From assembly GCF_001700515.1 (NCBI RefSeq), contig NZ_MAUD01000081.1:1-64000 (forward strand): a stretch of DNA of 64,000 bases, given 5' to 3'. The DNA is from Streptomyces lushanensis. GTDB lineage: Bacteria > Actinomycetota > Actinomycetes > Streptomycetales > Streptomycetaceae. This document shows, one piece after another, positions 1-64,000 of this stretch; position 1 is the stretch's first letter; every line of letters begins with the position of its first letter. Both the position numbers and the translations under genes were made by a program. Below the pieces are notes generated by a model. It had not been told where the DNA came from. It worked only from the letters and a program-made list of their open reading frames with translations, and did no database searches.

Positions 1-1
1 C

Positions 2-127
2 CACACCGCCGGCCACGCCTTCCCCGGCACGACCACTAAATGGATCCGCACCCAGCAGCGCGCCTGGAACCAGCTCCACCCCCACCAACAACACCTCCTC
101 ACCACCACCGGACTCATCACAGGCTGA
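2..127 (+). CDS. C-terminal fragment of a helicase-associated-domain protein (partial, runs off the window)
   Basis: The window opens inside a reading frame encoding about 41 residues and ending in TGA. It is rich in Trp, Gln and His (KWIRTQQRAWNQL). This resembles the C-terminal helicase-associated repeats of large actinomycete DEAD/DEAH helicases, where W-x-x-x-Q-R-x-x-W-x-x-L units recur. Only the last unit is visible, so the start and the helicase core lie upstream and the assignment rests on this motif alone. Such proteins are common on Streptomyces plasmids and chromosome arms. Confidence 0.5.
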   Translation, partial: HTAGHAFPGTTTKWIRTQQRAWNQLHPHQQHLLTTTGLITG

Positions 128-255
128 CCATCCATCACTCGCTCCCCCTTTACAGCGCTGGGAGATGGGCCCGATACGCAGGCCCGCGTGTACGAAACCT
201 TTCCGCACTTGATCGCGCACAGCTACGATGGCGTTCTTTGCGGTGAGGGGGAAGG

Positions 256-1196
256 GTGAAGTTCGAGCAGCGGATGTATGCCCGCCTCAAGTTCCTCGAT
301 CTGATGGCCGACCTCTACGAATCCGCGTTCGAGGACTTCTTTCACCGAGTCATGGTCACGCGCTACCCGAGTTTCCTGGATGTCCGGACCCACGGCAATC
401 TCGGCGATCAAGGTGCGGACGGGCTCACCCTCCACAGTCGCAAGCTCTACGCCTGCTACGCCCCGCAGACCGGGGGCGCCTCCGCCGTCAAAACGAAGTT
501 CACCAAAGACCTGGCCAGCGCCGTGCGACAGCGCGATGGACAGTTCGACACCTTCGTCTTCGTCCACAACGACCGGCGAGGGATCCACCCCCAGGTCGCG
601 ACCATGCTCTCTACCGCAGACTCCGACCACCCGGCCCTGGATTTCGAGCAAATGGGCACCCGCCACATATGGCAGGAGTGCATGGGCCTCGACCTAGCCC
701 TCGCCGAAGACGTCCTGGGCTGCGAGATCCCGGTCAAGCCCACCGTGTACGGAATGGGCATGGACGACCTGGCACCGCTGCTACAGCACCTCAAGGAACT
801 GCGGGCCGAGGCCGATCCGCTCATGGAACTGCCCCAGGTGCGCGAAGAGAAGCTCGACTTCAACCAACTCCTGGGCGAGTCGCGTGACGCGCTTCTGCGC
901 GGCATGCGTCACACCCCCTGGTGGAGGCCTTCTACGCCGGAGGTATCCGGACTCTGGAACACGACGAGGTCGCACGCGGATTCCGTATTTTCTACGAACA
1001 GGTGCGCCAGGAGTATCAGAACCCCGACGACGTGCTGTGGCAGCTGGAAATGTACGTCCTGGGTAATGAGCGCCAGCGGCCCCAGGTGCACCGGGCGGCA
1101 TGGGTTGTCCTGGCGCACTTCTTCTTCCGCTGCGACATCTTCGAGGCACCTCCCAGCGACTGGAGCCCGGCGGGGCTGGTGAGCGCGCAGCCGTGA
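256..1196 (+). pseudogene. ABC-3C system effector-side protein with C-terminal ABC-3C domain (one frameshift)
   Basis: First gene of a three-gene cassette. The GTG at 256 starts a protein opening with a conserved YARLKFLDLMADLYESAFE stretch and containing HGNLGDQGADG, typical of the first component of ABC-three-component systems. These are predicted prokaryotic conflict systems in which this protein works with a small middle component and an SMC-like ATPase. The frame breaks in the C run at 914-918: after GMRHTP the homologous text resumes as LVEAFYAGGIRTLEHDEVARGF in another frame and ends at 1194-1196. One extra C would restore the gene, so this is either a recent loss of function or a homopolymer sequencing error. 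The stop overlaps the next start by 4 nt (GTGA). The family call is from memory of the motifs. Confidence 0.7.
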
Positions 1197-1459
1197 TCAC
1201 ACCTACCAAAGGGATCGCACCGGACCGCTGCCTGCTCGCGGTAGGCGCCCAGGTCCTCCTTCAGCTGGACCAGCCGCGGACTGTGAGCCAGACCTGGGCG
1301 CGGCTGAAGGCATGGCGTCGGGAGCACCACCACTACTCCCCGGTATCGTTCGGCTGGTTCGTCCTGTCCCTGGACGTCCTGTACGGGATCGGTGCGGTCG
1401 AACTGCACGACGACCTCCTTGTCGTTAGGAATGCAGATGCTGCGTCGCTTGAGCGCTGA
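1193..1459 (+). CDS. ABC-3C system middle component
   Basis: 88-residue protein starting at a GTG that overlaps the stop of the preceding gene (GTGA), which implies translational coupling. It contains the pattern CLLAVGAQVLLQLDQPRTVSQTW and a second half matching small winged-helix-like middle components (VSFGWFVLSLDVLYGIGAVE). Middle components sit between the effector-type protein and the ATPase in ABC-3C cassettes and are thought to bridge them. Gene order, size and overlap with both neighbours support the call. It is intact, unlike the gene before it. The exact middle-component subclass cannot be decided from sequence alone. Confidence 0.7.
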   Translation: MITPTKGIAPDRCLLAVGAQVLLQLDQPRTVSQTWARLKAWRREHHHYSPVSFGWFVLSLDVLYGIGAVELHDDLLVVRNADAASLER

Positions 1460-3185
1460 CGATTCCCGGTTCAAGGAGATCGCCTTCCAAGGCGGCCTGA
1501 ACCTGCTGCTCGCCGACAAGACCGAAGCCTCCACGTCCACCGACAGCCGCAACAGCGCCGGCAAGTCCAGCATGGTCGAGCTCGTCCACTTCCTGCTCGG
1601 CGCGAGTGGCAGCACCCGCAACCCGTTCGCCAAGCGGGCGCTGCGATCAACCACCTTCGGCTTGGACCTGGACTGGCCAGACGTGACCGAGACGCTGAAG
1701 GTACGCCGCAGCGGCGCACGGCCAGCGTTCGTCACCCTCCAACCCGACGTGACCACACCCGACCCGGACTCCCTGTTCGCCCTCGAGACGCAAGGCCAGG
1801 CCGAGGTCTCCATCGAGCAGTGGAACCATCTGATCGAGCAGAAGCTGTTCGGACTGCGCGGCGAACACCCCGGCGTCAGCGGCCGGACCCTGCTCTCCTA
1901 TCTCGCACGCCGGGTCTCGGCCCACGGCTTCAACGAAGCCGGACGCACCTTCTCCCGCCAGCCCGCCGCCGACGCCACCACCAACCTGGCCTACCTGCTC
2001 GGCCTGGACTGGCAGCTGGCCGACGGATACCGGCAGCTCGCCGCCCGCGACGCTACCCGCAAACAGCTCCGCAAAGCCGTGAACGACCCCGTATGGGGAC
2101 AGATCGTCGGCTCCACCGCTGACCTACGTGGCCAGATCGCGCTGGCCGAGGCCCAGGTCGAGCGCCTGCAAGGCCAGGTCGCCGCCTTCCAGGTTGTACC
2201 CGAGTACGAGCACCTCAAGGACCAGGCCGACGAGCTCAGTCGCCGCATCAAACAGCTTTCCCAGGACGATGTCATCGAGCAGTACAACCTCGACGAACTG
2301 CAACAGGCAGTCATCGAGACAGCCGACGTCGACACCCAGTACCTGCAGCCCGCCTACCGCGAACTCGGCATCGTTCTCAGCGACCAGGTCCGCCGCAGGT
2401 TCCAGGAGGTCGAGGCCTTCCACCACTCCATCGTGCGCAACCGGCGCCGCTTCCTGGACGAAGAGATCAGCGAGCTCACCGCACGGCTTGCCGAGCGCCG
2501 CACCGAGCGCGCCCGCTTGGGTGAGGAGCAGGCACAACTGCTGCGCCAGCTCGACGAAGGCGGCGCCCTGGAAGCACTGACGTCCCTCCAGCAGGCCCTC
2601 GCCCGCGAGCAAGCGGCCCTGGAGGCCTTGCGCCACCGCTACGACGCGGCCCAGACCCTGGAGTCCAGCTCCCGCCAGATCACCGCCAAACGCATCCAGC
2701 TCCAGCAGGCCGTCGAGACCGACCTCGACGAACGCGAACAGCAGACCCGCGAAGCCACCCTGCTGTTCTCCCGTTTCGCCCAGGCCCTCTACGGGCCCCG
2801 CGAGGCCTTCTTGGCCATCCAGGCCGGACGCGAGAGCCTGACGATCACCCCACGCATCGACAGCGACAACAGCCGCGGCATCGGCAACATGGTCATCTTC
2901 TGCTTCGACCTCACCCTTGCTGTCCTCGCCCACCGACACGGACGCGGCCCGGACTTCCTCATCCACGACAGCCACCTGTACGACGGCGTCGACGACCGTC
3001 AACTCAAGGCCGCACTGCAACTCACCGCAGACGTCACCCGCGAGGAGAACATGCAGTACATCGCCACCCTCAACACCGACGACCTCGCCAAAGCCACCCG
3101 CCTGGGCTTCAACGCCGAGCCATACACCCTCGAAACCATCCTGACGGACGCCCCGACCGGCGGACTCTTCGGCTTCCGCTACTGA
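1437..3185 (+). CDS. DUF2326-type SMC-like ATPase of the ABC-3C system
   Basis: About 582 residues. The N-terminus has a P-loop (SAGKSSMVELVHFLLG, near residue 45); the middle (residues 220-440) is charged, Gln/Arg/Glu-rich and coiled-coil-like; the C-terminus carries a Walker-B-like segment (DFLIHDSHLYDGVDDRQ). This is the layout of DUF2326 ABC/SMC-type ATPases, which couple ATP binding to nucleic-acid sensing in ABC-3C conflict systems. AGGA at 1427-1430 favours the ATG at 1437; an in-frame ATG at 1431 is the alternative. The start lies inside the 3' end of the middle-component gene, so all three genes are one operon. The frame is intact to the TGA at 3183. Confidence 0.85.
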   Translation: MLRRLSADDSRFKEIAFQGGLNLLLADKTEASTSTDSRNSAGKSSMVELVHFLLGASGSTRNPFAKRALRSTTFGLDLDWPDVTETLKVRRSGARPAFVTLQPDVTTPDPDSLFALETQGQAEVSIEQWNHLIEQKLFGLRGEHPGVSGRTLLSYLARRVSAHGFNEAGRTFSRQPAADATTNLAYLLGLDWQLADGYRQLAARDATRKQLRKAVNDPVWGQIVGSTADLRGQIALAEAQVERLQGQVAAFQVVPEYEHLKDQADELSRRIKQLSQDDVIEQYNLDELQQAVIETADVDTQYLQPAYRELGIVLSDQVRRRFQEVEAFHHSIVRNRRRFLDEEISELTARLAERRTERARLGEEQAQLLRQLDEGGALEALTSLQQALAREQAALEALRHRYDAAQTLESSSRQITAKRIQLQQAVETDLDEREQQTREATLLFSRFAQALYGPREAFLAIQAGRESLTITPRIDSDNSRGIGNMVIFCFDLTLAVLAHRHGRGPDFLIHDSHLYDGVDDRQLKAALQLTADVTREENMQYIATLNTDDLAKATRLGFNAEPYTLETILTDAPTGGLFGFRY

Positions 3186-3643
3186 CCTCCGCCACGCACC
3201 ACAGCCGAACTCAGCCCCCGGTCCCCCGGGTGCTGCCCAGCTCGGGCCCCGCCACCGACAACAGGGCATCACTTACCAACAATCGTTAGAAGTGAGCAAA
3301 CCGCAGAACACATAACCAGACCTGATCAATAAGCCTGCGACCTGAACAATCACCAGCTGACACCGCACCACCTCACCATTGACACCCCACCATCCCCAAC
3401 CGGGGGCCTTACCTCACGGACGAGCTACAACTGATCAGCGCAGGTCCCAGCCACGACCACTGATCAGAAACAACCACCCTGGACAGCCGCACTACGGAAA
3501 CTGGGCATGCAGTGGGCCTGACTCGGTCTGGCGCTGAGCCGCAGCTCGACAGCCCGGGCCGCAATGACCTGGGCTGTCGAGCTTGTACCTGCTCCGGCTT
3601 TGGAGGTGACGGCAGCTTGTATGGCTTCCTTGTGGGGGCGGAG
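3186..3643. other. Gene-free interval between convergent genes
   Basis: No supportable gene. The stretch is noticeably less GC-rich than its surroundings (especially 3270-3480) and contains several CTGATCA motifs. It separates the 3' end of the ABC-3C operon from the 3' end of the AbiJ-like gene on the other strand. No clear terminator hairpin was found by eye. Confidence 0.5.
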
Positions 3644-4705
3644 CTATGGAGCCAGCAACTGGTCGAAGAACCCGCTCATCATGAGCTTGGCAGCCTGTGG
3701 GTCCACGAACTCGGCTCCGCCAAACCGGTACACCTCGTACCCCTGAAGACGAATCCGCCGATCTTCTCGGACCATGTCAGCGTATCGGTCCGGTGCGACC
3801 TTCCCATCACGCGAGTAGTGCTCCTTCCCGTCCAGCTCGAGAACGTATCGGCGACCTCCGGAAGCGAGCATCAGGAAGTCCATCCGCTGCCGCGTCAGCA
3901 CCTTGCCTTCCGCCCGTTGATTCCGCTGATGCTGCGCCAAGGGGTCGTAATGGAGATACACCTGTGGCAACAGAGCTGGAAAGTCTCCGAAGCCTCGCTG
4001 CATCGCGTAATCCCAGTAGGTGTCCAGCAACAGCTGTTCCGGGGCGTTGAGTGACCCCCTCAGCCGCTTCAGGAGCGCCTGCAGCCTGAGATGCTCAGAC
4101 ATCCCGTACATGCCGTCCTGGAGGTGCCACCACTTGCTGAGTTCGCTCCAGGTGAGGCCCGAGGCTCCCACTGGGCGGTCATACAGCAGGCAGTGGTCCT
4201 TGTTCTTCGTGATCTCGATGACACCACCCGCGACGTCCCTCCAGACGATCTCTGGCTTCTGCGCGGCGGCGAAGATTAGGTTGCGCAGCTCGCCGCGCAA
4301 CCCCCGCAAGCCTCCGGTGAAGGTGGTCAGCTCGCGTCGTTCCAGCGCTGCGCGCGCTGGGGCGAAGACCCTGGTCAGGTCAGTAATGAGGCCATTGTTC
4401 TGCTCCATCCGGAACGAGTAGTAGCCCTGCTTGTCGTGAAAGGGGACCTCGAACTCGATACCGAGGCGGCGCAGAACGGCCTTGAGACACCGTATGACCG
4501 CTCCCGTCTCCGAGTTGTCCATCAGTCCGTCGTGCTCAGGGTCCTGGGGCAAGTCGTCGATCAGTAGGTCGATGAGAGCGTGCGCAGCCTCTTCGTCACC
4601 GCCGGCGGACGGGGCGGTGCGAAGCTCGTTGATGGCCGCGCGATTCAGCCTCGTGTATGAGTAGTGGTCACGCTGGACGGTTTCAAAGAAGAGTTTCTGC
4701 GGCAC
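3644..4705 (-). CDS. AbiJ-like protein with C-terminal PD-(D/E)xK-type nuclease domain
   Basis: 353 residues from a GTG preceded by GAGGGG. The middle (residues 135-195) contains RNLIFAAAQKPEIVW and LLYDRPVGASGLTWSELSKWW, and the C-terminal 90 residues carry RMDFLML (Asp276) and YVLELDGKEHY (Glu290, Asp292) followed by GYEVYRFGG. That spacing fits the DUF559/Vsr-like branch of PD-(D/E)xK nucleases. Both blocks recur in the broken gene just upstream (4893-6281), so the two are tandem paralogues. Related actinomycete proteins are classed with AbiJ-type abortive-infection proteins. A role as a phage-responsive nuclease is inferred. The N-terminal 130 residues differ from the paralogue and may be the variable sensor part. 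An ATG further upstream is possible but lacks a ribosome site. Confidence 0.65.
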   Translation of the reverse strand: MPQKLFFETVQRDHYSYTRLNRAAINELRTAPSAGGDEEAAHALIDLLIDDLPQDPEHDGLMDNSETGAVIRCLKAVLRRLGIEFEVPFHDKQGYYSFRMEQNNGLITDLTRVFAPARAALERRELTTFTGGLRGLRGELRNLIFAAAQKPEIVWRDVAGGVIEITKNKDHCLLYDRPVGASGLTWSELSKWWHLQDGMYGMSEHLRLQALLKRLRGSLNAPEQLLLDTYWDYAMQRGFGDFPALLPQVYLHYDPLAQHQRNQRAEGKVLTRQRMDFLMLASGGRRYVLELDGKEHYSRDGKVAPDRYADMVREDRRIRLQGYEVYRFGGAEFVDPQAAKLMMSGFFDQLLAP

Positions 4706-4892
4706 CTTGTCCCCCTCAGCCCTCGTCGTCCGGCAGAACCCGAACGCCGGAATGATGATCTCGCAGGCGACTGACATCCAGCAGGAACGGTGACGGACTC
4801 TGCACGCCGACACCGGGCGCGTCCCGACCTCTCTCCCACCGATGGTCACCCTCGTCGTCGGCGTCGTCGTGACCACAACCGTGAGACCCATA

Positions 4893-6281
4893 TCAGCCTC
4901 GGGCTGACAGCGGCACTTGAGATGGACCGGCGGGTGGGCGGTCAATGAGTTTGGTGAAGAAGCCGGCGAGCAGCGGCTGGGCGCGGTCCCGGTCGCTGAG
5001 TTCGTCGTGGCCGAGGCGGAACACCTCGTAGCCGCGGAACTTCAGGTCGCGGTCCCCGGCCATGGTCGCGGCGTATTTCGCACTGTCGGGTTCGGTCCCT
5101 TCGTTGCGGGTGTAGTGCTGCATGCCGTCGACTTCCAGCACCACTCGCCGGTTTCCCGGGAGCAGCATAAGGAAGTCCATCCGCAGGTTCTGCATGGCGT
5201 GCGCACCGCGTTGGCGAAGGGTCTTGGGGTCCCAGTGCAGCCATATCTCCGGCAGGAGGGCGGGCACGTCGTTCAAGTGGTCCCGGTTGGCGTGGTGGTA
5301 GTGCCAGAACAGGTTCTTCTGTCCTGGGGAGTTTGGTGGCAGAGAAGCCTCCATGCGGCTGTAGAGGGCCCGCGCCGCCTGCTCCTTATCAGTGATCTCC
5401 CGGGTTTCCTGCCACCAGGCCAGGAGGTCCCGCCAGAGCAGTCCCTCCTTGCCGACGGGGCGGTCGTAGACCAGCACCTCGTCGGCGCGCTCGGCTACCT
5501 CGATGTCGTTGTCGAGGGCGCTGGTGAAGCGGATGTCGGGCTTGCCCAGGGTGGCGAAAATGAGGTTACGCGGTCGGCGTGCGGTACCGCGGCCGTGCTC
5601 GACGAGCTGGAACTGGGGGTAGCCGTCTGCTTCTCCGTGCTGGCTCAGCTGGGCGCCCGCGGGGTTCAGGTGCCGGTTGGCCAGTTCAACGAAGCGGCGC
5701 TGCGCCGGCTCGTCGGGCAGGACGGTGGGGGATGCCAGGCCCTCGAGGAAGTGTCCGAAGCGGGGGTGCGGGGCTTCGAAGGCACCGAGCTGCAGTGCTC
5801 GGTCGTCCAGTCGTCCGGGAACCGGATCACGTGGCGCTCGATCTGGCTGCGCAGGCTGTTGGTCGCGGGGTGGTCCATCCGCCGAGTGGATCGTTGTCCA
5901 GGTGCCACAGTCGGCCCAGCAGGCCCATGAAGCGGTCCGGGTAGCCTAGGTGGTCGGCTAGTTCGAAGTCTCTGGCCAGCTCGCGCCTGGTCCGGCTCGG
6001 AATCTGCACATGGTGACGGTCGAGCCACAGAACATCCTGCAGCGCCATCCGTCCGGCCTGGCCGAGCTCCTCCTGCTCAAGGACCGCCTCGGCGACATCC
6101 GGCAGGCGGCCGTCCGGGCAGGCATTCAGGCTGGCCACCAGGCGCTCGTGCTTGGTGCTGCCCTCGCTGGACGCGGAAGACCGAGGCGCTCGCACAACGT
6201 CGGCAGTTCCTTCGCGGTGTAGCGCGTGTACAGCGTGAGGAGCACACCGTCAATCAGCCTCCGCAACCGCGCCATGTCCAT
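4893..6281 (-). pseudogene. AbiJ-NTD3-like protein with C-terminal nuclease domain, three frameshifts
   Basis: Read across three frame changes, this gives one protein of about 460 residues. It starts MDMARLRRLIDGVLLTLYT (GGGGGAA before the ATG at 6281), continues RTRRELARDFELADHLG, SLRSQIERHVIRFPDDW and LGAFEAPHPRFGHFLEGL, then RNLIFATLGKPDIRF, LVYDRPVGKEGLL and RMDFLMLLPGNRRVVLEVDG. The N-terminal half matches my recollection of the AbiJ N-terminal domain 3; the end is a PD-(D/E)xK-like nuclease shared with the neighbouring gene. The breaks lie near 6175, 5877 and 5785, and each is consistent with one missing base, so together they return to the starting frame. This is either a decayed gene or an assembly with base-deletion errors. 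It is divergent from the HEPN gene at 6394. Confidence 0.65.
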
Positions 6282-6393
6282 CGGTTCCCCCATCCCATGA
6301 TGATGAGCGACGCCCGGGCACGATTCCACCTGTCCGCTCACCTTGCCCAGCAGCCAAACTCGCGGTGCACTCCGTCACCGCCCCTCTACCTTG

Positions 6394-7300
6394 ATGGGCA
6401 TGTCGCACGAATCGATCCACGAGCACCTGCTGATATCGGCCCGGAAGTGGGCCCGTACGGCTGTCGACGCGTACCTGGAGGAGCCCATCGACCAGGACTT
6501 CGCCGTGCACCACATGGCGGTCGCGGTGGAGCACGCGTCCAAGACGTACCTGGCGTCCATCGCTCCCGTGCTCCTCGCGTCGGAGAAACAGCCGAGCGTG
6601 GACGACCTCCTGATCCTGAGCGGGAACGAAGACAAAACGAAGAAGGGCCGCGCCGGACTCAAGACCATCGGCGGAGAGGGAGCCATCCTCAGGGCAGCGC
6701 AGCTCCTCGGCCCCGAGCACAAGGCGCCTGCCAAGCTCAAGGAACTGCGGGAGTCCCGCAACGGCATCACCCACATGGGGTGGGGCCAGCCCGTGACCGA
6801 GTGCCGCGCACTCCTGGCTGCGGGCATCGAGCACATCAACGCGCTCCTGAAGGCCCTGCCGACAGAGCCCGATGGCTTTTGGGGCACGCACCTCGAAGCC
6901 TGCACCGCGCTGGTGGCCCAGGCCATGACCGAGATGGAGATCCGGTACCAGGCGAAACTCCGGCAGGCCCCGCGAGCGCTTCGCCGAGACCACCCGGCGC
7001 CTGTCCGAAGCCGAGATCGCCGAACTCGTCAGCAGTCTCTCCGCGCTGCCGACTGCCGCTCCGTGGCCGCTGTCGGTACCTGCAGAATGCCCCGCGTGCG
7101 GACACACCGGCTTCGCAAGTGGCCGGGACAAATCTGGAGAGTACGGGGAGGTCTGGTTCCTCCCCAGGCTCTTCGGGTGCCGCCTGTGCAGTCTCACACT
7201 CACGACGTGGGAACTCGACCTCGCGGGAATCAAGGGCCAGATACTCAACGAAGATGAAGAGCCCGACCCGGACTGGGAACCCGACTTCGAGACGTACTGA
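6394..7300 (+). pseudogene. HEPN-like protein with C-terminal zinc ribbon (one frameshift)
   Basis: The N-terminal 160 residues are helical and contain SRNGITHMG, an R-x4-H motif (Arg122, His127) typical of HEPN RNase domains. A frame change at the C run 6968-6971 (one extra C) interrupts the gene. The second frame encodes ERFAETTRRLSEAEIAELV, then a four-cysteine zinc ribbon (CPACGH ... CRLC) and an acidic tail ending at 7300. Removing one C gives a continuous protein of about 301 residues. HEPN domains act as toxins or RNases in abortive infection; here that is an inference from the motif and the defence-rich neighbourhood. The start could be ATG 6394 or ATG 6400, and neither has a strong ribosome site. 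Confidence 0.55.
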
Positions 7301-7304
7301 AGGC

Positions 7305-7792
7305 TCAGTCGGACGTCTTTCGGCTGCCGTGGTGCCCCATCACCGAGGAATTCGGACAATGCACGGCGCTGTTGTTCCTCGCGGCAATCTGCTGCGCGAG
7401 GACGGCGCGGTCGATGCACGGGGCGACGGCGGCGAAGACCAAGCGCCGGAGCTCGGCCGACTCCAACGCCTCCACCTCACACTGCACCGGGTGCTCGATG
7501 TCGAAACCGTAACGGCGGGCGAAGGCCGGCCAACTCGGGTCGCGGCGCTTTCCCTCGGTTGCCGGGTCCCATACGCGCGCATCTGCTCGTAGGTGAGCAG
7601 CGCCCGGGTCACCGAGCTCCAGCGGCCCGTGCGCTCCACCCAGTCCCGCTCGATGTTCTCACCCGAGCAGTCGAAGTCGCCGACCACTGCAAGGTGGGCT
7701 TCGCGGTGCTCGTGGGCGACAAGGGCGCGGACGACGTCGGCGTAGGACTGGGAGCCGAAACCCACAACACACCAGGCCAACCAGCACCCCAC
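7305..7792 (-). pseudogene. Toprim-domain-like protein, truncated and frameshifted relic
   Basis: The frame reads ADVVRALVAHEHREAHLAVVGDFDCSGENIERDWVERTG, resembling the Toprim-type segment (DxDxSGxxIxRD) of a protein family found on actinomycete mobile elements. It shifts frame near 7540 and continues as HPVQCEVEALESAELRRLVFAAV to the stop at 7305. The N-terminal part of the family is missing: upstream sequence does not continue the homology. The residue pattern and GC3 bias indicate former coding sequence. It lies between the HEPN gene and the DUF6308 gene and is probably non-functional. Confidence 0.5.
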
Positions 7793-7846
7793 GCACCAGC
7801 AAGCCGCCTCCGAGCGTCAGCATTTGACCGTCCCTGCGGTGGGTCC

Positions 7847-8542
7847 TCAGGGGCAACGGTGGCCCGGGGCAGGGTGGGCCATCCAAACCGCGACATCGGC
7901 GACCCGTAGCGCGCTGACCGTCTCGGGCAGGCCCGCACTCTGCCGCAGGCCAAGGAGCCGGTGGTGCAAGGCCGCATCGTCCTCGCGCAGGGCGGTGCGC
8001 AGATCGGTCCAGAACGACGGCGGGTGGCCGAGCGCACAGCGCACGACCCGGTCGTAGACCGGCAGCAGCCGCGGCCGCTTACGGGCTAAGAGCTTCCCGG
8101 CGATCACCCACCCAATCTTGTACTGGTCCTCCAACAAGCACCAGGCCCGGTACGCTGGCGAGCCGTCCGCGACGATCGAGACATCGGCGTCGGACAGATC
8201 GGTGTCGGAAGGGATACTTCGCAGCAGTTCGGACAGTTGGGTGCCCAGCGGGCCTTCCAGCAGGTCAAGGGCGACGGGCGCGGGGACGGTCACCGACAGG
8301 GTCTGCACAGCTACCAGGTCCTCTGCGGTGAACCGGTCCGCGACCTGCAGACGGTCACCCCCGCCTGCCAGGTGCTCGAACCGGCCCCCCGTGAACGCTC
8401 CGGCGCCCGGGGGCAGGCCGATCCCGAAGTAGCGGCGCAGGTCGTCCACCACCTGCTCCGCATCCAGAACGGCGTGCAGGCGCTGCCTCACCACGGACGG
8501 CTCCCCGCCAGAGGAACCAGGCCCCGTGACGAGCTCGTTCAT
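7847..8542 (-). CDS. DUF6308 family protein
   Basis: 231 residues from the ATG at 8542, chosen because the stop of the upstream gene (TGA at 8544-8546) lies one base before it, implying translational coupling. The sequence contains LLEDQYKIGWVIAGKLLARKRPRLLPVYD and ends with VADVAVWMAHPAP, which I recognise as the DUF6308 family of actinomycetes. The family's function is unknown. The Lys/Arg-rich KxLARKRP...PVYD stretch suggests nucleic-acid binding, but no catalytic motif is evident. Its tight link to the RNRIAH-motif protein suggests a common job, possibly as antidote or partner (inference). An ATG at 8563, overlapping the upstream gene, is the alternative start. Confidence 0.7.
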   Translation of the reverse strand: MNELVTGPGSSGGEPSVVRQRLHAVLDAEQVVDDLRRYFGIGLPPGAGAFTGGRFEHLAGGGDRLQVADRFTAEDLVAVQTLSVTVPAPVALDLLEGPLGTQLSELLRSIPSDTDLSDADVSIVADGSPAYRAWCLLEDQYKIGWVIAGKLLARKRPRLLPVYDRVVRCALGHPPSFWTDLRTALREDDAALHHRLLGLRQSAGLPETVSALRVADVAVWMAHPAPGHRCP

Positions 8543-8543
8543 C

Positions 8544-10853
8544 TCAGACACCTGTGCCCTCATCTGTGTCAGTTATGGCCGGTGGCGTCGGCTGGGCCGC
8601 CCATACCTCGCTGATCAGGGTGAAGGATGTAGTAAGCATTCCGGCCCCCCAGTGTGGGGGCATGACGGAATGAGCCCTCTGGCCGTGGGCAATGCGGTTG
8701 CGGAGCTTGCGCCCATCGTGGAGGAACTCCGTCTGCCGCTCGGTCAGGAGGCCACTCTCTTTGCCCTGCTTGATGAGGGCGTGGAGCGGCTTCGTGCCGG
8801 AGTCGGGGATCTTGGCCCGGAGGACGATCTCCATCGCGATCAGGGCATGCAGGAGGGCCACGGTGGAGAACTCGTAGCAGAAGTAGGAGTGGCGCAGGAG
8901 TTCGCGGGAGGTGTGCAGCACTGTTGCCGCGGGCTGCGGGATACCGGAGGGCACTGTCAAGCCGACGACGACGTCGTGCATGTCGGCGTACTGGGTGACG
9001 AAGTGATGGGCCCGGGGGTCGGGCACGGGGAATGGCAGGTGCTGATCGGCGGCGGCGCTCCACGGCAGCGGCATCTGCGTGCCGCTGCCGGCAGACCCCG
9101 TCCGGGCAGGCGGCTCCTCTCCGAGGAAGAGCACGGCCAGGGCGATCTGGAGCACGAGCGCTGCCTGGTGCCGGGAAGACGTGTCGACCAGGTCGTGCAG
9201 GACGTTGTTGCGGAGGTTCATCTGGCCCTCGGCGTTGCCCAGTACCGTCCGGAGGACGAGGGTCCACGGCTCGGGGAAGCCGAGTTCATCCAGCTTGTCG
9301 AGGAGGGGGCCAAGCTGGTTGACCTGTCCGATGCTCTCCCCTTGTGCGTGCGTGATCACCGCGATGTCGGTAGCCTGAAGTCGGCGGCGCAGCGTGCCTT
9401 CGAGGCGCGGCAGCGCCAGGGCCAGGGCCGTGTCGACATCGCCCTCCCAGAACGCCTCGAACGCGCGGGCGAGACCGCGCATCCGAGTCTCCGGAGCATG
9501 CTCCGGGCCGGCGAAGAACGGCACGAGGTCCTCCGCCGTCGGGCGGAACCGGTCGCGGACTCGGTCCAACTGGGTTTCAACGACCAGGCCGTGCATTTCG
9601 ACGGCGAAGACGTGCTGCCGAAAGAAGAAGCTTTCTCCTCCAGTGCTGTCGCTCGCGACGGTGCGCGTCACGACGGGGCCGTTGGGGTTGATGTACATCG
9701 TCGGCAGGGACAGCAGCCCGGGCGGCAGGGCCGCGGAGTCACTCATCGTGGGAGGGGTGGTGGCGATGAAGTGAAGTGCGCGCTCCATGCTGTCGGCGGC
9801 GTCGATGGCCGCGCTCGCTGCCTCCAGGTAGCCCGCCGGCAGGGCAAACGGGGTGCCGATGATATCCATGGGAAGTTCATCCAGACCGATCTTCTGCTGC
9901 GTTCGGCGCACCTCGTCATGGGCTTCGGTCAGTCCGCTGTCGCGGGCGTGTCGAGCAGCTTCTTCCAAGGCGAGGAGTTTCCGGAGTCCCGTGCTGCTGT
10001 CGGCCAGTTCCATACGGGCTCGGTGGATCCGTTCGTCCACGTCGCGGTACTCGTCGACGCCCACCACGCGGCGGAGCTCTTCGAGGAACTCCACCCGGTA
10101 GTGGAACTGGCCCTCTCCGCAGTACTCGTCGACGGCACGTTCGAGCAGGGGGCGCACGGCGGACCTGTCGTGCGTGCTGACCACGAGCGGGGCGGTCATG
10201 AGGCCGAGCACGCCCGGCGACGGGGGCTTCCAAGCGAGCGCGGCCTGGCCGAGGGCGATCATCTCGCCGACGATGTCGGTACGCTCCGGCTGCCGCGTAG
10301 CGGCCACCAGGCCGTAGGCGAGCACCAGGGCATCCGCTGCAGCAAGTCGGGCCACCTCGGCTTCGAAGGGTGCCACCCCTCCCGGCTCCGGAGGGTGGAC
10401 GAGCGCCTCTAGGTGTTCCTCGGCCTTCGTCAGCAGCGTGCAGGCACCAACCCGGCAGCTGCGCACCGCAGAGCGGAGGTGCTCGATGGGCCGTGTCCCG
10501 TGCCGGGCCACCCACAGCAAGTGGTAAAGCCGGGCCCGGACCAGGGGATGGGTCGTCTCGGGGGCGTAGGCCGCCCAGGCCTCAAGGACCGCGGGCGCCA
10601 TGTCTTTCACGGCCCTCGGAACCAGGTCACCGTTGTCGTCGGTGCTGCGGAACGGTCCGAGGACAACGTCCCAGGTGCCGTCCTGCACCCGGAACTCCAT
10701 GGCCGCCCACAGGGCCGCGAAGTGCTCGTGCTCCTCCTCGCCCGGGTCCGTGTGCGACCAACCAGCGCGCAGTTCCCGCCCGACCTTGTGCAGCGGTTCG
10801 CAGGAATCGACTCCGCTGTTCACCGCGCGGAGAACTGCTGGCTGAGCATCCAT
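8544..10853 (-). CDS. Large protein with C-terminal HEPN-like (DUF4209-type) domain
   Basis: 769 residues. The ATG at 10853 follows AGGAG. The first 550 residues are mainly helical, without motifs I can name. The C-terminal 150 contain LLHALIAMEIVLRAKIPDSG and KLRNRIAHGQ, whose R-N-x2-A-H (Arg718 to His723) is the R-x4-H signature of HEPN RNases and of DUF4209-type C-termini. No signal peptide or membrane segment is visible. It is transcribed with, and probably coupled to, the DUF6308 gene. In this island an RNase-type effector role is plausible but unproven. The region 10854-11162 before it holds a terminator hairpin and no gene. Confidence 0.6.
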   Translation of the reverse strand: MDAQPAVLRAVNSGVDSCEPLHKVGRELRAGWSHTDPGEEEHEHFAALWAAMEFRVQDGTWDVVLGPFRSTDDNGDLVPRAVKDMAPAVLEAWAAYAPETTHPLVRARLYHLLWVARHGTRPIEHLRSAVRSCRVGACTLLTKAEEHLEALVHPPEPGGVAPFEAEVARLAAADALVLAYGLVAATRQPERTDIVGEMIALGQAALAWKPPSPGVLGLMTAPLVVSTHDRSAVRPLLERAVDEYCGEGQFHYRVEFLEELRRVVGVDEYRDVDERIHRARMELADSSTGLRKLLALEEAARHARDSGLTEAHDEVRRTQQKIGLDELPMDIIGTPFALPAGYLEAASAAIDAADSMERALHFIATTPPTMSDSAALPPGLLSLPTMYINPNGPVVTRTVASDSTGGESFFFRQHVFAVEMHGLVVETQLDRVRDRFRPTAEDLVPFFAGPEHAPETRMRGLARAFEAFWEGDVDTALALALPRLEGTLRRRLQATDIAVITHAQGESIGQVNQLGPLLDKLDELGFPEPWTLVLRTVLGNAEGQMNLRNNVLHDLVDTSSRHQAALVLQIALAVLFLGEEPPARTGSAGSGTQMPLPWSAAADQHLPFPVPDPRAHHFVTQYADMHDVVVGLTVPSGIPQPAATVLHTSRELLRHSYFCYEFSTVALLHALIAMEIVLRAKIPDSGTKPLHALIKQGKESGLLTERQTEFLHDGRKLRNRIAHGQRAHSVMPPHWGAGMLTTSFTLISEVWAAQPTPPAITDTDEGTGV

Positions 10854-11080
10854 CTCGACTCCTGACTCCAGGTATAGCGGTCGAACTCTAGGCGACCGTC
10901 CTGGCCAGGAACGAGTGGATTGTGAAGCTGGGTGACCTCTTCTGCATCGACGGCGTGGCTTGCCCGATATGGACTTGGGCTTACCCGCTTCTGCCGGAGG
11001 CTTGCCCGCGTCAGCCGCGTAGACGGGAGAACCAGCTGGTGCCCTTCCGCTCGGGCGCGGCCTGGTTACTGGGCAGCCGT

Positions 11081-11116
11081 CGACGGGCCGCACGAAAGAC
11101 TCCGTGCGGCCCGTCG
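11081..11116. terminator. Perfect 14-bp stem hairpin
   Basis: CGACGGGCCGCACG pairs perfectly with CGTGCGGCCCGTCG across an 8-nt loop. It lies 47 bp past the stop of the PLD-like gene (minus strand) and upstream of the large HEPN-like gene, so it most likely ends the former transcript. No T-run follows, which is usual in Streptomyces. Confidence 0.6.
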
Positions 11117-11162
11117 AAATGGCCCCATTTACAGGGGGTCCGGTCGGGCCGAAGTTGCAGCT

Positions 11163-11972
11163 CTAGGAGTTCTCCGCTGGCTCGGGCACAGGATCCTTGG
11201 GATGCTGTGGCTCTATAATCTCTGCGGCTGCCCAGAGATTCTCTGAGCTATCTCGATACGCCTTTGCGATGCTCGGCTCCGGTGTGACCATTGCTGTCTC
11301 ATGCCGCCCAATGCTGTTGATCGATGTGCCGATCAGCTGGACGGACCCATCTGCGGCAACGATGCGACGGTCATGCAGGTTCTTGTCGCCTGTCGCCCGC
11401 ACCTCGACATTTTGGCCGTTGGGCAGCGTGCCTAGTGCGACGGCGATGATCGGCCGCTCCTTTGCGCTGGCCTTCTTAGAGATCAGCACGCGACGGATAG
11501 ACGTGGCCTCCAGGATCCACCGCAAGTTCTCAGCCTTGAAGTACGGGTCGACCAGCAGCCCTTCGCCGGCAGCCGCCAAACGGCGGGTGAGCACGGTGTA
11601 GACAAGTGGATCATCAGGGCTCAACGCGACGTCGGTCACGACGGGGTCGGACGCTTCGTGCAACTGCTCGTCAGCTCCGCTCAGGCGGAGTACGGCACGC
11701 CCCTTGGCGGTGAGCCTCATACCCTCGGGAGCTTCCGTGGCCCACTGAACTGCAAGAAGATACTTTGCCACGGGCTGCGCTCGCCTCGACGGGACGCTGC
11801 TGGAGAGGTCGAAGTCCATGAAGGACGTGAGGAACGACCTGTAGACGGCGTCTCGCGGTGGAGGAACGATCGCTATTTGATCAACCTCATCAGGGGTAAG
11901 GGCAATGCCTTGTGTAGCCATGGCGTCGATGTACCAGAGCGCGCGCAGAACATGGTCTGAGATGTGATCCAC
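11163..11972 (-). CDS. Phospholipase-D-like fold protein, function unknown
   Basis: 269 residues from a GTG (weak ribosome site). The first 100 residues look like an HTH-type N-terminus (DEVDQIAIVPPPRDAVYRSF ... GMRLTAKGRAVLRLSG). The second half contains LLVDPYFKAENLRWIL and LHDRRIVAADGSVQLIGTS, a pattern seen in PLD-like domains where His (of HDR) and a later Gly-Thr-Ser/Asn form the active site. Only one HxR-type half-site is visible, so it would need to dimerise or be divergent. It is monocistronic and flanked by a hairpin downstream and an IS element upstream. An effector role is a guess from context. Confidence 0.45.
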   Translation of the reverse strand: MDHISDHVLRALWYIDAMATQGIALTPDEVDQIAIVPPPRDAVYRSFLTSFMDFDLSSSVPSRRAQPVAKYLLAVQWATEAPEGMRLTAKGRAVLRLSGADEQLHEASDPVVTDVALSPDDPLVYTVLTRRLAAAGEGLLVDPYFKAENLRWILEATSIRRVLISKKASAKERPIIAVALGTLPNGQNVEVRATGDKNLHDRRIVAADGSVQLIGTSINSIGRHETAMVTPEPSIAKAYRDSSENLWAAAEIIEPQHPKDPVPEPAENS

Positions 11973-12065
11973 GAATCTGAGACTGCCAGATACGCACTGT
12001 CGCGGTCACCTGAGAATTGCTGACCACAGCGCTCGCCTCCGTCGTCGGCCCGCACCTGGTCCCCT

Positions 12066-13012
12066 AGAGCCTGTTTGAGATGTTGTCCAAGGCCGTGGAA
12101 CGATCTTGGGATGGCTCGTGGCGATCTGACGGACAAACAGTGGGCGCGGCTGGAGCGGCTGTTGCCGCCAGTCGCGAAGATGGGCCGGCCGCCACGGGAT
12201 CGGCGGAAGGTCCTCGACGGGATCTGGTGGCGTGCTCGCACTGGCTCGCCTTGGCGGGACATACCCGAGCGGTACAGCCCGTGGGAGACCGCGTACACGC
12301 TGTTCCGTCACTGGCAGATCGACGGTGTCTGGGCCCGGCTCTTGAAGGAGCTACAGGTCAAGGCCGATGCTACTGGACACATTGAGTGGGAGGTATCGGT
12401 CGATTCCACGATCTGCCGGGCCCACCAGCACGCCGCCGGGGCCCGCAAAAGGGGGCTGCCGACACAGGCCGGACGAGTCCGGACGGGCTGGCGGCCGAGC
12501 CCGACGACCACGCACTCGGCCGCTCGCGCGGTGGCCTGACGACCAAGATTCATCTGGCAGTCGACGCCTCCTTTCACGTCCTGGCCACTGTGGTCACCGC
12601 TGGACAGCGGGCCGACGCCCTGGTGTTCACCGAGGTCATGGACCGCATCCGCGTTCCGCGGATCGGTGGCGGACGTCCGCGTACCCGCCCAGCTCATGTT
12701 CTTGCCGACCGCGCGTACTTCTCTCGAAAGATCCGCGAGTACCTGCGTCGACGGCAGATCCCGCACACCGTTCCGGAGAAGCGCGACCAGGCCGGACATC
12801 GCCTTCGTCGGGGGTCGACCGGTGGCCGCCCGCCGGGCTTCGACCGCGAGCGATACAAGGCCAGGCACAAGGTCGAGTGCCGGATATCGGGCTCCTTAGC
12901 AGGCCCGAGGCGTCGCTACACGCTACGAGAAGCTCGCCGTCCGCTACGAGGCCACCGTCCAACTCACCTTGATACGCCAGGCGCTGTAACCACATCTCAA
13001 TCACGACCCAGG
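12066..13012 (+). mobile_element. IS5-family insertion sequence, degenerate (boundaries approximate)
   Basis: The transposase frames at 12111-12989 are bracketed by short imperfect inverted repeats: GTTTGAGATGTTG near 12073 and, on the opposite strand, GTGATTGAGATGTGG near 12988-13005. I could not define a target-site duplication. It separates the defence island from the VOC gene. Another IS5-family element with a similar transposase lies at 23558-24767. Confidence 0.6.
12111..12989 (+). pseudogene. IS5-family transposase (two-frame), broken near its 3' end
   Basis: Frame A (12111-12539) encodes the N-terminal half beginning MARGDLTDKQWARLERLLPP and including VSVDSTICRAHQHAAGARK. At the slippery run AAAAGGGGG (12447-12455) a -1 shift leads to frame B (TSPDGLAAEPDDHALGRSRG, then KIHLAVD, LADRAYFSR). 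That is the normal programmed frameshift arrangement of this group. After KARHKVECRI near 12885 the expected sequence is lost. It resumes in a different frame as RYEKLAVRYEATVQL, ending in TAA at 12987. This second break is not programmed, so the enzyme is probably dead. Confidence 0.75.
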
Positions 13013-13046
13013 TGTCGTCCAACGGCTGCACTAGAGTTGGCCAACC

Positions 13047-13499
13047 ATGCCCGATCTCCTCGGAATCAACCATCTGACCCCATCCACGACCGACCTCGAC
13101 CGGCTCGTGACGTACTACACGGAGTTGCTCGGAGCGGCGCTCGCATTTGAGCGCGCTGCAACCTCTTCTGATCCTCGGATCGCAGTCCTCAACGTCGGCG
13201 GGGACGACCACCGGGTGATCGTGGAAACCGCTACCGCCACCACCACTGATCTCGACCCCCTGAGCAGGGCGGGATGGGGGCTATGCGTGGGAACATACGC
13301 GCAACTGTGTGAGGTCCGCGAACATATCCTGAGTGCCGGGTGGCCGGTCGGACAGATCGACACCCTGCCCACGCAGTGGACGATGACAGCTCGCGATCCC
13401 GATGGACGCCCGTGGACGTTCGAGCCCATCGCCCCCGCACCGCATCGCCGCCACCCATCACTGGCTAACGGCAACCCGAACTTTCAAAACGCGCTCTAG
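13047..13499 (+). CDS. VOC (glyoxalase/bleomycin-resistance/dioxygenase) family protein
   Basis: 150 residues, ATG start. It opens with GINHLTPSTTDLDRLVTYYTELLGA, the characteristic first beta-alpha unit of the vicinal-oxygen-chelate fold, and ends with TMTARDPDGRPWTFEPI, the typical last strand that supplies a metal-binding Glu. His8 and the terminal Glu are candidate metal ligands. A single VOC module of this size normally dimerises. The substrate cannot be told from sequence; lyase, dioxygenase and drug-binding members all look like this. Its stop overlaps the 3' end of the small minus-strand ORF at 13496 by 3 nt. Confidence 0.8.
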   Translation: MPDLLGINHLTPSTTDLDRLVTYYTELLGAALAFERAATSSDPRIAVLNVGGDDHRVIVETATATTTDLDPLSRAGWGLCVGTYAQLCEVREHILSAGWPVGQIDTLPTQWTMTARDPDGRPWTFEPIAPAPHRRHPSLANGNPNFQNAL

Positions 13500-13597
13500 T
13501 AATCGCTAGCGGCTTTGTCAGAGGTGACGGGTTTCTCGCCGTGGCAGATGCGACGCAGGGCGTCGAGTTGGCGCTCGTTGGGCTTGTTGCGGGCCAC
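13496..13597 (-). CDS. Small ORF, probably a 3'-truncated gene
   Basis: 33 codons from a GTG with AGGAAG seven bases before it. The peptide starts VARNKPNERQLDALRRICHG and continues EKPVTSDKAAS. It resembles the first 30 residues of an actinomycete family in which this segment precedes an HTH-like region (my recollection). Here it stops abruptly where the VOC gene's 3' end begins, so the gene was probably cut by a recombination event. It lies 35 bp downstream of the frameshifted gene at 13633-14497, in the same direction. Confidence 0.35.
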   Translation of the reverse strand: MARNKPNERQLDALRRICHGEKPVTSDKAASDY

Positions 13598-13632
13598 GGA
13601 ATCTTCCTGTCGTCGGTGCAGGACGGCGGGGT

Positions 13633-14497
13633 GTCAGTCGTCGCGCTCGGCATGGCGCAGCGTCTCGAGGGGGATGCCGAAGTTCCCGCTCGAAGCTGTC
13701 GGCTGCCCTGGCCTGTCCGGCCCGGCGGAGGCAGCCGATGGCCTGCTCCATGAGTCGGCCGATGCGGACGACTTCATCACGCAGCGCCTTCAGTTCCTCG
13801 AAGCTCTCGGCAACGTCCGCGCCGCACCACTGGCGCAGCAGGTCGTAGGCGGGTTGGGAGCTGCGATCGACCTCTGCGCAGATCTCGGGGCTGATGTGTG
13901 TGCCGGGATTTTTGCCGCGGCCACGGTAGTAGAGGCCGTAGATCGTGGCTTGCCGTGCCCGGCGTTCGTGCTGGTCCACGACGGCCATGAGGTGGTCGGC
14001 CCGGGTGCGGGCCAGGAGCCGTGCCACTTCTACGGTGGTGGGCCAAGGCGCGGTCAGTGCACCATCGGTGTCGGTGATGGCCCGCGGGTCACTGCAGAAG
14101 AAGCTTTCGGACACGTAGAGGAGCGCGGCCAGCGCGGGCACATCGTCGACGTACAGCAGGCCCCGGTCACGGTAGTTGACGCCGAAGGACACCAGCCCCT
14201 CCCACAAGTGCTCGTCGAACAAGATGACGACTGCCCGAAACACGGTGTCCTCGTCGTCCGGGCTGCCCCGGGTCAGCTCGTTCCACCGTTCCTCGCGGGC
14301 CAGCCAGGCGTCTTTGTCCTGCCAGGCCACACGCAGCCGGGCCGGCGGCACCCACTCCTCCTGCCTTCCGCTTCCTCCGCGATGAAGCAAACTTTGACAC
14401 GCAGCGGGCGTTGCGTGCCCATCTGCAGGACCTCGACTTCCGCGACCGGTCCGTGGTGCGGCGCCACCCGGAGCGCCCACCGCTCCCCCACTTCCAC
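13633..14497 (-). pseudogene. Conserved actinomycete protein of unknown function, frameshifted
   Basis: A GTG at 14497 with an ideal AGGAG site starts VEVGERWALRVAPHHGPVAE, continuing EVEVLQMGTQRPLRVKVCF. Near 14365 one base is missing and the homologous text continues as EEWVPPARLRVAWQDKDAWL through to ADSFEREL. A further frame change near 13655 would give GIPLETLRHAERDD and a TGA at 13633. I recall similar proteins in Streptomyces genomes under uninformative names (PE-PGRS family protein); no catalytic motif is visible. With two indels the copy is probably non-functional unless these are sequencing errors. Confidence 0.45.
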
Positions 14498-14963
14498 AGG
14501 GCCCCCTCTCCTGGCGAACGCCTCGGCACCATCCTGCTCCTGATCGCACGACAGGAGGCTGAGCTCCTTCAGATCTGGCCGCCGTGGCGGTGTCCCCAAG
14601 TCCCGGTTCGGAACGGCGTTTCGTTCGTTGACATCGGCCGCTGCTGCTGGGCGCTCCGATTCGGCAGCTGCGGTTGCGGGCAATGCCGGTCGAGGTCATC
14701 CTCCGCCAGCATCAGCTGGAACCGACATCGCCCTGGGACTGCGCCGTGCAGGGAAGCCACATGCCGATACCGGCGGACGAGGGAAAGCCACCCCACCGTC
14801 ACAAGCGCACGATTCGACACGAGGGGCAACGGGGCAACGCTCAGGTCAAGCCTTGGGCGTAGCACAGAATTACGCATAGAGACTGTGTCATCTGACGCAG
14901 ACAAGCCACGGAGACACCGGCACTCTTTACGGGCTGGGTAAGGGTTCAGCCGATCCCGACTTA
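14498..14963. other. Gene-free interval
   Basis: Several frames are open here on both strands, but none has a credible ribosome site, family resemblance or continuous GC3 bias. It is probably intergenic or eroded sequence between the frameshifted gene and the IS element. Confidence 0.4.
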
Positions 14964-15855
14964 CAACGGCTAACACAATGAGTCGAGTTGTCGCTGGGTG
15001 ATCAGACAGCAGGCGAGTTTGAGGAACGCCTCATGGATGTCCGCCCTGCGTTCCCAGCGGATGCGCAGTCGCCGGAAGCCGTGCAGCCAGGCGAAGGTGC
15101 GCTCGACCACCCACCGGTAAGTACCCAGCCCAGTGCCGTGCCGGGTGCCACGGCGGGCAATGGCCGGGACGATGCCGCGATCGCGGACCTGGCCGCGGTA
15201 GATGTCGTGGTCGTAGCCGCGGTCGGCGAACAGCGAGTCAGGTTTGCGGCGCGGACGACCCACCCGGCCGCGAACGGGCGGGATCGCGTCGAGCAGCGGG
15301 ATCAGCTGGGTGACGTCGTTGCGGTTGCCGCCGGTCAGCAGGACCGCGAGCGGGGTGCCGTGCCCGTCGGTGATCAAGTGGTGCTTGGAGCCGGCCCGGC
15401 CCCGGTCGACCGGCGACGGGCCCGTGTGCTGCCCCCTTTTAGGGCCCTGACGTGGGAGGAGTCGACCACACAGCGGGACCAGTCCAGCCGCAGGGCCGCA
15501 TTCAGCTCAGCGAGCAGGGCTTCGTGGAGCCGCTGCCACACCCCGGCTTCGTTCCAGTCCCGCAGCCGGCGCCAACAGGTCATGCCCGAGCCGAAACCCA
15601 GCTCCTTGGGCAGATACTCCCACTGGATGCCGGTGTGCAACACGTACAGGATTCCGCACAGCACCTCCCGATCCGGCAACAGCTTGCGGCCCGGATACCG
15701 GAACCGCCGCTCGCGCTGCGGAAGCAGCGGCTCCAAGCGGTCCCACAGCTCATCCGACACGACCCACGGTGACGTCCCCACATCGGAGCGAACGCTCAAC
15801 TCCCCTCCAGGACACGGCCATCAAGGACTGATCCACCTCATTGTGCTAGCCGTTG
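14964..15855 (-). mobile_element. IS5-family (IS427-like) insertion sequence, complete
   Basis: 892 bp bounded by 19-bp inverted repeats differing at one base (CAACGGCTAACACAATGAG at the left, CAACGGCTAGCACAATGAG read inward from the right). It is flanked on both sides by the trinucleotide TTA (14961-14963 and 15856-15858), a TNA-type target duplication as expected for this group. The transposase frames fill the element. The clean ends point to a fairly recent insertion. Confidence 0.9.
14970..15799 (-). CDS. IS5-family transposase, ORFA/ORFB joined by programmed -1 frameshift
   Basis: ORFA (15799 to about 15435) encodes WVVSDELWDRLEPLLPQ and the first DDE Asp in CVVDSSHVRALK. At CTAAAAGGGGGC (about 15432-15443) a -1 slip gives KRGQHTGPSPVDRGRAGSKH and joins ORFB. 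ORFB contains SLFADRGYDHD (second Asp) and RYRWVVERTFAWLH-like text with the catalytic Glu (VVERTFAWL), ending at 14970. Both frames are intact, so the enzyme should be made by ribosomal frameshifting. The slippery A4G5 run and the frame arrangement are visible; activity is inferred. Confidence 0.85.
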
Positions 15856-16131
15856 TTAGCCGCAGGGGCAGGACTGCCGGGGTGGTAGCCGGCAGCCCCT
15901 GCCTCTCTTCTTCCATTAGCTTGAAATGCCGGATAATCCCACTTGCGAATTTTTCCTCCTTTGTGGTGAAAGTATTTTCGGTGCAAGCGTTTCTGGTGAA
16001 GCTCTCGACGTTCCTTGATCGTCTCGCTACGCTCTTTTTCGCGCTCACGTGGCGACGCCTCCTACCAAGGCATCAACATCGCATACGTGCATGCGCTTTC
16101 GGGATCAGCGAACAAGTAAAGGAACCCCTGC

Positions 16132-16320
16132 ATGCAATCACCCGATGACTACAAGTGGTTCATCTGAGGCACTGCGCTAGTCGCAGTGACCCTCTTCGTC
16201 CTGGGCGCCTACATCGTCCGTAAAATGGGCCGCAAGATGCCGACGGCCGTCCCGGTCGCCTTCATGGCTCTGGCTGGTCTCGTGACCGCGCTTCCGCGTC
16301 TCGTCGAAGCGATGCGCTAA
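16132..16320 (+). pseudogene. Small membrane protein ORF with an in-frame TGA
   Basis: A frame of 62 codons runs from ATG 16132 to TAA 16318-16320 and is interrupted only by TGA at codon 12 (16165-16167). It reads MQSPDDYKWFI, stop, GTALVAVTLFVLGAYIVRK and then a second hydrophobic stretch (VPVAFMALAGLVTALP). A Trp codon (TGG) at the TGA would restore a two-helix small membrane protein. AAAGGA precedes the ATG. The ORF ends 8 bp before the Crp/Fnr gene, suggesting co-transcription. It is probably a nonsense mutant. A shorter product from the in-frame GTG at 16186 is possible. Confidence 0.45.
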
Positions 16321-16328
16321 TAACCCAG

Positions 16329-17030
16329 ATGAGTTCGCTTCACCAGCAGGACGACTGGCCCCCGGGAACATTCCTCGGGGGCCTATCGCCGAGCGCCCAT
16401 CACGCGCTGACCGCACAAGGGATACAGCGTCGCTTCGAGCCCGGCGAGAGGCTTCTTTTCCAGGGGGACTCATCCGAGCATGTCCTCGTCCTGACAAGCG
16501 GGGCCGCAAAGGTCACTGCAACCACCCCCATCGGCCATGAGGTTCTGCTCCGCCTCGCCAGACCTGGAAACACTCTCGGCACCACTAGCGCGCTCGACCA
16601 TCGCCCCAGGTCGGCAACCGTGACATCGCTCGGTCCGTGCACCACACTCATTCTTTCCGATCCCGCTTTCACGGACTACCTCACCCGCTATCCCGAAGCT
16701 TCGGGAGCTCTCATGGTCGAGCTCACCGGAAAACTCAGGGATCCCGACAGCCGCAGGTTGGATCTGTCGTCCGGATCGTTCCTGCACCGGCTGGCTCGTC
16801 TGCTGACCACCCTGGCCACCGACTTCGGCCGACCAGAAGAGGACGGATCCGTGGCCATTCCCCTACGCCTGTCACAGCAGGAACTCGCTTCACTGCTTGG
16901 CGCCTCGCGGGAAAGCGCCACCCGAGGCCTGCGCCTGCTCAGGGAACAGGGAATCATCAGTACCCGTTACCGCAACATCGTCATCCGCGACGTTTCTGTT
17001 CTGCAATACATCGCGGACAACGAGTCATGA
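16329..17030 (+). CDS. Crp/Fnr-family transcriptional regulator
   Basis: 233 residues. The N-terminal half is a cyclic-nucleotide-binding-like beta-roll (GERLLFQGDSSEHVLVLTSG ... GHEVLLRLARPGNTLG). The C-terminal half is a winged helix with the recognition region LSQQELASLLGASRESATRG followed by LRLLREQGIIS. No Fnr-type N-terminal cysteine cluster is present, so the ligand may be a nucleotide or something else. It starts 8 bp after a small membrane ORF and may be regulated with it. Its targets are unknown. Intact and full length for the family. Confidence 0.85.
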   Translation: MSSLHQQDDWPPGTFLGGLSPSAHHALTAQGIQRRFEPGERLLFQGDSSEHVLVLTSGAAKVTATTPIGHEVLLRLARPGNTLGTTSALDHRPRSATVTSLGPCTTLILSDPAFTDYLTRYPEASGALMVELTGKLRDPDSRRLDLSSGSFLHRLARLLTTLATDFGRPEEDGSVAIPLRLSQQELASLLGASRESATRGLRLLREQGIISTRYRNIVIRDVSVLQYIADNES

Positions 17031-17372
17031 CCCTCATACGGAGATAGCCCGCGCTTCGGGCCCACCTGTCGTCCTGGAATCCATCAGACAGCAGACTTCC
17101 TCACGAAAGATCATCTCACATCGAGCTGGTGAGGCGACACGAAAATCGGCAGATAAAGCGCCGGGCCGGGAAATCAAAGCAACGAGCGAGCCGGGGCCAG
17201 GCGTTCGTCTGGAATCCTGCGCGGCGCTCCGTCGGCATGCACACCAAAGAGCTGTCCCTTATAACAAGTCATCTCAATTGGCGAGTAGATGATGGGAAAA
17301 GAGTTTGGTCGGGCTGGTGCAACAGAGTTGACTGTCGATGTGGAGAACACCTGTACGCCGGCACATTGAGCG
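17031..17372. other. Gene-free interval
   Basis: Less GC-rich stretch (notably 17080-17300) with no frame showing actinomycete codon bias. It lies between the Crp/Fnr gene and an ankyrin relic. Nothing further can be supported. Confidence 0.4.
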
Positions 17373-17640
17373 GTAAAGGACGAGGACGCAGCAATTTTGG
17401 CTCAGTTGCTGGCCGAAAGAGCCGATCCCGATGAGGTGTGCCACACCATAACGCTCCTTGTGCATGCCATCGACGCAGAAGGCGATGGCGCCGTGCAGAG
17501 TGGCAGTCCGCTGACGGTGCATACCACCGCGGTGCTTCTGACCTTCGGCGCTGACCCGCAGCTCCCAGGCCTCGGCGGGCAGACTCCTTTGGACCTTGCC
17601 GTTCATTACGGCCATGACCGAGCTCTCAGCAGACCTCTGA
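17373..17640 (+). pseudogene. Ankyrin-repeat protein relic
   Basis: Without a start codon, the frame reads VKDEDAAILAQLLAERADPD and then DAEGDGAVQSGSPL ... TAVLLTFGADPQLPGLGGQTPLDLAVHYGHDRA, which shows ankyrin-type TPLxxA and LLxxGADP signatures. An in-frame TGA (17367-17369) precedes it and homology fades after about 17625, so only two or three repeats remain. The following 490 bp up to 18134 show no recognisable gene. It is probably debris of a larger gene removed by transposition. Confidence 0.5.
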
Positions 17641-18134
17641 GGCTCGAACCGGTTCCGAGAGCGCCGCGTCCGGCTCAAGATGGTCACCGCCGGCGGACAG
17701 GGGCACCCGGGCCCCCGGCTCTCGCCGAACGCTGCGACGTGGGCAGCCTGGGCACGCTGCTCAGCGGGCGTCGCCCGTGGTCGGTCGGGCAGTTGCCTTC
17801 TGAAGAGCCCGTGCCGGTCATGGTGATCAAGCATGCCCTCATCGTGTCCTGCTTCGTCTTTTGCGGCGCACGGACCGGCGCCCTGGCCCTACGCGCCACG
17901 TATGGCCTGCCCGGCAAGGGTGGCAGGGTCGCCACGATGCGGTGGCCTGCGGCATCGGTTGGTCATCGGGGGCATCTGATCGGCTCTGTGGCCGCGAGGA
18001 GCGTCGGTGCCAGTCGCGCGATCAGCGAGCCGGGCGGTGAGCCTCAAGCTGAACGGCGCTCGCTGAGCGGCTGCTCGTACTCTGTGTCCCCGTACAGAAT
18101 GGGTCGCAATCATCACGCGGCGGCGAGGGAGAGC
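17641..18134. other. No recognisable gene
   Basis: One frame is open through this stretch into the membrane-protein gene, but its composition (Arg, Pro, Gly-rich, no motif) and the good ribosome site at 18125-18130 argue that the real start is at 18135. It may contain the promoter of that gene. Confidence 0.4.
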
Positions 18135-18674
18135 ATGGCACCGTCCAGCGACATCACGATCGGCAAGTTGTTGATGGCCGAGTACGACAGAGTGAAGGAG
18201 GAACAGAAGACACGGATAGGTTTCCGGGACAACCTGCTCTACGTGACCCTGGCTGCGATGGTCACGGTGCTCTTTGGTGCGGCTCAGGCTCATCACACCG
18301 AGTTGCTTCTCGCCCTGCCCGTCGCCACGTGCGTCCTGGGATGGACTTATCTGGCCAACGATCAGAAGATCAGCGCGATCGGACGCTACGTCCGAACCGA
18401 TCTCGGGCCCCGTCTGGGCGACTTGGCCGGGGAGCCCGGGAGCCCGTTCGGATGGGAGGCGGCACACCGCAGCGACAGCCGCCGCAAACAACGCAAGATC
18501 ATTCAGTGCGTGGTCGATCTGATCCCCTTCGGGGCGGTCCCGCTGGCCGCCCTGGTCGCCTTCTGGCTCTACGGCGCTGGCGGATTTTGGCCGGTGACCG
18601 TGTCCCTCGTGGAGCTGGCGGCGGTTGCGGCCCTTGCCGCACAGATCGTTGTGTACGCCGAGAGCGCGCCGTAG
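18135..18674 (+). CDS. Four-helix integral membrane protein, function unknown
   Basis: 179 residues from an ATG preceded by GAGGGAGA. Topology by eye: a cytosolic N-terminal helix (KLLMAEYDRVKEEQKTRIGF), two hydrophobic helices (LLYVTLAAMVTVLFGAAQA; TELLLALPVATCVLGWTYL), a polar loop (about residues 75-115), and two more helices (IPFGAVPLAALVAFWLYGAG; TVSLVELAAVAALAAQIVV). The layout resembles short membrane proteins found next to bacterial conflict genes, but I cannot name a family. It lies 156 bp upstream of the 1,527-residue fusion protein, in the same direction. The operator between them suggests separate promoters, so functional linkage is only a possibility. Confidence 0.6.
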   Translation: MAPSSDITIGKLLMAEYDRVKEEQKTRIGFRDNLLYVTLAAMVTVLFGAAQAHHTELLLALPVATCVLGWTYLANDQKISAIGRYVRTDLGPRLGDLAGEPGSPFGWEAAHRSDSRRKQRKIIQCVVDLIPFGAVPLAALVAFWLYGAGGFWPVTVSLVELAAVAALAAQIVVYAESAP

Positions 18675-18790
18675 AAGATCACCTCCCTCTCTCCGGTGTC
18701 GGCGTCGCGCTCCACCGCGTCTCCTGTGCAGGTGATCTCACGCAGCGCCCCTGCCGGGGTCAGCCTCCGCTCGACGCGGCCACGTAACAA

Positions 18791-18824
18791 GCATGTCCAG
18801 AATTACTGGACATGCTGCTACCGT
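18791..18824 (+). promoter_or_regulatory. Perfect 10-bp inverted-repeat operator and possible leaderless promoter
   Basis: GCATGTCCAG (18791-18800) and CTGGACATGC (18806-18815) form a perfect inverted repeat with a 5-bp spacer (AATTA). TACCGT at 18819-18824 could be a -10 hexamer, six bases before the GTG at 18831. That fits a leaderless transcript, and the GGAGG directly abutting the GTG is too close to act as a normal ribosome site. The palindrome would cover roughly -16 to -40, so a bound regulator would block transcription. The winged-helix N-terminus of the downstream protein is an obvious candidate ligand (inference). Confidence 0.6.
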
Positions 18825-18830
18825 TGGAGG

Positions 18831-21800
18831 GTGACGTCGACCGCTGACCAACTCCGCGTCCTGCTGGGCGAGACGGCATTCCTTGCTCTGGAGTCGCTCG
18901 CCGCTTCCAGTACCCCGGTGAGCGGTCGCGCCCTGGCGCGCGCTCTGCGGGTCGCGCCCACGACGGCGACGTCCACCCTCCAGCTGTTCCGGAAAGCCGG
19001 CTTCGTGGTGTCGAGCACGCAGGGCCGCTCACAGTTGTGGCAGATCGACACGAGCAACCCGATGATGCACAACTGGCTGCATGAGCCGGCCGGGTCTGCG
19101 ACACAAGAGGAAAACGAGCATCGGCTGCGCCCCCGTCTGACGGTGGTGATTTTCACCGCCCTGCAGCTGGAGTACGAGGCGGTAGTCTCTCACCTGCCCG
19201 ATCGGGAGCCCGACCGCGTGGGCACGACCCGTTTCGAGGCGGGGAGCTATGCAGGCGATCATGCCGACTGGAAGGTGTACCTAGCGGAGTTGGGCGTGGG
19301 CAATACCCGCACGGCCACCGCATCCGCCACCGTGATCGCGGCCCTGAACCCCCACCTGGTGCTGTTCGTGGGGATCGCTGCCTCCGCCAAGCCCGACGAC
19401 CTGGTCCTCGGTGACGTCGTCGTCGCCGACCGGGTCTACGACCTGCACAGCGGCAAGGACGTCCGGGACGATACACAGGGCTCGGTCCACCGGACGCGGC
19501 CGCTGTCCTACCCCGCCGCCAACGGAGTCGTGCAGCTCGCCATGGACGTGCGGCGCAACGACTGGACGGCCGAACTGACCGCCGGCCAGGCCCTCAATGC
19601 CCGCGGCGACACACCCTGCGTGGAGATCAAACCGATCGCTGCAGGCTCGGTCCTGCATTCCGACGGCCGCTCGGCACTGATGGACAAGGTGCGCACATCA
19701 TTCGATGACGTGGCGGCCGTGGACATGGAATCGCTCGGGCTGTACGAGACCGCTCACAGGGAAAGCCTTCCCGCGCTCGCTGTCCGCGGCATCTCCGACT
19801 GCGTCGAAAACAAGACGCCCGCCGCCGACCGCGCATGGCAGCCGCGAGCAGCCAACCACGCTGCGGCCTTCGCATTTGCCCTGCTGCGCCGGGCTGCGCC
19901 GGAGGATCTGCCGAGGCCGGGCGTTGCGACTGTTCCTGTCGGCAGTCCACCGTCGTCCACCGGGCTGTCGCCTGTCCAGTTGCTCCTGCGCGTCGCTCCT
20001 TTGGTGGCACTCGCCTACGAGTGGGCCGAGCCGCTGGCCGGGGCTCGTGCTACGGCGGTCCTCAAGGACCTGGTGGCGCTGGGCAGTCAGCCCGCCACGT
20101 GGCTCGGCCGCTTCAGGCACCGGCCGCCTCAGGTCTTCCGCGATGAGCGCAGCGGTGCCTTGTGGGTGCTGGTGGCCGAGTTCGCCTGCGCACATGAGCA
20201 TCCGGCTGCCTCCTGGTTCTTCGAGCAGGCCGCACAGCGCTGGCAGGGAGACCCGCTGGCGGCGTATCTGCTGTGCAGGGGTGCCGTCACAGCCACGCGG
20301 GACGGCGATACGGAACGAAGCCAACTGCTGCTGGCGCGCTCTGAAACGGCCGAGCCCGTCGGCCGCCCGCTGTGGGAGCTCTACCGCACCGGCCTCGGCA
20401 GTGACAATGCCGCCATCGCTGCGGCCCTGCTGCCAGTGACGCAAACGCTCAGCCTGCCCCTGCCGAGGCCGGTTCTGGCCGGCCTCGGTGCCACGTCGGC
20501 ACCCGCCCAGCCGGATGACGCGTTCGTCGCGTTCGTCGAGGAGTTCGCCGAGCTCCACCCGGTCTTCCTCGAATCCATCCGGCTGACCCTCACGTTGACC
20601 GCGGCCATGCTCCTTCGTGAGAGCCCGGACCACATCGATACCTCTCACCTCCTGCTGGAGGACATCGCGGCAGGCTTCCCGCCCTACCGCCCCCATCCCG
20701 CGAACAGGACAGCGGTTGCGGCACTGACCGGGCCGAGAGCCGCCGCTGTGGAGACGGAACTGGCGAAGACTCTGCTGGCAAAGGCCGCCGGGCCCCTCAG
20801 CCGCATCGCAGGCTTCAGCCGGGACGCCGCACTGACCCGCGCCGAGGATCTCGCGCTCAGCGCGCGCGGCCGGCGGCAGGATTGGGGCGGCCCCGCCGTT
20901 GAGGCATTGGTGCTCGCCGCGCAGGCACGGGCCCTCAAGGGCGACCCCCACGGCGCCCTGGCGATGCTCCTGCCAGCGCCCGCCGGAACCGCTGAGGCAG
21001 CGGAAGCGTCGACCGCTGCCGTGGTGGAGGCAGCAGCGGAAATGGCCGCGCACGTCGGCGACACCGACGTGGCGCTCGAGCTGGCAGCGAAGCTCGAGGA
21101 CCCCATCGACCGACGGCATGCGACCGCGCTCGCGCTCACCACACGGCCCGAGACCCATCCCGAGGCCGCCGCCGAATTCCGTGCCGCGCTCACCGAGATC
21201 GCTTCCAGCGGCCGCGCGGACCAAAAGCTTCGAGTTCTGCTCGGTCTGTCGCTTGTCGCACCCCTGGACGAAGATGAACTGTCCCAGCTTGAAGCGCTCG
21301 ATCCGGAGAGCGCCGATATGGTCCGCGCCCAGGAGCACCTCTCGGGCGGCAACGTCACCCAGGCACTGATCCTCGCCCGCCGTTATCCCGACTCCGATGC
21401 GGCGCTGCACATCCGTGTCCAGGCGCTCATGCACCAGGGCAAGACCGCGGACGCGGTCAGGGCTCTGGAGCGCTTCGCAGTGCGCCACGGTCACGACGAA
21501 CGCCACCTGCTCGCAGCGGCGCACCTGGCCCTCAGCACCGCAAGCGTGGAGGACGCAGAGCGTTTGGCGTCCGCCCTCGCCGCCAGTACCGATGCCACAC
21601 GCCGGCGAGCCGCCCGGGAGATCCTCCTCGAGGCAGCGTCGCGCCGAGAGGACTGGAACGCCGTCCTGAACCAGGCACAGCGGCTCATCGCGGACCAAGA
21701 GATCGCCGAAGGCGACCCGAACCGGGACGCCAGCCTGACCAAGTACCGGTGGGCCCAGGTGTTCACCCTGCATCAGCTTCGCCGGATGCACGATGCCTAC

Positions 21801-23414
21801 GACGTCATCCGCGCCGAGCCGCGCCTGGAGGCGGCAGACCGCAACCAGGCACGGCTCATCGCCTCGGTACTGCGCGCGATCTCGCCGTCGGTGAGCAAGG
21901 AAGGGGAGACGAATAGAGCCGGCGCACCACCGATCACGCAGGCGGAGATCCTGAACACGGCCGCCCAAGCGGCGCAGGCCTTCCCGGACGACGAGGAACT
22001 GGTCGCCACCGCCGTCATGACCGGCTTCATGATGCCGTCCGGGGAGGACACCGACTACCACCTGCTGACCCAGACCCGCAGACTGCACCAGCAGTTCTTC
22101 GAGCACTTCCCGCACAGCAAACTGATCGAGCAGGTTCCGGTCGACGACGCACTCACAAGCCTGCAGGAGTTCCTCCGAGCTCGCGTGGCACCGGTGTCGG
22201 ACGCTCTGCAGCAGATGCAGCGAGCGGCCGTTGCCGGGCAGATCCCAATCGGCGCCTGCGCCGGGGCGCTCGGCCGCAGTCACGCGGACATGCTGATCCA
22301 CAACGCCATCGGCTGCTACGTGATCCGCGATCCGAATGAGGACATCTGCGCCCTGGAGATCGCCGCGGCCCGGCGCGCACTGAACACGTCGGTGGTAGTG
22401 GACACCTCGGCCTTGTTCGTCTCCCCCATCGCGCTGGAGCCCACGACACAGCTGACGGCCCACTTCGAGCAACTCCTCGTCGCCGCACCGCAACGCGACG
22501 ACATCCTGCAGGCCCGTTCCACTCTGAGCATGAAAAGCTCCGGCTGGCTCGGGTGGGACCCGCGAACAGAGCAGCCCACGTTCACCGAGTACTCCGGGGA
22601 GCTCACCCGGTCCTGGAGCGATCAGGCTCACGCCCTGGCAACTGCTGTCGACGCGTGTGACGTTCTGCCCGACGTGCCCGGCGACGACGGTGACAAGGAC
22701 CTGCGAGTGTGGAGCGCGCCTATCCGTCTCGCGCGCGAACTCGGGGTCAGCCTGCTCGCCGACGACGCCGCGTTGCGTGCCTTCGCCCGAAGCCAGGGAG
22801 TGTCCGCGTTCGGCAGTCTCCACCTGCTGGAAGCACTCGTCCAGGACGATGCGCTTCCCGCCGACGCCCTCGAACAGTCCCACCGCCGACTCATGGCAAT
22901 GCCCGTGGCGGAACTACCGGTGCGCGACCAACTGATCACGATCGCCCGCAGCGAGCAGTGGAACCCCAACGGCTACGCGGCCTTCCTCTTCACCCGCCCC
23001 TCGACATGGCAGCCCCTGGCAGACGGATGGCGCACCTACACTTCTTTGATCAGAGCACTGCCCGACAACAATCCTCAAAGAGCCGCAGGCTGGTGCCTCA
23101 CCGCGCTCCGAGGCGTGTGCATGGTCGCCACTGCACCGGCCGTACCCGCCGTCGCCGGCACGCTCGTGGCCTGGACCCTGTTCGAACTGGCCGATGGATC
23201 AGCTCTCCCCCTGCTCCTCGAAGAAGCAGAGCACACCGTCCGGCTCGTCGCTCCGGAGGCGGACCTGCTCCAGGAGATCGTGCAGCGTCTGGTGACGACG
23301 GTCCGACACATCACCCCCGCCGAACAGGTTGGTCCCATCGTTCTGCGACTGCTGGCCGGCCTGGACGGCGAAACACACGTAAAGGCCCTCAAGATCTTCT
23401 TCACCATGCCGTGA
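18831..23414 (+). CDS. Winged-helix / nucleoside-phosphorylase-like / helical-repeat / PIN-like fusion protein
   Basis: 1,527 residues. Residues 1-75 form a winged helix-turn-helix (PVSGRALARALRVAPTTATS ... AGFVVSSTQGRSQLW). Residues 103-355 form a PNP/UDP-phosphorylase or MTA/SAH-nucleosidase-type domain with the family landmarks GVGN (155-158), VGIAAS, LGDVVVAD, the catalytic-type ME pair in AVDMESLGLYE (299-300) and RGISD (319-323). About 365-1180 is long, helical and TPR-like. Residues from about 1185 are PIN-like: VVVDTSALFV (Asp1191) and LARELGVSLLADDAALRAFA (Asp1311-1312), then GVSAFGSLHLLEAL. Nucleosidase and PIN domains joined by TPR-like arrays occur in predicted NLR-like conflict systems, so a dual-effector immune protein is likely. 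The GTG at 18831 sits just downstream of an operator. The frame is open throughout, with GC3 bias like its host. Confidence 0.75.
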   Translation: MTSTADQLRVLLGETAFLALESLAASSTPVSGRALARALRVAPTTATSTLQLFRKAGFVVSSTQGRSQLWQIDTSNPMMHNWLHEPAGSATQEENEHRLRPRLTVVIFTALQLEYEAVVSHLPDREPDRVGTTRFEAGSYAGDHADWKVYLAELGVGNTRTATASATVIAALNPHLVLFVGIAASAKPDDLVLGDVVVADRVYDLHSGKDVRDDTQGSVHRTRPLSYPAANGVVQLAMDVRRNDWTAELTAGQALNARGDTPCVEIKPIAAGSVLHSDGRSALMDKVRTSFDDVAAVDMESLGLYETAHRESLPALAVRGISDCVENKTPAADRAWQPRAANHAAAFAFALLRRAAPEDLPRPGVATVPVGSPPSSTGLSPVQLLLRVAPLVALAYEWAEPLAGARATAVLKDLVALGSQPATWLGRFRHRPPQVFRDERSGALWVLVAEFACAHEHPAASWFFEQAAQRWQGDPLAAYLLCRGAVTATRDGDTERSQLLLARSETAEPVGRPLWELYRTGLGSDNAAIAAALLPVTQTLSLPLPRPVLAGLGATSAPAQPDDAFVAFVEEFAELHPVFLESIRLTLTLTAAMLLRESPDHIDTSHLLLEDIAAGFPPYRPHPANRTAVAALTGPRAAAVETELAKTLLAKAAGPLSRIAGFSRDAALTRAEDLALSARGRRQDWGGPAVEALVLAAQARALKGDPHGALAMLLPAPAGTAEAAEASTAAVVEAAAEMAAHVGDTDVALELAAKLEDPIDRRHATALALTTRPETHPEAAAEFRAALTEIASSGRADQKLRVLLGLSLVAPLDEDELSQLEALDPESADMVRAQEHLSGGNVTQALILARRYPDSDAALHIRVQALMHQGKTADAVRALERFAVRHGHDERHLLAAAHLALSTASVEDAERLASALAASTDATRRRAAREILLEAASRREDWNAVLNQAQRLIADQEIAEGDPNRDASLTKYRWAQVFTLHQLRRMHDAYDVIRAEPRLEAADRNQARLIASVLRAISPSVSKEGETNRAGAPPITQAEILNTAAQAAQAFPDDEELVATAVMTGFMMPSGEDTDYHLLTQTRRLHQQFFEHFPHSKLIEQVPVDDALTSLQEFLRARVAPVSDALQQMQRAAVAGQIPIGACAGALGRSHADMLIHNAIGCYVIRDPNEDICALEIAAARRALNTSVVVDTSALFVSPIALEPTTQLTAHFEQLLVAAPQRDDILQARSTLSMKSSGWLGWDPRTEQPTFTEYSGELTRSWSDQAHALATAVDACDVLPDVPGDDGDKDLRVWSAPIRLARELGVSLLADDAALRAFARSQGVSAFGSLHLLEALVQDDALPADALEQSHRRLMAMPVAELPVRDQLITIARSEQWNPNGYAAFLFTRPSTWQPLADGWRTYTSLIRALPDNNPQRAAGWCLTALRGVCMVATAPAVPAVAGTLVAWTLFELADGSALPLLLEEAEHTVRLVAPEADLLQEIVQRLVTTVRHITPAEQVGPIVLRLLAGLDGETHVKALKIFFTMP

Positions 23415-23595
23415 CCGTGCGAGCCCGCAGCCGGCCGACGCGGACAAAGCCCCTGCTACTCGGTGGCGGCGGCCCACAAGACCATCCAGGAGACGCCGCT
23501 CCAATACCGCGGGCCCTTCCCCTGATACCAGCCCCTTCAGCCCCTCATCGCGGACTAGGGCGTGTCTCTTTGATCGGTTGGTCAGTTGATCGGGT

Positions 23596-24455
23596 GTGTC
23601 CGTCCGATTAGTGATCACTGATGCGATGTGGGACCGGATCGAGCCGCTGATGCCGACCGATCCGGTCCGCGGTCGGCGATGGGCGGATCACCGCCGAACC
23701 TTGGAGGCCATCGCGTGGAAGTACCGCACCTGCTCGCCCTGGCGGGACCTGCCGGACGAGCTCGGCTCGTTCCAGACCGCTCGCAAACGCCTGATCAGGT
23801 GGGCCGTGGACGGCACCTGGGAACGCATCCTTGCCGCAGTTCTGGCAGAGGCCGACGCTGATGCCGACATCGGCTGGACCGTCTCGGTGGACTCCACCGT
23901 CTGCCGAGCCCACCAGCACGCCGCCGGAGCCAGGAAAAAGGGGCGCCAGGCCGGGCCGAACCTGACGACCACGCCCTCGGACGCTCCCGAGGTGGCCTGA
24001 GCACGAAAGTCCACCTTGCCGGCGACAGCCGTGCACGGCCCCTGGCCCTTCTGGTCACCGCAGGCCAGGCGGGCGACGCCCCGGCCTTCGAGACCGTCAT
24101 GGCAAGCATTCGGGTTCCGCGAAACGGACCCGGAAGACCGAGGACTCGGCCGGAGGCCGTCCTGGCCGACCGCGCGTATTCATCCCGCGCGATCCGGAAT
24201 CACCTCCGCCGACGCGGGATCCGCGCTGTCATACCTCAGCCGTCCGACCAGGTCGGCCACCGTTTGCGGCGAGGCCGCGCCGGCGGTCGCCCACCAGCTT
24301 TCGACGCCGAGGCGTACAAGCAGCGCAACGCCGTCGAGCGGTGCATCAACCGACTCAAGCAGTGGCGCGGCCTGGCCATGCGAACGGACAAGCTCGCCAT
24401 CGCCTACCAGGCCGCACTCCACCTCGCCGCCATCCTCATCTGGACAGCCGCGTGA
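23596..24455 (+). CDS. IS5-family transposase, two frames joined by programmed -1 frameshift
   Basis: ORFA (23596-24000) starts at a GTG and encodes VITDAMWDRIEPLMP and VSVDSTVCRAHQHAAGARKK. A -1 shift on the A5G4 run at 23935-23943 gives KGAPGRAEPDDHALGRSRGG and continues in ORFB through VLADRAYSSRAIRNHLRRRG and RNAVERCINRLKQWRGLAMR to TGA at 24453-24455. DDE residues are Asp in VDST, Asp in ADRAY and Glu in VERCINRLK. Both frames are intact. It is related to the broken element at 12066-13012, which shares the CRAHQHAAGARK segment. Confidence 0.85.
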
Positions 24456-24480
24456 CCGCCGAAGCGCCTTGTCCGCGAAG

Positions 24481-24747
24481 ATGGGCCACATGAACGATCT
24501 TGTGACGTTCCTCATCGCACGCATCATGGACGACAACCACGCCTATGCCTACGTGGCCGACACCCTGGGCGGCGAGGCTCTTCTCGACAGCCATCTCCCC
24601 ATGCTCGACCTGACCGAGCAACTGGCGCACGACTACAAGGCCATGGATCCCTCGGACTCTCGCTCGGCCGGCCTGGCATACGGGCTTCGAGTCCTTGCCC
24701 AGTCATACGCGGAACACCCCGCCTACCGCCAGGAATGGCGCCCATAG
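24481..24747 (+). CDS. DUF6221 family protein, passenger of the IS5-type element
   Basis: 88 residues from ATG 24481 (or ATG 24490, which gives MNDLVTFLIARIMDD, the usual family N-terminus). It ends with RVLAQSYAEHPAYRQEWRP, the typical DUF6221 C-terminus (HPxYRxEW). The function is unknown; the family is widespread in Streptomyces accessory DNA. The gene lies wholly inside the inverted repeats of the IS element, starting 25 bp after the transposase stop and ending 4 bp before the right repeat, so it should move with the element. The central part typical of the family looks shortened. Confidence 0.75.
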   Translation: MGHMNDLVTFLIARIMDDNHAYAYVADTLGGEALLDSHLPMLDLTEQLAHDYKAMDPSDSRSAGLAYGLRVLAQSYAEHPAYRQEWRP

Positions 24748-24769
24748 CCTTTCAAAGAGACAAGCCCTA

Positions 24770-25344
24770 GCGGGCCCGCTGTACGACCAGCGCTCGCATA
24801 CGGGGCACCGAGGGACGCTGTTCGGATCGGAGCAGGTCCTCGGCTACGACGGCCACGCAGGGCCGTTCCAGGTCAACCCGTACTTCCAGTTCGAGGCGGT
24901 GCAGCTTGGCCGACTGGCGCAGGTCGCCAATGACGTTCTGGTCAAGGTGCTGAGTGAGCCGGCAGTGGGCCCGGGCCATAGCTGACCGGATCGGGCCTCG
25001 CTCACCCACGTAGAGAAGAAGGAAGAGGAATCTGCATGGTGACCTGCGGGACATGCCATCATCCGGGCTCGCACGCGTCCGTCGACCTTCCTACTCAACA
25101 AGGCGTCCGACTAGCCCTGAACAGGGCAAACCTACGACCCTAACCGCGCAGGCATAACCAAATCCTGCAACAATCACCACAAATCCAAACGATCACTACA
25201 GTCGCAGTTCAGCGGATCGCCCTAGCACCTCTGCGACATAAATCCCCTGTTCAAGGCAACGTCACGCCGCGGCACAGTATCCCGAAACGATCACTACATT
25301 CACAGGCCAGAACACTGTCAACTCAGTGATCAACAGCATATTTG
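24770..25344. other. Gene-poor interval with lower-GC DNA and short repeats
   Basis: Open frames at 24770-25050 exist on both strands, but neither has a convincing family or ribosome site; a former gene cut by the IS element is possible. From about 25100 to 25330 the GC content drops clearly and a 14-bp direct repeat occurs (see 25187-25298). Confidence 0.4.
25187..25298 (+). repeat. Two copies of a 14-bp direct repeat in low-GC DNA
   Basis: AAACGATCACTACA occurs at 25187-25200 and again at 25285-25298, 98 bp apart, each followed by a similar T/G-T-C context. Two copies are too few for an iteron array. They could be protein-binding sites or IS scars. Confidence 0.4.
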
Positions 25345-25437
25345 TCACATGGTTCGGCCGGCCAGAAACCTGCCGATCCCGAACGCCACCGACTCAGCGG
25401 TCTCCTCCACCTGTCGGTCGAACTTCTTCTGCGCCAC
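25345..25437 (-). CDS. Short ORF, 30 residues, possibly a gene fragment
   Basis: The GTG at 25437 follows GGAAGGGG at good spacing and the peptide VAQKKFDRQVEETAESVAFG continues IGRFLAGRTM to a TGA. Codon third positions are strongly G/C and the composition is natural (amphipathic helix), unlike the overlapping frames. Upstream in-frame sequence is not convincing. It may be a true small protein or the tail of a lost gene. Low confidence. Confidence 0.3.
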   Translation of the reverse strand: MAQKKFDRQVEETAESVAFGIGRFLAGRTM

Positions 25438-25669
25438 GGCCGCGCCCCTTCCGCTGCACGTCCCCACGCCTCACGCCGGGGAGCGGAGGCGACGGTAGGG
25501 CGGCGGGCCTGCGGACAGGACCCAGCGGCCGTACGCTGATCCGGCTCTCCCCCGTCGGTGTGACGACGCAGCACAGTCGGCAAATCAGCACGCCTGTTGG
25601 CGAACGCCGAGAGCCGGGTCTTCTACATCGCCCATATGACTGTCCCGTCCCACTCCAGTTGGCAGATTC

Positions 25670-26122
25670 TCAATGCTCTGCAGACCGACCTTGCGGATTC
25701 TCATTCGCCGCAGAGGCGGACCAGACGCCGAGGTCGCCTCCCGGCAGGGACACGAACCTCCATCCTCCAGGTCCTGTGATCTGCCACGCCTCGAACGCCG
25801 CATCGGTTGGACACGTCAGATGCGTGCCATCCTCGAACACCATCCGAAGCGTGCCGGACTTGAAGGCGACCGCAGAGACGACCCTCGTCCCGAAGATCGG
25901 GAGGGCTGCGGCCACGTCCTGGGTCTCCGGTACCAGAAGCACGCCGGGACTGGTGTGGGCCGGCCCGGATGAGAGCTGAGCAGGCGCTTCGAGTACGACT
26001 TGCCAACCTTCGTCGAGGGCCGGCGTGAGGCGGTAGTCGACAGTGATCCCAGCAACGCCCCGCCCTCGGAGATTCAAGATCCACCGGTCATCGTGTTCGA
26101 CCGGTTCTGCTTCGGTGCTCAT
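25670..26122 (-). CDS. DUF6188 family protein
   Basis: 150 residues from ATG 26122 (GGTGGGG upstream). The sequence WILNLRGRGVAGITVDYRLT, then FKSGTLRMVFEDGTHL and AAFEAWQITGPGGWRFVSLPGGDL, matches the beta-rich DUF6188 family of actinomycetes, whose members are often near conflict or polymorphic-toxin immunity genes. The function is unknown; an immunity-type role is only a suggestion. Monocistronic. The stretch 25438-25669 before its stop is non-coding. Confidence 0.7.
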   Translation of the reverse strand: MSTEAEPVEHDDRWILNLRGRGVAGITVDYRLTPALDEGWQVVLEAPAQLSSGPAHTSPGVLLVPETQDVAAALPIFGTRVVSAVAFKSGTLRMVFEDGTHLTCPTDAAFEAWQITGPGGWRFVSLPGGDLGVWSASAANENPQGRSAEH

Positions 26123-26308
26123 CACCCCACCATGGTGCACGGCCCAGCCGAGGGCGACGGACGGTCATCAGGGATTCCGCCGAAGCCACGTCTGTTGAGA
26201 ATCCGGCGAGGTGTGTTCTCGATCCACTTGGCGAACCCGCAGCGCAGGCCAAGATCCAAAGACAGCTCCGATGCGACGGGACAATGACGAAGACTGAGGG
26301 GGACCCGC

Positions 26309-27025
26309 CTACGGTTCGACGATGTGCCGCAGATAGGTGTGCGGGTCGGCGAGATAGCGGCGCCAGTGATCCACGACGCCGAGCTCCCGCCAGGCGACCC
26401 TCCGCATACCGTGCTCACCGACCTCGATGATGTCCGCGCCCGGCAGTGCGGTCAGCAACGGGGAGTGCGTGGCACAGATGACCTGGCCGCCCTCCCTGGC
26501 CAACCGGTCGATGTGCCCGATCAGCTCGAGGCACGAAGAGAAGGAGAGCGCTGCCTCCGGCTCGTCGAGAACATAGAGCCCGGCGTGAAGGAACTTCCCG
26601 CGGAACGCCGCGAGAAAGCCCTCACCATGGCTGACACAGTCCGGCGAGAACCCCTCCCTGCCCAGGGCGTCCAGCGCGGTCTCGGCACGCAGGAAGAAGC
26701 CCTTGCGCGCTGACCAGCTGGTGACCATACGGCGCCCGCGCCCCGAGGCGGCATCGAACTTCATACGCTCGCCGAGGGTCGACTTGCCGCGCGGGGAAGC
26801 ATAGCGCCAGTCGTGGGAGCCGCCGTAGGAGTCCAGGCCGAACCCCTCCGCCAGCGCCTCGACCAAGGTCGACTTCCCCGAGCCGTTCTCACCGACCAGA
26901 AAAGTCACCGGTGCGGTGAACCGCAGCCCTTCGTTGAGCAGCTGTCGGACGCAGGGCACCGACCAAGGCCAGGTTTCCTCGTCGTACGAGGAGAAATGGG
27001 CATACGCGCGTTCGTAATCACGCAA
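26309..27025 (-). CDS. AAA/ABC-type ATPase (OLD-like, single gene)
   Basis: 238 residues. Walker A FLVGENGSGKSTLVEALAEG (about residues 42-61), a Q-loop-like segment, the signature region (SHGEGFLAAFRG), Walker B GLYVLDEPEAALS and the switch His in ICATHSPLLTALPGADIIEV are all present. This is a stand-alone ABC-type ATPase of the AAA_21/RecF-like group common in bacterial accessory DNA. The N-terminus is uncertain: the best initiation codon seen is TTG 27025, and coding-like sequence (SGRHWLRDYERAYAHF) extends a little further upstream without ATG/GTG. The partner gene, if any, is not obvious. Confidence 0.7.
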   Translation of the reverse strand: MRDYERAYAHFSSYDEETWPWSVPCVRQLLNEGLRFTAPVTFLVGENGSGKSTLVEALAEGFGLDSYGGSHDWRYASPRGKSTLGERMKFDAASGRGRRMVTSWSARKGFFLRAETALDALGREGFSPDCVSHGEGFLAAFRGKFLHAGLYVLDEPEAALSFSSCLELIGHIDRLAREGGQVICATHSPLLTALPGADIIEVGEHGMRRVAWRELGVVDHWRRYLADPHTYLRHIVEP

Positions 27026-27364
27026 CCAGTGTCGCCCGGACTCGGAAAGCGTCCGTGCACCGTGTGGCCGGCGTCAGGCCTCGCGCTCGTTGTTGCCCGG
27101 GCTCCGATCGGTCACGCAGCCGTTCCCATGCGTTGCGAGGCGGTGCCCTCAACACCTCCAAGCTGAACTCTGCGCGCTCGAGTCGGCGGAATGCTCCAAC
27201 TGTGGCGAGCGGCCACGATGGTGGTCCGGCTTGCCAACCAACCTGCGTTACTTTTGCCAACTACGAAGCGTCACAACCTTCTGACCAGGAAGTCCGGCAC
27301 CTCCATTTGCCAACTGTGCCGCGTCGTCACACGCCGCAGGCATCGACCGTGACCGTGATGCAGC

Positions 27365-27499
27365 ATCGCCGGCCTCACCCTGCCCTGGAGCTCAGGCGTC
27401 GTCGAAGGCCACGTCAACCGGATCAAGATGCTCACACGCCAGATGTTCGGCCGCGCCGGCTTTCGCCTCCTCCGCAAGCGCGTCCTGCTCTACTCGTGA
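27365..27499 (+). pseudogene. ISL3-family transposase, C-terminal remnant
   Basis: The frame reads IAGLTLPWSSGVVEGHVNRI and then KMLTRQMFGRAGFRLLRKRVLLYS and TGA, the characteristic C-terminus of ISL3-family transposases (WSNGxxEGxxNRIKxxKRxxFGRAGFxLLRxRVL). Upstream sequence is scrambled, so only the last 45 codons survive. An ISL3-like terminal sequence lies about 1 kb downstream at 28441-28499. Confidence 0.7.
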
Positions 27500-27619
27500 A
27501 CCGCAGGTCAGACCGTTGTGGGCAGCCAGTTGGATTTCCCCCTCCCCGGCCGTCTGATGAGGAACCAACTGGCCACGGGACCGGTGACGGTCAACGACTT
27601 GGTTCGCGCTCGTCATCCA

Positions 27620-28351
27620 TCATGTTCCGCGGGTTCCCGCGACGGCCGGACCGAGATCGGTGGGGAGGTGGCGCACTGCCAGGGCGACGGCTTCCTCGGC
27701 TGTGGCGGCCTCGCCGAGAACATCATCGGAGAGCGGATGCCTCTTCACGCGGAAAGGGCTGTCACTGTGTGACGGGACGATGGCCACCTCATCGCGGAAC
27801 GGGTATCCAGTGCAGGAGCTGAAGCCGAGCGTCCAGTGGCTGGAGAATACATAGAGCTGTCGCAACCGTGGTTCTGCATGAGCCGCTTGCACGAGTTCGC
27901 CGAACCCCGTGAAATCCGGTTCCCTGGCCGCCTGCTCCCGCATTGTGCGCCACTGCAGCTCCACCACCGCGGCCGGCCCGCGTTCGTGAGCTTCGGCGCG
28001 CTTGCTGGAGCGCAGAAACGACAGCTCCGCCCGCAGCTCCTGCAGGCTCCTGCCCTGCCCCCATGCCGCTCCAGCCCTGACGACATCCGCCAGGTCGAGC
28101 GTGGCCCCGGTGATGAGTTCGACTCCGTGACTCCACCCGGAGACACCGAACCAGCGGCTCTCCGCCCCGATGTGAACGGATAGCGGCCTGCGCTCAGGGA
28201 CCGACGAGGCGATGCCCGCCGAAACGAGTGGGCCCCAATCGCCGGCTACCACCGTGAGATCGGCACCGAGTTCGGCCGCCAGCAGTTCCAGCGCTGCGCC
28301 CAGGCCGCCTGCAGCAGCCAGATCAGGGTAAAGGTCGGAGTCCACCTTCAT
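27620..28351 (-). CDS. DUF6193 family protein
   Basis: 243 residues from ATG 28351 (alternative in-frame start at 28414). It contains LYPDLAAAGGLGAALELLAA, EAHERGPAAVVELQWRTMRE and LYVFSSHWTLGFSSCTGYPF, which I recognise as the DUF6193 family (sometimes labelled natural-product-biosynthesis protein, without proof). No catalytic motif is identifiable. The C-terminus (RHPLSDDVLGEAATAEEAVA) is typical. It lies between an ISL3 transposase tail and an ISL3-like end, reading away from that end, as the passenger gene does in the cassette at 54245-54689. Confidence 0.7.
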   Translation of the reverse strand: MKVDSDLYPDLAAAGGLGAALELLAAELGADLTVVAGDWGPLVSAGIASSVPERRPLSVHIGAESRWFGVSGWSHGVELITGATLDLADVVRAGAAWGQGRSLQELRAELSFLRSSKRAEAHERGPAAVVELQWRTMREQAAREPDFTGFGELVQAAHAEPRLRQLYVFSSHWTLGFSSCTGYPFRDEVAIVPSHSDSPFRVKRHPLSDDVLGEAATAEEAVALAVRHLPTDLGPAVAGTRGT

Positions 28352-28440
28352 AGTCTGCCGTCGCGACGCCACCAAGAAAACGGCGATCAGACGTCGCAGC
28401 GAGGCCGTGGGCACGTGACTCCGACTGTCCGTTGCTCACG

Positions 28441-28499
28441 GCCAGGGGAGCCATTGACATCACACTCAGTCAGCCCTCCACGGAAAATGAGTCAGAACC
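28441..28499 (-). repeat. ISL3-like terminal sequence, solitary
   Basis: Read from 28499 leftward, the sequence begins GGTTCTGACTCATTTTCCGT and continues GGAGGGCTGACTGAGTGTGA. The left end of the cassette at 54245 begins GGTTCTGGCACACATTCCGT and continues GATGGGCTGACTGACCGTGA. About 39 of the first 50 positions agree, including the inner block GGGCTGACTGA, so both are ends of the same IS family. No matching second end was found nearby. Confidence 0.6.
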
Positions 28500-28593
28500 C
28501 GAGAAATAGCGTCAGCGCGTGGGGGACGGCCTGGCCGACAAGATCAGGGATTCATGCCGGCCCGGTGCACAGAGCACGTAGGCTCCCAAAGCT

Positions 28594-29421
28594 ATGAAGA
28601 TATTGATCTCCGTTGACATGGAAGGCATCTCGGGGATCGTGCATCCCACCGAGACGAACCCGGATGGCTACGACTACGCACGTGGCCGGGCGTTGATGAC
28701 TGCTGAGGCGAACGCCGTGATCGCTGGAGTCCTGGACGCCGAACCCACGGCCGAAGTGCGGGTCGCCGACGCACACGGCCCTTTCCGCAACCTGCTGTCC
28801 GAGGAACTCGACCGGCGGGCGCACCTGGTCCGTGGCAAGCCGCGGCCCCTGGGCATGCTCGGCGGACTCGACGAACAGACCGACGCGGTCCTGCTCGTCG
28901 GCTACCACGCCCGCGCCGGCGACGGACCGGCCGTGCTGGCACACACCATGAACGACGGCATCCTCGACGTGCGCGTGGCCGGACGCTCCATGGGCGAGAT
29001 CGGCCTCAACGCCGCCATGGCCGGACATCTAAACGTACCGGTCGTGCTGCTCAGTGGCGACGACAGCGCCTGCGACGAACTACAGGATCTGCTCCCGTCC
29101 TCAGTCACCGTCGCGGTCAAGCAAGCCCTTGGCCAGGGTGCTGCCATCTCCCTGCACCCCGAAGAAGCGCGAGAGCGGCTGCGCCATGCGGCCACCGAAG
29201 CTGTTACCCGGCGCGCTCATGTTCCACCGCTGTCCCTTGTCGGACCGCTCGACGTCGAAGTCGACCTTTACGCGCCGTTCATGGTCGACCTGGCGACACT
29301 CGCGCCAGGGGTCTCACGCGGTGAAGGGGGCCGGACAGTCACCTTCACCGCGGCCGACTTTGCCGACGCCTACCGGCTAGTCCTGCTACTTGCTCAGCTC
29401 GCCACCATCAAACCTGGCTAG
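28594..29421 (+). CDS. M55 family D-aminopeptidase (DppA-like)
   Basis: 275 residues, ATG start. It opens with MKILISVDMEGISGIVHPTE, in which the Asp8-Met-Glu10 pair supplies zinc ligands in DppA. It continues with VADAHGPFRNL, VGYHARAG (His ligand), AHTMNDGILDVRVAG and GEIGLNAAMAG, which are all landmarks of M55 metallopeptidases. These enzymes hydrolyse D-amino-acid peptides in the cytosol. Full length and intact. It stands alone between an IS-like end and a ParA relic, without the dipeptide transporter genes that accompany dppA elsewhere. Confidence 0.9.
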   Translation: MKILISVDMEGISGIVHPTETNPDGYDYARGRALMTAEANAVIAGVLDAEPTAEVRVADAHGPFRNLLSEELDRRAHLVRGKPRPLGMLGGLDEQTDAVLLVGYHARAGDGPAVLAHTMNDGILDVRVAGRSMGEIGLNAAMAGHLNVPVVLLSGDDSACDELQDLLPSSVTVAVKQALGQGAAISLHPEEARERLRHAATEAVTRRAHVPPLSLVGPLDVEVDLYAPFMVDLATLAPGVSRGEGGRTVTFTAADFADAYRLVLLLAQLATIKPG

Positions 29422-29549
29422 TGGAATCCGGCGGCGCACCTGGTCAAGGGGGTACGCATCAAGTGCACTCCACCTGGTGCGCCGTCACCCTGCGTGTATG
29501 CATCGGGTGGAGTGGGCGGGAGTGGCGGCCGCTCCCGTGCGCGTCGTGC

Positions 29550-29750
29550 GGTGGCCGTGATGGCGGTCTTACCGACTCCGCCTTGCTAGTTGCAGACGAT
29601 GACCCGGCGGGTAATCGCGGGCCGTTCGATGTCCGGTGCCGGGTTGGTGTCGAGCCAGAGTCGGACGGACTGGGCAAGGCCCCGCATGAGGGAGACTCGC
29701 CGGTCGGCGGCGGTCTGCCGGAACTCTTCCCAGCTGATACAGAGTCCCAT
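29550..29750 (-). pseudogene. ParA-family partition ATPase, N-terminal relic with in-frame TAG
   Basis: The frame reads SWEEFRQTAADRRVSLMRGL and SVRLWLDTNPAPDIERPAIT, then RRVIVCN, a TAG at 29586-29588, and QGGVGKTAIT. The expected ParA text is VCNQKGGVGKT, so the P-loop is cut by a nonsense codon. Homology stops right after the P-loop. ParA proteins with this N-terminus belong to actinomycete plasmids and integrative elements. Next to the relaxase relic, it suggests the remains of such an element. Confidence 0.6.
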
Positions 29751-29888
29751 AGCCGGTCGGGGGATTACGCCGTAATCACCAGGGCACATGCCCCGTCCTC
29801 GTGATGTGTAGGCAGTCCCAGAGTTTGTGGGCATGTGCGGCGTCGTCCCGGTCATCTGTAAGCAAGCTCTGGAGTGTTCCGGGGAGCG

Positions 29889-30852
29889 TCAGCACCGGCT
29901 GAGGAGAGAAACATTCTTCGACCACCTCAGGGCTCGCCGTCCGGGTAAGCCGCTGGTAGCAGCGACTCCCTTTGTGCCATCTCCCAACGGCCCTATCGAG
30001 ACTGACAGAATCTCTCCGGGCAGCCGACCATGCTTCTCCGCGTACTTGTAGGTGAGACCCTCCAGAACGTCCCCGATCCGCCGACGGCGAATGGAAGTCC
30101 AGTCGATGAGCTCAGAGTCGACACTCGCGATCTCCATGACGGGGCGCAGGCCCGGTGTCACCTCCCGGGACACCGTCGCCAGCCCCAGCTCTTCACACGC
30201 CTCGGTCGTCATCGCGAGGATATAGAGCGTCCCGGCCGCCACCACATTCCGGTAGAGCCGGTAGGTGTCCAGAGCACCCCGCACCGGCTCGCCGTCGGCG
30301 TCCAGGCGCTGCACGCGGTTCAGAACCAGGCAGTGGTCATGCAGGAGCGGGAAGCCGTCCCTGTTGTCGAAGTGCCGGAACGCCGCGACCACGACGGCCG
30401 AGGTCTTCGCGCGGCCGCGACCGGAGGACCACCGGGTCTCCGTGACCTCGTCCTCCAGCCAGCGCAGCACCTTGGCGATGGCCCGCTCGTGCGCCCGCTC
30501 GATGATCCGGCGCGTCCGGTCATCTCCCAGCGCCCACAGCACGATCAGGGACGCCTGCGGCCGGCCGGAAGGTGAAGTCGAGGGCGAGCAGCGGGATCTG
30601 TTTACGCACCTCGATCTCCTCGATCGGCTGCCCGAGCACGCTGGCCAGTCGCGCCGTGGCCGGGTGCCGTCGTCCAGGAGACCACGCTCGATGCAGTCGG
30701 CGTCCGGATGCCGGCACTGTCCGAACAGCAGCTCTCTGCCGCTCGGACACCTCCGCGCCCTCGGTGAGCCCGAGCGCGGTCAGGCCGCGCCCCAACCGCC
30801 TCCCGGGCGGGAGCCCGGCCATCTCCTGGGCGTCCTTCACCACCGGGGCCAT
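29889..30852 (-). pseudogene. MobF/TrwC-type relaxase, N-terminal relic
   Basis: Read through two or three frame changes, the sequence gives ALGLTEGAEVSERQ ... PIEEIEVRKQIPLLALDFTF, then LIVLWALGDDRTRRIIERAH, RGRAKTSAVVVAAFRHFDNR and DGFPLLHDHCLVLNRVQRLD. The last contains the HUH-type HDH motif of TrwC relaxases; TYRLYRNVVAAG and RRRIGDVL follow. About 300 residues of the relaxase domain remain and the helicase part is missing. Such relaxases nick oriT during conjugation. This copy is certainly inactive and marks a decayed conjugative element. Confidence 0.65.
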
Positions 30853-31032
30853 GCAAATGCTGCGCGGCAGCAGTCACACTCGCCTCACACACCTCAAAAA
30901 CACCAAGTAACGACACTGGCGGTATCCAGCGCACCCTCGCGTACCGCCCCCAGCAACAACAGGGGCTTCGTGCTTCCCGAAGGGCCAACTGCCGCCGTAC
31001 GAGGCAACACCCCGCTTCGGCGGCGCGGCCTC

Positions 31033-33141
31033 TCAGCGGAGTTTCTTGAGGTTGACCGCGGCGTCGGCGACCCCGGCGTCGGCCGCGGCCTGGAACCAGC
31101 GCCGGACCTCCCGGATGTCGGCGTTCCTGCGGTGCAGCAGGAGTGCGTAGTTGTTGGCCCCCTCGGGATTCCCGCTTTCCGCGGCGTCCTTGAACCAGCG
31201 TTCCGCCTCCTCGGTCCGGCCGCGTCCGGCGAGCAGTTGGCCGGCCATGTTGGCGGCCGCGCCGTCGCCGAGCCTCGCTGCCCGCTCGAACCAGGACTCG
31301 GCCTCGGCGAGTTCACCGCGGCGGCCCAGGGCTCTGCCGTACGCGGCGGCCGGTTCGCCGATCCCTGCCGCCGCTGCCTGCGCGACGAAAGGCCGTGCCT
31401 CGCGCAGGCGGTCCTGGTCGATCAGGGCCAGGGCCGCCGCGGTCGCGGCGACGGGACTCCCCGCCCCGGCGGCTCGGCGCAGCCAGGGAAGCGCGTCGGG
31501 TACCTTCCCTTCCTCCAGCAGCCACCCCGCCAGGTCGAAGGCGGCCTCCGGGACACCCAGCTCGGCGGCCTCGCGCAGCCGTCGCAGGGCGTCCTGGCGC
31601 CGGCCCCGCATGGCGAGCGCGAGGGCAAGGACGTACGCGCACGGCCCGTCGCCCTGGTCGGCGGCCCGGGCGAGAGCCTGGAGGTCGGCCGTGGCGAGCA
31701 GCGCCCGCTCCGTGTCATCGGGCTGCCCGACGATCTGCCGGTACAGCCTGTGCCCGGCCTCGGTGGGCGGCACCGGAGGCGGGTCGTCCGCCTCGGCCAG
31801 CAGGTCCAGGGCGGCCAGGGCGGCGGTGTCGCCCGCCGCGGCCGGACCGCTGAGCCAGGCGGCCACCGCCTGCGGACCGGGCCCCTCCGATGTGATGTCG
31901 GGTTCCGGGACCTTTGTCTCGCCGGCGGCGCGCAACCAGTGCTCGGCCTCCTGGACGCGGCCGGTACGCAGCAGGGTCTCGGCCAGGTTGAGCATGCCGA
32001 CGGTATTTCCCGCCCGCGCCGACCTGCGGAACAGTTCCTCGGCCCGCTCCCAGTCACCTCGTTCGGTGTGCAGGGCCCCGTAGCTGGCGAGGGCGTCCCC
32101 GTTGCCTGCCTCGGCGGCGCGGCGCCACCACTGCTCGGCGGCTGCCACGTCGCCTCGCTGGCGCAGCAGATTGCCGAGGTTGTTCATGGCGCCGGTGTCC
32201 CCGGCCTTGATCGCCTGCCGGTAGTACCTCTCCGCGCCGTCGAGGTCACCGCGCTGCCGCAGCAGCACTCCCAGGTTGACCAGCGACTCGGTGTGGCCCG
32301 AATCGACCGCCATGCGGTAGTAGCGCTCCGCCCGAGCCGGCTCCCCGCCCTCGGCGAGCAGATGTCCCATGGCGTGCTGGGCCTTGGGGTGGCCCGCGTC
32401 GGCCGCCCGGCGGATGTGCTCCTCGGCCCCGCGCAGACCCCGCTCGGCCGCGTACATCCCGGAGATCCAGAACAGTACGTCGGCGTCGCCGGAGCTCACC
32501 GCCGCCGCGTACCAGGCCCTCGCCTTCTCGAAGCGGCCCTCCTCCGCCTCCAGCAGTGCCATGGCGAACCGCACATGGGGATGCGAGTGCCCGCCGGGGT
32601 GGAGCAGAACCTGCCGCCGCGCCCACTCGATCGCCGTCCCCGGCCCCGGTTCCGCGGCCTCGGCGGGCCGGGCAGGGTCCTGCGCCCGGCCGGTCACGGA
32701 GACCGCGGGGGCCTGCGCCGACCCGGTCGCGGAGGCGGCCGCGGCCGCACGGCGGCCCCGCAACTCGGCGAGAGCCAGGCGGGCACCGGTGTTCCCGGTC
32801 TCCGCCAACGGCCTGAAGTACCCTTCCGCCCCGTCGAGATCACCCTGGTCCATCCGGATCTCGCCCAGGGCCACCGAGGCCATCGGATCACCGGCGGCCC
32901 GTGCTCGCCGGAGCCAGCGCTCGGCCTCCGGCAATGCCTCGCGGTTGGCGAGTCCGATGCCGTGGACCACCATGGCCCGCACACTGCCGGCTTCGGCAGC
33001 CTGCCGCGCCACTTCCTCGGGAATGGCGGCACCGTGCAGGTACGCCGCCTCGACCTGCCGCTCCAGGGCAGGGTCCAGACGGCCCGCATCACCCGCCGAC
33101 CGTCGACCGCCCCGTTTCTTCCGCTTCCACCAGCCGCTCAT
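31033..33141 (-). CDS. Sel1/TPR-repeat protein (702 residues)
   Basis: ATG 33141. After a basic N-terminus (KRKKRGGRR) nearly the whole protein is Sel1/TPR-type repeats of 35-37 residues of the form A-x2-GH-x2-A-x2-NLG-x-LL-x2-RGD-x2-GAE-x-YYR-x-A. At least 12 units can be counted, interrupted by an Ala/Pro-rich linker near residues 145-175. Such solenoids are protein-interaction platforms. It lies 84 bp downstream of the CHAT gene on the same strand, so it is probably co-transcribed and may act as adaptor or substrate-recognition partner of that protease (inference). No signal peptide. Confidence 0.8.
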   Translation of the reverse strand: MSGWWKRKKRGGRRSAGDAGRLDPALERQVEAAYLHGAAIPEEVARQAAEAGSVRAMVVHGIGLANREALPEAERWLRRARAAGDPMASVALGEIRMDQGDLDGAEGYFRPLAETGNTGARLALAELRGRRAAAAASATGSAQAPAVSVTGRAQDPARPAEAAEPGPGTAIEWARRQVLLHPGGHSHPHVRFAMALLEAEEGRFEKARAWYAAAVSSGDADVLFWISGMYAAERGLRGAEEHIRRAADAGHPKAQHAMGHLLAEGGEPARAERYYRMAVDSGHTESLVNLGVLLRQRGDLDGAERYYRQAIKAGDTGAMNNLGNLLRQRGDVAAAEQWWRRAAEAGNGDALASYGALHTERGDWERAEELFRRSARAGNTVGMLNLAETLLRTGRVQEAEHWLRAAGETKVPEPDITSEGPGPQAVAAWLSGPAAAGDTAALAALDLLAEADDPPPVPPTEAGHRLYRQIVGQPDDTERALLATADLQALARAADQGDGPCAYVLALALAMRGRRQDALRRLREAAELGVPEAAFDLAGWLLEEGKVPDALPWLRRAAGAGSPVAATAAALALIDQDRLREARPFVAQAAAAGIGEPAAAYGRALGRRGELAEAESWFERAARLGDGAAANMAGQLLAGRGRTEEAERWFKDAAESGNPEGANNYALLLHRRNADIREVRRWFQAAADAGVADAAVNLKKLR

Positions 33142-33225
33142 TCATCCCCCCGCCGCCCACCCTGCCATTGTCACGGCGGAAACCGCCGTGGGGAAGGGCA
33201 CCGGCGCGCGGTGCGGGGGGGGCGT

Positions 33226-36009
33226 TCACGGCCCGGCATGGACATGAGCCGCCCACAGCGAGGGCGTCGCGGGATAGCGGTCCCGTGCGGCACGCACCGC
33301 CGTGTGCACGGCATACGCCGCACGGTCGGCCACCGGGCGGGGCGCTCCCATCTCCGAGTACACCTGCTCGGCGATCCGTACGGACACCGTGTCGTCAATG
33401 GCCCACAGCGTCCCCACCACATGCCGGTACCCGGCGAGTTGGAGCGCGCTCACCAGATGGACCGCCTCATCGGCCAGCGTCAGCCCGGTGCGGGCGGTGG
33501 TGCAGGCGGACAGATACGCCAGTTCGGCGTCGCGCAGGCCGAGGCGGGAGATCCCGGCGACGGTGAGGGGATGGTCGAGGTGGTCGTGGACGAGCAGGCG
33601 GCTTCCCGAGGGAACGGCCGGCTCCGTGGCGCCGTGGCCGCAGAAGTGCAGCCAGTTGTGGTCGCGGACCGCGGTGACGACCGCCTCGCGGCCGGCCTGT
33701 TCCCCGTACAGCAGACGCGCGCCGGGCAGCATGCGGGTGAGCGCCGCCGCCTCGGCCGCGGCGCCGGGAAGCGGCCGGGCCGCCGGCGCCTCCGGTACCG
33801 CGACCACGAGGAAGCGTCCGGGATTCGCGGAAGCGGGCCGGCGGGCGTGGGCGAGAGCACGGACCGTGGGTGCGTACGAGGAGACCACCCGGTCCAGCAC
33901 CGTGCGCCCCGCCCCCTCCCGATGGTGTCCGCAGGCGTGCAGGGGAAGGAAGGCCAGCGGGCCGGTGGGCACCCACCACAGCCGTGGCAGCCGGCCCGCA
34001 TCGGGCACGGACGGCGCGGGGATGCCCAGCGCGTCGAGTACCGGGGCGGCGACGGTGTCCCACAGCCAGCACAGGACCTCGTCGAGCTCGTCCTCGTACG
34101 TCGGCCGCGCCAGCAGATCCGTGCCACCGGGATCGGACAGCCGCTCCAGCGCGGTCAGGAATCCGACCGTCCGATCCAGAACGGTGCGCAGGGTGAGCCG
34201 GGGCAGCGGGACGACCCGCAGCCCGTGCGGGGTCAGCGCCAGGGCATCGCAGCGGTAGCGGCTGACATTGACCACGACGACCGGTCCGAGCCGTGCCTGC
34301 CGCAACAGCCGGTCCGTGGGCGGGGGTAGCAGGAAGTTCTCGAACCCCGGCAGTGCGCGAATGCGGCCCAGGTGCCGGTCCCACTCCTGGGCGAGAGCGT
34401 GCCGGACATCGGAGGGCACGCTCTCGTCGCCGCTGTCCAGCGCCGCCCGAAGCTCCTCGAAGCGCTCGGCCAGCGCGGGTGCGCCGGCGCGCAGTTCGGC
34501 CACCTGACCCTGGTGGATCAGCCCCCGGCCGAGCAGCACCCCCCGGCCCAGTTCCAGCAGGGCCGGCGCGCGCTCGGCGTTTCCCGCCTCGATCGCGCAG
34601 GCCGCCGCATCACTGGCCACCCCAGGTGCGACGGCCAGCGCGTGCCCGGCGTCGCCGGGGCCGAGACCGCGCGGTGCGAGCTGGGGCAGCAGAACCACCA
34701 GCCGCTCGTAGGCGTCGGCGGCCTGCGCCGCGTCCCCGGCGGCCATCGCCGTGACGCCCCAGGCGTAGGAGGCCCGTACCCGGACCTGGGGAGAAGCCGA
34801 CGGATGCAGGGCGGCAGCACGGTGACAGGCCTGCGCACCGTCCCGGCCGCGGGCCTGAAGCACATGGCCGAGTTGGTTCTGGACCGCCGCGTACACCGGA
34901 TGCTCCTCGGGCAGCGCCGCGGCGGCCTCGCGCAGCAGGGCCTCCGCACGGCCGGCGTCCGCCCCGTGGCCCGAACGCTCATGACGCTCCATCAGCCCGG
35001 CGGCCAGACTCAGAAGCACCGTCGGCCGCGACGGGTCACCCGGCAGAGCAGCCACCACGGCCCGCTCGTGCGCCTCCAGCGACGCGTCGAGGTCGGCCGC
35101 CGCGCCGGTCCGGCCGAAGCGCGTGTGCAGCGTATTGCCCAGCCCCTGAAGGAACATCGCACAGCCCGGGTGGCCGGACGGAGTGACCATCACGGCCTCG
35201 CGGTGCGCCTGGACCGCGTCGGCCAGATCCTGGAGGGAACCGGTACGTTCGGACATGTGGCGCAGTGCCAGACCGAGGTTGTGCAGTCGCCCGCCGTGGT
35301 CGTGGGCCCCTGCCGGGGTCGCAGCCGCCGCGACACGGCCCAGCCGTACCGCTTCCGCCACATCGTCCAGGGCACCGGTGCGCTCGTAGCGCTCACGCAG
35401 TGCCACCCCGAGCGCGGAGACGATACCCGGCCGGTCCGGGTGCCCGCGTCCGCCCTCCGACTCGGCCCGGCGCAGTGCCGCGACGGCGTCGTTCAGGTCC
35501 CGGAGGCTGCCGGTCCGCTCATGACGCATCCGCAGGACGAGACCCAGATTGGACAGCAGCGGAGCCCGCAGCAAATGAGCGTGCGTCGGTACGGCATCCA
35601 GTGCCGCACGGTTCGCCTGCAACGCCTGCTCCAGCAGCACCGGGCCACGGCTGCGCTCGGCGGCCTTGAGCTGGGTGAGGGCCCGCTTGAGCAGCCCGCC
35701 CAGGACCCCGTCAGACCCGCCATCGCCGTCCCGCGGTTCCTCGGGCCCGGCAAACCGGTCCAGCGCCTCGGCGATGGCCCGGTCCTGCCGGCCGTCCTCG
35801 CCGAGGACCAGCGCTCGGCAGAGATACAGGTCCGCGACGGCCCGCACCGCCTCCGGATCACGAGCCGGGTCGGGCACCCGCCGCATCAGTTCCTGCGCCT
35901 GTCGAACCGCCTCGGGGGCCAGCACGGCATCACGCTCCGGTCGCACCCGGAACAGCCGCACCCGTGCCTGAATCGCTCGCACCAGATCGTCACGCCCCGG
36001 ACCTGCCAT
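33226..36009 (-). CDS. CHAT-domain cysteine protease with N-terminal TPR-like repeats
   Basis: 927 residues from ATG 36009 (ATG 36015 also possible). Residues 1-560 are helical repeats of the kind found before CHAT domains (RTGSLRDLNDAVAALRRAES, RYERTGALDDVAEAVRLGRV). The C-terminal 280 residues are a CHAT domain: LHFCGHGATEP with catalytic His792, and LAYLSACTTARTG with catalytic Cys836, followed by GYRHVVGTLWAIDD. CHAT proteases are caspase-like and are activated in several phage-defence systems. It forms an operon with the Sel1 protein and is divergent from a small protein and a membrane protein only about 40 bp away. These four genes probably form one module (inference). Confidence 0.85.
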   Translation of the reverse strand: MAGPGRDDLVRAIQARVRLFRVRPERDAVLAPEAVRQAQELMRRVPDPARDPEAVRAVADLYLCRALVLGEDGRQDRAIAEALDRFAGPEEPRDGDGGSDGVLGGLLKRALTQLKAAERSRGPVLLEQALQANRAALDAVPTHAHLLRAPLLSNLGLVLRMRHERTGSLRDLNDAVAALRRAESEGGRGHPDRPGIVSALGVALRERYERTGALDDVAEAVRLGRVAAAATPAGAHDHGGRLHNLGLALRHMSERTGSLQDLADAVQAHREAVMVTPSGHPGCAMFLQGLGNTLHTRFGRTGAAADLDASLEAHERAVVAALPGDPSRPTVLLSLAAGLMERHERSGHGADAGRAEALLREAAAALPEEHPVYAAVQNQLGHVLQARGRDGAQACHRAAALHPSASPQVRVRASYAWGVTAMAAGDAAQAADAYERLVVLLPQLAPRGLGPGDAGHALAVAPGVASDAAACAIEAGNAERAPALLELGRGVLLGRGLIHQGQVAELRAGAPALAERFEELRAALDSGDESVPSDVRHALAQEWDRHLGRIRALPGFENFLLPPPTDRLLRQARLGPVVVVNVSRYRCDALALTPHGLRVVPLPRLTLRTVLDRTVGFLTALERLSDPGGTDLLARPTYEDELDEVLCWLWDTVAAPVLDALGIPAPSVPDAGRLPRLWWVPTGPLAFLPLHACGHHREGAGRTVLDRVVSSYAPTVRALAHARRPASANPGRFLVVAVPEAPAARPLPGAAAEAAALTRMLPGARLLYGEQAGREAVVTAVRDHNWLHFCGHGATEPAVPSGSRLLVHDHLDHPLTVAGISRLGLRDAELAYLSACTTARTGLTLADEAVHLVSALQLAGYRHVVGTLWAIDDTVSVRIAEQVYSEMGAPRPVADRAAYAVHTAVRAARDRYPATPSLWAAHVHAGP

Positions 36010-36014
36010 ACTCA

Positions 36015-36035
36015 TTATCGTACTTATCGGTATCG
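36015..36035. promoter_or_regulatory. Repeated TTATCG motifs in the short divergent intergenic space
   Basis: TTATCG at 36015-36020 and 36024-36029 and GTATCG at 36030-36035 lie between the divergently oriented CHAT gene and the small-protein gene. With only about 43 bp between the two starts, any promoter must overlap these motifs or the coding regions. They are candidate sites for a shared regulator. Confidence 0.35.
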
Positions 36036-36052
36036 GGCACGTGGGGGAATAC

Positions 36053-36412
36053 GTGACGGGGGCCGGCACGGCGGCACTTGCACGGCTGTGCGAGCAACTC
36101 ACCGCCATACGTACGATCGCGGACCGACGAGAAGAGCTCCCGGCGCTGGAGCAGGTGCTCAACGCACTGCGCGACGGCGGTGACGTGGCGCAACTGACCG
36201 CGGAGGCCGATGAGCTGCTGCGCCGCTGCGGGATCGCCCGCGGCCTCGGAGATCATCGCGACGGCCGCCCGGGCGCCCTTCCCCGTCTGGGCGCCGGCCA
36301 TCCCGTGGAGGAGGCCCGCGTCTGCCCGACCGGAGGCTGCGACCGGGTGGTGCTCGACCCCGGCGGAACCTGCGAGATCTTCGCCCGGCCGATGCGTCTG
36401 GTAAGGCTCTGA
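36053..36412 (+). CDS. Small protein with C-terminal Cys-rich motif, partner of the CHAT module
   Basis: 119 residues from GTG 36053 (GGGGGA before it; GTG 36041 is an upstream alternative). The first 60 residues are helical (ALARLCEQLTAIRTIADRRE). The tail contains CPTGGCDRVVLDPGGTC, possibly a zinc-binding C-x4-C ... C cluster, then FARPMRLV. Small proteins of this type accompany CHAT-protease and TPR genes in actinomycete conflict systems, but I cannot fix the family. It is followed 4 bp later by a membrane-protein gene and is divergent from the CHAT gene. Confidence 0.6.
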   Translation: MTGAGTAALARLCEQLTAIRTIADRREELPALEQVLNALRDGGDVAQLTAEADELLRRCGIARGLGDHRDGRPGALPRLGAGHPVEEARVCPTGGCDRVVLDPGGTCEIFARPMRLVRL

Positions 36413-36416
36413 CCCG

Positions 36417-37328
36417 GTGACCGCCCTTCTCACCACCCTCGGCGGCAAGATCCCCGACACCTGGGTCTCCCTGCTCCTCCTCCCCGGCCTGCTCTTCACC
36501 TCGGTGGCCACCGCCGGGCGGCTGCTGGGCCACAGCCACCCCTTCGACCTCCACCGGCTGCTCCACCGGATCAACGATCTCGCCGGCGATCCCGCTCTGA
36601 GCGCCCCGGGCACAGTGGCCCTGGCAACAGTCCTGGCACTGACCGCGTCAGCGGGCATCAGCCTCCTCGCCGCCTCCCTGGCCGGTACGGTCGAACGCCT
36701 CTGGCTCGGCGACTGGCCAAGTCCCCTGGCCGGCACCGCCCGAGCCCTGACCCGCCGGCGCGGACATCGCTGGACCACGGCACAGGAGCGCTACCGCACG
36801 GCCCTGACGGCAAGGGCACGCCACGCCGTGTCCGGCGGAACCGGCGCCGCCCCACCCGACACCACCGCCCTCAACGAGGCCCGCAACCGCATCTCCCCGG
36901 CCCGCCCGCGCCGCCCCACCTGGATGGGCGACCGGCTCGTCGCGGTCGACACCCGGGTCCACGAGGCGTACGACCTCGACCTCGGCTCGGCCTGGCCACG
37001 CCTGTGGCTGCTCCTTCCCGACACCCCTCGCAACGATGTACAGGCAGCCCGTACCGCCCTCACCTCCGCAGCCCGCCAGGCCGCGTGGGGAGTGCTCTAC
37101 ACGGTCCCCGCCCTGTGGTGGTGGCCGGCCGCCCTGATCGCTCCCCTCATCTGCGCCGGCGCCTGGCGCAAAGGCCGCCTCGCTGTCGGGTACTTCGCCG
37201 AACTCGTCGAGGCCACCGTCGACATCCACGGCCGCGATCTGGCCACCGCCCTCGGCATCTCCTGCGAAGACCGCCTGACCCGGGAGAACGGCCTGGAGAT
37301 CACCCGCACCCTTCGCAAGGGCACCTGA
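36417..37328 (+). CDS. Integral membrane protein of the CHAT-linked operon
   Basis: 303 residues from GTG 36417, four bases after the upstream stop, so translation is probably coupled. Hydrophobic segments: WVSLLLLPGLLFTSVATAG (near 16-35), VALATVLALTASAGISLLAA (near 68-87) and a Trp-rich segment AAWGVLYTVPALWWWPAALI (near 220-240), with a long basic cytosolic loop between. The N-terminal KIPDTWVSLLLLPGLL element is seen in uncharacterised actinomycete membrane proteins encoded next to CHAT or similar effectors. A membrane-targeted effector is a reasonable guess. No enzyme motif is visible. Confidence 0.65.
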   Translation: MTALLTTLGGKIPDTWVSLLLLPGLLFTSVATAGRLLGHSHPFDLHRLLHRINDLAGDPALSAPGTVALATVLALTASAGISLLAASLAGTVERLWLGDWPSPLAGTARALTRRRGHRWTTAQERYRTALTARARHAVSGGTGAAPPDTTALNEARNRISPARPRRPTWMGDRLVAVDTRVHEAYDLDLGSAWPRLWLLLPDTPRNDVQAARTALTSAARQAAWGVLYTVPALWWWPAALIAPLICAGAWRKGRLAVGYFAELVEATVDIHGRDLATALGISCEDRLTRENGLEITRTLRKGT

Positions 37329-37599
37329 AACACGCCGGATACCGCTCCCCCCGCACAGAGACCATGGCGACATCGCCGGACCACGACGAAAGCCCCCGGC
37401 GGCAAGCCGGCCGACCTGTCCGCCGCGCTCCCCCGCCGGTGTCCTTTCCCGACCGGCGCGCGCACCGCCTGAGCAAGACCTGTCACCGCTTGCGCGCCCG
37501 CCCCCGGCGCCTGCCCACCACCGAAGGCGCGGGCCACCCCTTCTGGCGGTACACCCGGCCCGGCGGCTGCCACGCGGCCCCGCTCGCGAGCACCGGGCG

Positions 37600-38841
37600 T
37601 CAGCCACGCGCCGCCGGGCCCGCGATACCGGTCATCCGGTCCAGGGTGCGGGACAGCAGGCGGCGCTGGCTGAGGGCGTTTCCGGTGTGCAGCAGATACG
37701 CTGCCGGGCCCGCGGCGGCAAGGGCCGTACCGCGCGCCTGGCGGGAGGTGTGGCCGATGGCGAGCAGCCCGAACCCGGCGGCGACGGCGCCGGCCACGAG
37801 CGGCTGGCCGGCGAGCCAGGCGCCGCCCGCCAGCGTCACACTGGAGGGGAGCTGCGTCTTGACGTTGACGGCGGCCGTCGCGGCGCCGAGATTCATCCCG
37901 GCCAGGCACTGGCGTAACTCGTCCAGGGGTATGGCAAAACGGTCGTTGACCTCGTTCCGCAGGTAGGCGTCCAGGGTGCGGCCGTCCGGGATGTCCGCCA
38001 GGGACGCCAGCTCGGCGGCGGCCTGGCCCACCGCCTGACGGAAGGCGAGGAATTCCCGGCCGTGGCGCCGGCGCAGCCGTACGATCTGCTCGGCGGACAC
38101 CCGGTCGATGTCCGCGGGCACCACCAGCCCCAGGGCGAGAATGCCGATGCGCTCGGCCAACGACGGCCCGGCCTGCGCAGCCGCCGCCTTCGTAGCCGCA
38201 TGCGCGGGCGTCCGCAGCAGATACCCGGCCAGCAGATCGGCCGACCAGCCGTTGGCGAGGGCGAACGCGTGTGGCTGGTCGGTGGTCAGCTCCAGGTGGT
38301 TCGCCGAGCCGAACTCCTCCGCGAGGCAGCTCATGTACAGGGACACGAAGCGCTCGCGCAGGACCAGCCAGCGCGCGTCCACCTCCTGGGACAGCGTCAG
38401 CCGCCCCCGGACCGCCAATCCCGCCTCCACCAGGGCCCGCGTCAGGTCGGGACGCACCTGGCTCTCGTGGAGCGCGGCCAGGCGAGGACGGTGGGGCGCC
38501 GCGGCCGAGGTGCCCGACGCGGAGTGGTCGAAGGCGGCCATGTCGCGCTGCTGTACGCGCAGCCCGGACCGCAGGGCATCCTCGTGACCCGTGAGCAGTT
38601 CGAGGAAGCGCGGCGCGATGGCGTCCACCGCGACCGCGGGGTCGACGTTCTCGATGAAGCCGGCCTGGTCGGCCAGGACGCGCACGGTCCGCGAGTCACG
38701 GACCGCGTAGTCCTCCGGGACGATGCGCACGATGGCCGGCCAGTACAGCGCGGACATCTTCAGCCATCGCTCGTCGCGGACGTGGAAGTACGGGTAGTAG
38801 AGGCCGAGGCCGGATGCGGGGCCTGGCACGGTGACGGTCAA
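37600..38841 (-). CDS. DUF6236 family protein
   Basis: 413 residues. The best start is TTG 38841, with AGAGGA six bases before it. The N-terminus GLYYPYFHVRDERWLKMSAL followed by YWPAIVRIVPEDYAVRDSRT is diagnostic of DUF6236. The C-terminal third has two hydrophobic stretches (SVTLAGGAWLAGQPLVAGAV; VAAGFGLLAIGH). The function is unknown. It begins 37 bp after the ADP-ribosyltransferase-like gene and is probably co-transcribed with it, raising the possibility of a toxin-antidote or effector-regulator pair (inference). The 271-bp space to the convergent membrane-protein gene holds no gene. Confidence 0.75.
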   Translation of the reverse strand: MTVTVPGPASGLGLYYPYFHVRDERWLKMSALYWPAIVRIVPEDYAVRDSRTVRVLADQAGFIENVDPAVAVDAIAPRFLELLTGHEDALRSGLRVQQRDMAAFDHSASGTSAAAPHRPRLAALHESQVRPDLTRALVEAGLAVRGRLTLSQEVDARWLVLRERFVSLYMSCLAEEFGSANHLELTTDQPHAFALANGWSADLLAGYLLRTPAHAATKAAAAQAGPSLAERIGILALGLVVPADIDRVSAEQIVRLRRRHGREFLAFRQAVGQAAAELASLADIPDGRTLDAYLRNEVNDRFAIPLDELRQCLAGMNLGAATAAVNVKTQLPSSVTLAGGAWLAGQPLVAGAVAAGFGLLAIGHTSRQARGTALAAAGPAAYLLHTGNALSQRRLLSRTLDRMTGIAGPAARG

Positions 38842-38878
38842 TCGTCGTCCTCTGGTCTGCGAACCGCGGGGGCCGGTG

Positions 38879-40042
38879 TTACACGGCCGCCGCGAGCCGG
38901 TCGAATTCGGCCCTGTTCCTGTCGAGCTGTGCACGGTAGACGCCGGCGTCCACGTCGAATCCGCGGGTGCGCGCGTACTCCAGGCAGAGCCCCGCGCGGT
39001 GCAGGGTCACGACCGTGCGGAAGAGGTCCCTGGCCCGGCGGTCCTCCCCCTCGTCCGAGGCGATCGTGGTGACGTGGTCGCGATTGCTGTTGAGCATGAC
39101 AGCCTCGATGGTGTGCATCGGCCCGCGACCCGGGCCCGCGGCGCTGTCCTCCGTCATGCCGAGGATCTGGAAGAAGGGGCCGCGCAGCAGCACCTCCTTC
39201 TCGTACGCGTACTCCGACAGTCCGTCCACGGGCACGGCGCACATCGACGTGACCGTGCTCGCCGGGAAGGCGGAGCGGTAAGCACCCAGGAGTTCCGGCG
39301 GCAGCCCGGCGACATCGATGCTCCAGAGCAGCGGGCGGCGGTCGGGAAAGCGCCTGGCGGTCTCCCAGGCGAAGGCCGTCGCCTTCTCCCGGCTGCGGCT
39401 GGCCGACATCATGGCCAGAGGCACCGAGAGATAGCGCTGCTCGACCGGACCCGCGGCGGCCCGGGTGAAGGCCGCCAGCTCCTCGGCGGTGACCGCCATG
39501 CCCCGGTAGACGGTGCCCTGGAAATTGTCGGCCGCGCGGTGCGTGTGGCGGTAGTTGAACAGGTCGATGCTCAAAAGCTCCACGAGGAACGCGGCGCTGC
39601 GCAGGGCGACGGGATCGCCGGTCAACGACACGGTGCGGAAAGCAGTGTTGATGGTGCTGAAGATACGCTGGTATCCGGCGTCCGAAGTGTAGAGACGGAC
39701 CGCGCTGTAGTCCTCCGGCTGCGGACCGCCGTCCGCCCGGCGGTCGGCCCAGTCCTTGGTACTGGCGAAAAGTTCCGCCAACTGGCCGTCCAGTTCGGGA
39801 TCGGCCGCTTCCCCGGAATCCGGATTGACCCGCTCCATATAGGCGCGCAGTTCCGCCATGAAATCGGGATAGCGGTCCCAGTGGATGCGGATGTCGTTGA
39901 TCGCCCGCCGTACCTCGGACATCCGGCTCTGCACATTCGTCCCGGAAAAGAACGGGCGCCGGTCCTCCAGCATTCCGCTGGTGCACAACGGCTGGAGCTC
40001 CGACCACCCGGAAAACCTGCTGAGACTGCGTTCCGCTGCCAC
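38879..40042 (-). CDS. R-S-E type ADP-ribosyltransferase-like protein (predicted toxin/effector)
   Basis: 387 residues from GTG 40042, which follows a very strong GGGAGGGGAGGG site. The catalytic-type residues of R-S-E ADP-ribosyltransferases appear in order: Arg180 in GTVYRGMAV, a Ser-rich strand LAMMSASRSREKA (Ser213/Ser215), and the E-x-E pair Glu281/Glu283 in YAYEKEVLLRGPFFQI. The first 170 residues are helical and contain STINTAFRT and LLSIDLFNYRHTHRAADNF. There is no signal peptide, so it should act in the cytosol or be released by a specialised route. It is likely co-transcribed with DUF6236. The fold assignment rests on motif order and spacing and should be tested structurally. Confidence 0.6.
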   Translation of the reverse strand: MAAERSLSRFSGWSELQPLCTSGMLEDRRPFFSGTNVQSRMSEVRRAINDIRIHWDRYPDFMAELRAYMERVNPDSGEAADPELDGQLAELFASTKDWADRRADGGPQPEDYSAVRLYTSDAGYQRIFSTINTAFRTVSLTGDPVALRSAAFLVELLSIDLFNYRHTHRAADNFQGTVYRGMAVTAEELAAFTRAAAGPVEQRYLSVPLAMMSASRSREKATAFAWETARRFPDRRPLLWSIDVAGLPPELLGAYRSAFPASTVTSMCAVPVDGLSEYAYEKEVLLRGPFFQILGMTEDSAAGPGRGPMHTIEAVMLNSNRDHVTTIASDEGEDRRARDLFRTVVTLHRAGLCLEYARTRGFDVDAGVYRAQLDRNRAEFDRLAAAV

Positions 40043-40884
40043 GGTCCCTCCCCTCCCGGCCATGCGCTGACCGGCCGCGCGGCTTCGGCCCCCATGGTAG
40101 AGGCCGCACCCCGGCAAGGGTGTCGGTATTCGTCCACGCCGAAGGTCCGCCCGTGGCGCATATGACGGAGGCACGAATTCCCAGGGAATGGTGTTCCCGA
40201 AAACAGCGGGCGGACGGATTACGACGGCGGTGCTCCCGGCCGGTGTCCCCGCTCGCCGCGGCACTGAGCTTCCGGACGGCCCTGACATCGGCTCCCTCCC
40301 TGACCCGGAGCTGACCGGGATGACCGTCCACAACCGGAGGCTCCGGTCCGCGCATTGACCCCGGCGCCGGCACAATGACGCGCGCGGACCTGGCCCGAGC
40401 GGGGTGACGCACCACCTGTTCTGGCGAGAGTGAGCGGTCCTCGGGGCAGTCCCGGACAGCTGTTTTGCTTACCGGGGCTGTCCTGAGGCCGACCGTGAGT
40501 CGCGCCTCAGGCGGTCAGCCGGCCTCGGCGAACAGCAGCTCGGCGGTCTCCAGCCGGACACGGCTCAGCCCAGCACCTGGGCGGGGGGGGGCGACTTCAG
40601 GTGGCCGTAGCGGATCTCGCTCCGAAGAACATGACCCAGCGTGCGAAGCACGTGACGTGCCCCTCGAAAGAGTGCGCCCCGGCCGCAGAGAGCGAAGACT
40701 CCTCCCTGCGCCGTCGAGGGTGCCTGAGCGGATCCTTGGCCGGCAGTGCCACTGCACGCTGGAGCTCCGGATGCGCGGCATCGAGGGCATGCAGCAGGCC
40801 GCTGTCGAAGCGGAGCAGGCCGCGGACATTGCTCGGCCGTATGCCTGCCACGGACAAGACCGCCCGAAGTCCTCACACCCTGCG
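40043..40884. other. Gene-free interval (842 bp)
   Basis: No convincing gene on either strand. It contains a run of nine G (40583-40591) and an inverted repeat CCTGAGGC (40482-40489) / GCCTCAGG (40504-40511). It should hold the promoter of the ADP-ribosyltransferase-like gene, but no clear hexamers were found by eye. Confidence 0.4.
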
Positions 40885-40934
40885 GGAACGGCCCCTTTCC
40901 CCGCCGGTGCGCCGACGGGAAAAGGGGCCGTTCC
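40885..40934. terminator. Strong hairpin terminator
   Basis: GGAACGGCCCCTTTCCC pairs with GGGAAAAGGGGCCGTTCC (one bulged A) around a GC-rich loop. It lies 12 bp beyond the stop of the sialidase-like gene on the minus strand and is the obvious end of the ricin/sialidase transcript. Confidence 0.75.
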
Positions 40935-40946
40935 GACAGGCGGGTG

Positions 40947-42125
40947 TCAGGGTGTGTCGGAGATGTCGAGCTTGTTCACCTTGATGCGAGTGGTGTCGTA
41001 CTCCCAGACGGCCCAGAACTTGCCCGGGGCGTACTCGTCGGCCATGGGGTAGTTGTCCCAGCCTTCGCCGTCGTCGTCGGGCTGATCCGTGTCGCTCTTG
41101 CCGTTGGCGAAGGCTTTGCCGGTGCTCCAGGTCCCGAGGCGGCGTTTGGTCTTGTAGTTGAGGATGTCACGGGTGGTACCGGTGTTGTAGATGTAGAGGT
41201 ATTGGCCGCTGCTGTCGCTGGTGAAGTAGTTCCTGGCGATGTTGTTGCTCGGCAGGTCGGTGTCCGCTATGAAATCGGTCCAGGACTCGCCGCCGTCGCT
41301 GCTCACGGACGTCGCGGCGCCGGCCGGAGCATCGCGGGCCACCATGTACAGCAGGTCCTTCGGACGCTCGGCGTCCGACGGCCCTTGGAAGAAGCCGATC
41401 TGGTTCTCTCCCGCCGTGAGCGGCCTCCCGTCGATGTGGCCGCCGAGCCGCCAGTTCTGCAGGTCCTCGGAGATCAGCGTCCCGTTCTCCCGCCCCGACG
41501 ACCAGTACGGCATGACGTACTTCCCGTCCTGCCGCTTGAGCGGACGGCCGGAGAAGACGAGGTTTCTCTTGTCCGGCACGGTGAGGGGGATCTCCTGCCA
41601 GGTGTGGCCCTGGTCGGTGCTGCGCTTGAGGATGGTGCCGTTGATCGGAAGACCGTTGTTGTTGATCCCGTCACCGTCGGACTCGGGATCGGTCGAGTCC
41701 ATGATCGGGGTGCGGCCGAGATAGGCGTACAGCGTGCCACCGGCCTTGTAGAGAATGACGTAGTGCCAGGCCCACTGGTCGGTCTCCTGGGCCAGCGTCT
41801 TGGGGCGGCTCCAGGTGATTCCGCCGTCGCTCGTGTACGAGTACCGCATGTAGCCCATGTCCCGGTTGCCGGGCCTGAGACCTTCCCGCCAGACCACGAC
41901 CGCGTTGTTCTCGCTCGTGCTGATGATGTCGGGGGTACGCGTACCGTCGCCCTTGCTCGCGTGGTTCGTGTAGACGGTCTGCTCGTTCTCCTCGCAGATG
42001 CTCTTGGCGCAGGCAGAGGCTGACGCTGAGGCGGCCCCGGAGGCCGAGCCGGGCAGGAGCAGGCCGGCCAGTACGGCCAGCACCACCACGGTCAGTGGAA
42101 CGGGCCGTGCCCGTCGGCGCGTCAC
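40947..42125 (-). CDS. Secreted sialidase/BNR-repeat glycosidase-like protein
   Basis: 392 residues. The start is GTG 42125, which overlaps the upstream TGA (GTGA), so translation is coupled. An RRR-type signal peptide with hydrophobic core PLTVVVLAVLAGLLLPGSAS precedes a six-bladed propeller-like domain. BNR/Asp-box motifs are visible: YTSDGGITWSRP, RSTDQGHTWQEI and SSDGGESWTDF. Other landmarks are NAVVVWREG and YVMPYWSSGREN. This fits an exo-sialidase or a related neuraminidase-fold hydrolase; the substrate is uncertain, and the canonical FRIP arginine motif is not obvious. Co-expression with a ricin-lectin protein suggests carbohydrate degradation outside the cell. Confidence 0.75.
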   Translation of the reverse strand: MTRRRARPVPLTVVVLAVLAGLLLPGSASGAASASASACAKSICEENEQTVYTNHASKGDGTRTPDIISTSENNAVVVWREGLRPGNRDMGYMRYSYTSDGGITWSRPKTLAQETDQWAWHYVILYKAGGTLYAYLGRTPIMDSTDPESDGDGINNNGLPINGTILKRSTDQGHTWQEIPLTVPDKRNLVFSGRPLKRQDGKYVMPYWSSGRENGTLISEDLQNWRLGGHIDGRPLTAGENQIGFFQGPSDAERPKDLLYMVARDAPAGAATSVSSDGGESWTDFIADTDLPSNNIARNYFTSDSSGQYLYIYNTGTTRDILNYKTKRRLGTWSTGKAFANGKSDTDQPDDDGEGWDNYPMADEYAPGKFWAVWEYDTTRIKVNKLDISDTP

Positions 42126-43045
42126 CACAGCCACTGCTCGTTCACGTTGTCCGTGCAGGTCCACTGAATGGCCTCCGTGCCGGCGGTCGGGTTGCTGCTG
42201 GGGATGGCGAGGCAGTAGTCGCTCCGTACGTTCCGCAGCCGGTCCCAGCTGTCGTGGATCCAGACCTGGTCGTTGCCGAAGCCGCAGGGCGCCTGTGCGG
42301 CCTTCGCGCCCAGGGCCGTGCTGCTGTTCAGGGGGGTGAGGCACTTGCCGCTCGCCTTGTTGATCACCCGGTAGCCGCCGTCCACGGCTTGGAGCGTCCA
42401 GTAGTTGCTGTCGCTGTTGCTGCACGCCCACTGGATCATCACGGCGTTGTTGGCCGTGTCGGAGTTGGCGTCGGCCAGGCACAGGCCGGTGGCCATGTTG
42501 TAGAGGCGGGCGGAGACGGCCTCGTGGTCGTACCAGGTCCAGCGCTGGTCGAAGCTGTCCGAGCAGGTCCACTGGACGACCTCGGCGCCATTGGCGGTGC
42601 TGGAGTCGGGCATGGCCAGGCATCTGTCACTGTGCACGTTCCGCAGCCGGTTCCAGCTGTCGTAGATCCAGATCTGTTCGTCGCTGTTGCTGCACGGCCA
42701 CTGAATGGCCTGGGTGCCGTTGGCCACGCTGGCGTTGGGCATGGCGAGGCACATCAGGCTGAAGCGGTTGACGACCTGGTAGCGCTCTTCGCCCGGCATC
42801 TTGACGAGCGTCCAGTCCTGGTCCGCGCTTTCGCTGCACGTCCACTGGATCAGGCCGGTGCCGCCCGTCGTGCTGGACTTGGGCACGGCCAGGCATCTGC
42901 CCGAGTTGAGGTTGTTGAGGTTTCTCCAGTCGTCCTCCGCACTCGCCGGCGTGGAGGACACCAGCGTCCACACCATCGCGGCGGCGAGTACGCACAACGC
43001 CATGGCGGCGTTCACGAAGACGCGATTCAGTTTCTTCAGGGGCAT
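42122..43045 (-). CDS. Secreted ricin B-type lectin protein
   Basis: 307 residues, ATG 43045. It has a long signal peptide (MPLKKLNRVFVNAAMALCVL, then AAAMVWTLVSSTPASA) and two consecutive ricin-type beta-trefoils. The QxW-type repeats recur about every 45 residues: DQDWTLV, EQIWIYD, DQRWTWY, SNYWTLQ, DQVWIHD and NEQWLW, each preceded by a GxCLAxP segment. These domains bind galactose-type or other sugars. No catalytic domain is present. Its stop overlaps the start of the sialidase-like gene by 4 nt, so the two probably act together on extracellular glycans, the lectin supplying binding and its partner hydrolysis (inference). Confidence 0.9.
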   Translation of the reverse strand: MPLKKLNRVFVNAAMALCVLAAAMVWTLVSSTPASAEDDWRNLNNLNSGRCLAVPKSSTTGGTGLIQWTCSESADQDWTLVKMPGEERYQVVNRFSLMCLAMPNASVANGTQAIQWPCSNSDEQIWIYDSWNRLRNVHSDRCLAMPDSSTANGAEVVQWTCSDSFDQRWTWYDHEAVSARLYNMATGLCLADANSDTANNAVMIQWACSNSDSNYWTLQAVDGGYRVINKASGKCLTPLNSSTALGAKAAQAPCGFGNDQVWIHDSWDRLRNVRSDYCLAIPSSNPTAGTEAIQWTCTDNVNEQWLW

Positions 43046-43547
43046 GACATCGAGCACCCTTCCGGCTTCACTGCGCATGCGCGGGCTTCGAGTGACAGTC
43101 CGAGTGACAAGTGGAAGCGCATGGGGTGACGTGCCAGGGAACACGCAGTCACGGTCGAGCGGTGGGGCGGTGAACCTCTCTGACGCCCGTGTCTCCCGGG
43201 TGGGGAGAAAAGTTCGCCGCCGGACAGCCCTCAGGGAGCTGTGGCCGGTGGCACGGGCGGCCAGGATGTATGCGCGGCCTCGGGTCGCACCGCGGGCGCA
43301 TGCGCCCGTCTCGGCGTCGTTGTCCGGGTCGCCGGGCGGGAGCGACTTGTCCAGGCGTGTACGTTGCCGGTCGATGAGAAACTGGACACGGGCGTGCGGG
43401 GTGCGGCGGGTCCGGCGGAGCCGGCAGTTCTCACTCCTACGGCGAGATCCAAAGAATTCGGACGCCGATGTCGAGAACCCGTGGCCGGCTCCGTCCCCGC
43501 AGTGAACGCGGCCACAAGGGGCCGCATCAGCACCAAGGAGAAACACG
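43046..43547. other. Divergent intergenic region (502 bp)
   Basis: It separates the ricin/sialidase operon (minus) from the YciI/ECF42 pair (plus) and must hold both promoters. No recognisable gene, and no palindromic operator of note was seen. Confidence 0.4.
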
Positions 43548-43955
43548 ATGGCCAAGTACTTGCTGCTCAAGCACTACCGCGGCGCCCCGGCCTCGGTCAA
43601 CGACGTACCCATGGACCAGTGGACGCCGGAGGAGATCTCCGCGCACGTGCAGTACATGAACGACTTCGCGGCCCGGCTGGAGAAGACCGGCGAGTTCGTC
43701 GACAGCCAGGCACTCGCCCCCGAGGGGACATGGGTCCGCTACGACGGTGAGGGGCGCCCGCCGGTGACCGACGGGCCGTTCGCCGAGACCAAGGATCTCA
43801 TCGCCGGCTGGATGGTGATCGACGTCGACAGCTACGAGCGCGCCATCGAGCTGGCCGGGGAACTGTCGGCCGAGCCCGGGGCGGGCGGGAAGCCGATCCA
43901 CGAGTGGCTCGAGGTACGTCCGTTCCTGACCGCGTCGCCCACCATCACGGAGTGA
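43548..43955 (+). CDS. YciI/DGPF-domain protein, partner of the ECF42 sigma factor
   Basis: 135 residues from an ATG with AAGGAG nine bases upstream. The conserved core reads YDGEGRPPVTDGPFAETKDL, followed by IAGWMVIDVDSYERAIELAG, and contains the DGPF motif that names the family. The ferredoxin-like YciI fold is small and of unknown activity. In actinomycetes these genes are regularly adjacent to, and controlled by, ECF42-type sigma factors, as here: the sigma gene begins 18 bp after its stop. Confidence 0.9.
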   Translation: MAKYLLLKHYRGAPASVNDVPMDQWTPEEISAHVQYMNDFAARLEKTGEFVDSQALAPEGTWVRYDGEGRPPVTDGPFAETKDLIAGWMVIDVDSYERAIELAGELSAEPGAGGKPIHEWLEVRPFLTASPTITE

Positions 43956-43973
43956 CCTCGAAGTGACCACGGA

Positions 43974-45140
43974 GTGACCGGAGTGACCTCATCGATGGAC
44001 GGGGCCCTGCTGAGAAGCCTCACGCCGAGCGTGCTCACCGTCCTCGTCCGCCGCGGAGCCGACTTCGCGGCGGCCGAGGACGCCGTGCAGGACGCGCTGG
44101 TCGAGGCGGTCCGTGTCTGGCCGGCCGATCAGCCGCGGGACCCGAAGGGCTGGCTGGTCACCGTGGCCTGGCGCAGGTTCCTCGACGCCACCCGGGCCGA
44201 CACCGCCCGCCGCCGGCGCGAGGACCTGGTCGACGAGGAGCCGGCGCCCGGGCCCGCGCCCGCGGTGGACGACACGCTCCAGCTCTACTTCCTGTGCGCC
44301 CACCCGTCGCTGACGCCCGCGTCCGCGGTCGCGCTCACCCTGCGCGCCGTCGGCGGCCTCACCACCCGCCAGATCGCCCGGGCCTACCTCGTACCCGAGG
44401 CGACCATGGCGCAGCGCATCAGCCGGGCCAAGCGCACCGTCTCCGGCGTGCGGTTCGACCGGCCGGGCGATGTCGCCACCGTGCTGCGCGTCCTCTACCT
44501 GGTCTTCAACGAGGGCTACTCCGGCGACGTCGACCTCGCCGCCGAGGCCATCCGGCTCACCCGGCAGCTCGCGGCCCGGGTCGACCACCCCGAGGCGGCG
44601 GGACTGCTCGCTCTCATGCTGCTCCACCACGCGCGCCGCGCCGCCCGGACCGCGCCCGACGGCAGTCTGGTGCCGCTCGCCGAGCAGGACCGCCGCCGGT
44701 GGGACACCCGGTTGATCGCCGAGGGCGTGGCGATCCTGCAGGCGGCCCTCGCGCGCGACCGGCTGGGCGAGTACCAGGCCCAGGCAGCCATCGCGGCGCT
44801 CCACGCCGACGCGCCCACCGCAGGGGAGACCGACTGGGTGCAGATCGTCGAGTGGTACGACGAGCTCGCCCGTCTGACCGGCAGCCCGGTCGTCCGGCTC
44901 AACCGCGCGGTCGCGGTCGGCGAGGCCGACGGACCGCGCGCAGGCCTGGCCGCGCTCGCGGCGCTGGACACCTCGCTGCCCCGCCACACCGCGGTGGCGG
45001 CCTATCTCCACGAACGCGACGGGGACCTGGCGACGGCGGCACGCCTCTATGCCGAGGCGGCCCGAAAGGCACCCAACCTCGCCGAGCGCGACCACCTGAC
45101 GCGCCAGGCAGCCCGGCTCAACACCCGCCGGCTTCACTGA
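43974..45140 (+). CDS. ECF42-type RNA polymerase sigma factor with C-terminal TPR-like extension
   Basis: 388 residues from GTG 43974; GTG 43983 and ATG 43995 are possible. Sigma-2 is GADFAAAEDAVQDALVEAVR with the WPADQPRDPKGWLVTVAWRR region. Sigma-4 is GGLTTRQIARAYLVPEATMA and QRISRAKRTV. The remaining 200 residues (VLYLVFNEGYSGDVDLAAEA ... LNRAVAVGEADGPRAGLAAL) are the long C-terminal domain (DUF6596/TPR-like) that defines ECF42 and replaces an anti-sigma factor as the control element. It lies behind its DGPF-protein partner in the usual order. Confidence 0.9.
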   Translation: MTGVTSSMDGALLRSLTPSVLTVLVRRGADFAAAEDAVQDALVEAVRVWPADQPRDPKGWLVTVAWRRFLDATRADTARRRREDLVDEEPAPGPAPAVDDTLQLYFLCAHPSLTPASAVALTLRAVGGLTTRQIARAYLVPEATMAQRISRAKRTVSGVRFDRPGDVATVLRVLYLVFNEGYSGDVDLAAEAIRLTRQLAARVDHPEAAGLLALMLLHHARRAARTAPDGSLVPLAEQDRRRWDTRLIAEGVAILQAALARDRLGEYQAQAAIAALHADAPTAGETDWVQIVEWYDELARLTGSPVVRLNRAVAVGEADGPRAGLAALAALDTSLPRHTAVAAYLHERDGDLATAARLYAEAARKAPNLAERDHLTRQAARLNTRRLH

Positions 45141-45392
45141 CGGGCTCGCCCGACTTCCCGCGGTACCTGACGCGGCCCCGTTGCCCGAGCGGTCGCAACG
45201 GGGTCCGGACCTTCTTTGCCGGCGCCTGCATTGCCTGCGCTACTGCGGTGCCTGACATGACGTCAGGCCCGTCGGACCGACACCGCCCGGCCCCTGGCCG
45301 GGCCGCATCACGTCGGGGAAAGACCCGGGGTTCGAGAGGCAACCTCTCAGACGCCACCCGGAGGACAACCCTGACAAGTTCCGGGGCGTCTG

Positions 45393-46556
45393 TCACTCGA
45401 AGAACTTGAGGCTGAACCCGACGCTGGTGGTGGCGCCGGGGACGTTCGCCCGGCGGTAAGTGGTGTTGCCCCACCACACGGCCGTGCCGGTGTACCAGTA
45501 GCGATTGGACCACGAATACGGTGTGCCCTTGGCGACCGCGTGGAACATGGTCGGGAACCGGTTGCCGGACGGCGGGCCGGCGGCGGCGTCGCCTCGTGGC
45601 AGGACGAACGTGTGATGGCCGGGACCGTCGACATTCAGTGTGGGGTCCCAGCCCGGCATCATGGTCGGGGCGTGCGAGCCGAACAGGCACCCGTTGCTCT
45701 TGTACCAGTCCCACACGTACGTGGGATCGCCGCCGGACCGCAGCCGCAGGTCGGCGATGCAGTACTGGCTGCTCCAGCTGCCGTTCGCGGAGTACACGAT
45801 GTGCAACTGCCCGCTGGGGTCGACGATCGGCTGGGGTGCCTCGTTGATGTAGGGGTTGCCGACGACCCGTTCCCACGGCTCGCGCGGCTGCGATATGACG
45901 TAACGTCCGCCAGTGGTCGTGGTGGGGCTGCTCATCCGGGCGATGTACAGGTTCTGCTCGACATTGGTGTCGCCGGACCAGCCGGACCACACGAACCAGC
46001 GCTGGCCGCCGAAGGTGAACGGCACTCCGTCGATCGCCCACTTGTCATCGGGCAGGGCGACCTTGACGGCGGCGGAATAGCCGGTGTCGGGGCTGGCCGA
46101 GCTGATGTGGTACGTCCGGTGGGCCGCACCACGGCCGGCCGCGAAGTAGATGCGGTACTGACCGTCGTGGTGCACGATCTCCGGGGCCCAGACCTCGCCG
46201 AGGTTGCCGGTGTCCTGCCACACCTGGTGCTTGGGCGCGGTGGCGACGCCCTCCAGGGTGGACGCCGACCGCACCGCGATGCCGCCGTCCACGGACTTGG
46301 CGGAGACATAGAGGTCGCCGACCTTGATGACGCTCGGGTCGGCGCCGCCGACGAGGGGGCGGCCGAGCGTGGACGGCTGATCCGCCGTCACCGCCGTGTC
46401 TCTCACCGCCGTGTCCCTCACCGCCGTCTCCCTCACCGCCGTGTCCCTCACCATGGTGACGGCTTCGGCGGGGCCGGCGGTGGTCACGTGCCCGAAGACG
46501 AGCGCACCGACGAGTCCGAAGGGGACGGCGCCGGCGAGCCATCGTGCAGGGAACAT
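45393..46556 (-). CDS. Secreted glycoside hydrolase family 43-like enzyme
   Basis: 387 residues. ATG 46556 has AGAGGA at ideal spacing. A signal peptide (FPARWLAGAVPFGLVGALVF) is followed by a short 5-residue repeat (TAVRD/TAVRE, four copies). The five-bladed propeller domain shows the GH43 acid triad: Asp in LVGGADPSVIKVGDLYV, Asp in WAIDGVPFTFGG and Glu in YINEAPQPIVDP. GNLGEVWAPEIVHHDGQYRI is a further hallmark. GH43 enzymes cleave arabinan or xylan side chains; the exact substrate is not readable. A LacI-type operator and a strong promoter lie just upstream, so sugar induction is expected. Confidence 0.8.
   Translation of the reverse strand: MFPARWLAGAVPFGLVGALVFGHVTTAGPAEAVTMVRDTAVRETAVRDTAVRDTAVTADQPSTLGRPLVGGADPSVIKVGDLYVSAKSVDGGIAVRSASTLEGVATAPKHQVWQDTGNLGEVWAPEIVHHDGQYRIYFAAGRGAAHRTYHISSASPDTGYSAAVKVALPDDKWAIDGVPFTFGGQRWFVWSGWSGDTNVEQNLYIARMSSPTTTTGGRYVISQPREPWERVVGNPYINEAPQPIVDPSGQLHIVYSANGSWSSQYCIADLRLRSGGDPTYVWDWYKSNGCLFGSHAPTMMPGWDPTLNVDGPGHHTFVLPRGDAAAGPPSGNRFPTMFHAVAKGTPYSWSNRYWYTGTAVWWGNTTYRRANVPGATTSVGFSLKFFE
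46391..46450 (-). repeat. Four 15-bp tandem repeats inside the GH43 gene
   Basis: Four near-identical units of CCGCCGTGTCCCTCA (plus-strand reading) start at 46391, 46406, 46421 and 46436. They encode four copies of a five-residue unit between the signal peptide and the catalytic domain. Copy number could vary by slippage without changing the frame. Confidence 0.8.
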
Positions 46557-46582
46557 CAGGTTCCTCTCGATCATGTCCACGA

Positions 46583-46627
46583 CTGAGAGCGCTCTCAGAT
46601 AATCGTCACACGGTGAGCGGCCGTCAA
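46583..46627 (-). promoter_or_regulatory. LacI-type operator and sigma-70-like promoter of the GH43 gene
   Basis: The 16-bp perfect palindrome CTGAGAGCGCTCTCAG (46583-46598) has the central GCGC typical of LacI-family sites. Immediately upstream on the minus strand are GATTAT (-10, 46604 to 46599) and, 17 bp further, TTGACG (-35, 46627 to 46622). The operator lies just after the -10, so binding would repress. The LacI-type regulator itself is not in this window. Confidence 0.7.
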
Positions 46628-46654
46628 TAGAGGAGCGGTCTCGGGGTGTTGTCT

Positions 46655-46810
46655 CATGACGTCGGTCCCACGAAGAGGCGCCGCCGTACTTGTCGCCGAA
46701 CGGCAGGAACATCGAGCCGGCGGGCTTGAGAACGTGCTCGAACCAGCGGAAGGAGCCGGCGCCCGTCCACTGGCCACACCGAAGCCCGCCGGTCGGAACC
46801 GGTCCGGCTT
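46655..46810 (-). pseudogene. Short coding relic, family unknown
   Basis: A minus-strand frame reading CGQWTGAGSFRWFEHVLKPA followed by GSMFLPFGDKYGGASSWDRR shows strong GC3 bias and natural composition, but it has no start codon and no stable continuation upstream. It joins the GH43 promoter region directly. It is probably the 3' end of a lost gene; I cannot name it. Confidence 0.3.
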
Positions 46811-46902
46811 ACCAAAGGCACGGGTGCCACGGCGGCCAAGACCTGTGCGGGGCGGTCGACAGCGTCGCGTCGCTGCCCAAAGAGGGCCGCTACTGTGAGC
46901 CC

Positions 46903-47463
46903 ATGTCACACGCTTCCGCGCTCCTCGTCATCGACATGCAGAACAATCCGGTGGCCATCGCCTACCGGGCCGCCGAGACCGTCGCCGTGATCGCCGGATT
47001 GCGCGAACGCGCGAAAGCCGCCGGCGTACCGGTAGTTACGGTCCAGGACCAGGGGGCCGGGATGGAAGCCGGGACCGAGGGCTGGCGCATCGTGCCCGAA
47101 CTCGCGCCCGCCGCCGACGAAGTTGTCGTCCACAAGACCACCCCGGACAGCTTCCTGGACACCGATCTCGACAAGGTCCTGAAGACGCTGGGAATCACCG
47201 AGGTGGTCGTCACCGGATTCGCGACCGAGATCTGCGTGGACACCACCGCGCGGCAGGCGCTGAGCCACCGGTACGACCTGGTGCTGGTCGCCGACGGGCA
47301 CACCACGTCCGTCCGGCCCGACAGTGGCGAGTACGCCTCGCCGGGGCAGTCGATCGCGCACCACAACGAGATCTTCCGGCACATCGGCTTCCCGGGGCGG
47401 AGCATCCGGGTGCTGCCCGCGTCCGAAGTGACCTTCGCCGCAGGTGAGAAGCCATGCGGGTAG
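46903..47463 (+). CDS. Isochorismatase-like cysteine hydrolase
   Basis: 186 residues, ATG 46903. The catalytic triad of the family is visible: Asp in LLVIDMQNNPVAIAY, Lys in EVVVHKTTPDSFLDTDL and Cys in VVTGFATEICVDTTARQALS. After it, YDLVLVADGHTT and GQSIAHHNEIFRHIGFPG are typical. Such enzymes hydrolyse isochorismate, nicotinamide or other small amides; the branch cannot be fixed. The start is supported by the family's usual N-terminus (ALLVIDMQN); the ribosome site is weak. No operon partner except possibly the doubtful ORF that follows. Confidence 0.85.
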   Translation: MSHASALLVIDMQNNPVAIAYRAAETVAVIAGLRERAKAAGVPVVTVQDQGAGMEAGTEGWRIVPELAPAADEVVVHKTTPDSFLDTDLDKVLKTLGITEVVVTGFATEICVDTTARQALSHRYDLVLVADGHTTSVRPDSGEYASPGQSIAHHNEIFRHIGFPGRSIRVLPASEVTFAAGEKPCG

Positions 47464-47769
47464 GTGTGTGCCGCGAGCGACGGTTGGGGTGCCGGTCCCG
47501 GCCGAGTCGCCGTAGTACTCGCAGTGAGGTGGGGGGGCCGCGCGGCCCTCGCCGATGTGCCCGAGCAGATGGCCGAGTTCGAGGCCGGGACCGGAGGGAC
47601 TCCCGCTTTCGAGCCGACCCGGACGCCGGTCATGTGGGCACTGCCGCCCGGGACGTGGATGGGGACCGACTGGCGGTGCGACCGGTTGGCCGCCGGCGCC
47701 CTCTCCGGGAGCGTCCTGCGGGAAGACCCGGAGGGCCCGGACAACGCGTCCGGGCCGGAGGTGATGTGA
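47464..47769 (+). CDS. Doubtful ORF directly after the isochorismatase-like gene
   Basis: 101 codons starting at the GTG adjacent to the previous stop. The second half (AEFEAGTGGTPAFEPTRTPV, MWALPPGTWMGTDWRCDRLA) has acceptable composition, but there is no recognisable domain and the first half is low-complexity. It may be noncoding. Listed because it would otherwise leave 300 bp unexplained. Confidence 0.25.
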   Translation: MCAASDGWGAGPGRVAVVLAVRWGGRAALADVPEQMAEFEAGTGGTPAFEPTRTPVMWALPPGTWMGTDWRCDRLAAGALSGSVLREDPEGPDNASGPEVM

Positions 47770-47796
47770 GCCGCCACTACGCGACCCACACGGCTG

Positions 47797-48036
47797 CTAA
47801 TTGCCCGAGTGGTCGATGACGTTGCCGTTGGAGCAGTTGTTCTTGTGGTTCCCGGTCCAGTCGCTGAGCGCGGGCACCACGGCGAGTTCCTGAACGCACA
47901 CGTCGGCGGCCGTGAAGTTCCAGTTGTTGGCGGCGTTGACGCCGCTGCCGAAGTTCGAGTCGTTGTCGGCGTGGGCGGGTGCGGCCGTACCCAGAGCGGC
48001 AAGCACGAGAACCGCGGTGGTGATCATCTTTTCCAT
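47797..48036 (-). CDS. Small secreted protein
   Basis: 79 residues from ATG 48036. A clear signal peptide (MEKMITTAVLVLAALGTAAP, cleavage expected after AHA) leaves a mature peptide of about 56 residues rich in Asn: NFGSGVNAANNWNFTAADVC, then VQELAVVPALSDWTGNHKNN and CSNGNVIDH. Two cysteines may form one disulphide. Similar Asn-rich small secreted proteins are common in Streptomyces and some are developmentally regulated, but I cannot assign a function. Monocistronic. Confidence 0.65.
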   Translation of the reverse strand: MEKMITTAVLVLAALGTAAPAHADNDSNFGSGVNAANNWNFTAADVCVQELAVVPALSDWTGNHKNNCSNGNVIDHSGN

Positions 48037-48118
48037 GACCAGGAAAACGACTGTCCTGGACCGAGGACACGGACGGTTCGCTTGGGCGCCACCGACGGCA
48101 AATGGCGGTGACCGGCGA

Positions 48119-48835
48119 TCAGATCGGGGCGTCGTCGGTCGGCGAAGGCACAACACACGAACGCAGGACCATGAGTGGGCCTTCCAAGGCCGCCACCATG
48201 GCAAAGGGAAACCGGTCGAGCTCAAGACAGAGTGCGACGTCATCGGGATGGACTCCTTGACGTACCCCCTCCGCGAGTTCGGCGGCGGCACGCGACTCGG
48301 CAGCGCGGCGCAGGAACCCAGCAGCGTCCGTCCCAGGCTCGGTGGCCCTCCGGGCGATGTATTGGGCGCACGCCAGATCTTCATCGGCCTGTCCATCGTC
48401 GCCAGTGACCACGAACGTGACACTGCCGCTCTTCCGCGTCCGCAAGACCCGGGCCGTTGCCTCCGCCACCACGAAGCCGGCGCACAGCACCAGCGACGCC
48501 TCCTTGACCGAAAGCGCGCCGACCGTCCCTGCCGTCGTCTTCTGCACAACGGTTCGTCCGCCAAGGTCAACAGACCGCAGCAAGCCTGGTGAGTTGACCA
48601 TGTCGAACCCGGGCGCGGGCGGTCCGTCCTTGAGCGCCGTCCAATCCGGGTGGCGGACCTTGAGCGCCAGGGCTTCGTCCAGCGACTCGGCGAGAACGAT
48701 CTTTTCCGCTCCTTGGGCAAAGGCCCAGGCAGCCACGGTGAAGGCGCGCATGACGTCGACCACGACCGCCACGGACGGGGCTTCGGCCAGCTCAGTGATA
48801 CCAAGGAAACGGGCGTCCATTCTCATCATGATCAC
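48119..48835 (-). CDS. 2-phosphosulfolactate phosphatase (ComB)-like protein
   Basis: 238 residues from GTG 48835; in-frame ATGs at 48829, 48826 and 48820 are alternatives. The core reads [58 protein letters not shown] and [18 protein letters not shown], which match ComB landmarks (DVxRAxT; NSP; TTxGT). In archaea the enzyme belongs to coenzyme M synthesis; actinomycete members have no established role and may act on other phosphate esters. Full length and intact. The 82-bp space to the small secreted protein gene holds nothing. Confidence 0.8.
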
Positions 48836-48949
48836 GCATGTCCGGCCCGATGCACTCAGAGAGTGATACGTGTCATATCGATGGTCTCGGCAGAACTGGC
48901 CTGAGCAACCACGGCCACCGTCTTCTTGTCACTTGGGCCCCATTGGCGC

Positions 48950-49008
48950 TTGACAGAGGTGCCCCGTCAACTTCTAATAGGTGTCACGACATGCATGTCG
49001 TGACACCT
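48950..49008 (+). promoter_or_regulatory. Promoter and 30-bp perfect palindromic operator of the MBL/MarR operon
   Basis: TTGACA (48950-48955) and TCTAAT (48973-48978) are separated by 17 bp. Directly after the -10, positions 48979-49008 form a perfect 30-bp palindrome whose half is AGGTGTCACGACATG. It lies 20 bp upstream of the GTG at 49029. The MarR regulator encoded in the operon is the likely ligand and would autorepress (inference from position). Confidence 0.75.
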
Positions 49009-49028
49009 AAATCTTCGAGGAGCGCATC

Positions 49029-49904
49029 GTGAACCTGGTCAAACGGGTCTCGGCCGTCAGCACCGGCACCGTCCAGATCCGTCCGGAGCATGTCGAGACC
49101 AACGGCACCCCTCTGCTGTGGTGGGTCAACACATCTCGCCGGTGGACCGCTCCGCGTCCGATCAACGTGTACGTGATCGAACACGACAAGGGGCTGGTGC
49201 TGTTCGACACCGGCCAGGACCGCCGCTCGGTCACCGATCCCGGGTACTTCCCCGGCGGTCCGGCCGGACACGTCTACCGGCGGCTCGCCAAGTTCGACAT
49301 TCCCTCGGATGCCACCTTGACCGGCCGCCTTCGCGATCAGGGTTACGACATCGCGGACGTGCGCGTGGCGATCGTCTCCCACCTGCATCAGGACCACATC
49401 GGCGGCTTGCGGGAACTGCCGAGGTCGGCGCAGGTGTTGGTCAGCGCGGCGGAACTCGCCGAGGTCGACAAGAGGTTCGCGGTGTTCGCCGGTCTCCTGC
49501 GTGAGCACATTCACGTTCCGGGCGTGAACTGGACGACTGTCACACCGCAGCCCGTCGAGGACCCCGCGCTCGGCCCGTTCACCCACGCCCACGATGTCAT
49601 GGGGGACGGGTCATTGCTGCTGCTGCCGACTCCTGGGCACACGCCGGGCTCGATCTCGCTGCTGCTGCGCAGTGAGGGACTGCCGCCGATGATGTTCGTC
49701 GGCGACCTCACCTACGACGTACGGCTGTTGGCGGCCGATCGCGTCCCCGGAGTCGGCGACACGGCGCGACTGCACGACACGACCCGGCAGGTCAACCAAC
49801 TGGCCGCACTGCACCCGGGCATGCCCGTCCTGGCCGCCCACGACCCGGAGGCCGCCTCGCTCCTTACGACGGCGTTGCAGCGGCACGGGAGCGAACTGGG
49901 ATGA
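49029..49904 (+). CDS. Metallo-beta-lactamase-fold hydrolase
   Basis: 291 residues. GTG 49029 follows GAGGAG. The zinc-binding motif HLHQDHIGG is preceded by DVRVAIVSHLH, and the later ligands are in LPTPGHTPGSISLLL and MFVGDLTYDV. The early VIEHDKGLVLFDTGQD strand-loop is typical. The overall layout resembles the N-acyl-homoserine-lactonase/glyoxalase-II-like branch; the true substrate is unknown. It is the first gene of an operon with a MarR regulator (4-nt ATGA overlap) and an SRPBCC protein, controlled by the palindrome upstream. A role in detoxifying or inactivating the MarR ligand is plausible. Confidence 0.85.
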   Translation: MNLVKRVSAVSTGTVQIRPEHVETNGTPLLWWVNTSRRWTAPRPINVYVIEHDKGLVLFDTGQDRRSVTDPGYFPGGPAGHVYRRLAKFDIPSDATLTGRLRDQGYDIADVRVAIVSHLHQDHIGGLRELPRSAQVLVSAAELAEVDKRFAVFAGLLREHIHVPGVNWTTVTPQPVEDPALGPFTHAHDVMGDGSLLLLPTPGHTPGSISLLLRSEGLPPMMFVGDLTYDVRLLAADRVPGVGDTARLHDTTRQVNQLAALHPGMPVLAAHDPEAASLLTTALQRHGSELG

Positions 49905-50374
49905 GAACAGTTGAGCAGCTTCGCTACCTCATCCTCGCGGCGCAACGAGAAGGCAACCGTCAACTGACCGCGACGCTGTCCGAGATCGGCGTAACGCCCG
50001 CGCAGTCAGAGGCATTGCGCATCATCGCCGACCACGGCCCGCTGGCCCTCAGGGAACTCGGCGACATGATCGTGTGCGACACGGGCACGAGCCCAAGCCG
50101 GATCGTGGACCGACTCGTCGCCGCGGGCCTCGTCCAGAGAACTCCTGACGAGCACGACCGGCGACAGGTGAGGCTCACGCTCACGCCGCAGGGCCGCGAC
50201 AAGGCGGACCGCGTCGCCGAGATCGAGAACCAGCTCTACGACCTGCTCGACCGTGCCACTGAGGGTACGGACATCGACGCTTTGATCACGTTCCTCCACG
50301 CGTTCACTCAGCGATCACCGGCCGGACTCGCCCTGGCGAACCGTCTCGCCGCCGAGGAAAGGAAAACACCATGA
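49901..50374 (+). CDS. MarR-family transcriptional regulator
   Basis: 157 residues. The ATG overlaps the MBL stop (ATGA). The winged helix reads GVTPAQSEALRIIADHGPLA, LRELGDMIVCDTGTSPSRIV and DRLVAAGLVQRTPDEHDRRQ, with the classic DxRxxxVxLT wing. The C-terminal helix (RVAEIENQLYDLLDRATEG) would dimerise. It is flanked by an MBL hydrolase and an SRPBCC protein, and is itself the best candidate for binding the 30-bp palindrome at the head of the operon. Confidence 0.9.
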   Translation: MRTVEQLRYLILAAQREGNRQLTATLSEIGVTPAQSEALRIIADHGPLALRELGDMIVCDTGTSPSRIVDRLVAAGLVQRTPDEHDRRQVRLTLTPQGRDKADRVAEIENQLYDLLDRATEGTDIDALITFLHAFTQRSPAGLALANRLAAEERKTP

Positions 50375-50805
50375 CCTTCGAACTGAGCCTCGACGTCACC
50401 GCCCCGCCGGCCGGGGTGTTCGCGTTCATCGCCGACTTCACGACCATGCCGAGGTGGTACTCCGCGGTACAGCGTGTTCGGCGCTTCGAGGGCACGGGCG
50501 GTCTCGGAACGAGATACGAGGTGCACCGGGACCTGCCCGGCGGAGCCGTCCTCAACGAGGTGGCGATCACCGGCTATTCGGACGGCGACGAGGTCACCTT
50601 CACGTCGCTGAGCGGGCCGACCCCGTTCGTCTACCGCTATCGCGTCCGGCCCCTCCAGGATGCGACGCGACTCATCTTCGAGGGCACGATCAGCGCGGCC
50701 GGGCTCCCGGGCCCGGCCGGGTATCTCGGGCCACTGGCCGAGGGAATCTTCAAGCACGGGATGCGGGACAACCTCCGCACCCTGAAGAGAATCCTGGAGC
50801 ACTAA
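50371..50805 (+). CDS. SRPBCC (START/polyketide-cyclase-like) family protein
   Basis: 144 residues; ATG 50371 overlaps the MarR stop (ATGA). It begins FELSLDVTAPPAGVFAFIAD, the usual first strand and helix, followed by FTTMPRWYSAVQRVRRFEG, and ends with a long C-terminal helix (GMRDNLRTLKRILEH). The fold forms a hydrophobic cavity for small ligands, lipids or polyketides. Third gene of the MBL-MarR operon and probably co-regulated with it. The following 222 bp to the TetR stop contain nothing recognisable. Confidence 0.85.
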   Translation: MTFELSLDVTAPPAGVFAFIADFTTMPRWYSAVQRVRRFEGTGGLGTRYEVHRDLPGGAVLNEVAITGYSDGDEVTFTSLSGPTPFVYRYRVRPLQDATRLIFEGTISAAGLPGPAGYLGPLAEGIFKHGMRDNLRTLKRILEH

Positions 50806-51027
50806 CGGAGCTGGGTTTGGTTGATATGGGTTCTGGTGTGTCGCGGTGACAGGCAGGGGGGCACTGTTCCTGACCGCGAGGAGTGAACGCAGTTCGCGGT
50901 CAGCCGCGGGGAGCAGCGCAGGTGGGCCTCCGGAGGACCGTGTGTTCCACAGGCGACCACCTGTGGAACCCAGCCACCGTTCGTTCGCCGGCACCGCTGC
51001 GGCGCGGAAGTTGCCGGCGGAGCGGAC

Positions 51028-51681
51028 TCAATGGCGCGACGACTGTTGCGCCTGTTCTTCGGCGGCATCAAGCGCGGGCGCCAGTGCGGCGAGCGCGGAG
51101 CGGAGCAGGTCGGGTAGCGAGCCGGCCGGCACGACAAGCCCACCGGTCGTGAGGGATGCTGCCGAAGGCTGGAGCCACTGCTGGAGCGCGACCCGTACCC
51201 CGGCGGTCACGCTCGCCGCGAGCACGCGGGTGGCGGTCGCGGGCGCGCCGGTGTCGCCGAGGCGCTGGTCGATCGCGGCGGCGAGGGGGTGTTCGATCGC
51301 TGCGGCGGCGTCGAGGAACGCGTCACGCAGCGTGGGACTGGCGGTGATCAGCAGCAGTTCGTCGTGATCACGTGGTTCGGTGTACTGCTCCACGATCGCT
51401 TCGGTCACGGCGTCGGCGAGGCGGACGCGGGCGGGCCTGGCCGCCACCGCCGCGGCGATCCGTGATTCCCGTTCGGCGGTGACGGCGGCGACGATCGCTT
51501 GCTCGCGACTGGAGAAGTAGTTGTTGTAGGTCCTCGGCGAGACCCCGGCGGCCTCCGCGATGTCGTCGACGCGGACATTGTCGGGCCCATTCCTGAGAGC
51601 CAGCCGGAGCGCCGCCTCACGCAATGCCACTCGGGTGGCTTGCTTCTTCTGCTCGCGCAGTCCGGTCCGCCTCGTCGTCAC
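51028..51681 (-). CDS. TetR-family transcriptional regulator
   Basis: 217 residues from GTG 51681. The HTH is RVDDIAEAAGVSPRTYNNYF preceded by TRVALREAALRLALRNG, a standard TetR DNA-binding domain. The ligand domain is Ala/Leu-rich with HDELLLITASPTLRDAF. It is divergent from the gene at 51777 across 95 bp containing an inverted repeat (51712-51725), so it probably represses itself and that neighbour. The ligand is unknown. Confidence 0.9.
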   Translation of the reverse strand: MTTRRTGLREQKKQATRVALREAALRLALRNGPDNVRVDDIAEAAGVSPRTYNNYFSSREQAIVAAVTAERESRIAAAVAARPARVRLADAVTEAIVEQYTEPRDHDELLLITASPTLRDAFLDAAAAIEHPLAAAIDQRLGDTGAPATATRVLAASVTAGVRVALQQWLQPSAASLTTGGLVVPAGSLPDLLRSALAALAPALDAAEEQAQQSSRH

Positions 51682-51711
51682 CCCCGCAGCATCTCACGCT
51701 TAAATGCGCGT

Positions 51712-51725
51712 ACGCAAACTTGCGT
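51712..51725. promoter_or_regulatory. Inverted-repeat candidate TetR operator
   Basis: ACGCAA-AC-TTGCGT is a perfect 6-bp inverted repeat, extended by partially symmetric GCGT/CACGC sequence on each side. It is centred in the 95-bp divergent space between the TetR gene and the gene at 51777. Confidence 0.55.
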
Positions 51726-51776
51726 GCACGCAATATTTGCTCTTAGTCTCAAGGCCCCGACAGAAGGGTCAGAGGC

Positions 51777-52802
51777 ATGCGAGCCAAAGGCATCTGCTAC
51801 GACACCGGCTTCATCCGCGACGGCGACAGCTCCCGGGAGCGTTTCGACCCCGAGCTGGTGCGGAAGGAGCTGACCATCATCCGCGACGACCTCCACTGCA
51901 ACGCCGTCCACATCACCGGCGGCGACCCGGATCGCCTGGAGCTCGCGGGCCGCTACGCCGCCGAGCTCGGACTGGAGATCTGGTTCTCGCCCTACCCGTT
52001 GGAGCTGGAGACCGACGAGATCCTCACCCTGTTCGCCGACTGCGCGGAGCGGGCCGAGCGGCTCCGTACGCAGGGAGCCGAGGTCGTATTCGTCACAGGC
52101 GTCGAGCTGAGCGTCATGAACCGAGGGTTCCTCGAAGGCGACAGCACCGAAGAGCGACTCGGCCGGCTGCTGAGCGACCCGGCCCGTCGGCCCGAGAGGC
52201 TGGCCGCGGTCGGCACTCGACTGAACGTCTTCCTCCGCGAGGCCGTGGCTGTCGTCCGCGAGCGCTTCCACGGCAAGGTCACCTACGCCGCCATCCAGTT
52301 CGAAGGCGTTGACTGGGACCTGTTCGACTTCACGACTTTCGAACTCATCCGGTCCGCAGAAGTGGCCGACCGGTTCCAAGCCGCGGTACGGAGCCTCGTC
52401 GCACAGCCCAAGCCGGTCGCCATCACCGGCTTCGGCACCGCTACCTGGCGCGGCGCAGGTGACATGGCACCCCGCAGCATGGAAATCCTTCAAAACGACG
52501 AAGTCACCGGCGCGCCGATCCGGTTGAACGGGGTATACGAACGCGACGAGGCCGGCCAGGCGGCATACCTGAGCGAGCTGCTCGAGATCTTCGACAGCGA
52601 GGGGGTCGACAGCACCTTCGTGTTCCTCTTCGCGCTGTACAACCTGCCCCACCGCCCCGACGGTGATCCCCGCGACGACCTTGACCTCGCCAGCCTCGGC
52701 ATCGTGAAGGTCCTCGAAGACCGCTCCGGCGATACCTACTCCGACCTGCCCTGGGAGCCCAAGGCCGCCTTCATAGCGATCGCCGACCACTACCGCGACT
52801 GA
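51777..52802 (+). CDS. TIM-barrel glycosidase-like protein of unknown function
   Basis: 341 residues, ATG 51777. Successive strand-helix units read GICYDTGFIRDG, CNAVHITGGDPDRLELAGRY, LEIWFSPYPLELETDEIL, VVFVTGVELSVMNRG, VTYAAIQFEGVDWDLFDFTT and PVAITGFGTATWRGAGD. This resembles a beta/alpha barrel of the glycoside-hydrolase type, with Glu in FEGVDW and in VELS as possible catalytic residues. I recall related actinomycete entries labelled abortive infection protein, a label without evidence visible here. It is divergent from, and likely controlled by, the TetR regulator. Confidence 0.6.
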   Translation: MRAKGICYDTGFIRDGDSSRERFDPELVRKELTIIRDDLHCNAVHITGGDPDRLELAGRYAAELGLEIWFSPYPLELETDEILTLFADCAERAERLRTQGAEVVFVTGVELSVMNRGFLEGDSTEERLGRLLSDPARRPERLAAVGTRLNVFLREAVAVVRERFHGKVTYAAIQFEGVDWDLFDFTTFELIRSAEVADRFQAAVRSLVAQPKPVAITGFGTATWRGAGDMAPRSMEILQNDEVTGAPIRLNGVYERDEAGQAAYLSELLEIFDSEGVDSTFVFLFALYNLPHRPDGDPRDDLDLASLGIVKVLEDRSGDTYSDLPWEPKAAFIAIADHYRD

Positions 52803-53154
52803 GACCGCCCGGAAAAGTTCTTCGTCGTATCTCCGTGTGTCTCCGTGTGTCTCCGTGTGCCTCCGTCGTCGATCGGACGGCGGAGTCCGCCGGGTTCGGG
52901 ATGTCCCGCCGGGGTGCGCGGTGCCGTACGACAGCGAGCGGCTCCAGGGCGAGGCGCTTGTACCCGGCTCCGTTGTGTCGAGCCGGAGTGGGTTGACGTC
53001 CTTGACCACCTGGTCGTGCTGCTGCCCGATCAGTTCCCGGCGGATCGGCCTCCTCGGTGAGATCCCGAGGGCGTGCCGGCCGGGCGGGGAGCCGGAGAGC
53101 CGGAGCGGGAACATTGCCACGCGGCCTCCGAAACGGCACAGATAGCCTGCGCGA
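52803..53154. other. Intergenic region with a short tandem repeat
   Basis: Three perfect head-to-tail copies of TCTCCGTGTG occupy 52830-52859, followed by a degenerate fourth. No gene is recognisable in the interval. It separates the TIM-barrel-like gene from the ADP-ribosylglycohydrolase and should hold the latter's promoter. Confidence 0.5.
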
Positions 53155-54114
53155 ATGAAGCGGATTCAGCGGGCCGCCGGCGCGGTCATCGGCTCAGCGG
53201 TGGGTGACGCCCTGGGCGGCCCCTTCGAGTTCGGGCCCCCGGGAGCGTTCTCTGCGCGGTTTCCCGTGCCTGGTACTGGTGTCGAGATGAGAGGAGGCGG
53301 CGGCTGGGACCCGGGCGAGGCCACCGACGACACGCAGATGGCCGTCCTGGTAGCGGAGTCCCTGCTGGAGCGGGGCGGACTGGATCTGCCGGACATCTTC
53401 GCCCGCTTCCAGCGATGGGCGGCATCAGAACCCAAGGACATCGGCTTGCAGACCGAAGACGTCCTCACCAGTGGCATGACCTGGGACCTCGCCGCCGCGA
53501 TCCATTTCCAGGTCAACCAGCACGCTGCTGGAAACGGCTCCTTGATGCGGGCATCGACATCCGCAGTGCACTTCGCTCCCGCCGGCCAAGAGGCCACCAT
53601 GGACGCGGCCCGCCGCATCGCCGCCCTCACCCACGGCGACCGCGCGGCCTGGGAAGGCACCGCGATCTTCCACGAACTCTTCCGCGTCACGTTCGAAGAC
53701 ACCGACCCCCTCACCGCGCTCCCGGACATCCTGGCTCTTGTCCATCCCGACCACCGCGGGCGCTACGGCACAGTTCTCGCGCCCGACTGGCACCCCGATC
53801 AGGCAACCGAGTTCAACGGTGCCGTCTGGCCCTGCCTCGGCTCTGCCGTCTGGGCCCTGCGCACCACCGCCAGCTTCGAAGATGCGATACGCGCGGCCAT
53901 CGACCTTGGTGGTGACACGGACACCGTCGCCGCGGTGACTGGAGGCCTCGCCGGGGCGTATTACGGGCTGGACGCGATCCCCGCCCGCTGGACCCGGCCG
54001 CTCCACGTCCCCCTCCCAGGATTCGACGGACGGGTACTACACCTGGCGGATCTGCTCCACCTTGCGCACCGTCTCGGAGCTGAACCGGGTCTTGCTCATC
54101 GATCGACTGATTGA
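53155..54114 (+). CDS. ADP-ribosylglycohydrolase (DraG/ARH family)
   Basis: 319 residues, ATG start. It opens GAVIGSAVGDALGGPFEFG, with TDDTQMAVLVAESLLERGGL as the first metal-binding element and AIDLGGDTDTVAAVTGGLAG as the second; AGNGSLMRAS also fits. These are the two Mg-binding signatures of enzymes that remove ADP-ribose from Arg or other residues. The middle is slightly shorter than in DraG. Monocistronic. An ADP-ribosyltransferase-like gene lies 13 kb away (38879-40042); no direct link is claimed. Confidence 0.9.
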   Translation: MKRIQRAAGAVIGSAVGDALGGPFEFGPPGAFSARFPVPGTGVEMRGGGGWDPGEATDDTQMAVLVAESLLERGGLDLPDIFARFQRWAASEPKDIGLQTEDVLTSGMTWDLAAAIHFQVNQHAAGNGSLMRASTSAVHFAPAGQEATMDAARRIAALTHGDRAAWEGTAIFHELFRVTFEDTDPLTALPDILALVHPDHRGRYGTVLAPDWHPDQATEFNGAVWPCLGSAVWALRTTASFEDAIRAAIDLGGDTDTVAAVTGGLAGAYYGLDAIPARWTRPLHVPLPGFDGRVLHLADLLHLAHRLGAEPGLAHRSTD

Positions 54115-54244
54115 CAAGCAAGATCGGGAAGTGACTGCGCGCGGCCCGATCGGCGCCGAATCATGCCTATGAAGAGGCTGTGGAGCGTCAGCAGCATCCC
54201 CCGACGGCTCGTCGCTGGTGTGGTTGGCTTTATTCACGAGTAGT

Positions 54245-54689
54245 GGTTCTGGCACACATTCCGTGATGGGCTGACTGACCGTGATGTCAGCGGTGTGTGG
54301 TGGGATGGCCGGGCTCTTCGTTGATCTGCTGGGAGACCGTGTTGATGCCAGTGTTCCCGTCTTTGACCCGTGCCCTGACCGAGGCTCTGGTCGATGTCTT
54401 GTGGTTCATCGAAGGCAGTGAAGACGAGCAGATGGATCCGGACGACGCCGTCAAGGTGCTGGACGGCGTAGCCCACCTGGTCAGCAAGTTGTCGAGTGAC
54501 CAGCGGGGCGAGTTGATCGACCTGCTCGGGACAATGGCCGAAGCAGAGACCGATCCAGCTCGGCGCGAGTTCCTGAGAGCGTTCCCGGAGGGTTTCGGGC
54601 TCTTGGAGGATGCGGCCTGACCTGTGCTCCGTTCACGTCCTTCGACAGCGCGTCACTCACCGCGCCGGATCACGGAATGTGTGCCAGAA
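54245..54689. mobile_element. Mobile insertion cassette: 23-bp TIRs, 8-bp target duplication, one passenger gene, no transposase
   Basis: Perfect 23-bp terminal inverted repeats (54245-54267 and 54667-54689; first 20 bases GGTTCTGGCACACATTCCGT) bound a 445-bp segment. The 8-bp CGAGTAGT directly repeats on both sides (54237-54244 and 54690-54697), a textbook target-site duplication. The only gene inside is the 91-codon ORF 54345-54620. TIR sequence and 8-bp duplication fit ISL3-family transposition in trans. A related end lies at 28441-28499. Confidence 0.85.
54345..54620 (+). CDS. Small acidic protein, passenger of the mobile cassette
   Basis: 91 residues; GGGAG precedes the ATG by nine bases. 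Sequence: VFPSLTRALTEALVDVLWFI, EGSEDEQMDPDDAVKVLDGV and AHLVSKLSSDQRGELIDLLG. It is strongly acidic and all-helical, with no Cys and no membrane segment. I do not recognise a family; the shape resembles small actinomycete accessory proteins and could suit an antitoxin, anti-restriction or DNA-mimic protein, but nothing proves this. It is the sole cargo of the TIR-bounded cassette and reads away from the left TIR. Confidence 0.6.
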   Translation: MPVFPSLTRALTEALVDVLWFIEGSEDEQMDPDDAVKVLDGVAHLVSKLSSDQRGELIDLLGTMAEAETDPARREFLRAFPEGFGLLEDAA

Positions 54690-54823
54690 CCCGAGTAGTG
54701 CCGTCGGTTGTTCACGGGTTTGGGAGGCACCCAGATCCACGGTCGGGTGATGTTCACGAGTTTTGACAGCATCGGGGTACTTGCCAGGGCAGCATCGGGA
54801 TGCTTCTGGTGAAAGGCCCTGGT

Positions 54824-54905
54824 CATGCCGCAGATGTCGAAGGTCGAGCTGTACGCGGCGATCCGGCGTGATCACCGTGCCGGTATGAAGATGCGTGAGC
54901 TGGGC
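54824..54905 (+). pseudogene. istA: IS21-family transposase N-terminal relic
   Basis: The frame MPQMSKVELYAAIRRDHRAG followed by MKMREL is the usual HTH-bearing beginning of IS21 IstA proteins. It stops matching after MREL near 54903, where IS110-type sequence begins. Upstream (54740-54770) the segment GATGTTCACGAGTTTTGACA may be part of the IS21 left end. A matching istB relic lies 1.25 kb downstream. Confidence 0.6.
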
Positions 54906-54907
54906 TC

Positions 54908-55457
54908 ACCAACCTCAGCTGGTTGAAGATGCCCTTGGCAGGCAGATGCTCGCCCTCCTGCTTCAGCTGGAAGCCGCCTCCAAGGCTGCCGACGACCTCG
55001 AAGAGGCGGGGGATGAAGCGTTCCCTGAGCACCCGGATGCTGAGATCATCCTCAGCTTTCCCGGCCTCGGCATCCAGCTCGGCGCCCGGGTGCTCGCCGA
55101 GATCGGAGACGACCGCCAGCGCTTCGCAGACGCCCGCGGTCTGAAGGCATACGCCGGCGCCTCACCCATCACCCGCGCCTCAGGCAAAAAATCGAGCGTC
55201 ACCCGGCGGTGGGTGAAAACGACCGACTGAACCACGTCGGCTATCTCTGGGCCTTCTCCGCCCCTAACGCCTCGCCTGGAGCCAAAATGCACTACCGCAG
55301 GCGTCGCGACGATCACGGAGACTGGCACGCATCCGCCCAGCGCAACCTCTTCAATCGCCTGCTCGGACAGCTCTACCACTGTCTCCAGCACGGCCGCCGA
55401 TTCGACGAAGCCGTGGCTTTTCCTGCCCCAGTCTCTGCGGTCGCGCGGGTGGCCTGA
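54908..55457 (+). pseudogene. IS110-family transposase, C-terminal part, frameshifted
   Basis: The frame gives LVEDALGRQMLALLLQLEAA, then IILSFPGLGIQLGARVLAEI, GDDRQRFADARGLKAYAGAS and RASGKKSSVTRRWVK. This is the RuvC/Tnp-like C-terminal region of IS110/IS116 transposases, including the G(L/I)G helix-hairpin element. At the A run near 55216-55219 one base is missing and homology continues in another frame as NDRLNHVGYLWAFSAPNASP and NLFNRLLGQLYHCLQHGRRF to the stop at 55457. The N-terminal catalytic half is absent, so it cannot transpose. Confidence 0.75.
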
Positions 55458-55468
55458 ACGCGGGAATC

Positions 55469-55996
55469 TCACAGAAGTCCGGCGGCCTGCCGAAGCTTCG
55501 CCCGGCTGTCCGGGGTGATCAGTCCTTCCGGCAGCATCGCCACCACACTCGCGTGTTGCTCGAACACGTCCCTGCACTGCACGCGCTCGGGGTGATCGTT
55601 GTCGTTGCCGAACCACAGCGTCATGGCTTCGTTGCCGGAATCGATCGGCTCGGAGTAGTCGGCGACAGTGACCAGACGGTCCAGTAGTCCGGACCGCTCA
55701 GGAACCTGCGGGTCGCCTGCGAGACGAAGCAGGAACGGTAGGACTTCCGGCATGGCCGGATTCATCTCGGCGATGCTGAACATGGTGTTGGTGAGCACAC
55801 GCTGGGCCTCGGCCGCGGCAGCCTGATCGAGCAGGCCGTACAACAGGATTGGGATCGCGGCAGGGCACCCGGAAAACTCTGACCAGCGGACCTCCTCACA
55901 CCCATGGAGGGCAGGATGCCCACGGCCGGCATCAGCTGCCTGTGGATACTCATGGAGAAATCGAGCGATCGCCGCCTCCTTGACGGCCACATCCAT
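55469..55996 (-). CDS. Conserved hypothetical protein, helical, unknown function
   Basis: 175 residues from ATG 55996 (weak ribosome site; earlier in-frame starts exist). Sequence blocks: DVAVKEAAIARFLHEYPQAA, SEFSGCPAAIPILLYGLLDQ, AAAAEAQRVLTNTMFSIAEM and NPAMPEVLPFLLRLAGDPQV. The pattern suggests a HEAT-like helical repeat, and the start of the HEAT-type protein at 62665 has a similar design (ALYVAAILNDP). It lies between IS110 and IS21 relics, so it may have come in with them. No function can be given. Confidence 0.55.
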   Translation of the reverse strand: MDVAVKEAAIARFLHEYPQAADAGRGHPALHGCEEVRWSEFSGCPAAIPILLYGLLDQAAAAEAQRVLTNTMFSIAEMNPAMPEVLPFLLRLAGDPQVPERSGLLDRLVTVADYSEPIDSGNEAMTLWFGNDNDHPERVQCRDVFEQHASVVAMLPEGLITPDSRAKLRQAAGLL

Positions 55997-56156
55997 CCTG
56001 CACACCTGTCTGTCCCCCGTCCCGCTGCCATGAGCCCTGAGCTCTGCGTCAACCGCACTCTTGCCCGACCGGAGATCCGCACGCAAGCCAAGACAGCGAG
56101 CCGACTTCGATTCCCCAGGCACCCACAGCTGCTCGGCTTGACGAGTTAGGCGCCTG

Positions 56157-56818
56157 AGGTGTCTACCGCGGCTTCCTCGCCGAACTGCTGATGACCGAGT
56201 GCGACGACCGGGCCCGCCGTCGCTCGGAGCGGCGGATCAAAGCCGCTGGCTTCCCCACGGGAGAAGTCTCTGCGAGCGTTCGACTTCGACGCCAACCCGA
56301 ACGTCGACGCGGCGACCATCCACACCCTCGCCAGCTGCGAATGAACCAAGAAGAGCCAGCCGCTCTGCCTGATCGGCGACTCCGGCACAGGCAAGTCCCA
56401 CATGCTCATCGCCCTGGCCACCGAGGCCGCCATGAAGGGCTACCGCGTCCGCTACACGCTCGCCACGAAGCTGGTCAACGAACTGGTCGAGGCTGCTGAC
56501 GAGAAGCAGCTCAACAAGACCATCGCCGGTTACGGCCGCGTCGACCTCCTCTGCATCGACGAGCTCGGCTACATGGAACTCCGCCACGGCGCCGAACTCC
56601 TCTTCCAAGTGCTGACCGAACGCGAGGAGAAGAACAGCGTCGCCATCGCCTCCAACGAATCCTTCGGTGGCTGGACCAAGACCTTCACCGACCCCCGCCT
56701 CTGCGGGGCCATCGTCGACCGCCTCACCTTCCACGGCACCATCATCGAAACCGGCACCGACTCCTACCGCCTCGCCAGCACCCGAGCCCGAGCCGAAGAA
56801 CCGGCCACGGCCAGCTGA
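56157..56818 (+). pseudogene. istB: IS21-family helper ATPase, broken
   Basis: The frames read YRGFLAELLMTECDDRARRR and SERRIKAAGFP, a shift near 56265, then REKSLRAFDFDANPNVDAAT up to a TGA at 56342-56344 where IstB normally has Trp. The remainder is intact: PLCLIGDSGTGKSHMLIALA (Walker A), VDLLCIDELGYMELRHGAEL (Walker B) and SVAIASNESFGGWTKTFTDP. The 417-bp open part alone lacks the N-terminus. With the istA relic it brackets the IS110 remnant and one gene, so an IS21 copy was invaded and most of istA lost. Confidence 0.75.
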
Positions 56819-56924
56819 CTCCTGCGGGTTCCCTCTCGACCGCTCGCCGTCCTCACGGGTGGCAAGCCGTCCCACACAGCGTCACCAGGTCGTTTCTGCG
56901 GCCTCTTCACGTTCTCCAGCCGTG

Positions 56925-57443
56925 TCAGACCAGCTGCCTCAGCCACGAGTCGAGAGCCATATAGTCACCGTCAGTCAGGCCATGACGAGGATCGACACAA
57001 TGGAGCAGGGCTTGCCCCTGATGATGGGCAGCGACCCAGGACCGATCGTTGTCGGTCACCTCGTCGTCGACCCAAGCGAACGGGCGTCCCGCAGCCCATT
57101 CGACAAGGGCACGGGTCTTCCAGTGCAGTCCGTTTCGTTCGTCCTGGTCGTCGATGTCGGACGGCTCCGGCCAGACCACCACTGCCAGCTGCGGCAGACC
57201 GATGCGAGGCGCGATGCACTCATTCGCGTCCGCCATCCATGTCGTCGCCCAGACCACCTCGCACGGGAGTGCCGCCAGCCGAGGTCCGTGCTCGGGATTG
57301 ATCCTGCTCAGTAGCGGATTCGTGTCGGCACCACGCAGTTCAGGGCCCGTCGCATAGGTCGGATACGGCTGGGACACTGCGCCGAACGGGATGAGTGGCC
57401 CATCGACATCAAGAAACAGCAGACGCTGCACGGAACCAGTCAC
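56925..57443 (-). CDS. HAD-like hydrolase domain protein
   Basis: 172 residues from GTG 57443. The HAD motif I appears as RLLFLDVDGPLIPFG (nucleophile Asp in DVDG), motif II-like ATTWMADAN, and the motif IV region as FAWVDDEVTDND. There is no large cap domain. This matches small stand-alone HAD proteins of actinomycetes, a group that includes phosphatases and RNA-repair-associated domains; the substrate is unknown. The gene is intact and monocistronic, next to the IS21 relic. Confidence 0.75.
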   Translation of the reverse strand: MTGSVQRLLFLDVDGPLIPFGAVSQPYPTYATGPELRGADTNPLLSRINPEHGPRLAALPCEVVWATTWMADANECIAPRIGLPQLAVVVWPEPSDIDDQDERNGLHWKTRALVEWAAGRPFAWVDDEVTDNDRSWVAAHHQGQALLHCVDPRHGLTDGDYMALDSWLRQLV

Positions 57444-57987
57444 GGAAGCACGATAGCGGCGGATCCCATCAGTGACCGCCTCAATGACCCAGGCCCGACA
57501 ACCGGCCGTCGCCCCGCCTGTTGCTATTTCGCGTGAACATCCACGGACCCCAAGATCCGCAACTGCTGCTCAAAACAGCAGACAAACGCTGCTGCTAGAA
57601 GTGATCGAAGCCATGTGGTTGTCGCCGTTCCTGATGACATCATCCGCGCGGTCCGGGCACCGCTGTCCGGGAAGTGTGGGTACGAGCGACTGCATCACGT
57701 CGGCGGTCTACGTCCGTACACCGGTCCGGCGACTCTGACACCGGCCGTGCAAGTGGCGCTCAGCGGCGTACCGCGCGAGATCGTGCTGAGCCTCGCCACG
57801 TACACAATCTGAAGCATGAGGGCTGACTTTCGGCCACGGTGGCGCGTACCGTGACACACCCGGCGGCAGCGGGAGTCCGCACAGCCCCCGATGCGCGAGG
57901 ACCTCCCCATGCCCGCGCCCGCCGGCCCGCGCGGCCCCCGCTGGAGTGCCCCCTGCGGCGGGGGCCGCGCCGCGAGAGGACGAAGCC
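57444..57987. other. Gene-free interval
   Basis: No frame with convincing bias, motif or ribosome site on either strand. The last 40 bp (57945-57987) contain the good Shine-Dalgarno GAGAGGA for the ORF at 57988. Confidence 0.4.
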
Positions 57988-58206
57988 ATGACCGATCAAG
58001 TACCCCTCGAACTGATCGCCATCGAGAAGCACCAGTCGGACTGGCCGTGCTCGTACGGGCAGCGCTCGCTCGGAATCGGCGTCCCGGTGTGCGCTGACAT
58101 GCAAAAGGGTGCCGTAGGCGCCGGTTGTGGTGCTTGGGCCGGTGCAGGTTGTCGGTTTGCCGATCCTCGGCCCAAGTACCGTGGAACGGGCGCAAGACCG
58201 GCGTGA
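57988..58206 (+). CDS. Short ORF with a genuine-looking N-terminus, probably truncated
   Basis: 72 codons. ATG 57988 follows GAGAGGA at ideal spacing. The first 37 residues (TDQVPLELIAIEKHQSDWPC, SYGQRSLGIGVPVCADM) look natural. The rest is Gly/Ala/Arg-rich and unlike it, suggesting a recombination junction near 58100. No family recognised. Confidence 0.3.
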   Translation: MTDQVPLELIAIEKHQSDWPCSYGQRSLGIGVPVCADMQKGAVGAGCGAWAGAGCRFADPRPKYRGTGARPA

Positions 58207-58632
58207 GCGGCAAGGTGCCCGCGGTAACCTCGGACGTCATCCCAATTGGTGGCCGGCAGCCCAGAAAGTCGCAGGCAGACGTGCTGCGGTGGCGGTTGAA
58301 TGCGTTGGTGAATGACCACCCGTCACGCCCGCTCATCACGCGGTCGAGCACGAGGACGCGGAGACCCTGGCTCGATCGTAGCGATGGTGGAGTCGACGGC
58401 AGCCGACGGCTTCCGGCGAGCCGGGGCATGGTGCGTCCGCTGGTCCGGTGGAGCTTCGCCCACACTCTGCGTTTTGTCCACTCGGTGAAGCGGTGGTGAC
58501 CCGTCGCGCCGGAACGACACCGCCTCGCCCGATCAGGTGGTAAATCGCCATAGGTCAGCGTGCCTGTTGAAACCAGTCGCCATTTCCGGCTCAGGGTTGG
58601 CCGTCGACCTGCGACCGGAAGGACCCACGCTC
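58207..58632. other. No recognisable gene
   Basis: Several open frames overlap on both strands with mixed codon bias; none can be assigned. Possibly eroded mobile DNA. Confidence 0.35.
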
Positions 58633-59148
58633 ATGGTTTTCGTTCGCGTGCACGCAATGAAGGGCCATCTGAGTGCCGCGCAGAAGGAGGAGCTCGGCGC
58701 AAAGCTCATTCAGGCCGTGGCTGACGTCGAGGACCTGGTCAACAACCAGACCCACAAGGAGACCTCTTGGGTGCAGTTCTACGAGTTTGAGCCCGAGAAC
58801 TGGTATGCACCGGGCAATATCGACGGTGCCGATCCCCGATCCCGAGTTCAACTCGATGTAATTGCGCCTCAGAAACTTCTCCCCACGCCCGAAGACACCC
58901 GTGCCATGCTGATCAAGGCCGCCGAAGCCGTGCGGTCGGTTTTCGGTTCTGGTCCGCTGCCGGCGCACGGCCCATGGGTGCACGTCTACACCATCCCGAA
59001 CGATCAGTGGGGACAGGACGGCCGCGTTCCCGACTGGGAGGGATTCCGGGCCCTCCTGCGTGCCGGCAGCCCGGAAAAGGCCGATGAGGCACTGGCGCAG
59101 ATTTACGGTCCCGGACGTCACACGGCACCGACGTGGCGCCCCACGTAG
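58633..59148 (+). CDS. Tautomerase-superfamily-like protein
   Basis: 171 residues; ATG 58633 with GGAAGGA ten bases before. The opening VFVRVHAMKGHLSAAQKEEL, then GAKLIQAVADVEDLVNNQTH, and the second-half repeat PWVHVYTIPNDQWGQDGRVP resemble the two beta-alpha-beta units of a fused tautomerase-like fold. The usual catalytic Pro2 is absent (Met-Val), so classical keto-enol tautomerase activity is doubtful. No operon. An alternative reading is a dimeric alpha-beta barrel protein of unknown function. Confidence 0.55.
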   Translation: MVFVRVHAMKGHLSAAQKEELGAKLIQAVADVEDLVNNQTHKETSWVQFYEFEPENWYAPGNIDGADPRSRVQLDVIAPQKLLPTPEDTRAMLIKAAEAVRSVFGSGPLPAHGPWVHVYTIPNDQWGQDGRVPDWEGFRALLRAGSPEKADEALAQIYGPGRHTAPTWRPT

Positions 59149-59682
59149 CTTGATGAGGCCGACGCCCAGGTGATCGGTTGGGTGAGGAAGCCGGGATTGC
59201 CGAACACGTCGCAGCCAGGGAACAGCCAAACGCCGTGGTGAACATGAATGACTGAAATTGGAGCGAGCCGTCCAGCAGCCGAACAGCGGCGAGGGCTATG
59301 TCTCTCCATTGATAATCGCGTTCTCTTGTGTGGCACGGTGGCGGGACGGCAGGCAACCGATATGGCGCTGCGGGCTCTCGGTGCGGAACTCGTCGGCGAG
59401 ATCGCGCAGTACGTGCGGGCGGACGGAGGTTCGCGCCCTTGATCTGCTGGTTGGCCGCCGCGATCAGCTTCGGCGTGCTTCCGCCAACTTGCCGATCGCG
59501 GCACCGAGCCCGAGCGGCTCACGGCCGTCCCGCCGGACACGTCGCGGGATCGGTCGTGCGGCCCTCCAGTGGTAAAAGTTCTCGGGCCTGTCATCCGACC
59601 AGGTGACCGGTGAGGTTTGAACGGGTGGAGAGGCGCCCTCCGGACCGTAAAAAACCGAAGTACGCAAGGGAGTTGTCCGTTC
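59149..59682. other. Gene-poor interval with a possible minus-strand relic
   Basis: A minus-strand frame reads GLGAAIGKLAEARRS and nearby PKLIAAANQQIKGANLRPP (about 59410-59500), which could be a decayed gene, but frames change and no family is recognisable. The end of the interval holds the ribosome site of the secreted-protein gene at 59683. Confidence 0.35.
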
Positions 59683-60300
59683 ATGACACGGAACAAGGAA
59701 TATCTGGCCGTCGTGACGCTCGCGGCAGCGGTGCTGACCGTGCCGACAGGCGCGTACGCACTGACGTCGGCCACGGCGTCCTCGGCCACTTCCCCGTCTG
59801 CGGGCGCCGCCCAAGCTGTTCAGAGCGGGCAGACCGTCCGCGCCGATAAGGCGTCGGGCATCCGCCTCGTGGCACCGGGGCAGCGGGTGAAGGCCGCGCC
59901 GGGTGTCCGGATGTGGCTGACCAAGGAGGGCAAGCACTGGTCCATCGACGGGTTCGAGCAGTTCCGTAGCGTCGTCGACGGCAACATCGACACGAGCAGG
60001 CCTGGCATCGGCCGCCAGTCCGAAGAGGCCGGCGACCTTTATTTCCACTCCGGCGTGTACTACGGCACCCGTAACGCCGCCCGGGTGGAGATCACCCTGC
60101 GCACCGGACGCGTGGTACCCGCCTCCATGATCGAGCTGCCCGGCAAGCCCGGCTGGGGCGCCTGGTACGCCGGCACCGAGCTCCCACCCGCCGCCGACGA
60201 CGGTGAAGGCCCGAACCAGCCCCGGGACTACCTCAGCCACATCACCCTCTACGACACCACCGGAAGGGCCCTCGCCGTCAACCGCTCCACCCTCGGCTGA
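59683..60300 (+). CDS. Secreted protein of unknown function
   Basis: 205 residues from ATG 59683 (GGGAG upstream). The N-terminus (TRNKEYLAVVTLAAAVLTVP, TGAYALTSATA) is a signal peptide. The mature part has a Ser/Ala-rich linker, then SGIRLVAPGQRVKAAPGVRM, RMWLTKEGKHWSIDGFEQFR and a beta-rich C-terminus. The GxxMWLTxEGKHWS pattern recurs in uncharacterised Streptomyces exoproteins. No catalytic residues can be named. It is followed after 245 bp by a strong hairpin. Confidence 0.6.
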   Translation: MTRNKEYLAVVTLAAAVLTVPTGAYALTSATASSATSPSAGAAQAVQSGQTVRADKASGIRLVAPGQRVKAAPGVRMWLTKEGKHWSIDGFEQFRSVVDGNIDTSRPGIGRQSEEAGDLYFHSGVYYGTRNAARVEITLRTGRVVPASMIELPGKPGWGAWYAGTELPPAADDGEGPNQPRDYLSHITLYDTTGRALAVNRSTLG

Positions 60301-60544
60301 CCTCACAGCCCGAACACAAGGCCACAATGAGGGGCGGGTGAGTGCCCGGGGCCGGGCACACGCCGGGTTCGCCGTCACCGATCAGATGGAGAGGACGGGC
60401 CCCGTGTACGGGGCCTCGCCCGGTGGGGAACCCGCCCGTGAAGGGCTGAACCATCTCCTCCTCCCTCCGATGCGAGGAGCAGCCGCAATTCTGACGGTGC
60501 CGGGCCTCTCAAGGTCCGGCAGCCCAACCAACCAGCCGACGAGC

Positions 60545-60571
60545 CGGGGTCCCCGCGCTGCGGGGACCCCG
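60545..60571. terminator. Perfect 12-bp hairpin
   Basis: CGGGGTCCCCGC and GCGGGGACCCCG form a 12-bp stem around the loop GCT. Placed between the secreted-protein gene (plus) and the broken SMI1/KNR4 gene (minus), it probably serves as a bidirectional terminator. It is single, so it is not a CRISPR repeat. Confidence 0.6.
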
Positions 60572-60869
60572 GGTGATCTGCGACGGCCTCTGGACGGGGC
60601 AGTCCAGCTGCGGCCAACCGCCTCAGTGCCCCCCAACCTCTCCGACCCATTCACACGGACGGACCCGTGCGCTGGGTGCGACGGGGCGGGCAACAGTGCT
60701 GACCGGTGCAGCGATGATCAAGTGCGAGCGGCTGGACGCTGTGGGAGTTACCCCATTGAGGAATGCCCTGGAGACGGCTGATGCGGCACGTGACGCGTGG
60801 AACGCGGCACTGTTCAATCGCCCGCAAGGGGCAGTGGTAGTGCGCGTTTCTGCCATCGGGGAGCCACTC

Positions 60870-61444
60870 TCCACTCGCGGCCTCGTTGCCGGGCAGGCAT
60901 CCGGCGCCGTTGACCCCGTCGTCGCCTGCGGTCAGGAACCACAGGGCGTGCAGGCCGACGGGTATCCGGAGGCCGAGGTCGTGTTCCAGGGCGGCGACGG
61001 TGGCACGGTGCGCACCGGCGCGGAGCGCAGCGTGGGAGTCGGGCGCGTTGTACTGGAGCCGGCAGGTGATGCGGTGCCAGGCGTCGGCGATCTTCCGTTC
61101 GGTGACCGCGTCGGCGGCAGGGTCAGCGGGCTGGCCCTGGGCCTGCTCCCGGCACTGGGAGTCTCCAGCGGGCTCGGCGAAGGAAACCGGGTTCACGTAC
61201 CGGATCTCGATCCGGTCGGGCCCGGGGGTGTCGCCGACGGCCAGGGCGGGGCAGTCCCAGGGTGGGGCAGTCCTCGAACACGTCGCCGTCGACCATCACC
61301 GTGAGAACGCCGGCCGACCCCGAGGGCCGGCCCATGTCCGGATCCTCGGCCAGTTGGCCGTACAGGACCTTCAAGGCGTAAGGGACACCGGTCCCCAACT
61401 GGGAAGCGGTGTCACGCACGAGCGCGGAGATTCTCGACGTTCAC
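60870..61444 (-). pseudogene. SMI1/KNR4-type protein, multiply broken
   Basis: GTG 61444 with AAGGAG at good spacing starts VNVENLRAR. One missing base then leads to LVRDTASQLGTGVPYALKVL and YGQLAEDPDMGRPSGSAGVL. A 16-bp tandem duplication (61241-61272) shifts the frame again to ALAVGDTPGPDRIEIRYVNP. The C-terminal part, HRATVAALEHDLGLRIPVGL and HALWFLTAGDDGVNGAGCLP, is the SMI1/KNR4 (SUKH-like) signature, and it is cut short after GNEA near 60880. SUKH-type proteins often serve as immunity proteins to polymorphic toxins. This copy is inactive. Confidence 0.6.
61241..61272 (+). repeat. 16-bp tandem duplication inside the broken SMI1/KNR4 gene
   Basis: CCAGGGCGGGGCAGTC (61241-61256) is followed directly by CCAGGGTGGGGCAGTC (61257-61272). 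Removing one copy restores the reading frame between the two halves of the gene, so the duplication is a likely inactivating event. Confidence 0.8.
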
Positions 61445-61638
61445 GGACCGGTGCTCCTTACTGGTCGGACAGAAGCGGTGCCCCTCGCACAGTAGGATCC
61501 CCACGCCGAACCACGGACGGTGCGGGCGTCCTGCCGCGCGGGGGCGCGTCGGGCCGGTCGCCGGGGCCCTACCGGAGCCACTGCCCGAGCAGATGAGGCA
61601 GGCGAACGAGCGAGCGGGATGCGAGCACCGCTCGTACG

Positions 61639-62403
61639 TCACCCTCCTCGGCGATCCTCCGCGCCACCCGTCTCGGCCAACTGCCGGAGCAGGCGCTCCG
61701 CCTCGGCGCGGTCACGGCGCCTGCCTCGTTGTACGAGCAGCGCGGCCAGCGCATGGACGGCGTACGGGTGCCCGGCGTCCCCGGCGGACCGCAGCACCCG
61801 CTCGGCCTCCCGGACCCGGCCCGTCTGCAGCAGCGCGCCGCCGAGGTAGGCCAGCGCGTCGACATCGCCGGTGTCCGCTGCCATGCGCAGCCAGGGCTCG
61901 GCGCCGGCGGCGTCGCCGTCGCGCACCAGGAGGATGCCGAGGGCGAGGCTCGCCTCCGGTGCGCCGGTCCCAGTGGCCGCCGCGTGGAGCATCTGCCGTG
62001 CCTCGCCGCCGCGCCCCGTATCGTCGAGCAGGTTGGACAGGTTGACCAGGGCGAAGACGCTGCCCGCGGCGGCCGAGGCGCGCAGCAACGGCTCCGCCTC
62101 GCCATAGTCACCACGCTGTATCAGCAAGGCCCCGAGCGTGGTGCCGGCCGGACGGTTCCCGGCGTTGACGGCCCGGCGCAGCCATCCCTCCGCCTCGGCG
62201 ATCTCCCCCCGCTCCAACAGCGTCATACCGAGGTTGGCCATGCCATCGACGTCACCGCGCTCGGCAGCGCGGCGGAACCACGGTTCGGCCAGCGCCAATT
62301 GGCCACGCCGCAGATGGTACTCACCGAGCTGCTCCATCGCCTCGACGTCCCCGGCAGCCGCAGCCGCCATCAGTCGCAGCCGTTCCTGGTCAACAGACAC
62401 CAT
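61639..62403 (-). CDS. Sel1/TPR-repeat protein (254 residues)
   Basis: ATG 62403 with GGGGGCG upstream. Seven or eight repeats follow the Sel1-like pattern GDVDGMANLGMTLLERGEIA, EAEGWLRRAVNAGNRPAGTT, GDVDALAYLGGALLQTGRVR. They are of the same design as the repeats of the 702-residue protein at 31033-33141, suggesting a common ancestor or recombination between the loci. It is probably an interaction scaffold. No enzyme domain. The intervals on both sides (61445-61638, 62404-62664) hold no gene. Confidence 0.75.
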   Translation of the reverse strand: MVSVDQERLRLMAAAAAGDVEAMEQLGEYHLRRGQLALAEPWFRRAAERGDVDGMANLGMTLLERGEIAEAEGWLRRAVNAGNRPAGTTLGALLIQRGDYGEAEPLLRASAAAGSVFALVNLSNLLDDTGRGGEARQMLHAAATGTGAPEASLALGILLVRDGDAAGAEPWLRMAADTGDVDALAYLGGALLQTGRVREAERVLRSAGDAGHPYAVHALAALLVQRGRRRDRAEAERLLRQLAETGGAEDRRGG

Positions 62404-62664
62404 CGCCCCCAAGCATGGATCGCCCGTCTGACAGAACACCCCGGGTCGGCCGTGCGTCCGGCCTCAGCCGTTCACCGCAGCCCCCGCACTCCCTCACCCC
62501 AGCCCGCCCAGCGCCCCCGGACACGGCGTCAGCGCACGCTCCAGGCTACTCACAACCAGTGATCCGAAACACACACAGAGCCCACGTCGCGCGATGGGCT
62601 TACCGGCGTCCCTCCCCCGGGCCCGACTACGAGGGTTGTCAGTGGCGGGGGCGATGCTTTCCGT

Positions 62665-63858
62665 GTGACGACCGAGGATGACCACCCGATCGCCGATCAG
62701 GCTGCCCATGGCCGATTGGCTGACCCACGTTCCGTGATCGAGTGCACGGACTGGAGCACACTGGAGCATGCCTATGGAGTGGCGCGGGACACACCACTTC
62801 GCCTGCTCCAGCTCTTGGCCGAGGATCCGGACGTTCAAGCGGGAGCGCTGGGGCTGCTGGACATGTCCGTCCTGCACCAGGAGTCCCTGTACAGCGCGAC
62901 GGCGCCGGCCGCGCTGTACGTGGCCGCGATATTGAACGACCCCCGTACTCTGGCCCGTCACGAGGACTACTCCACCTGGGACGGTCGGCCTCGGCCACTG
63001 CGTGCCGCCTTGTTGGAATGGCTGGGCCAGATCGCGGATTCGGCGGCCTACGGCGAGACGACCGGCGAGGAGGACGGCAACGATCCGGGCGTCACCGACG
63101 CGGTCCGCGCGGTACGCGGCACGATCCACGACGCCGTCTCCCCCCACCTCCTGGCCCCGGACCCCACCGTCCGAGCGGCCGCCCTCAGCGCCACCGCCGC
63201 GCTCCTTCAATCTCCCGAGTCGGCCGATCGAATCTCCGAAACCAGCCATGTTCTCCGGCGGCTGCTCTCCGAGAGCACCGACCGGCGTGAGCGCGCCATC
63301 ATCGTCTTGACCATCGGCGCCTGGGGCGAGGACACCGTGAGCTGGCTCGCCGATCCCGACCCCGCCGTTCGTGCCTGCGCCGCTCTGTCACCGGGATGCG
63401 CCGGCAACACCCGGGCAACGCGCACAATCCTCCGTGCTCTGCTCGACCCCGTGGCCATCGACTCCTGGTTCCTTGAACCCACCGCCCCCGACCCTTGTGC
63501 CGGGGAGCCGCTTCCACACATCGAAGGCCGCCTGCGGCACGCCCTTCTGTCCGCGGCCATCGAACGCACGGCCGACTTCGAGGAACTCCTGCCGGCCGCC
63601 ATGGCGTCCGTGCCGCTCTGCAGCAACCTCACCATCGCCGAAGACTGGGGACCGCTGCTCACCGCGGCATTCCCTTCCGGCTATGACGAGGGCGCCGACC
63701 TCACTCCAGCCCAGCGCCGCTACCTGAGCGCTCTCGCCGACCGCGACCTGTGCTGGCGGTACACCCATCTCGTCACCTCGTGGTTCAACGACATCGGGCT
63801 TCCCGCGGACCGGAACGCCATCAGGGCGCTCCTGAGCGGGCCACTGCCACATGAGTAG
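62665..63858 (+). CDS. HEAT-like repeat protein, function unknown
   Basis: 397 residues from GTG 62665 (GTG 62663 is out of frame; the ribosome site is weak). It consists of helical pairs such as PLRLLQLLAEDPDVQAGALG, VSPHLLAPDPTVRAAALSAT, AALLQSPESADRISETSHVL and DRRERAIIVLTIGAWGEDTV, each about 35-40 residues with the D-P-x-V-R-x-x-A signature of HEAT/PBS-lyase repeats. Such proteins are scaffolds or inhibitors. The C-terminus (LADRDLCWRYTHLVTSWFND) is less regular. Monocistronic and intact. The 142 bp after it, to the window end, hold no gene. Confidence 0.7.
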   Translation: MTTEDDHPIADQAAHGRLADPRSVIECTDWSTLEHAYGVARDTPLRLLQLLAEDPDVQAGALGLLDMSVLHQESLYSATAPAALYVAAILNDPRTLARHEDYSTWDGRPRPLRAALLEWLGQIADSAAYGETTGEEDGNDPGVTDAVRAVRGTIHDAVSPHLLAPDPTVRAAALSATAALLQSPESADRISETSHVLRRLLSESTDRRERAIIVLTIGAWGEDTVSWLADPDPAVRACAALSPGCAGNTRATRTILRALLDPVAIDSWFLEPTAPDPCAGEPLPHIEGRLRHALLSAAIERTADFEELLPAAMASVPLCSNLTIAEDWGPLLTAAFPSGYDEGADLTPAQRRYLSALADRDLCWRYTHLVTSWFNDIGLPADRNAIRALLSGPLPHE

Positions 63859-64000
63859 GGACGCCGCCCCAGACCGCTCGACCACCTGCGCCGAGCCGGA
63901 ATACCACGACAGAGAGACAGAGAGTCGATATCCCCACGGATTTGGATGTTCAGCGGCGTGCGCGGCAGAACTCGGTGAGGTCTTACGCAAGGAGTTCCGG

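Follow-up and report, generated by a model that had tools for sequence, protein, structure and literature searches.

A transposase-less ISL3-type insertion cassette in Streptomyces lushanensis and its putative orphan immunity gene

A short segment of the Streptomyces lushanensis genome has the outline of an insertion sequence (IS) and holds one small gene in place of a transposase; it raises the questions of how such an element came to its present site and what its gene does for the host. The window analysed is the whole 64,000-nucleotide stretch at positions 1 to 64,000 of contig NZ_MAUD01000081.1, and the parts of the element are collected in Table 1. The element proper (54245-54691) measures 447 bp and is laid out as a 23-bp end, 401 bp and the inverted end. 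The two inverted repeats agree at 23/23 bases, with similarity ending at the repeat boundary, and an identical copy of CGAGTAGT stands on either side, so that the perfect 23-bp inverted repeats and perfect 8-bp direct repeats described in the sequence-only reading are both borne out; its span of 54237-54697 was right at the left edge and wrong at the right, where the duplication ends 2 bp further on, at 54699. At three or fewer mismatches the end occurs at two places only in the window (0.00 in shuffled windows). The leader between the left end and the gene has a purine-rich GGGAG stretch ahead of the ATG, and a promoter scan gave 0 matches to a sigma-70-type promoter in it; columns average 84% identity across 11 aligned leaders (repeat included), the leader being conserved along with the ends. 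Elsewhere in the window, at 27055-28499, lies a second, decayed ISL3-like relic. Its 45 bp at 28455-28499 match the focal left end and leader (82%), a DUF6193 gene occupies 27620-28414 on the reverse strand, and the frame 27055-27822 resembles, by eye, a shifted ISL3 transposase C-terminus.

Table 1. Parts of the focal element and its target duplications, in window coordinates
Feature	Position	Strand	Remark
Target duplication, left copy, 8 bp, CGAGTAGT	54237..54244		single copy at the unoccupied site L249
Left terminal inverted repeat, 23 bp, GGTTCTGGCACACATTCCGTGAT	54245..54267	+	
Leader, end to gene	54268..54344	+	conserved in cargo-bearing ISL3 elements
Cargo gene, 91 aa	54345..54620	+	predicted four-helix acidic protein of a toxin-linked family
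Short stretch	54621..54668		site of the convergent ISL3 transposase gene in full-length relatives
Right terminal inverted repeat, 23 bp	54669..54691	-	
Target duplication, right copy, 8 bp, CGAGTAGT	54692..54699		

The ends and the 8-bp duplication are features that the element has in common with the ISL3 family. In the focal genome (7.54 Mb in 732 contigs) there is one further pair of the end, at G000:C260:42142-44351, where the first 22 bp of the left inverted repeat form both ends of a 2210-bp copy with the duplication GAGAAGTA on either side. This copy contains a DUF4240 gene and an ISL3 transposase gene split by a frameshift into two overlapping frames of 232 and 371 aa, besides which DDE_Tnp_ISL3 had no match elsewhere in the focal genome. 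The same end borders elements with intact ISL3 transposases in two other Streptomyces (L055, the same as L084, and L104), and the DDE_Tnp_ISL3 domain of the relatives scored above the cut-off. A DUF4259 gene and an ISL3-like right end adjoin the DUF4240-bearing copy (L040, G000:C260:41620-44351), apparently as two neighbouring elements. Within its 447 bp the focal element has no ISL3 transposase; it is a non-autonomous relative rather than an IS, and with inverted ends around a passenger gene it is almost certainly an ISL3-type mobile insertion cassette, as had been proposed from the letters of the DNA.

Throughout the genus the end, at three or fewer mismatches, was found in at least 142 of 392 genomes, the reversed-pattern control of the same search reaching six genomes among the matches listed; in a set of named genomes, exact ends are present in 34 stretches, of which 32 are from Streptomyces, one from an Actinomycetota MAG and one from a Pseudonocardia MAG. 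From 100 end pairs in the fetched loci, 28 distinct elements of 141 bp to 3.2 kb with matching ends and an 8-bp duplication (one mismatch at most) were recovered, a set made up of loci picked for ends or cargo and not a random sample; shifting the flanks by 10, 20 and 30 bp as a control gave 0/300 duplications. At least 334 transposase residues were matched in 15 of the 28, two retain a transposase fragment (892 and 1153 bp), seven carry an ORF without any transposase residue (447, 809, 859, 948, 1011, 1577 and 3016 bp, the ORF of the 859-bp element being doubtful) and four are 141-142 bp long. These shortest elements (L059, L057, L108 and L274) are MITE-like: they combine ISL3-type ends with 8-bp duplications and lack any ORF that reaches 70 aa. 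Comparison of cargo between copies, which the sequence-only reading had suggested, brought to light SMI1/KNR4 (SUKH), DUF4259, DUF4240, HIT and SnoaL proteins as passengers, together with several that belong to no known family. A transposase accompanies the SUKH gene in L041 and L083 and is missing in L093, as would be expected of cassettes; among the passengers this gene alone matches an immunity family in Pfam (PF09346).

An unoccupied target is present in genome G023 (L249), which reads TGGCTTTATTCA-CGAGTAGT-GCCGTC, with one CGAGTAGT and no insert, and continues as the focal right flank, to which it is 93% identical along 210 bp. It represents a repeated target elsewhere and not the orthologous locus, the left-flank match covering only the 12 bp before the duplication. 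It is the only insert-free site among 61 genomes, in which no exact empty locus was found in near relatives, the gene of the left flank and the right flank lying apart. The sequence-only reading would have been refuted by a lack of other copies and by empty sites in relatives without the flanking-repeat pattern; other copies exist, as does this unoccupied target with a single CGAGTAGT, so that the refutation fails. A chance origin of the inverted and direct repeats is vanishingly improbable in the face of the shuffled windows, the flank-shift control and this unoccupied target. The 28 joined sites have a loose context in common, with TTCA preceding the duplication and G(A)CAGC following it, and the focal site fits it; five other occurrences in relatives are intergenic repeats. 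Three other genomes (G020, G001 and G004; loci L250, L253 and L254) have an ISL3-like right terminus (…CCAGARC, last bases only) at the same position ahead of the repeated target, a possible insertion hot spot. The right flank itself (54694-55230) is a stack of broken IS, its start, to about 54901, resembling the IS21 istA of L249 and an IS110-type Transposase_20 fragment following at 54895-55227. The idea that ISL3 targets IS21 was dropped, since the start of IS21 istA lies behind just 2/28 sites, the focal one included.

Homologues of the cargo were detected in 101/392 genomes of the genus (E <= 0.001) and in 27 plasmid records. At 40 loci (L145-L184) the homologue is close, with 57-82% identity to the cargo over the aligned part, and an ISL3-type left end lies 92-105 bp 5' of the gene at 24/40 of these, versus 1/20 of the distant homologues, the single distant case being itself a broken close copy. 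Where a transposase is present, it is convergent and ends near the stop of the cargo. Full cargo-bearing elements with perfect duplications are exemplified by L166 (2132 bp) and L169 (2272 bp), and a plasmid of Streptomyces sp. NBC_01520 (L370) holds an intact 2109-bp element with the duplication ATTTCTCG on either side, in which the cargo is annotated as a 'hypothetical protein' and the transposase as ISL3, the latter being confirmed here. In L368 (a Streptomyces avidinii plasmid, NZ_CP108618.1) a SUKH-3 gene lies between the cargo-bearing ISL3 copy and the right end, and an abortive-infection-family gene is found just outside the element. The cargo frame is intact at 38/40 close loci, three of which also have an intact transposase frame, and at 21/38 the 3.5 kb downstream contain no transposase residue, a count that is partly due to ascertainment because these loci were found via the cargo. 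It may be argued that the cargo serves the ISL3 element in transposition, as an accessory or a regulator, and is not an immunity protein, as its place beside the transposase is fixed (stop codons 8 bp apart in L368-L370) and it is found with several transposase groups. We consider this improbable: in many ISL3 elements that have such ends and an intact transposase, a different gene, or none of the cargo family, occupies that place, the cargo is retained without a transposase at the 21 loci just mentioned, and homologues sit behind toxins, as described below.

The focal copy resembles one full element (L181) until about 8 bp past the stop codon of the cargo, and because similarity ends there it looks like a form from which the transposase has been lost. 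The loss could have occurred in place, in an element that had moved at full length, and the cassette would then be a dead deletion remnant; the extent of this similarity and an assembly without an intact cognate transposase are consistent with such an origin, which is a real possibility although we hold it to be less than probable. Against such an origin, its perfect ends do not differ from each other, and duplications also flank other elements that lack a transposase, 141-142 bp (4/28) or 0.8-3 kb long, which suggests that the ends alone suffice for movement. We infer that the present 447-bp form was moved in trans, which is likelier than not, although the sole ISL3 transposase found in the focal genome is frameshifted. 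The cassette would be descended from, or assembled like, a full ISL3 element with the order left end, ~100-bp leader, cargo gene, convergent ISL3 transposase and right end, from which the transposase was presumably lost while the cargo and both ends were kept. The ISL3 transposase of a related copy in the same cell may have recognised the end and moved the cassette, and insertion into a preferred target would have given the 8-bp duplication.

The cargo is the one plausible gene of the element, with 91 codons from the ATG at 54345 to the stop codon at 54618-54620, and its product is acidic (pI 4.08, net charge -13.4), in agreement with the single gene for a 91-residue acidic protein first noticed. 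An alternative upstream GTG start in the mechanical ORF list would give 107 aa; the homologues fit the 91-aa start. The gene is under purifying selection, with dN/dS of 0.09-0.45 between the focal copy and 38 relatives and a median of 0.27 over 733 usable of 741 pairs from 39 cargo sequences. The AlphaFold2 model has four helices (pLDDT 88.9) and gave no Foldseek match at E <= 0.001; the best of the further candidates was human NF1, with a Z of 7.3, a level common for helical models. A colicin-immunity-like fold was considered and set aside, there being no immunity protein among the Foldseek candidates listed, a result that excludes nothing. The family has no Pfam, NCBIfam, PADLOC or PDB match, the focal protein matched 0 families at E <= 0.05, those of Imm and SUKH type included, no Imm model was among the matches listed for 46 scanned members of the family, and a search of 50,697 phage records with the cargo returned no match.

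The sequence-only reading spoke of a single unknown gene likely to confer a selectable or selfish benefit. This can be put more precisely, in that the gene belongs to a family linked to RHS toxins, whatever benefit it may bring. At distant homologues an RHS-repeat ORF of more than 1270 aa ends where the homologue starts, and two of these RHS proteins contain RHS repeats, a PT-HINT domain and a Tox-REase-5-like end domain, the toxin ends matching Tox-REase-5 (Pfam PF15648) at 16.3 and 17.9 bits, below the cut-off of 25. A survey from the cargo side found an intact toxin end overlapping the start of the homologue at eight loci (L200, L203, L204, L208, L209, L213, L225 and L233) and a broken toxin end at three (L206, L210 and L220). 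The converse search, which used a profile built from six toxin ends and scored the best 11 candidates per genome, identified 15 places in 14/392 genomes; a cargo-family match follows at 15/15, although the cargo profile had itself included 11 of these homologues. The toxin and cargo-family matches are no more than 22 bp apart at 14/15; in G221 the cargo-family copy 3 bp behind the toxin is weak, and a strong copy follows about 315 bp further along. Independently of the profiles the linkage holds in 5/5 cases (G157:C91, G266, G221, G244 and a plasmid of the alphaproteobacterium Paracoccus albus), the Paracoccus plasmid having a toxin remnant, 8 bp and then a family member (E 1.8e-23). Toxin-linked members mostly share overlapping stop/start codons with the toxin, and the toxin domain is basic (pI 9.7) versus a cargo pI of 4.1. 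The combination of an acidic immunity protein with a basic toxin end is common for nuclease-immunity pairs.

Several observations weigh against an immunity role. The focal copy, unlike these homologues, does not lie directly behind a toxin gene, and its cargo is only 28-41% identical to the toxin-linked members. Among the best 11 candidates scored, the focal genome yielded no toxin domain, and no toxin was seen beside the close homologues at the 40 loci. In a first tree most of the toxin-linked members, eleven rows, form a clade of their own (support 97/88); in a larger tree with five more toxin-linked rows the label needs four changes (bootstrap 3-4), some of these rows falling near the mobile clade, in a tree that is weak, with few columns and long branches. 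This scatter is suggestive of an old toxin linkage within the family. Also against the immunity reading is the occurrence of the family in contexts other than toxins: L197, L198, L199 and L202 (one of them scanned) are fusions of its domain with a mycothiol-dependent enzyme domain of TIGR03083 type, and in L195, L215 and L221 a homologue adjoins a phosphoglyceromutase-like gene. These contexts, and a standalone clade of homologues without ends (L186-L195), would also suit a small cytoplasmic adaptor of an ordinary kind that ISL3 had captured, with the toxin linkage as a side branch of the family. We regard such an adaptor as unlikely, though less so than a transposition accessory, since a family member stands behind every toxin found, in two phyla, and toxin-linked members occur in several places on the larger, weak tree. 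That all passengers are immunity genes was considered and rejected: for two other passenger types, the 193-aa passenger (homologues at 26 loci) and the DUF4259 passenger (30 loci), frames read by eye gave no toxin directly upstream.

With a leader of its own and no accompanying toxin, the mobile copy is most likely an orphan immunity gene. We propose, as a reading of genomic context that is somewhat better than evenly supported, that the cargo works as an orphan immunity protein, and that it would bind and block a nuclease toxin, itself putative, from competitors or kin. The best reading of the locus as a whole, and one we find fairly plausible, is a transposase-less ISL3 cassette carrying an orphan immunity gene. 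More tentatively, ISL3 elements and transposase-less cassettes could be a genus-wide vehicle that spreads orphan immunity to RHS nucleases under its own leader and outside the toxin operon. If this is true, interbacterial immunity can circulate as resistance genes do, borne by an element of IS size and without the toxin; a widespread 'hypothetical protein' gains a name and a testable role, and the toxin and its immunity protein make up a pair without a described family in the libraries searched.

No account of an ISL3-borne immunity gene was found in the literature searched; mobile insertion cassettes and IS with passenger genes are known. The mobile insertion cassettes covered in the relevant passages of PMC3913671 include MIC231 of Bacillus cereus, mic-qnrD and mic-qnrS2; they resemble the focal element in having two inverted ends, a passenger instead of a transposase, a duplication and a full IS with the same ends. 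The focal ends, however, are of ISL3 type with an 8-bp duplication, the passengers described there are an endopeptidase and resistance genes whereas ours belongs to a toxin-linked family (PMC3913671), and movement of the focal cassette in trans is putative. Transporter IS, defined in part of PMC3129680 as IS with passenger genes, are comparable to L166, L169 and L370, each of which holds one passenger beside the transposase, which the focal copy lacks. Polymorphic toxins of the Tox-REase-5 type are paired with the immunity protein Imm52 in the section of PMC3482391 that deals with them; the RHS/HINT toxin ends linked to our family have the invariant FDG, K, Q and W of that group, but DRK in place of EAK and a Pfam match below the cut-off, and Imm52 is alpha+beta by its description there, whereas the cargo family is predicted to be all-helical and is without an Imm model match. 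The acquired interbacterial defence clusters of Bacteroidales, as portrayed in PMC10470768, likewise place orphan immunity genes on mobile DNA; there the genes travel as clusters, whereas in Streptomyces a single gene would travel on an element the size of an IS.
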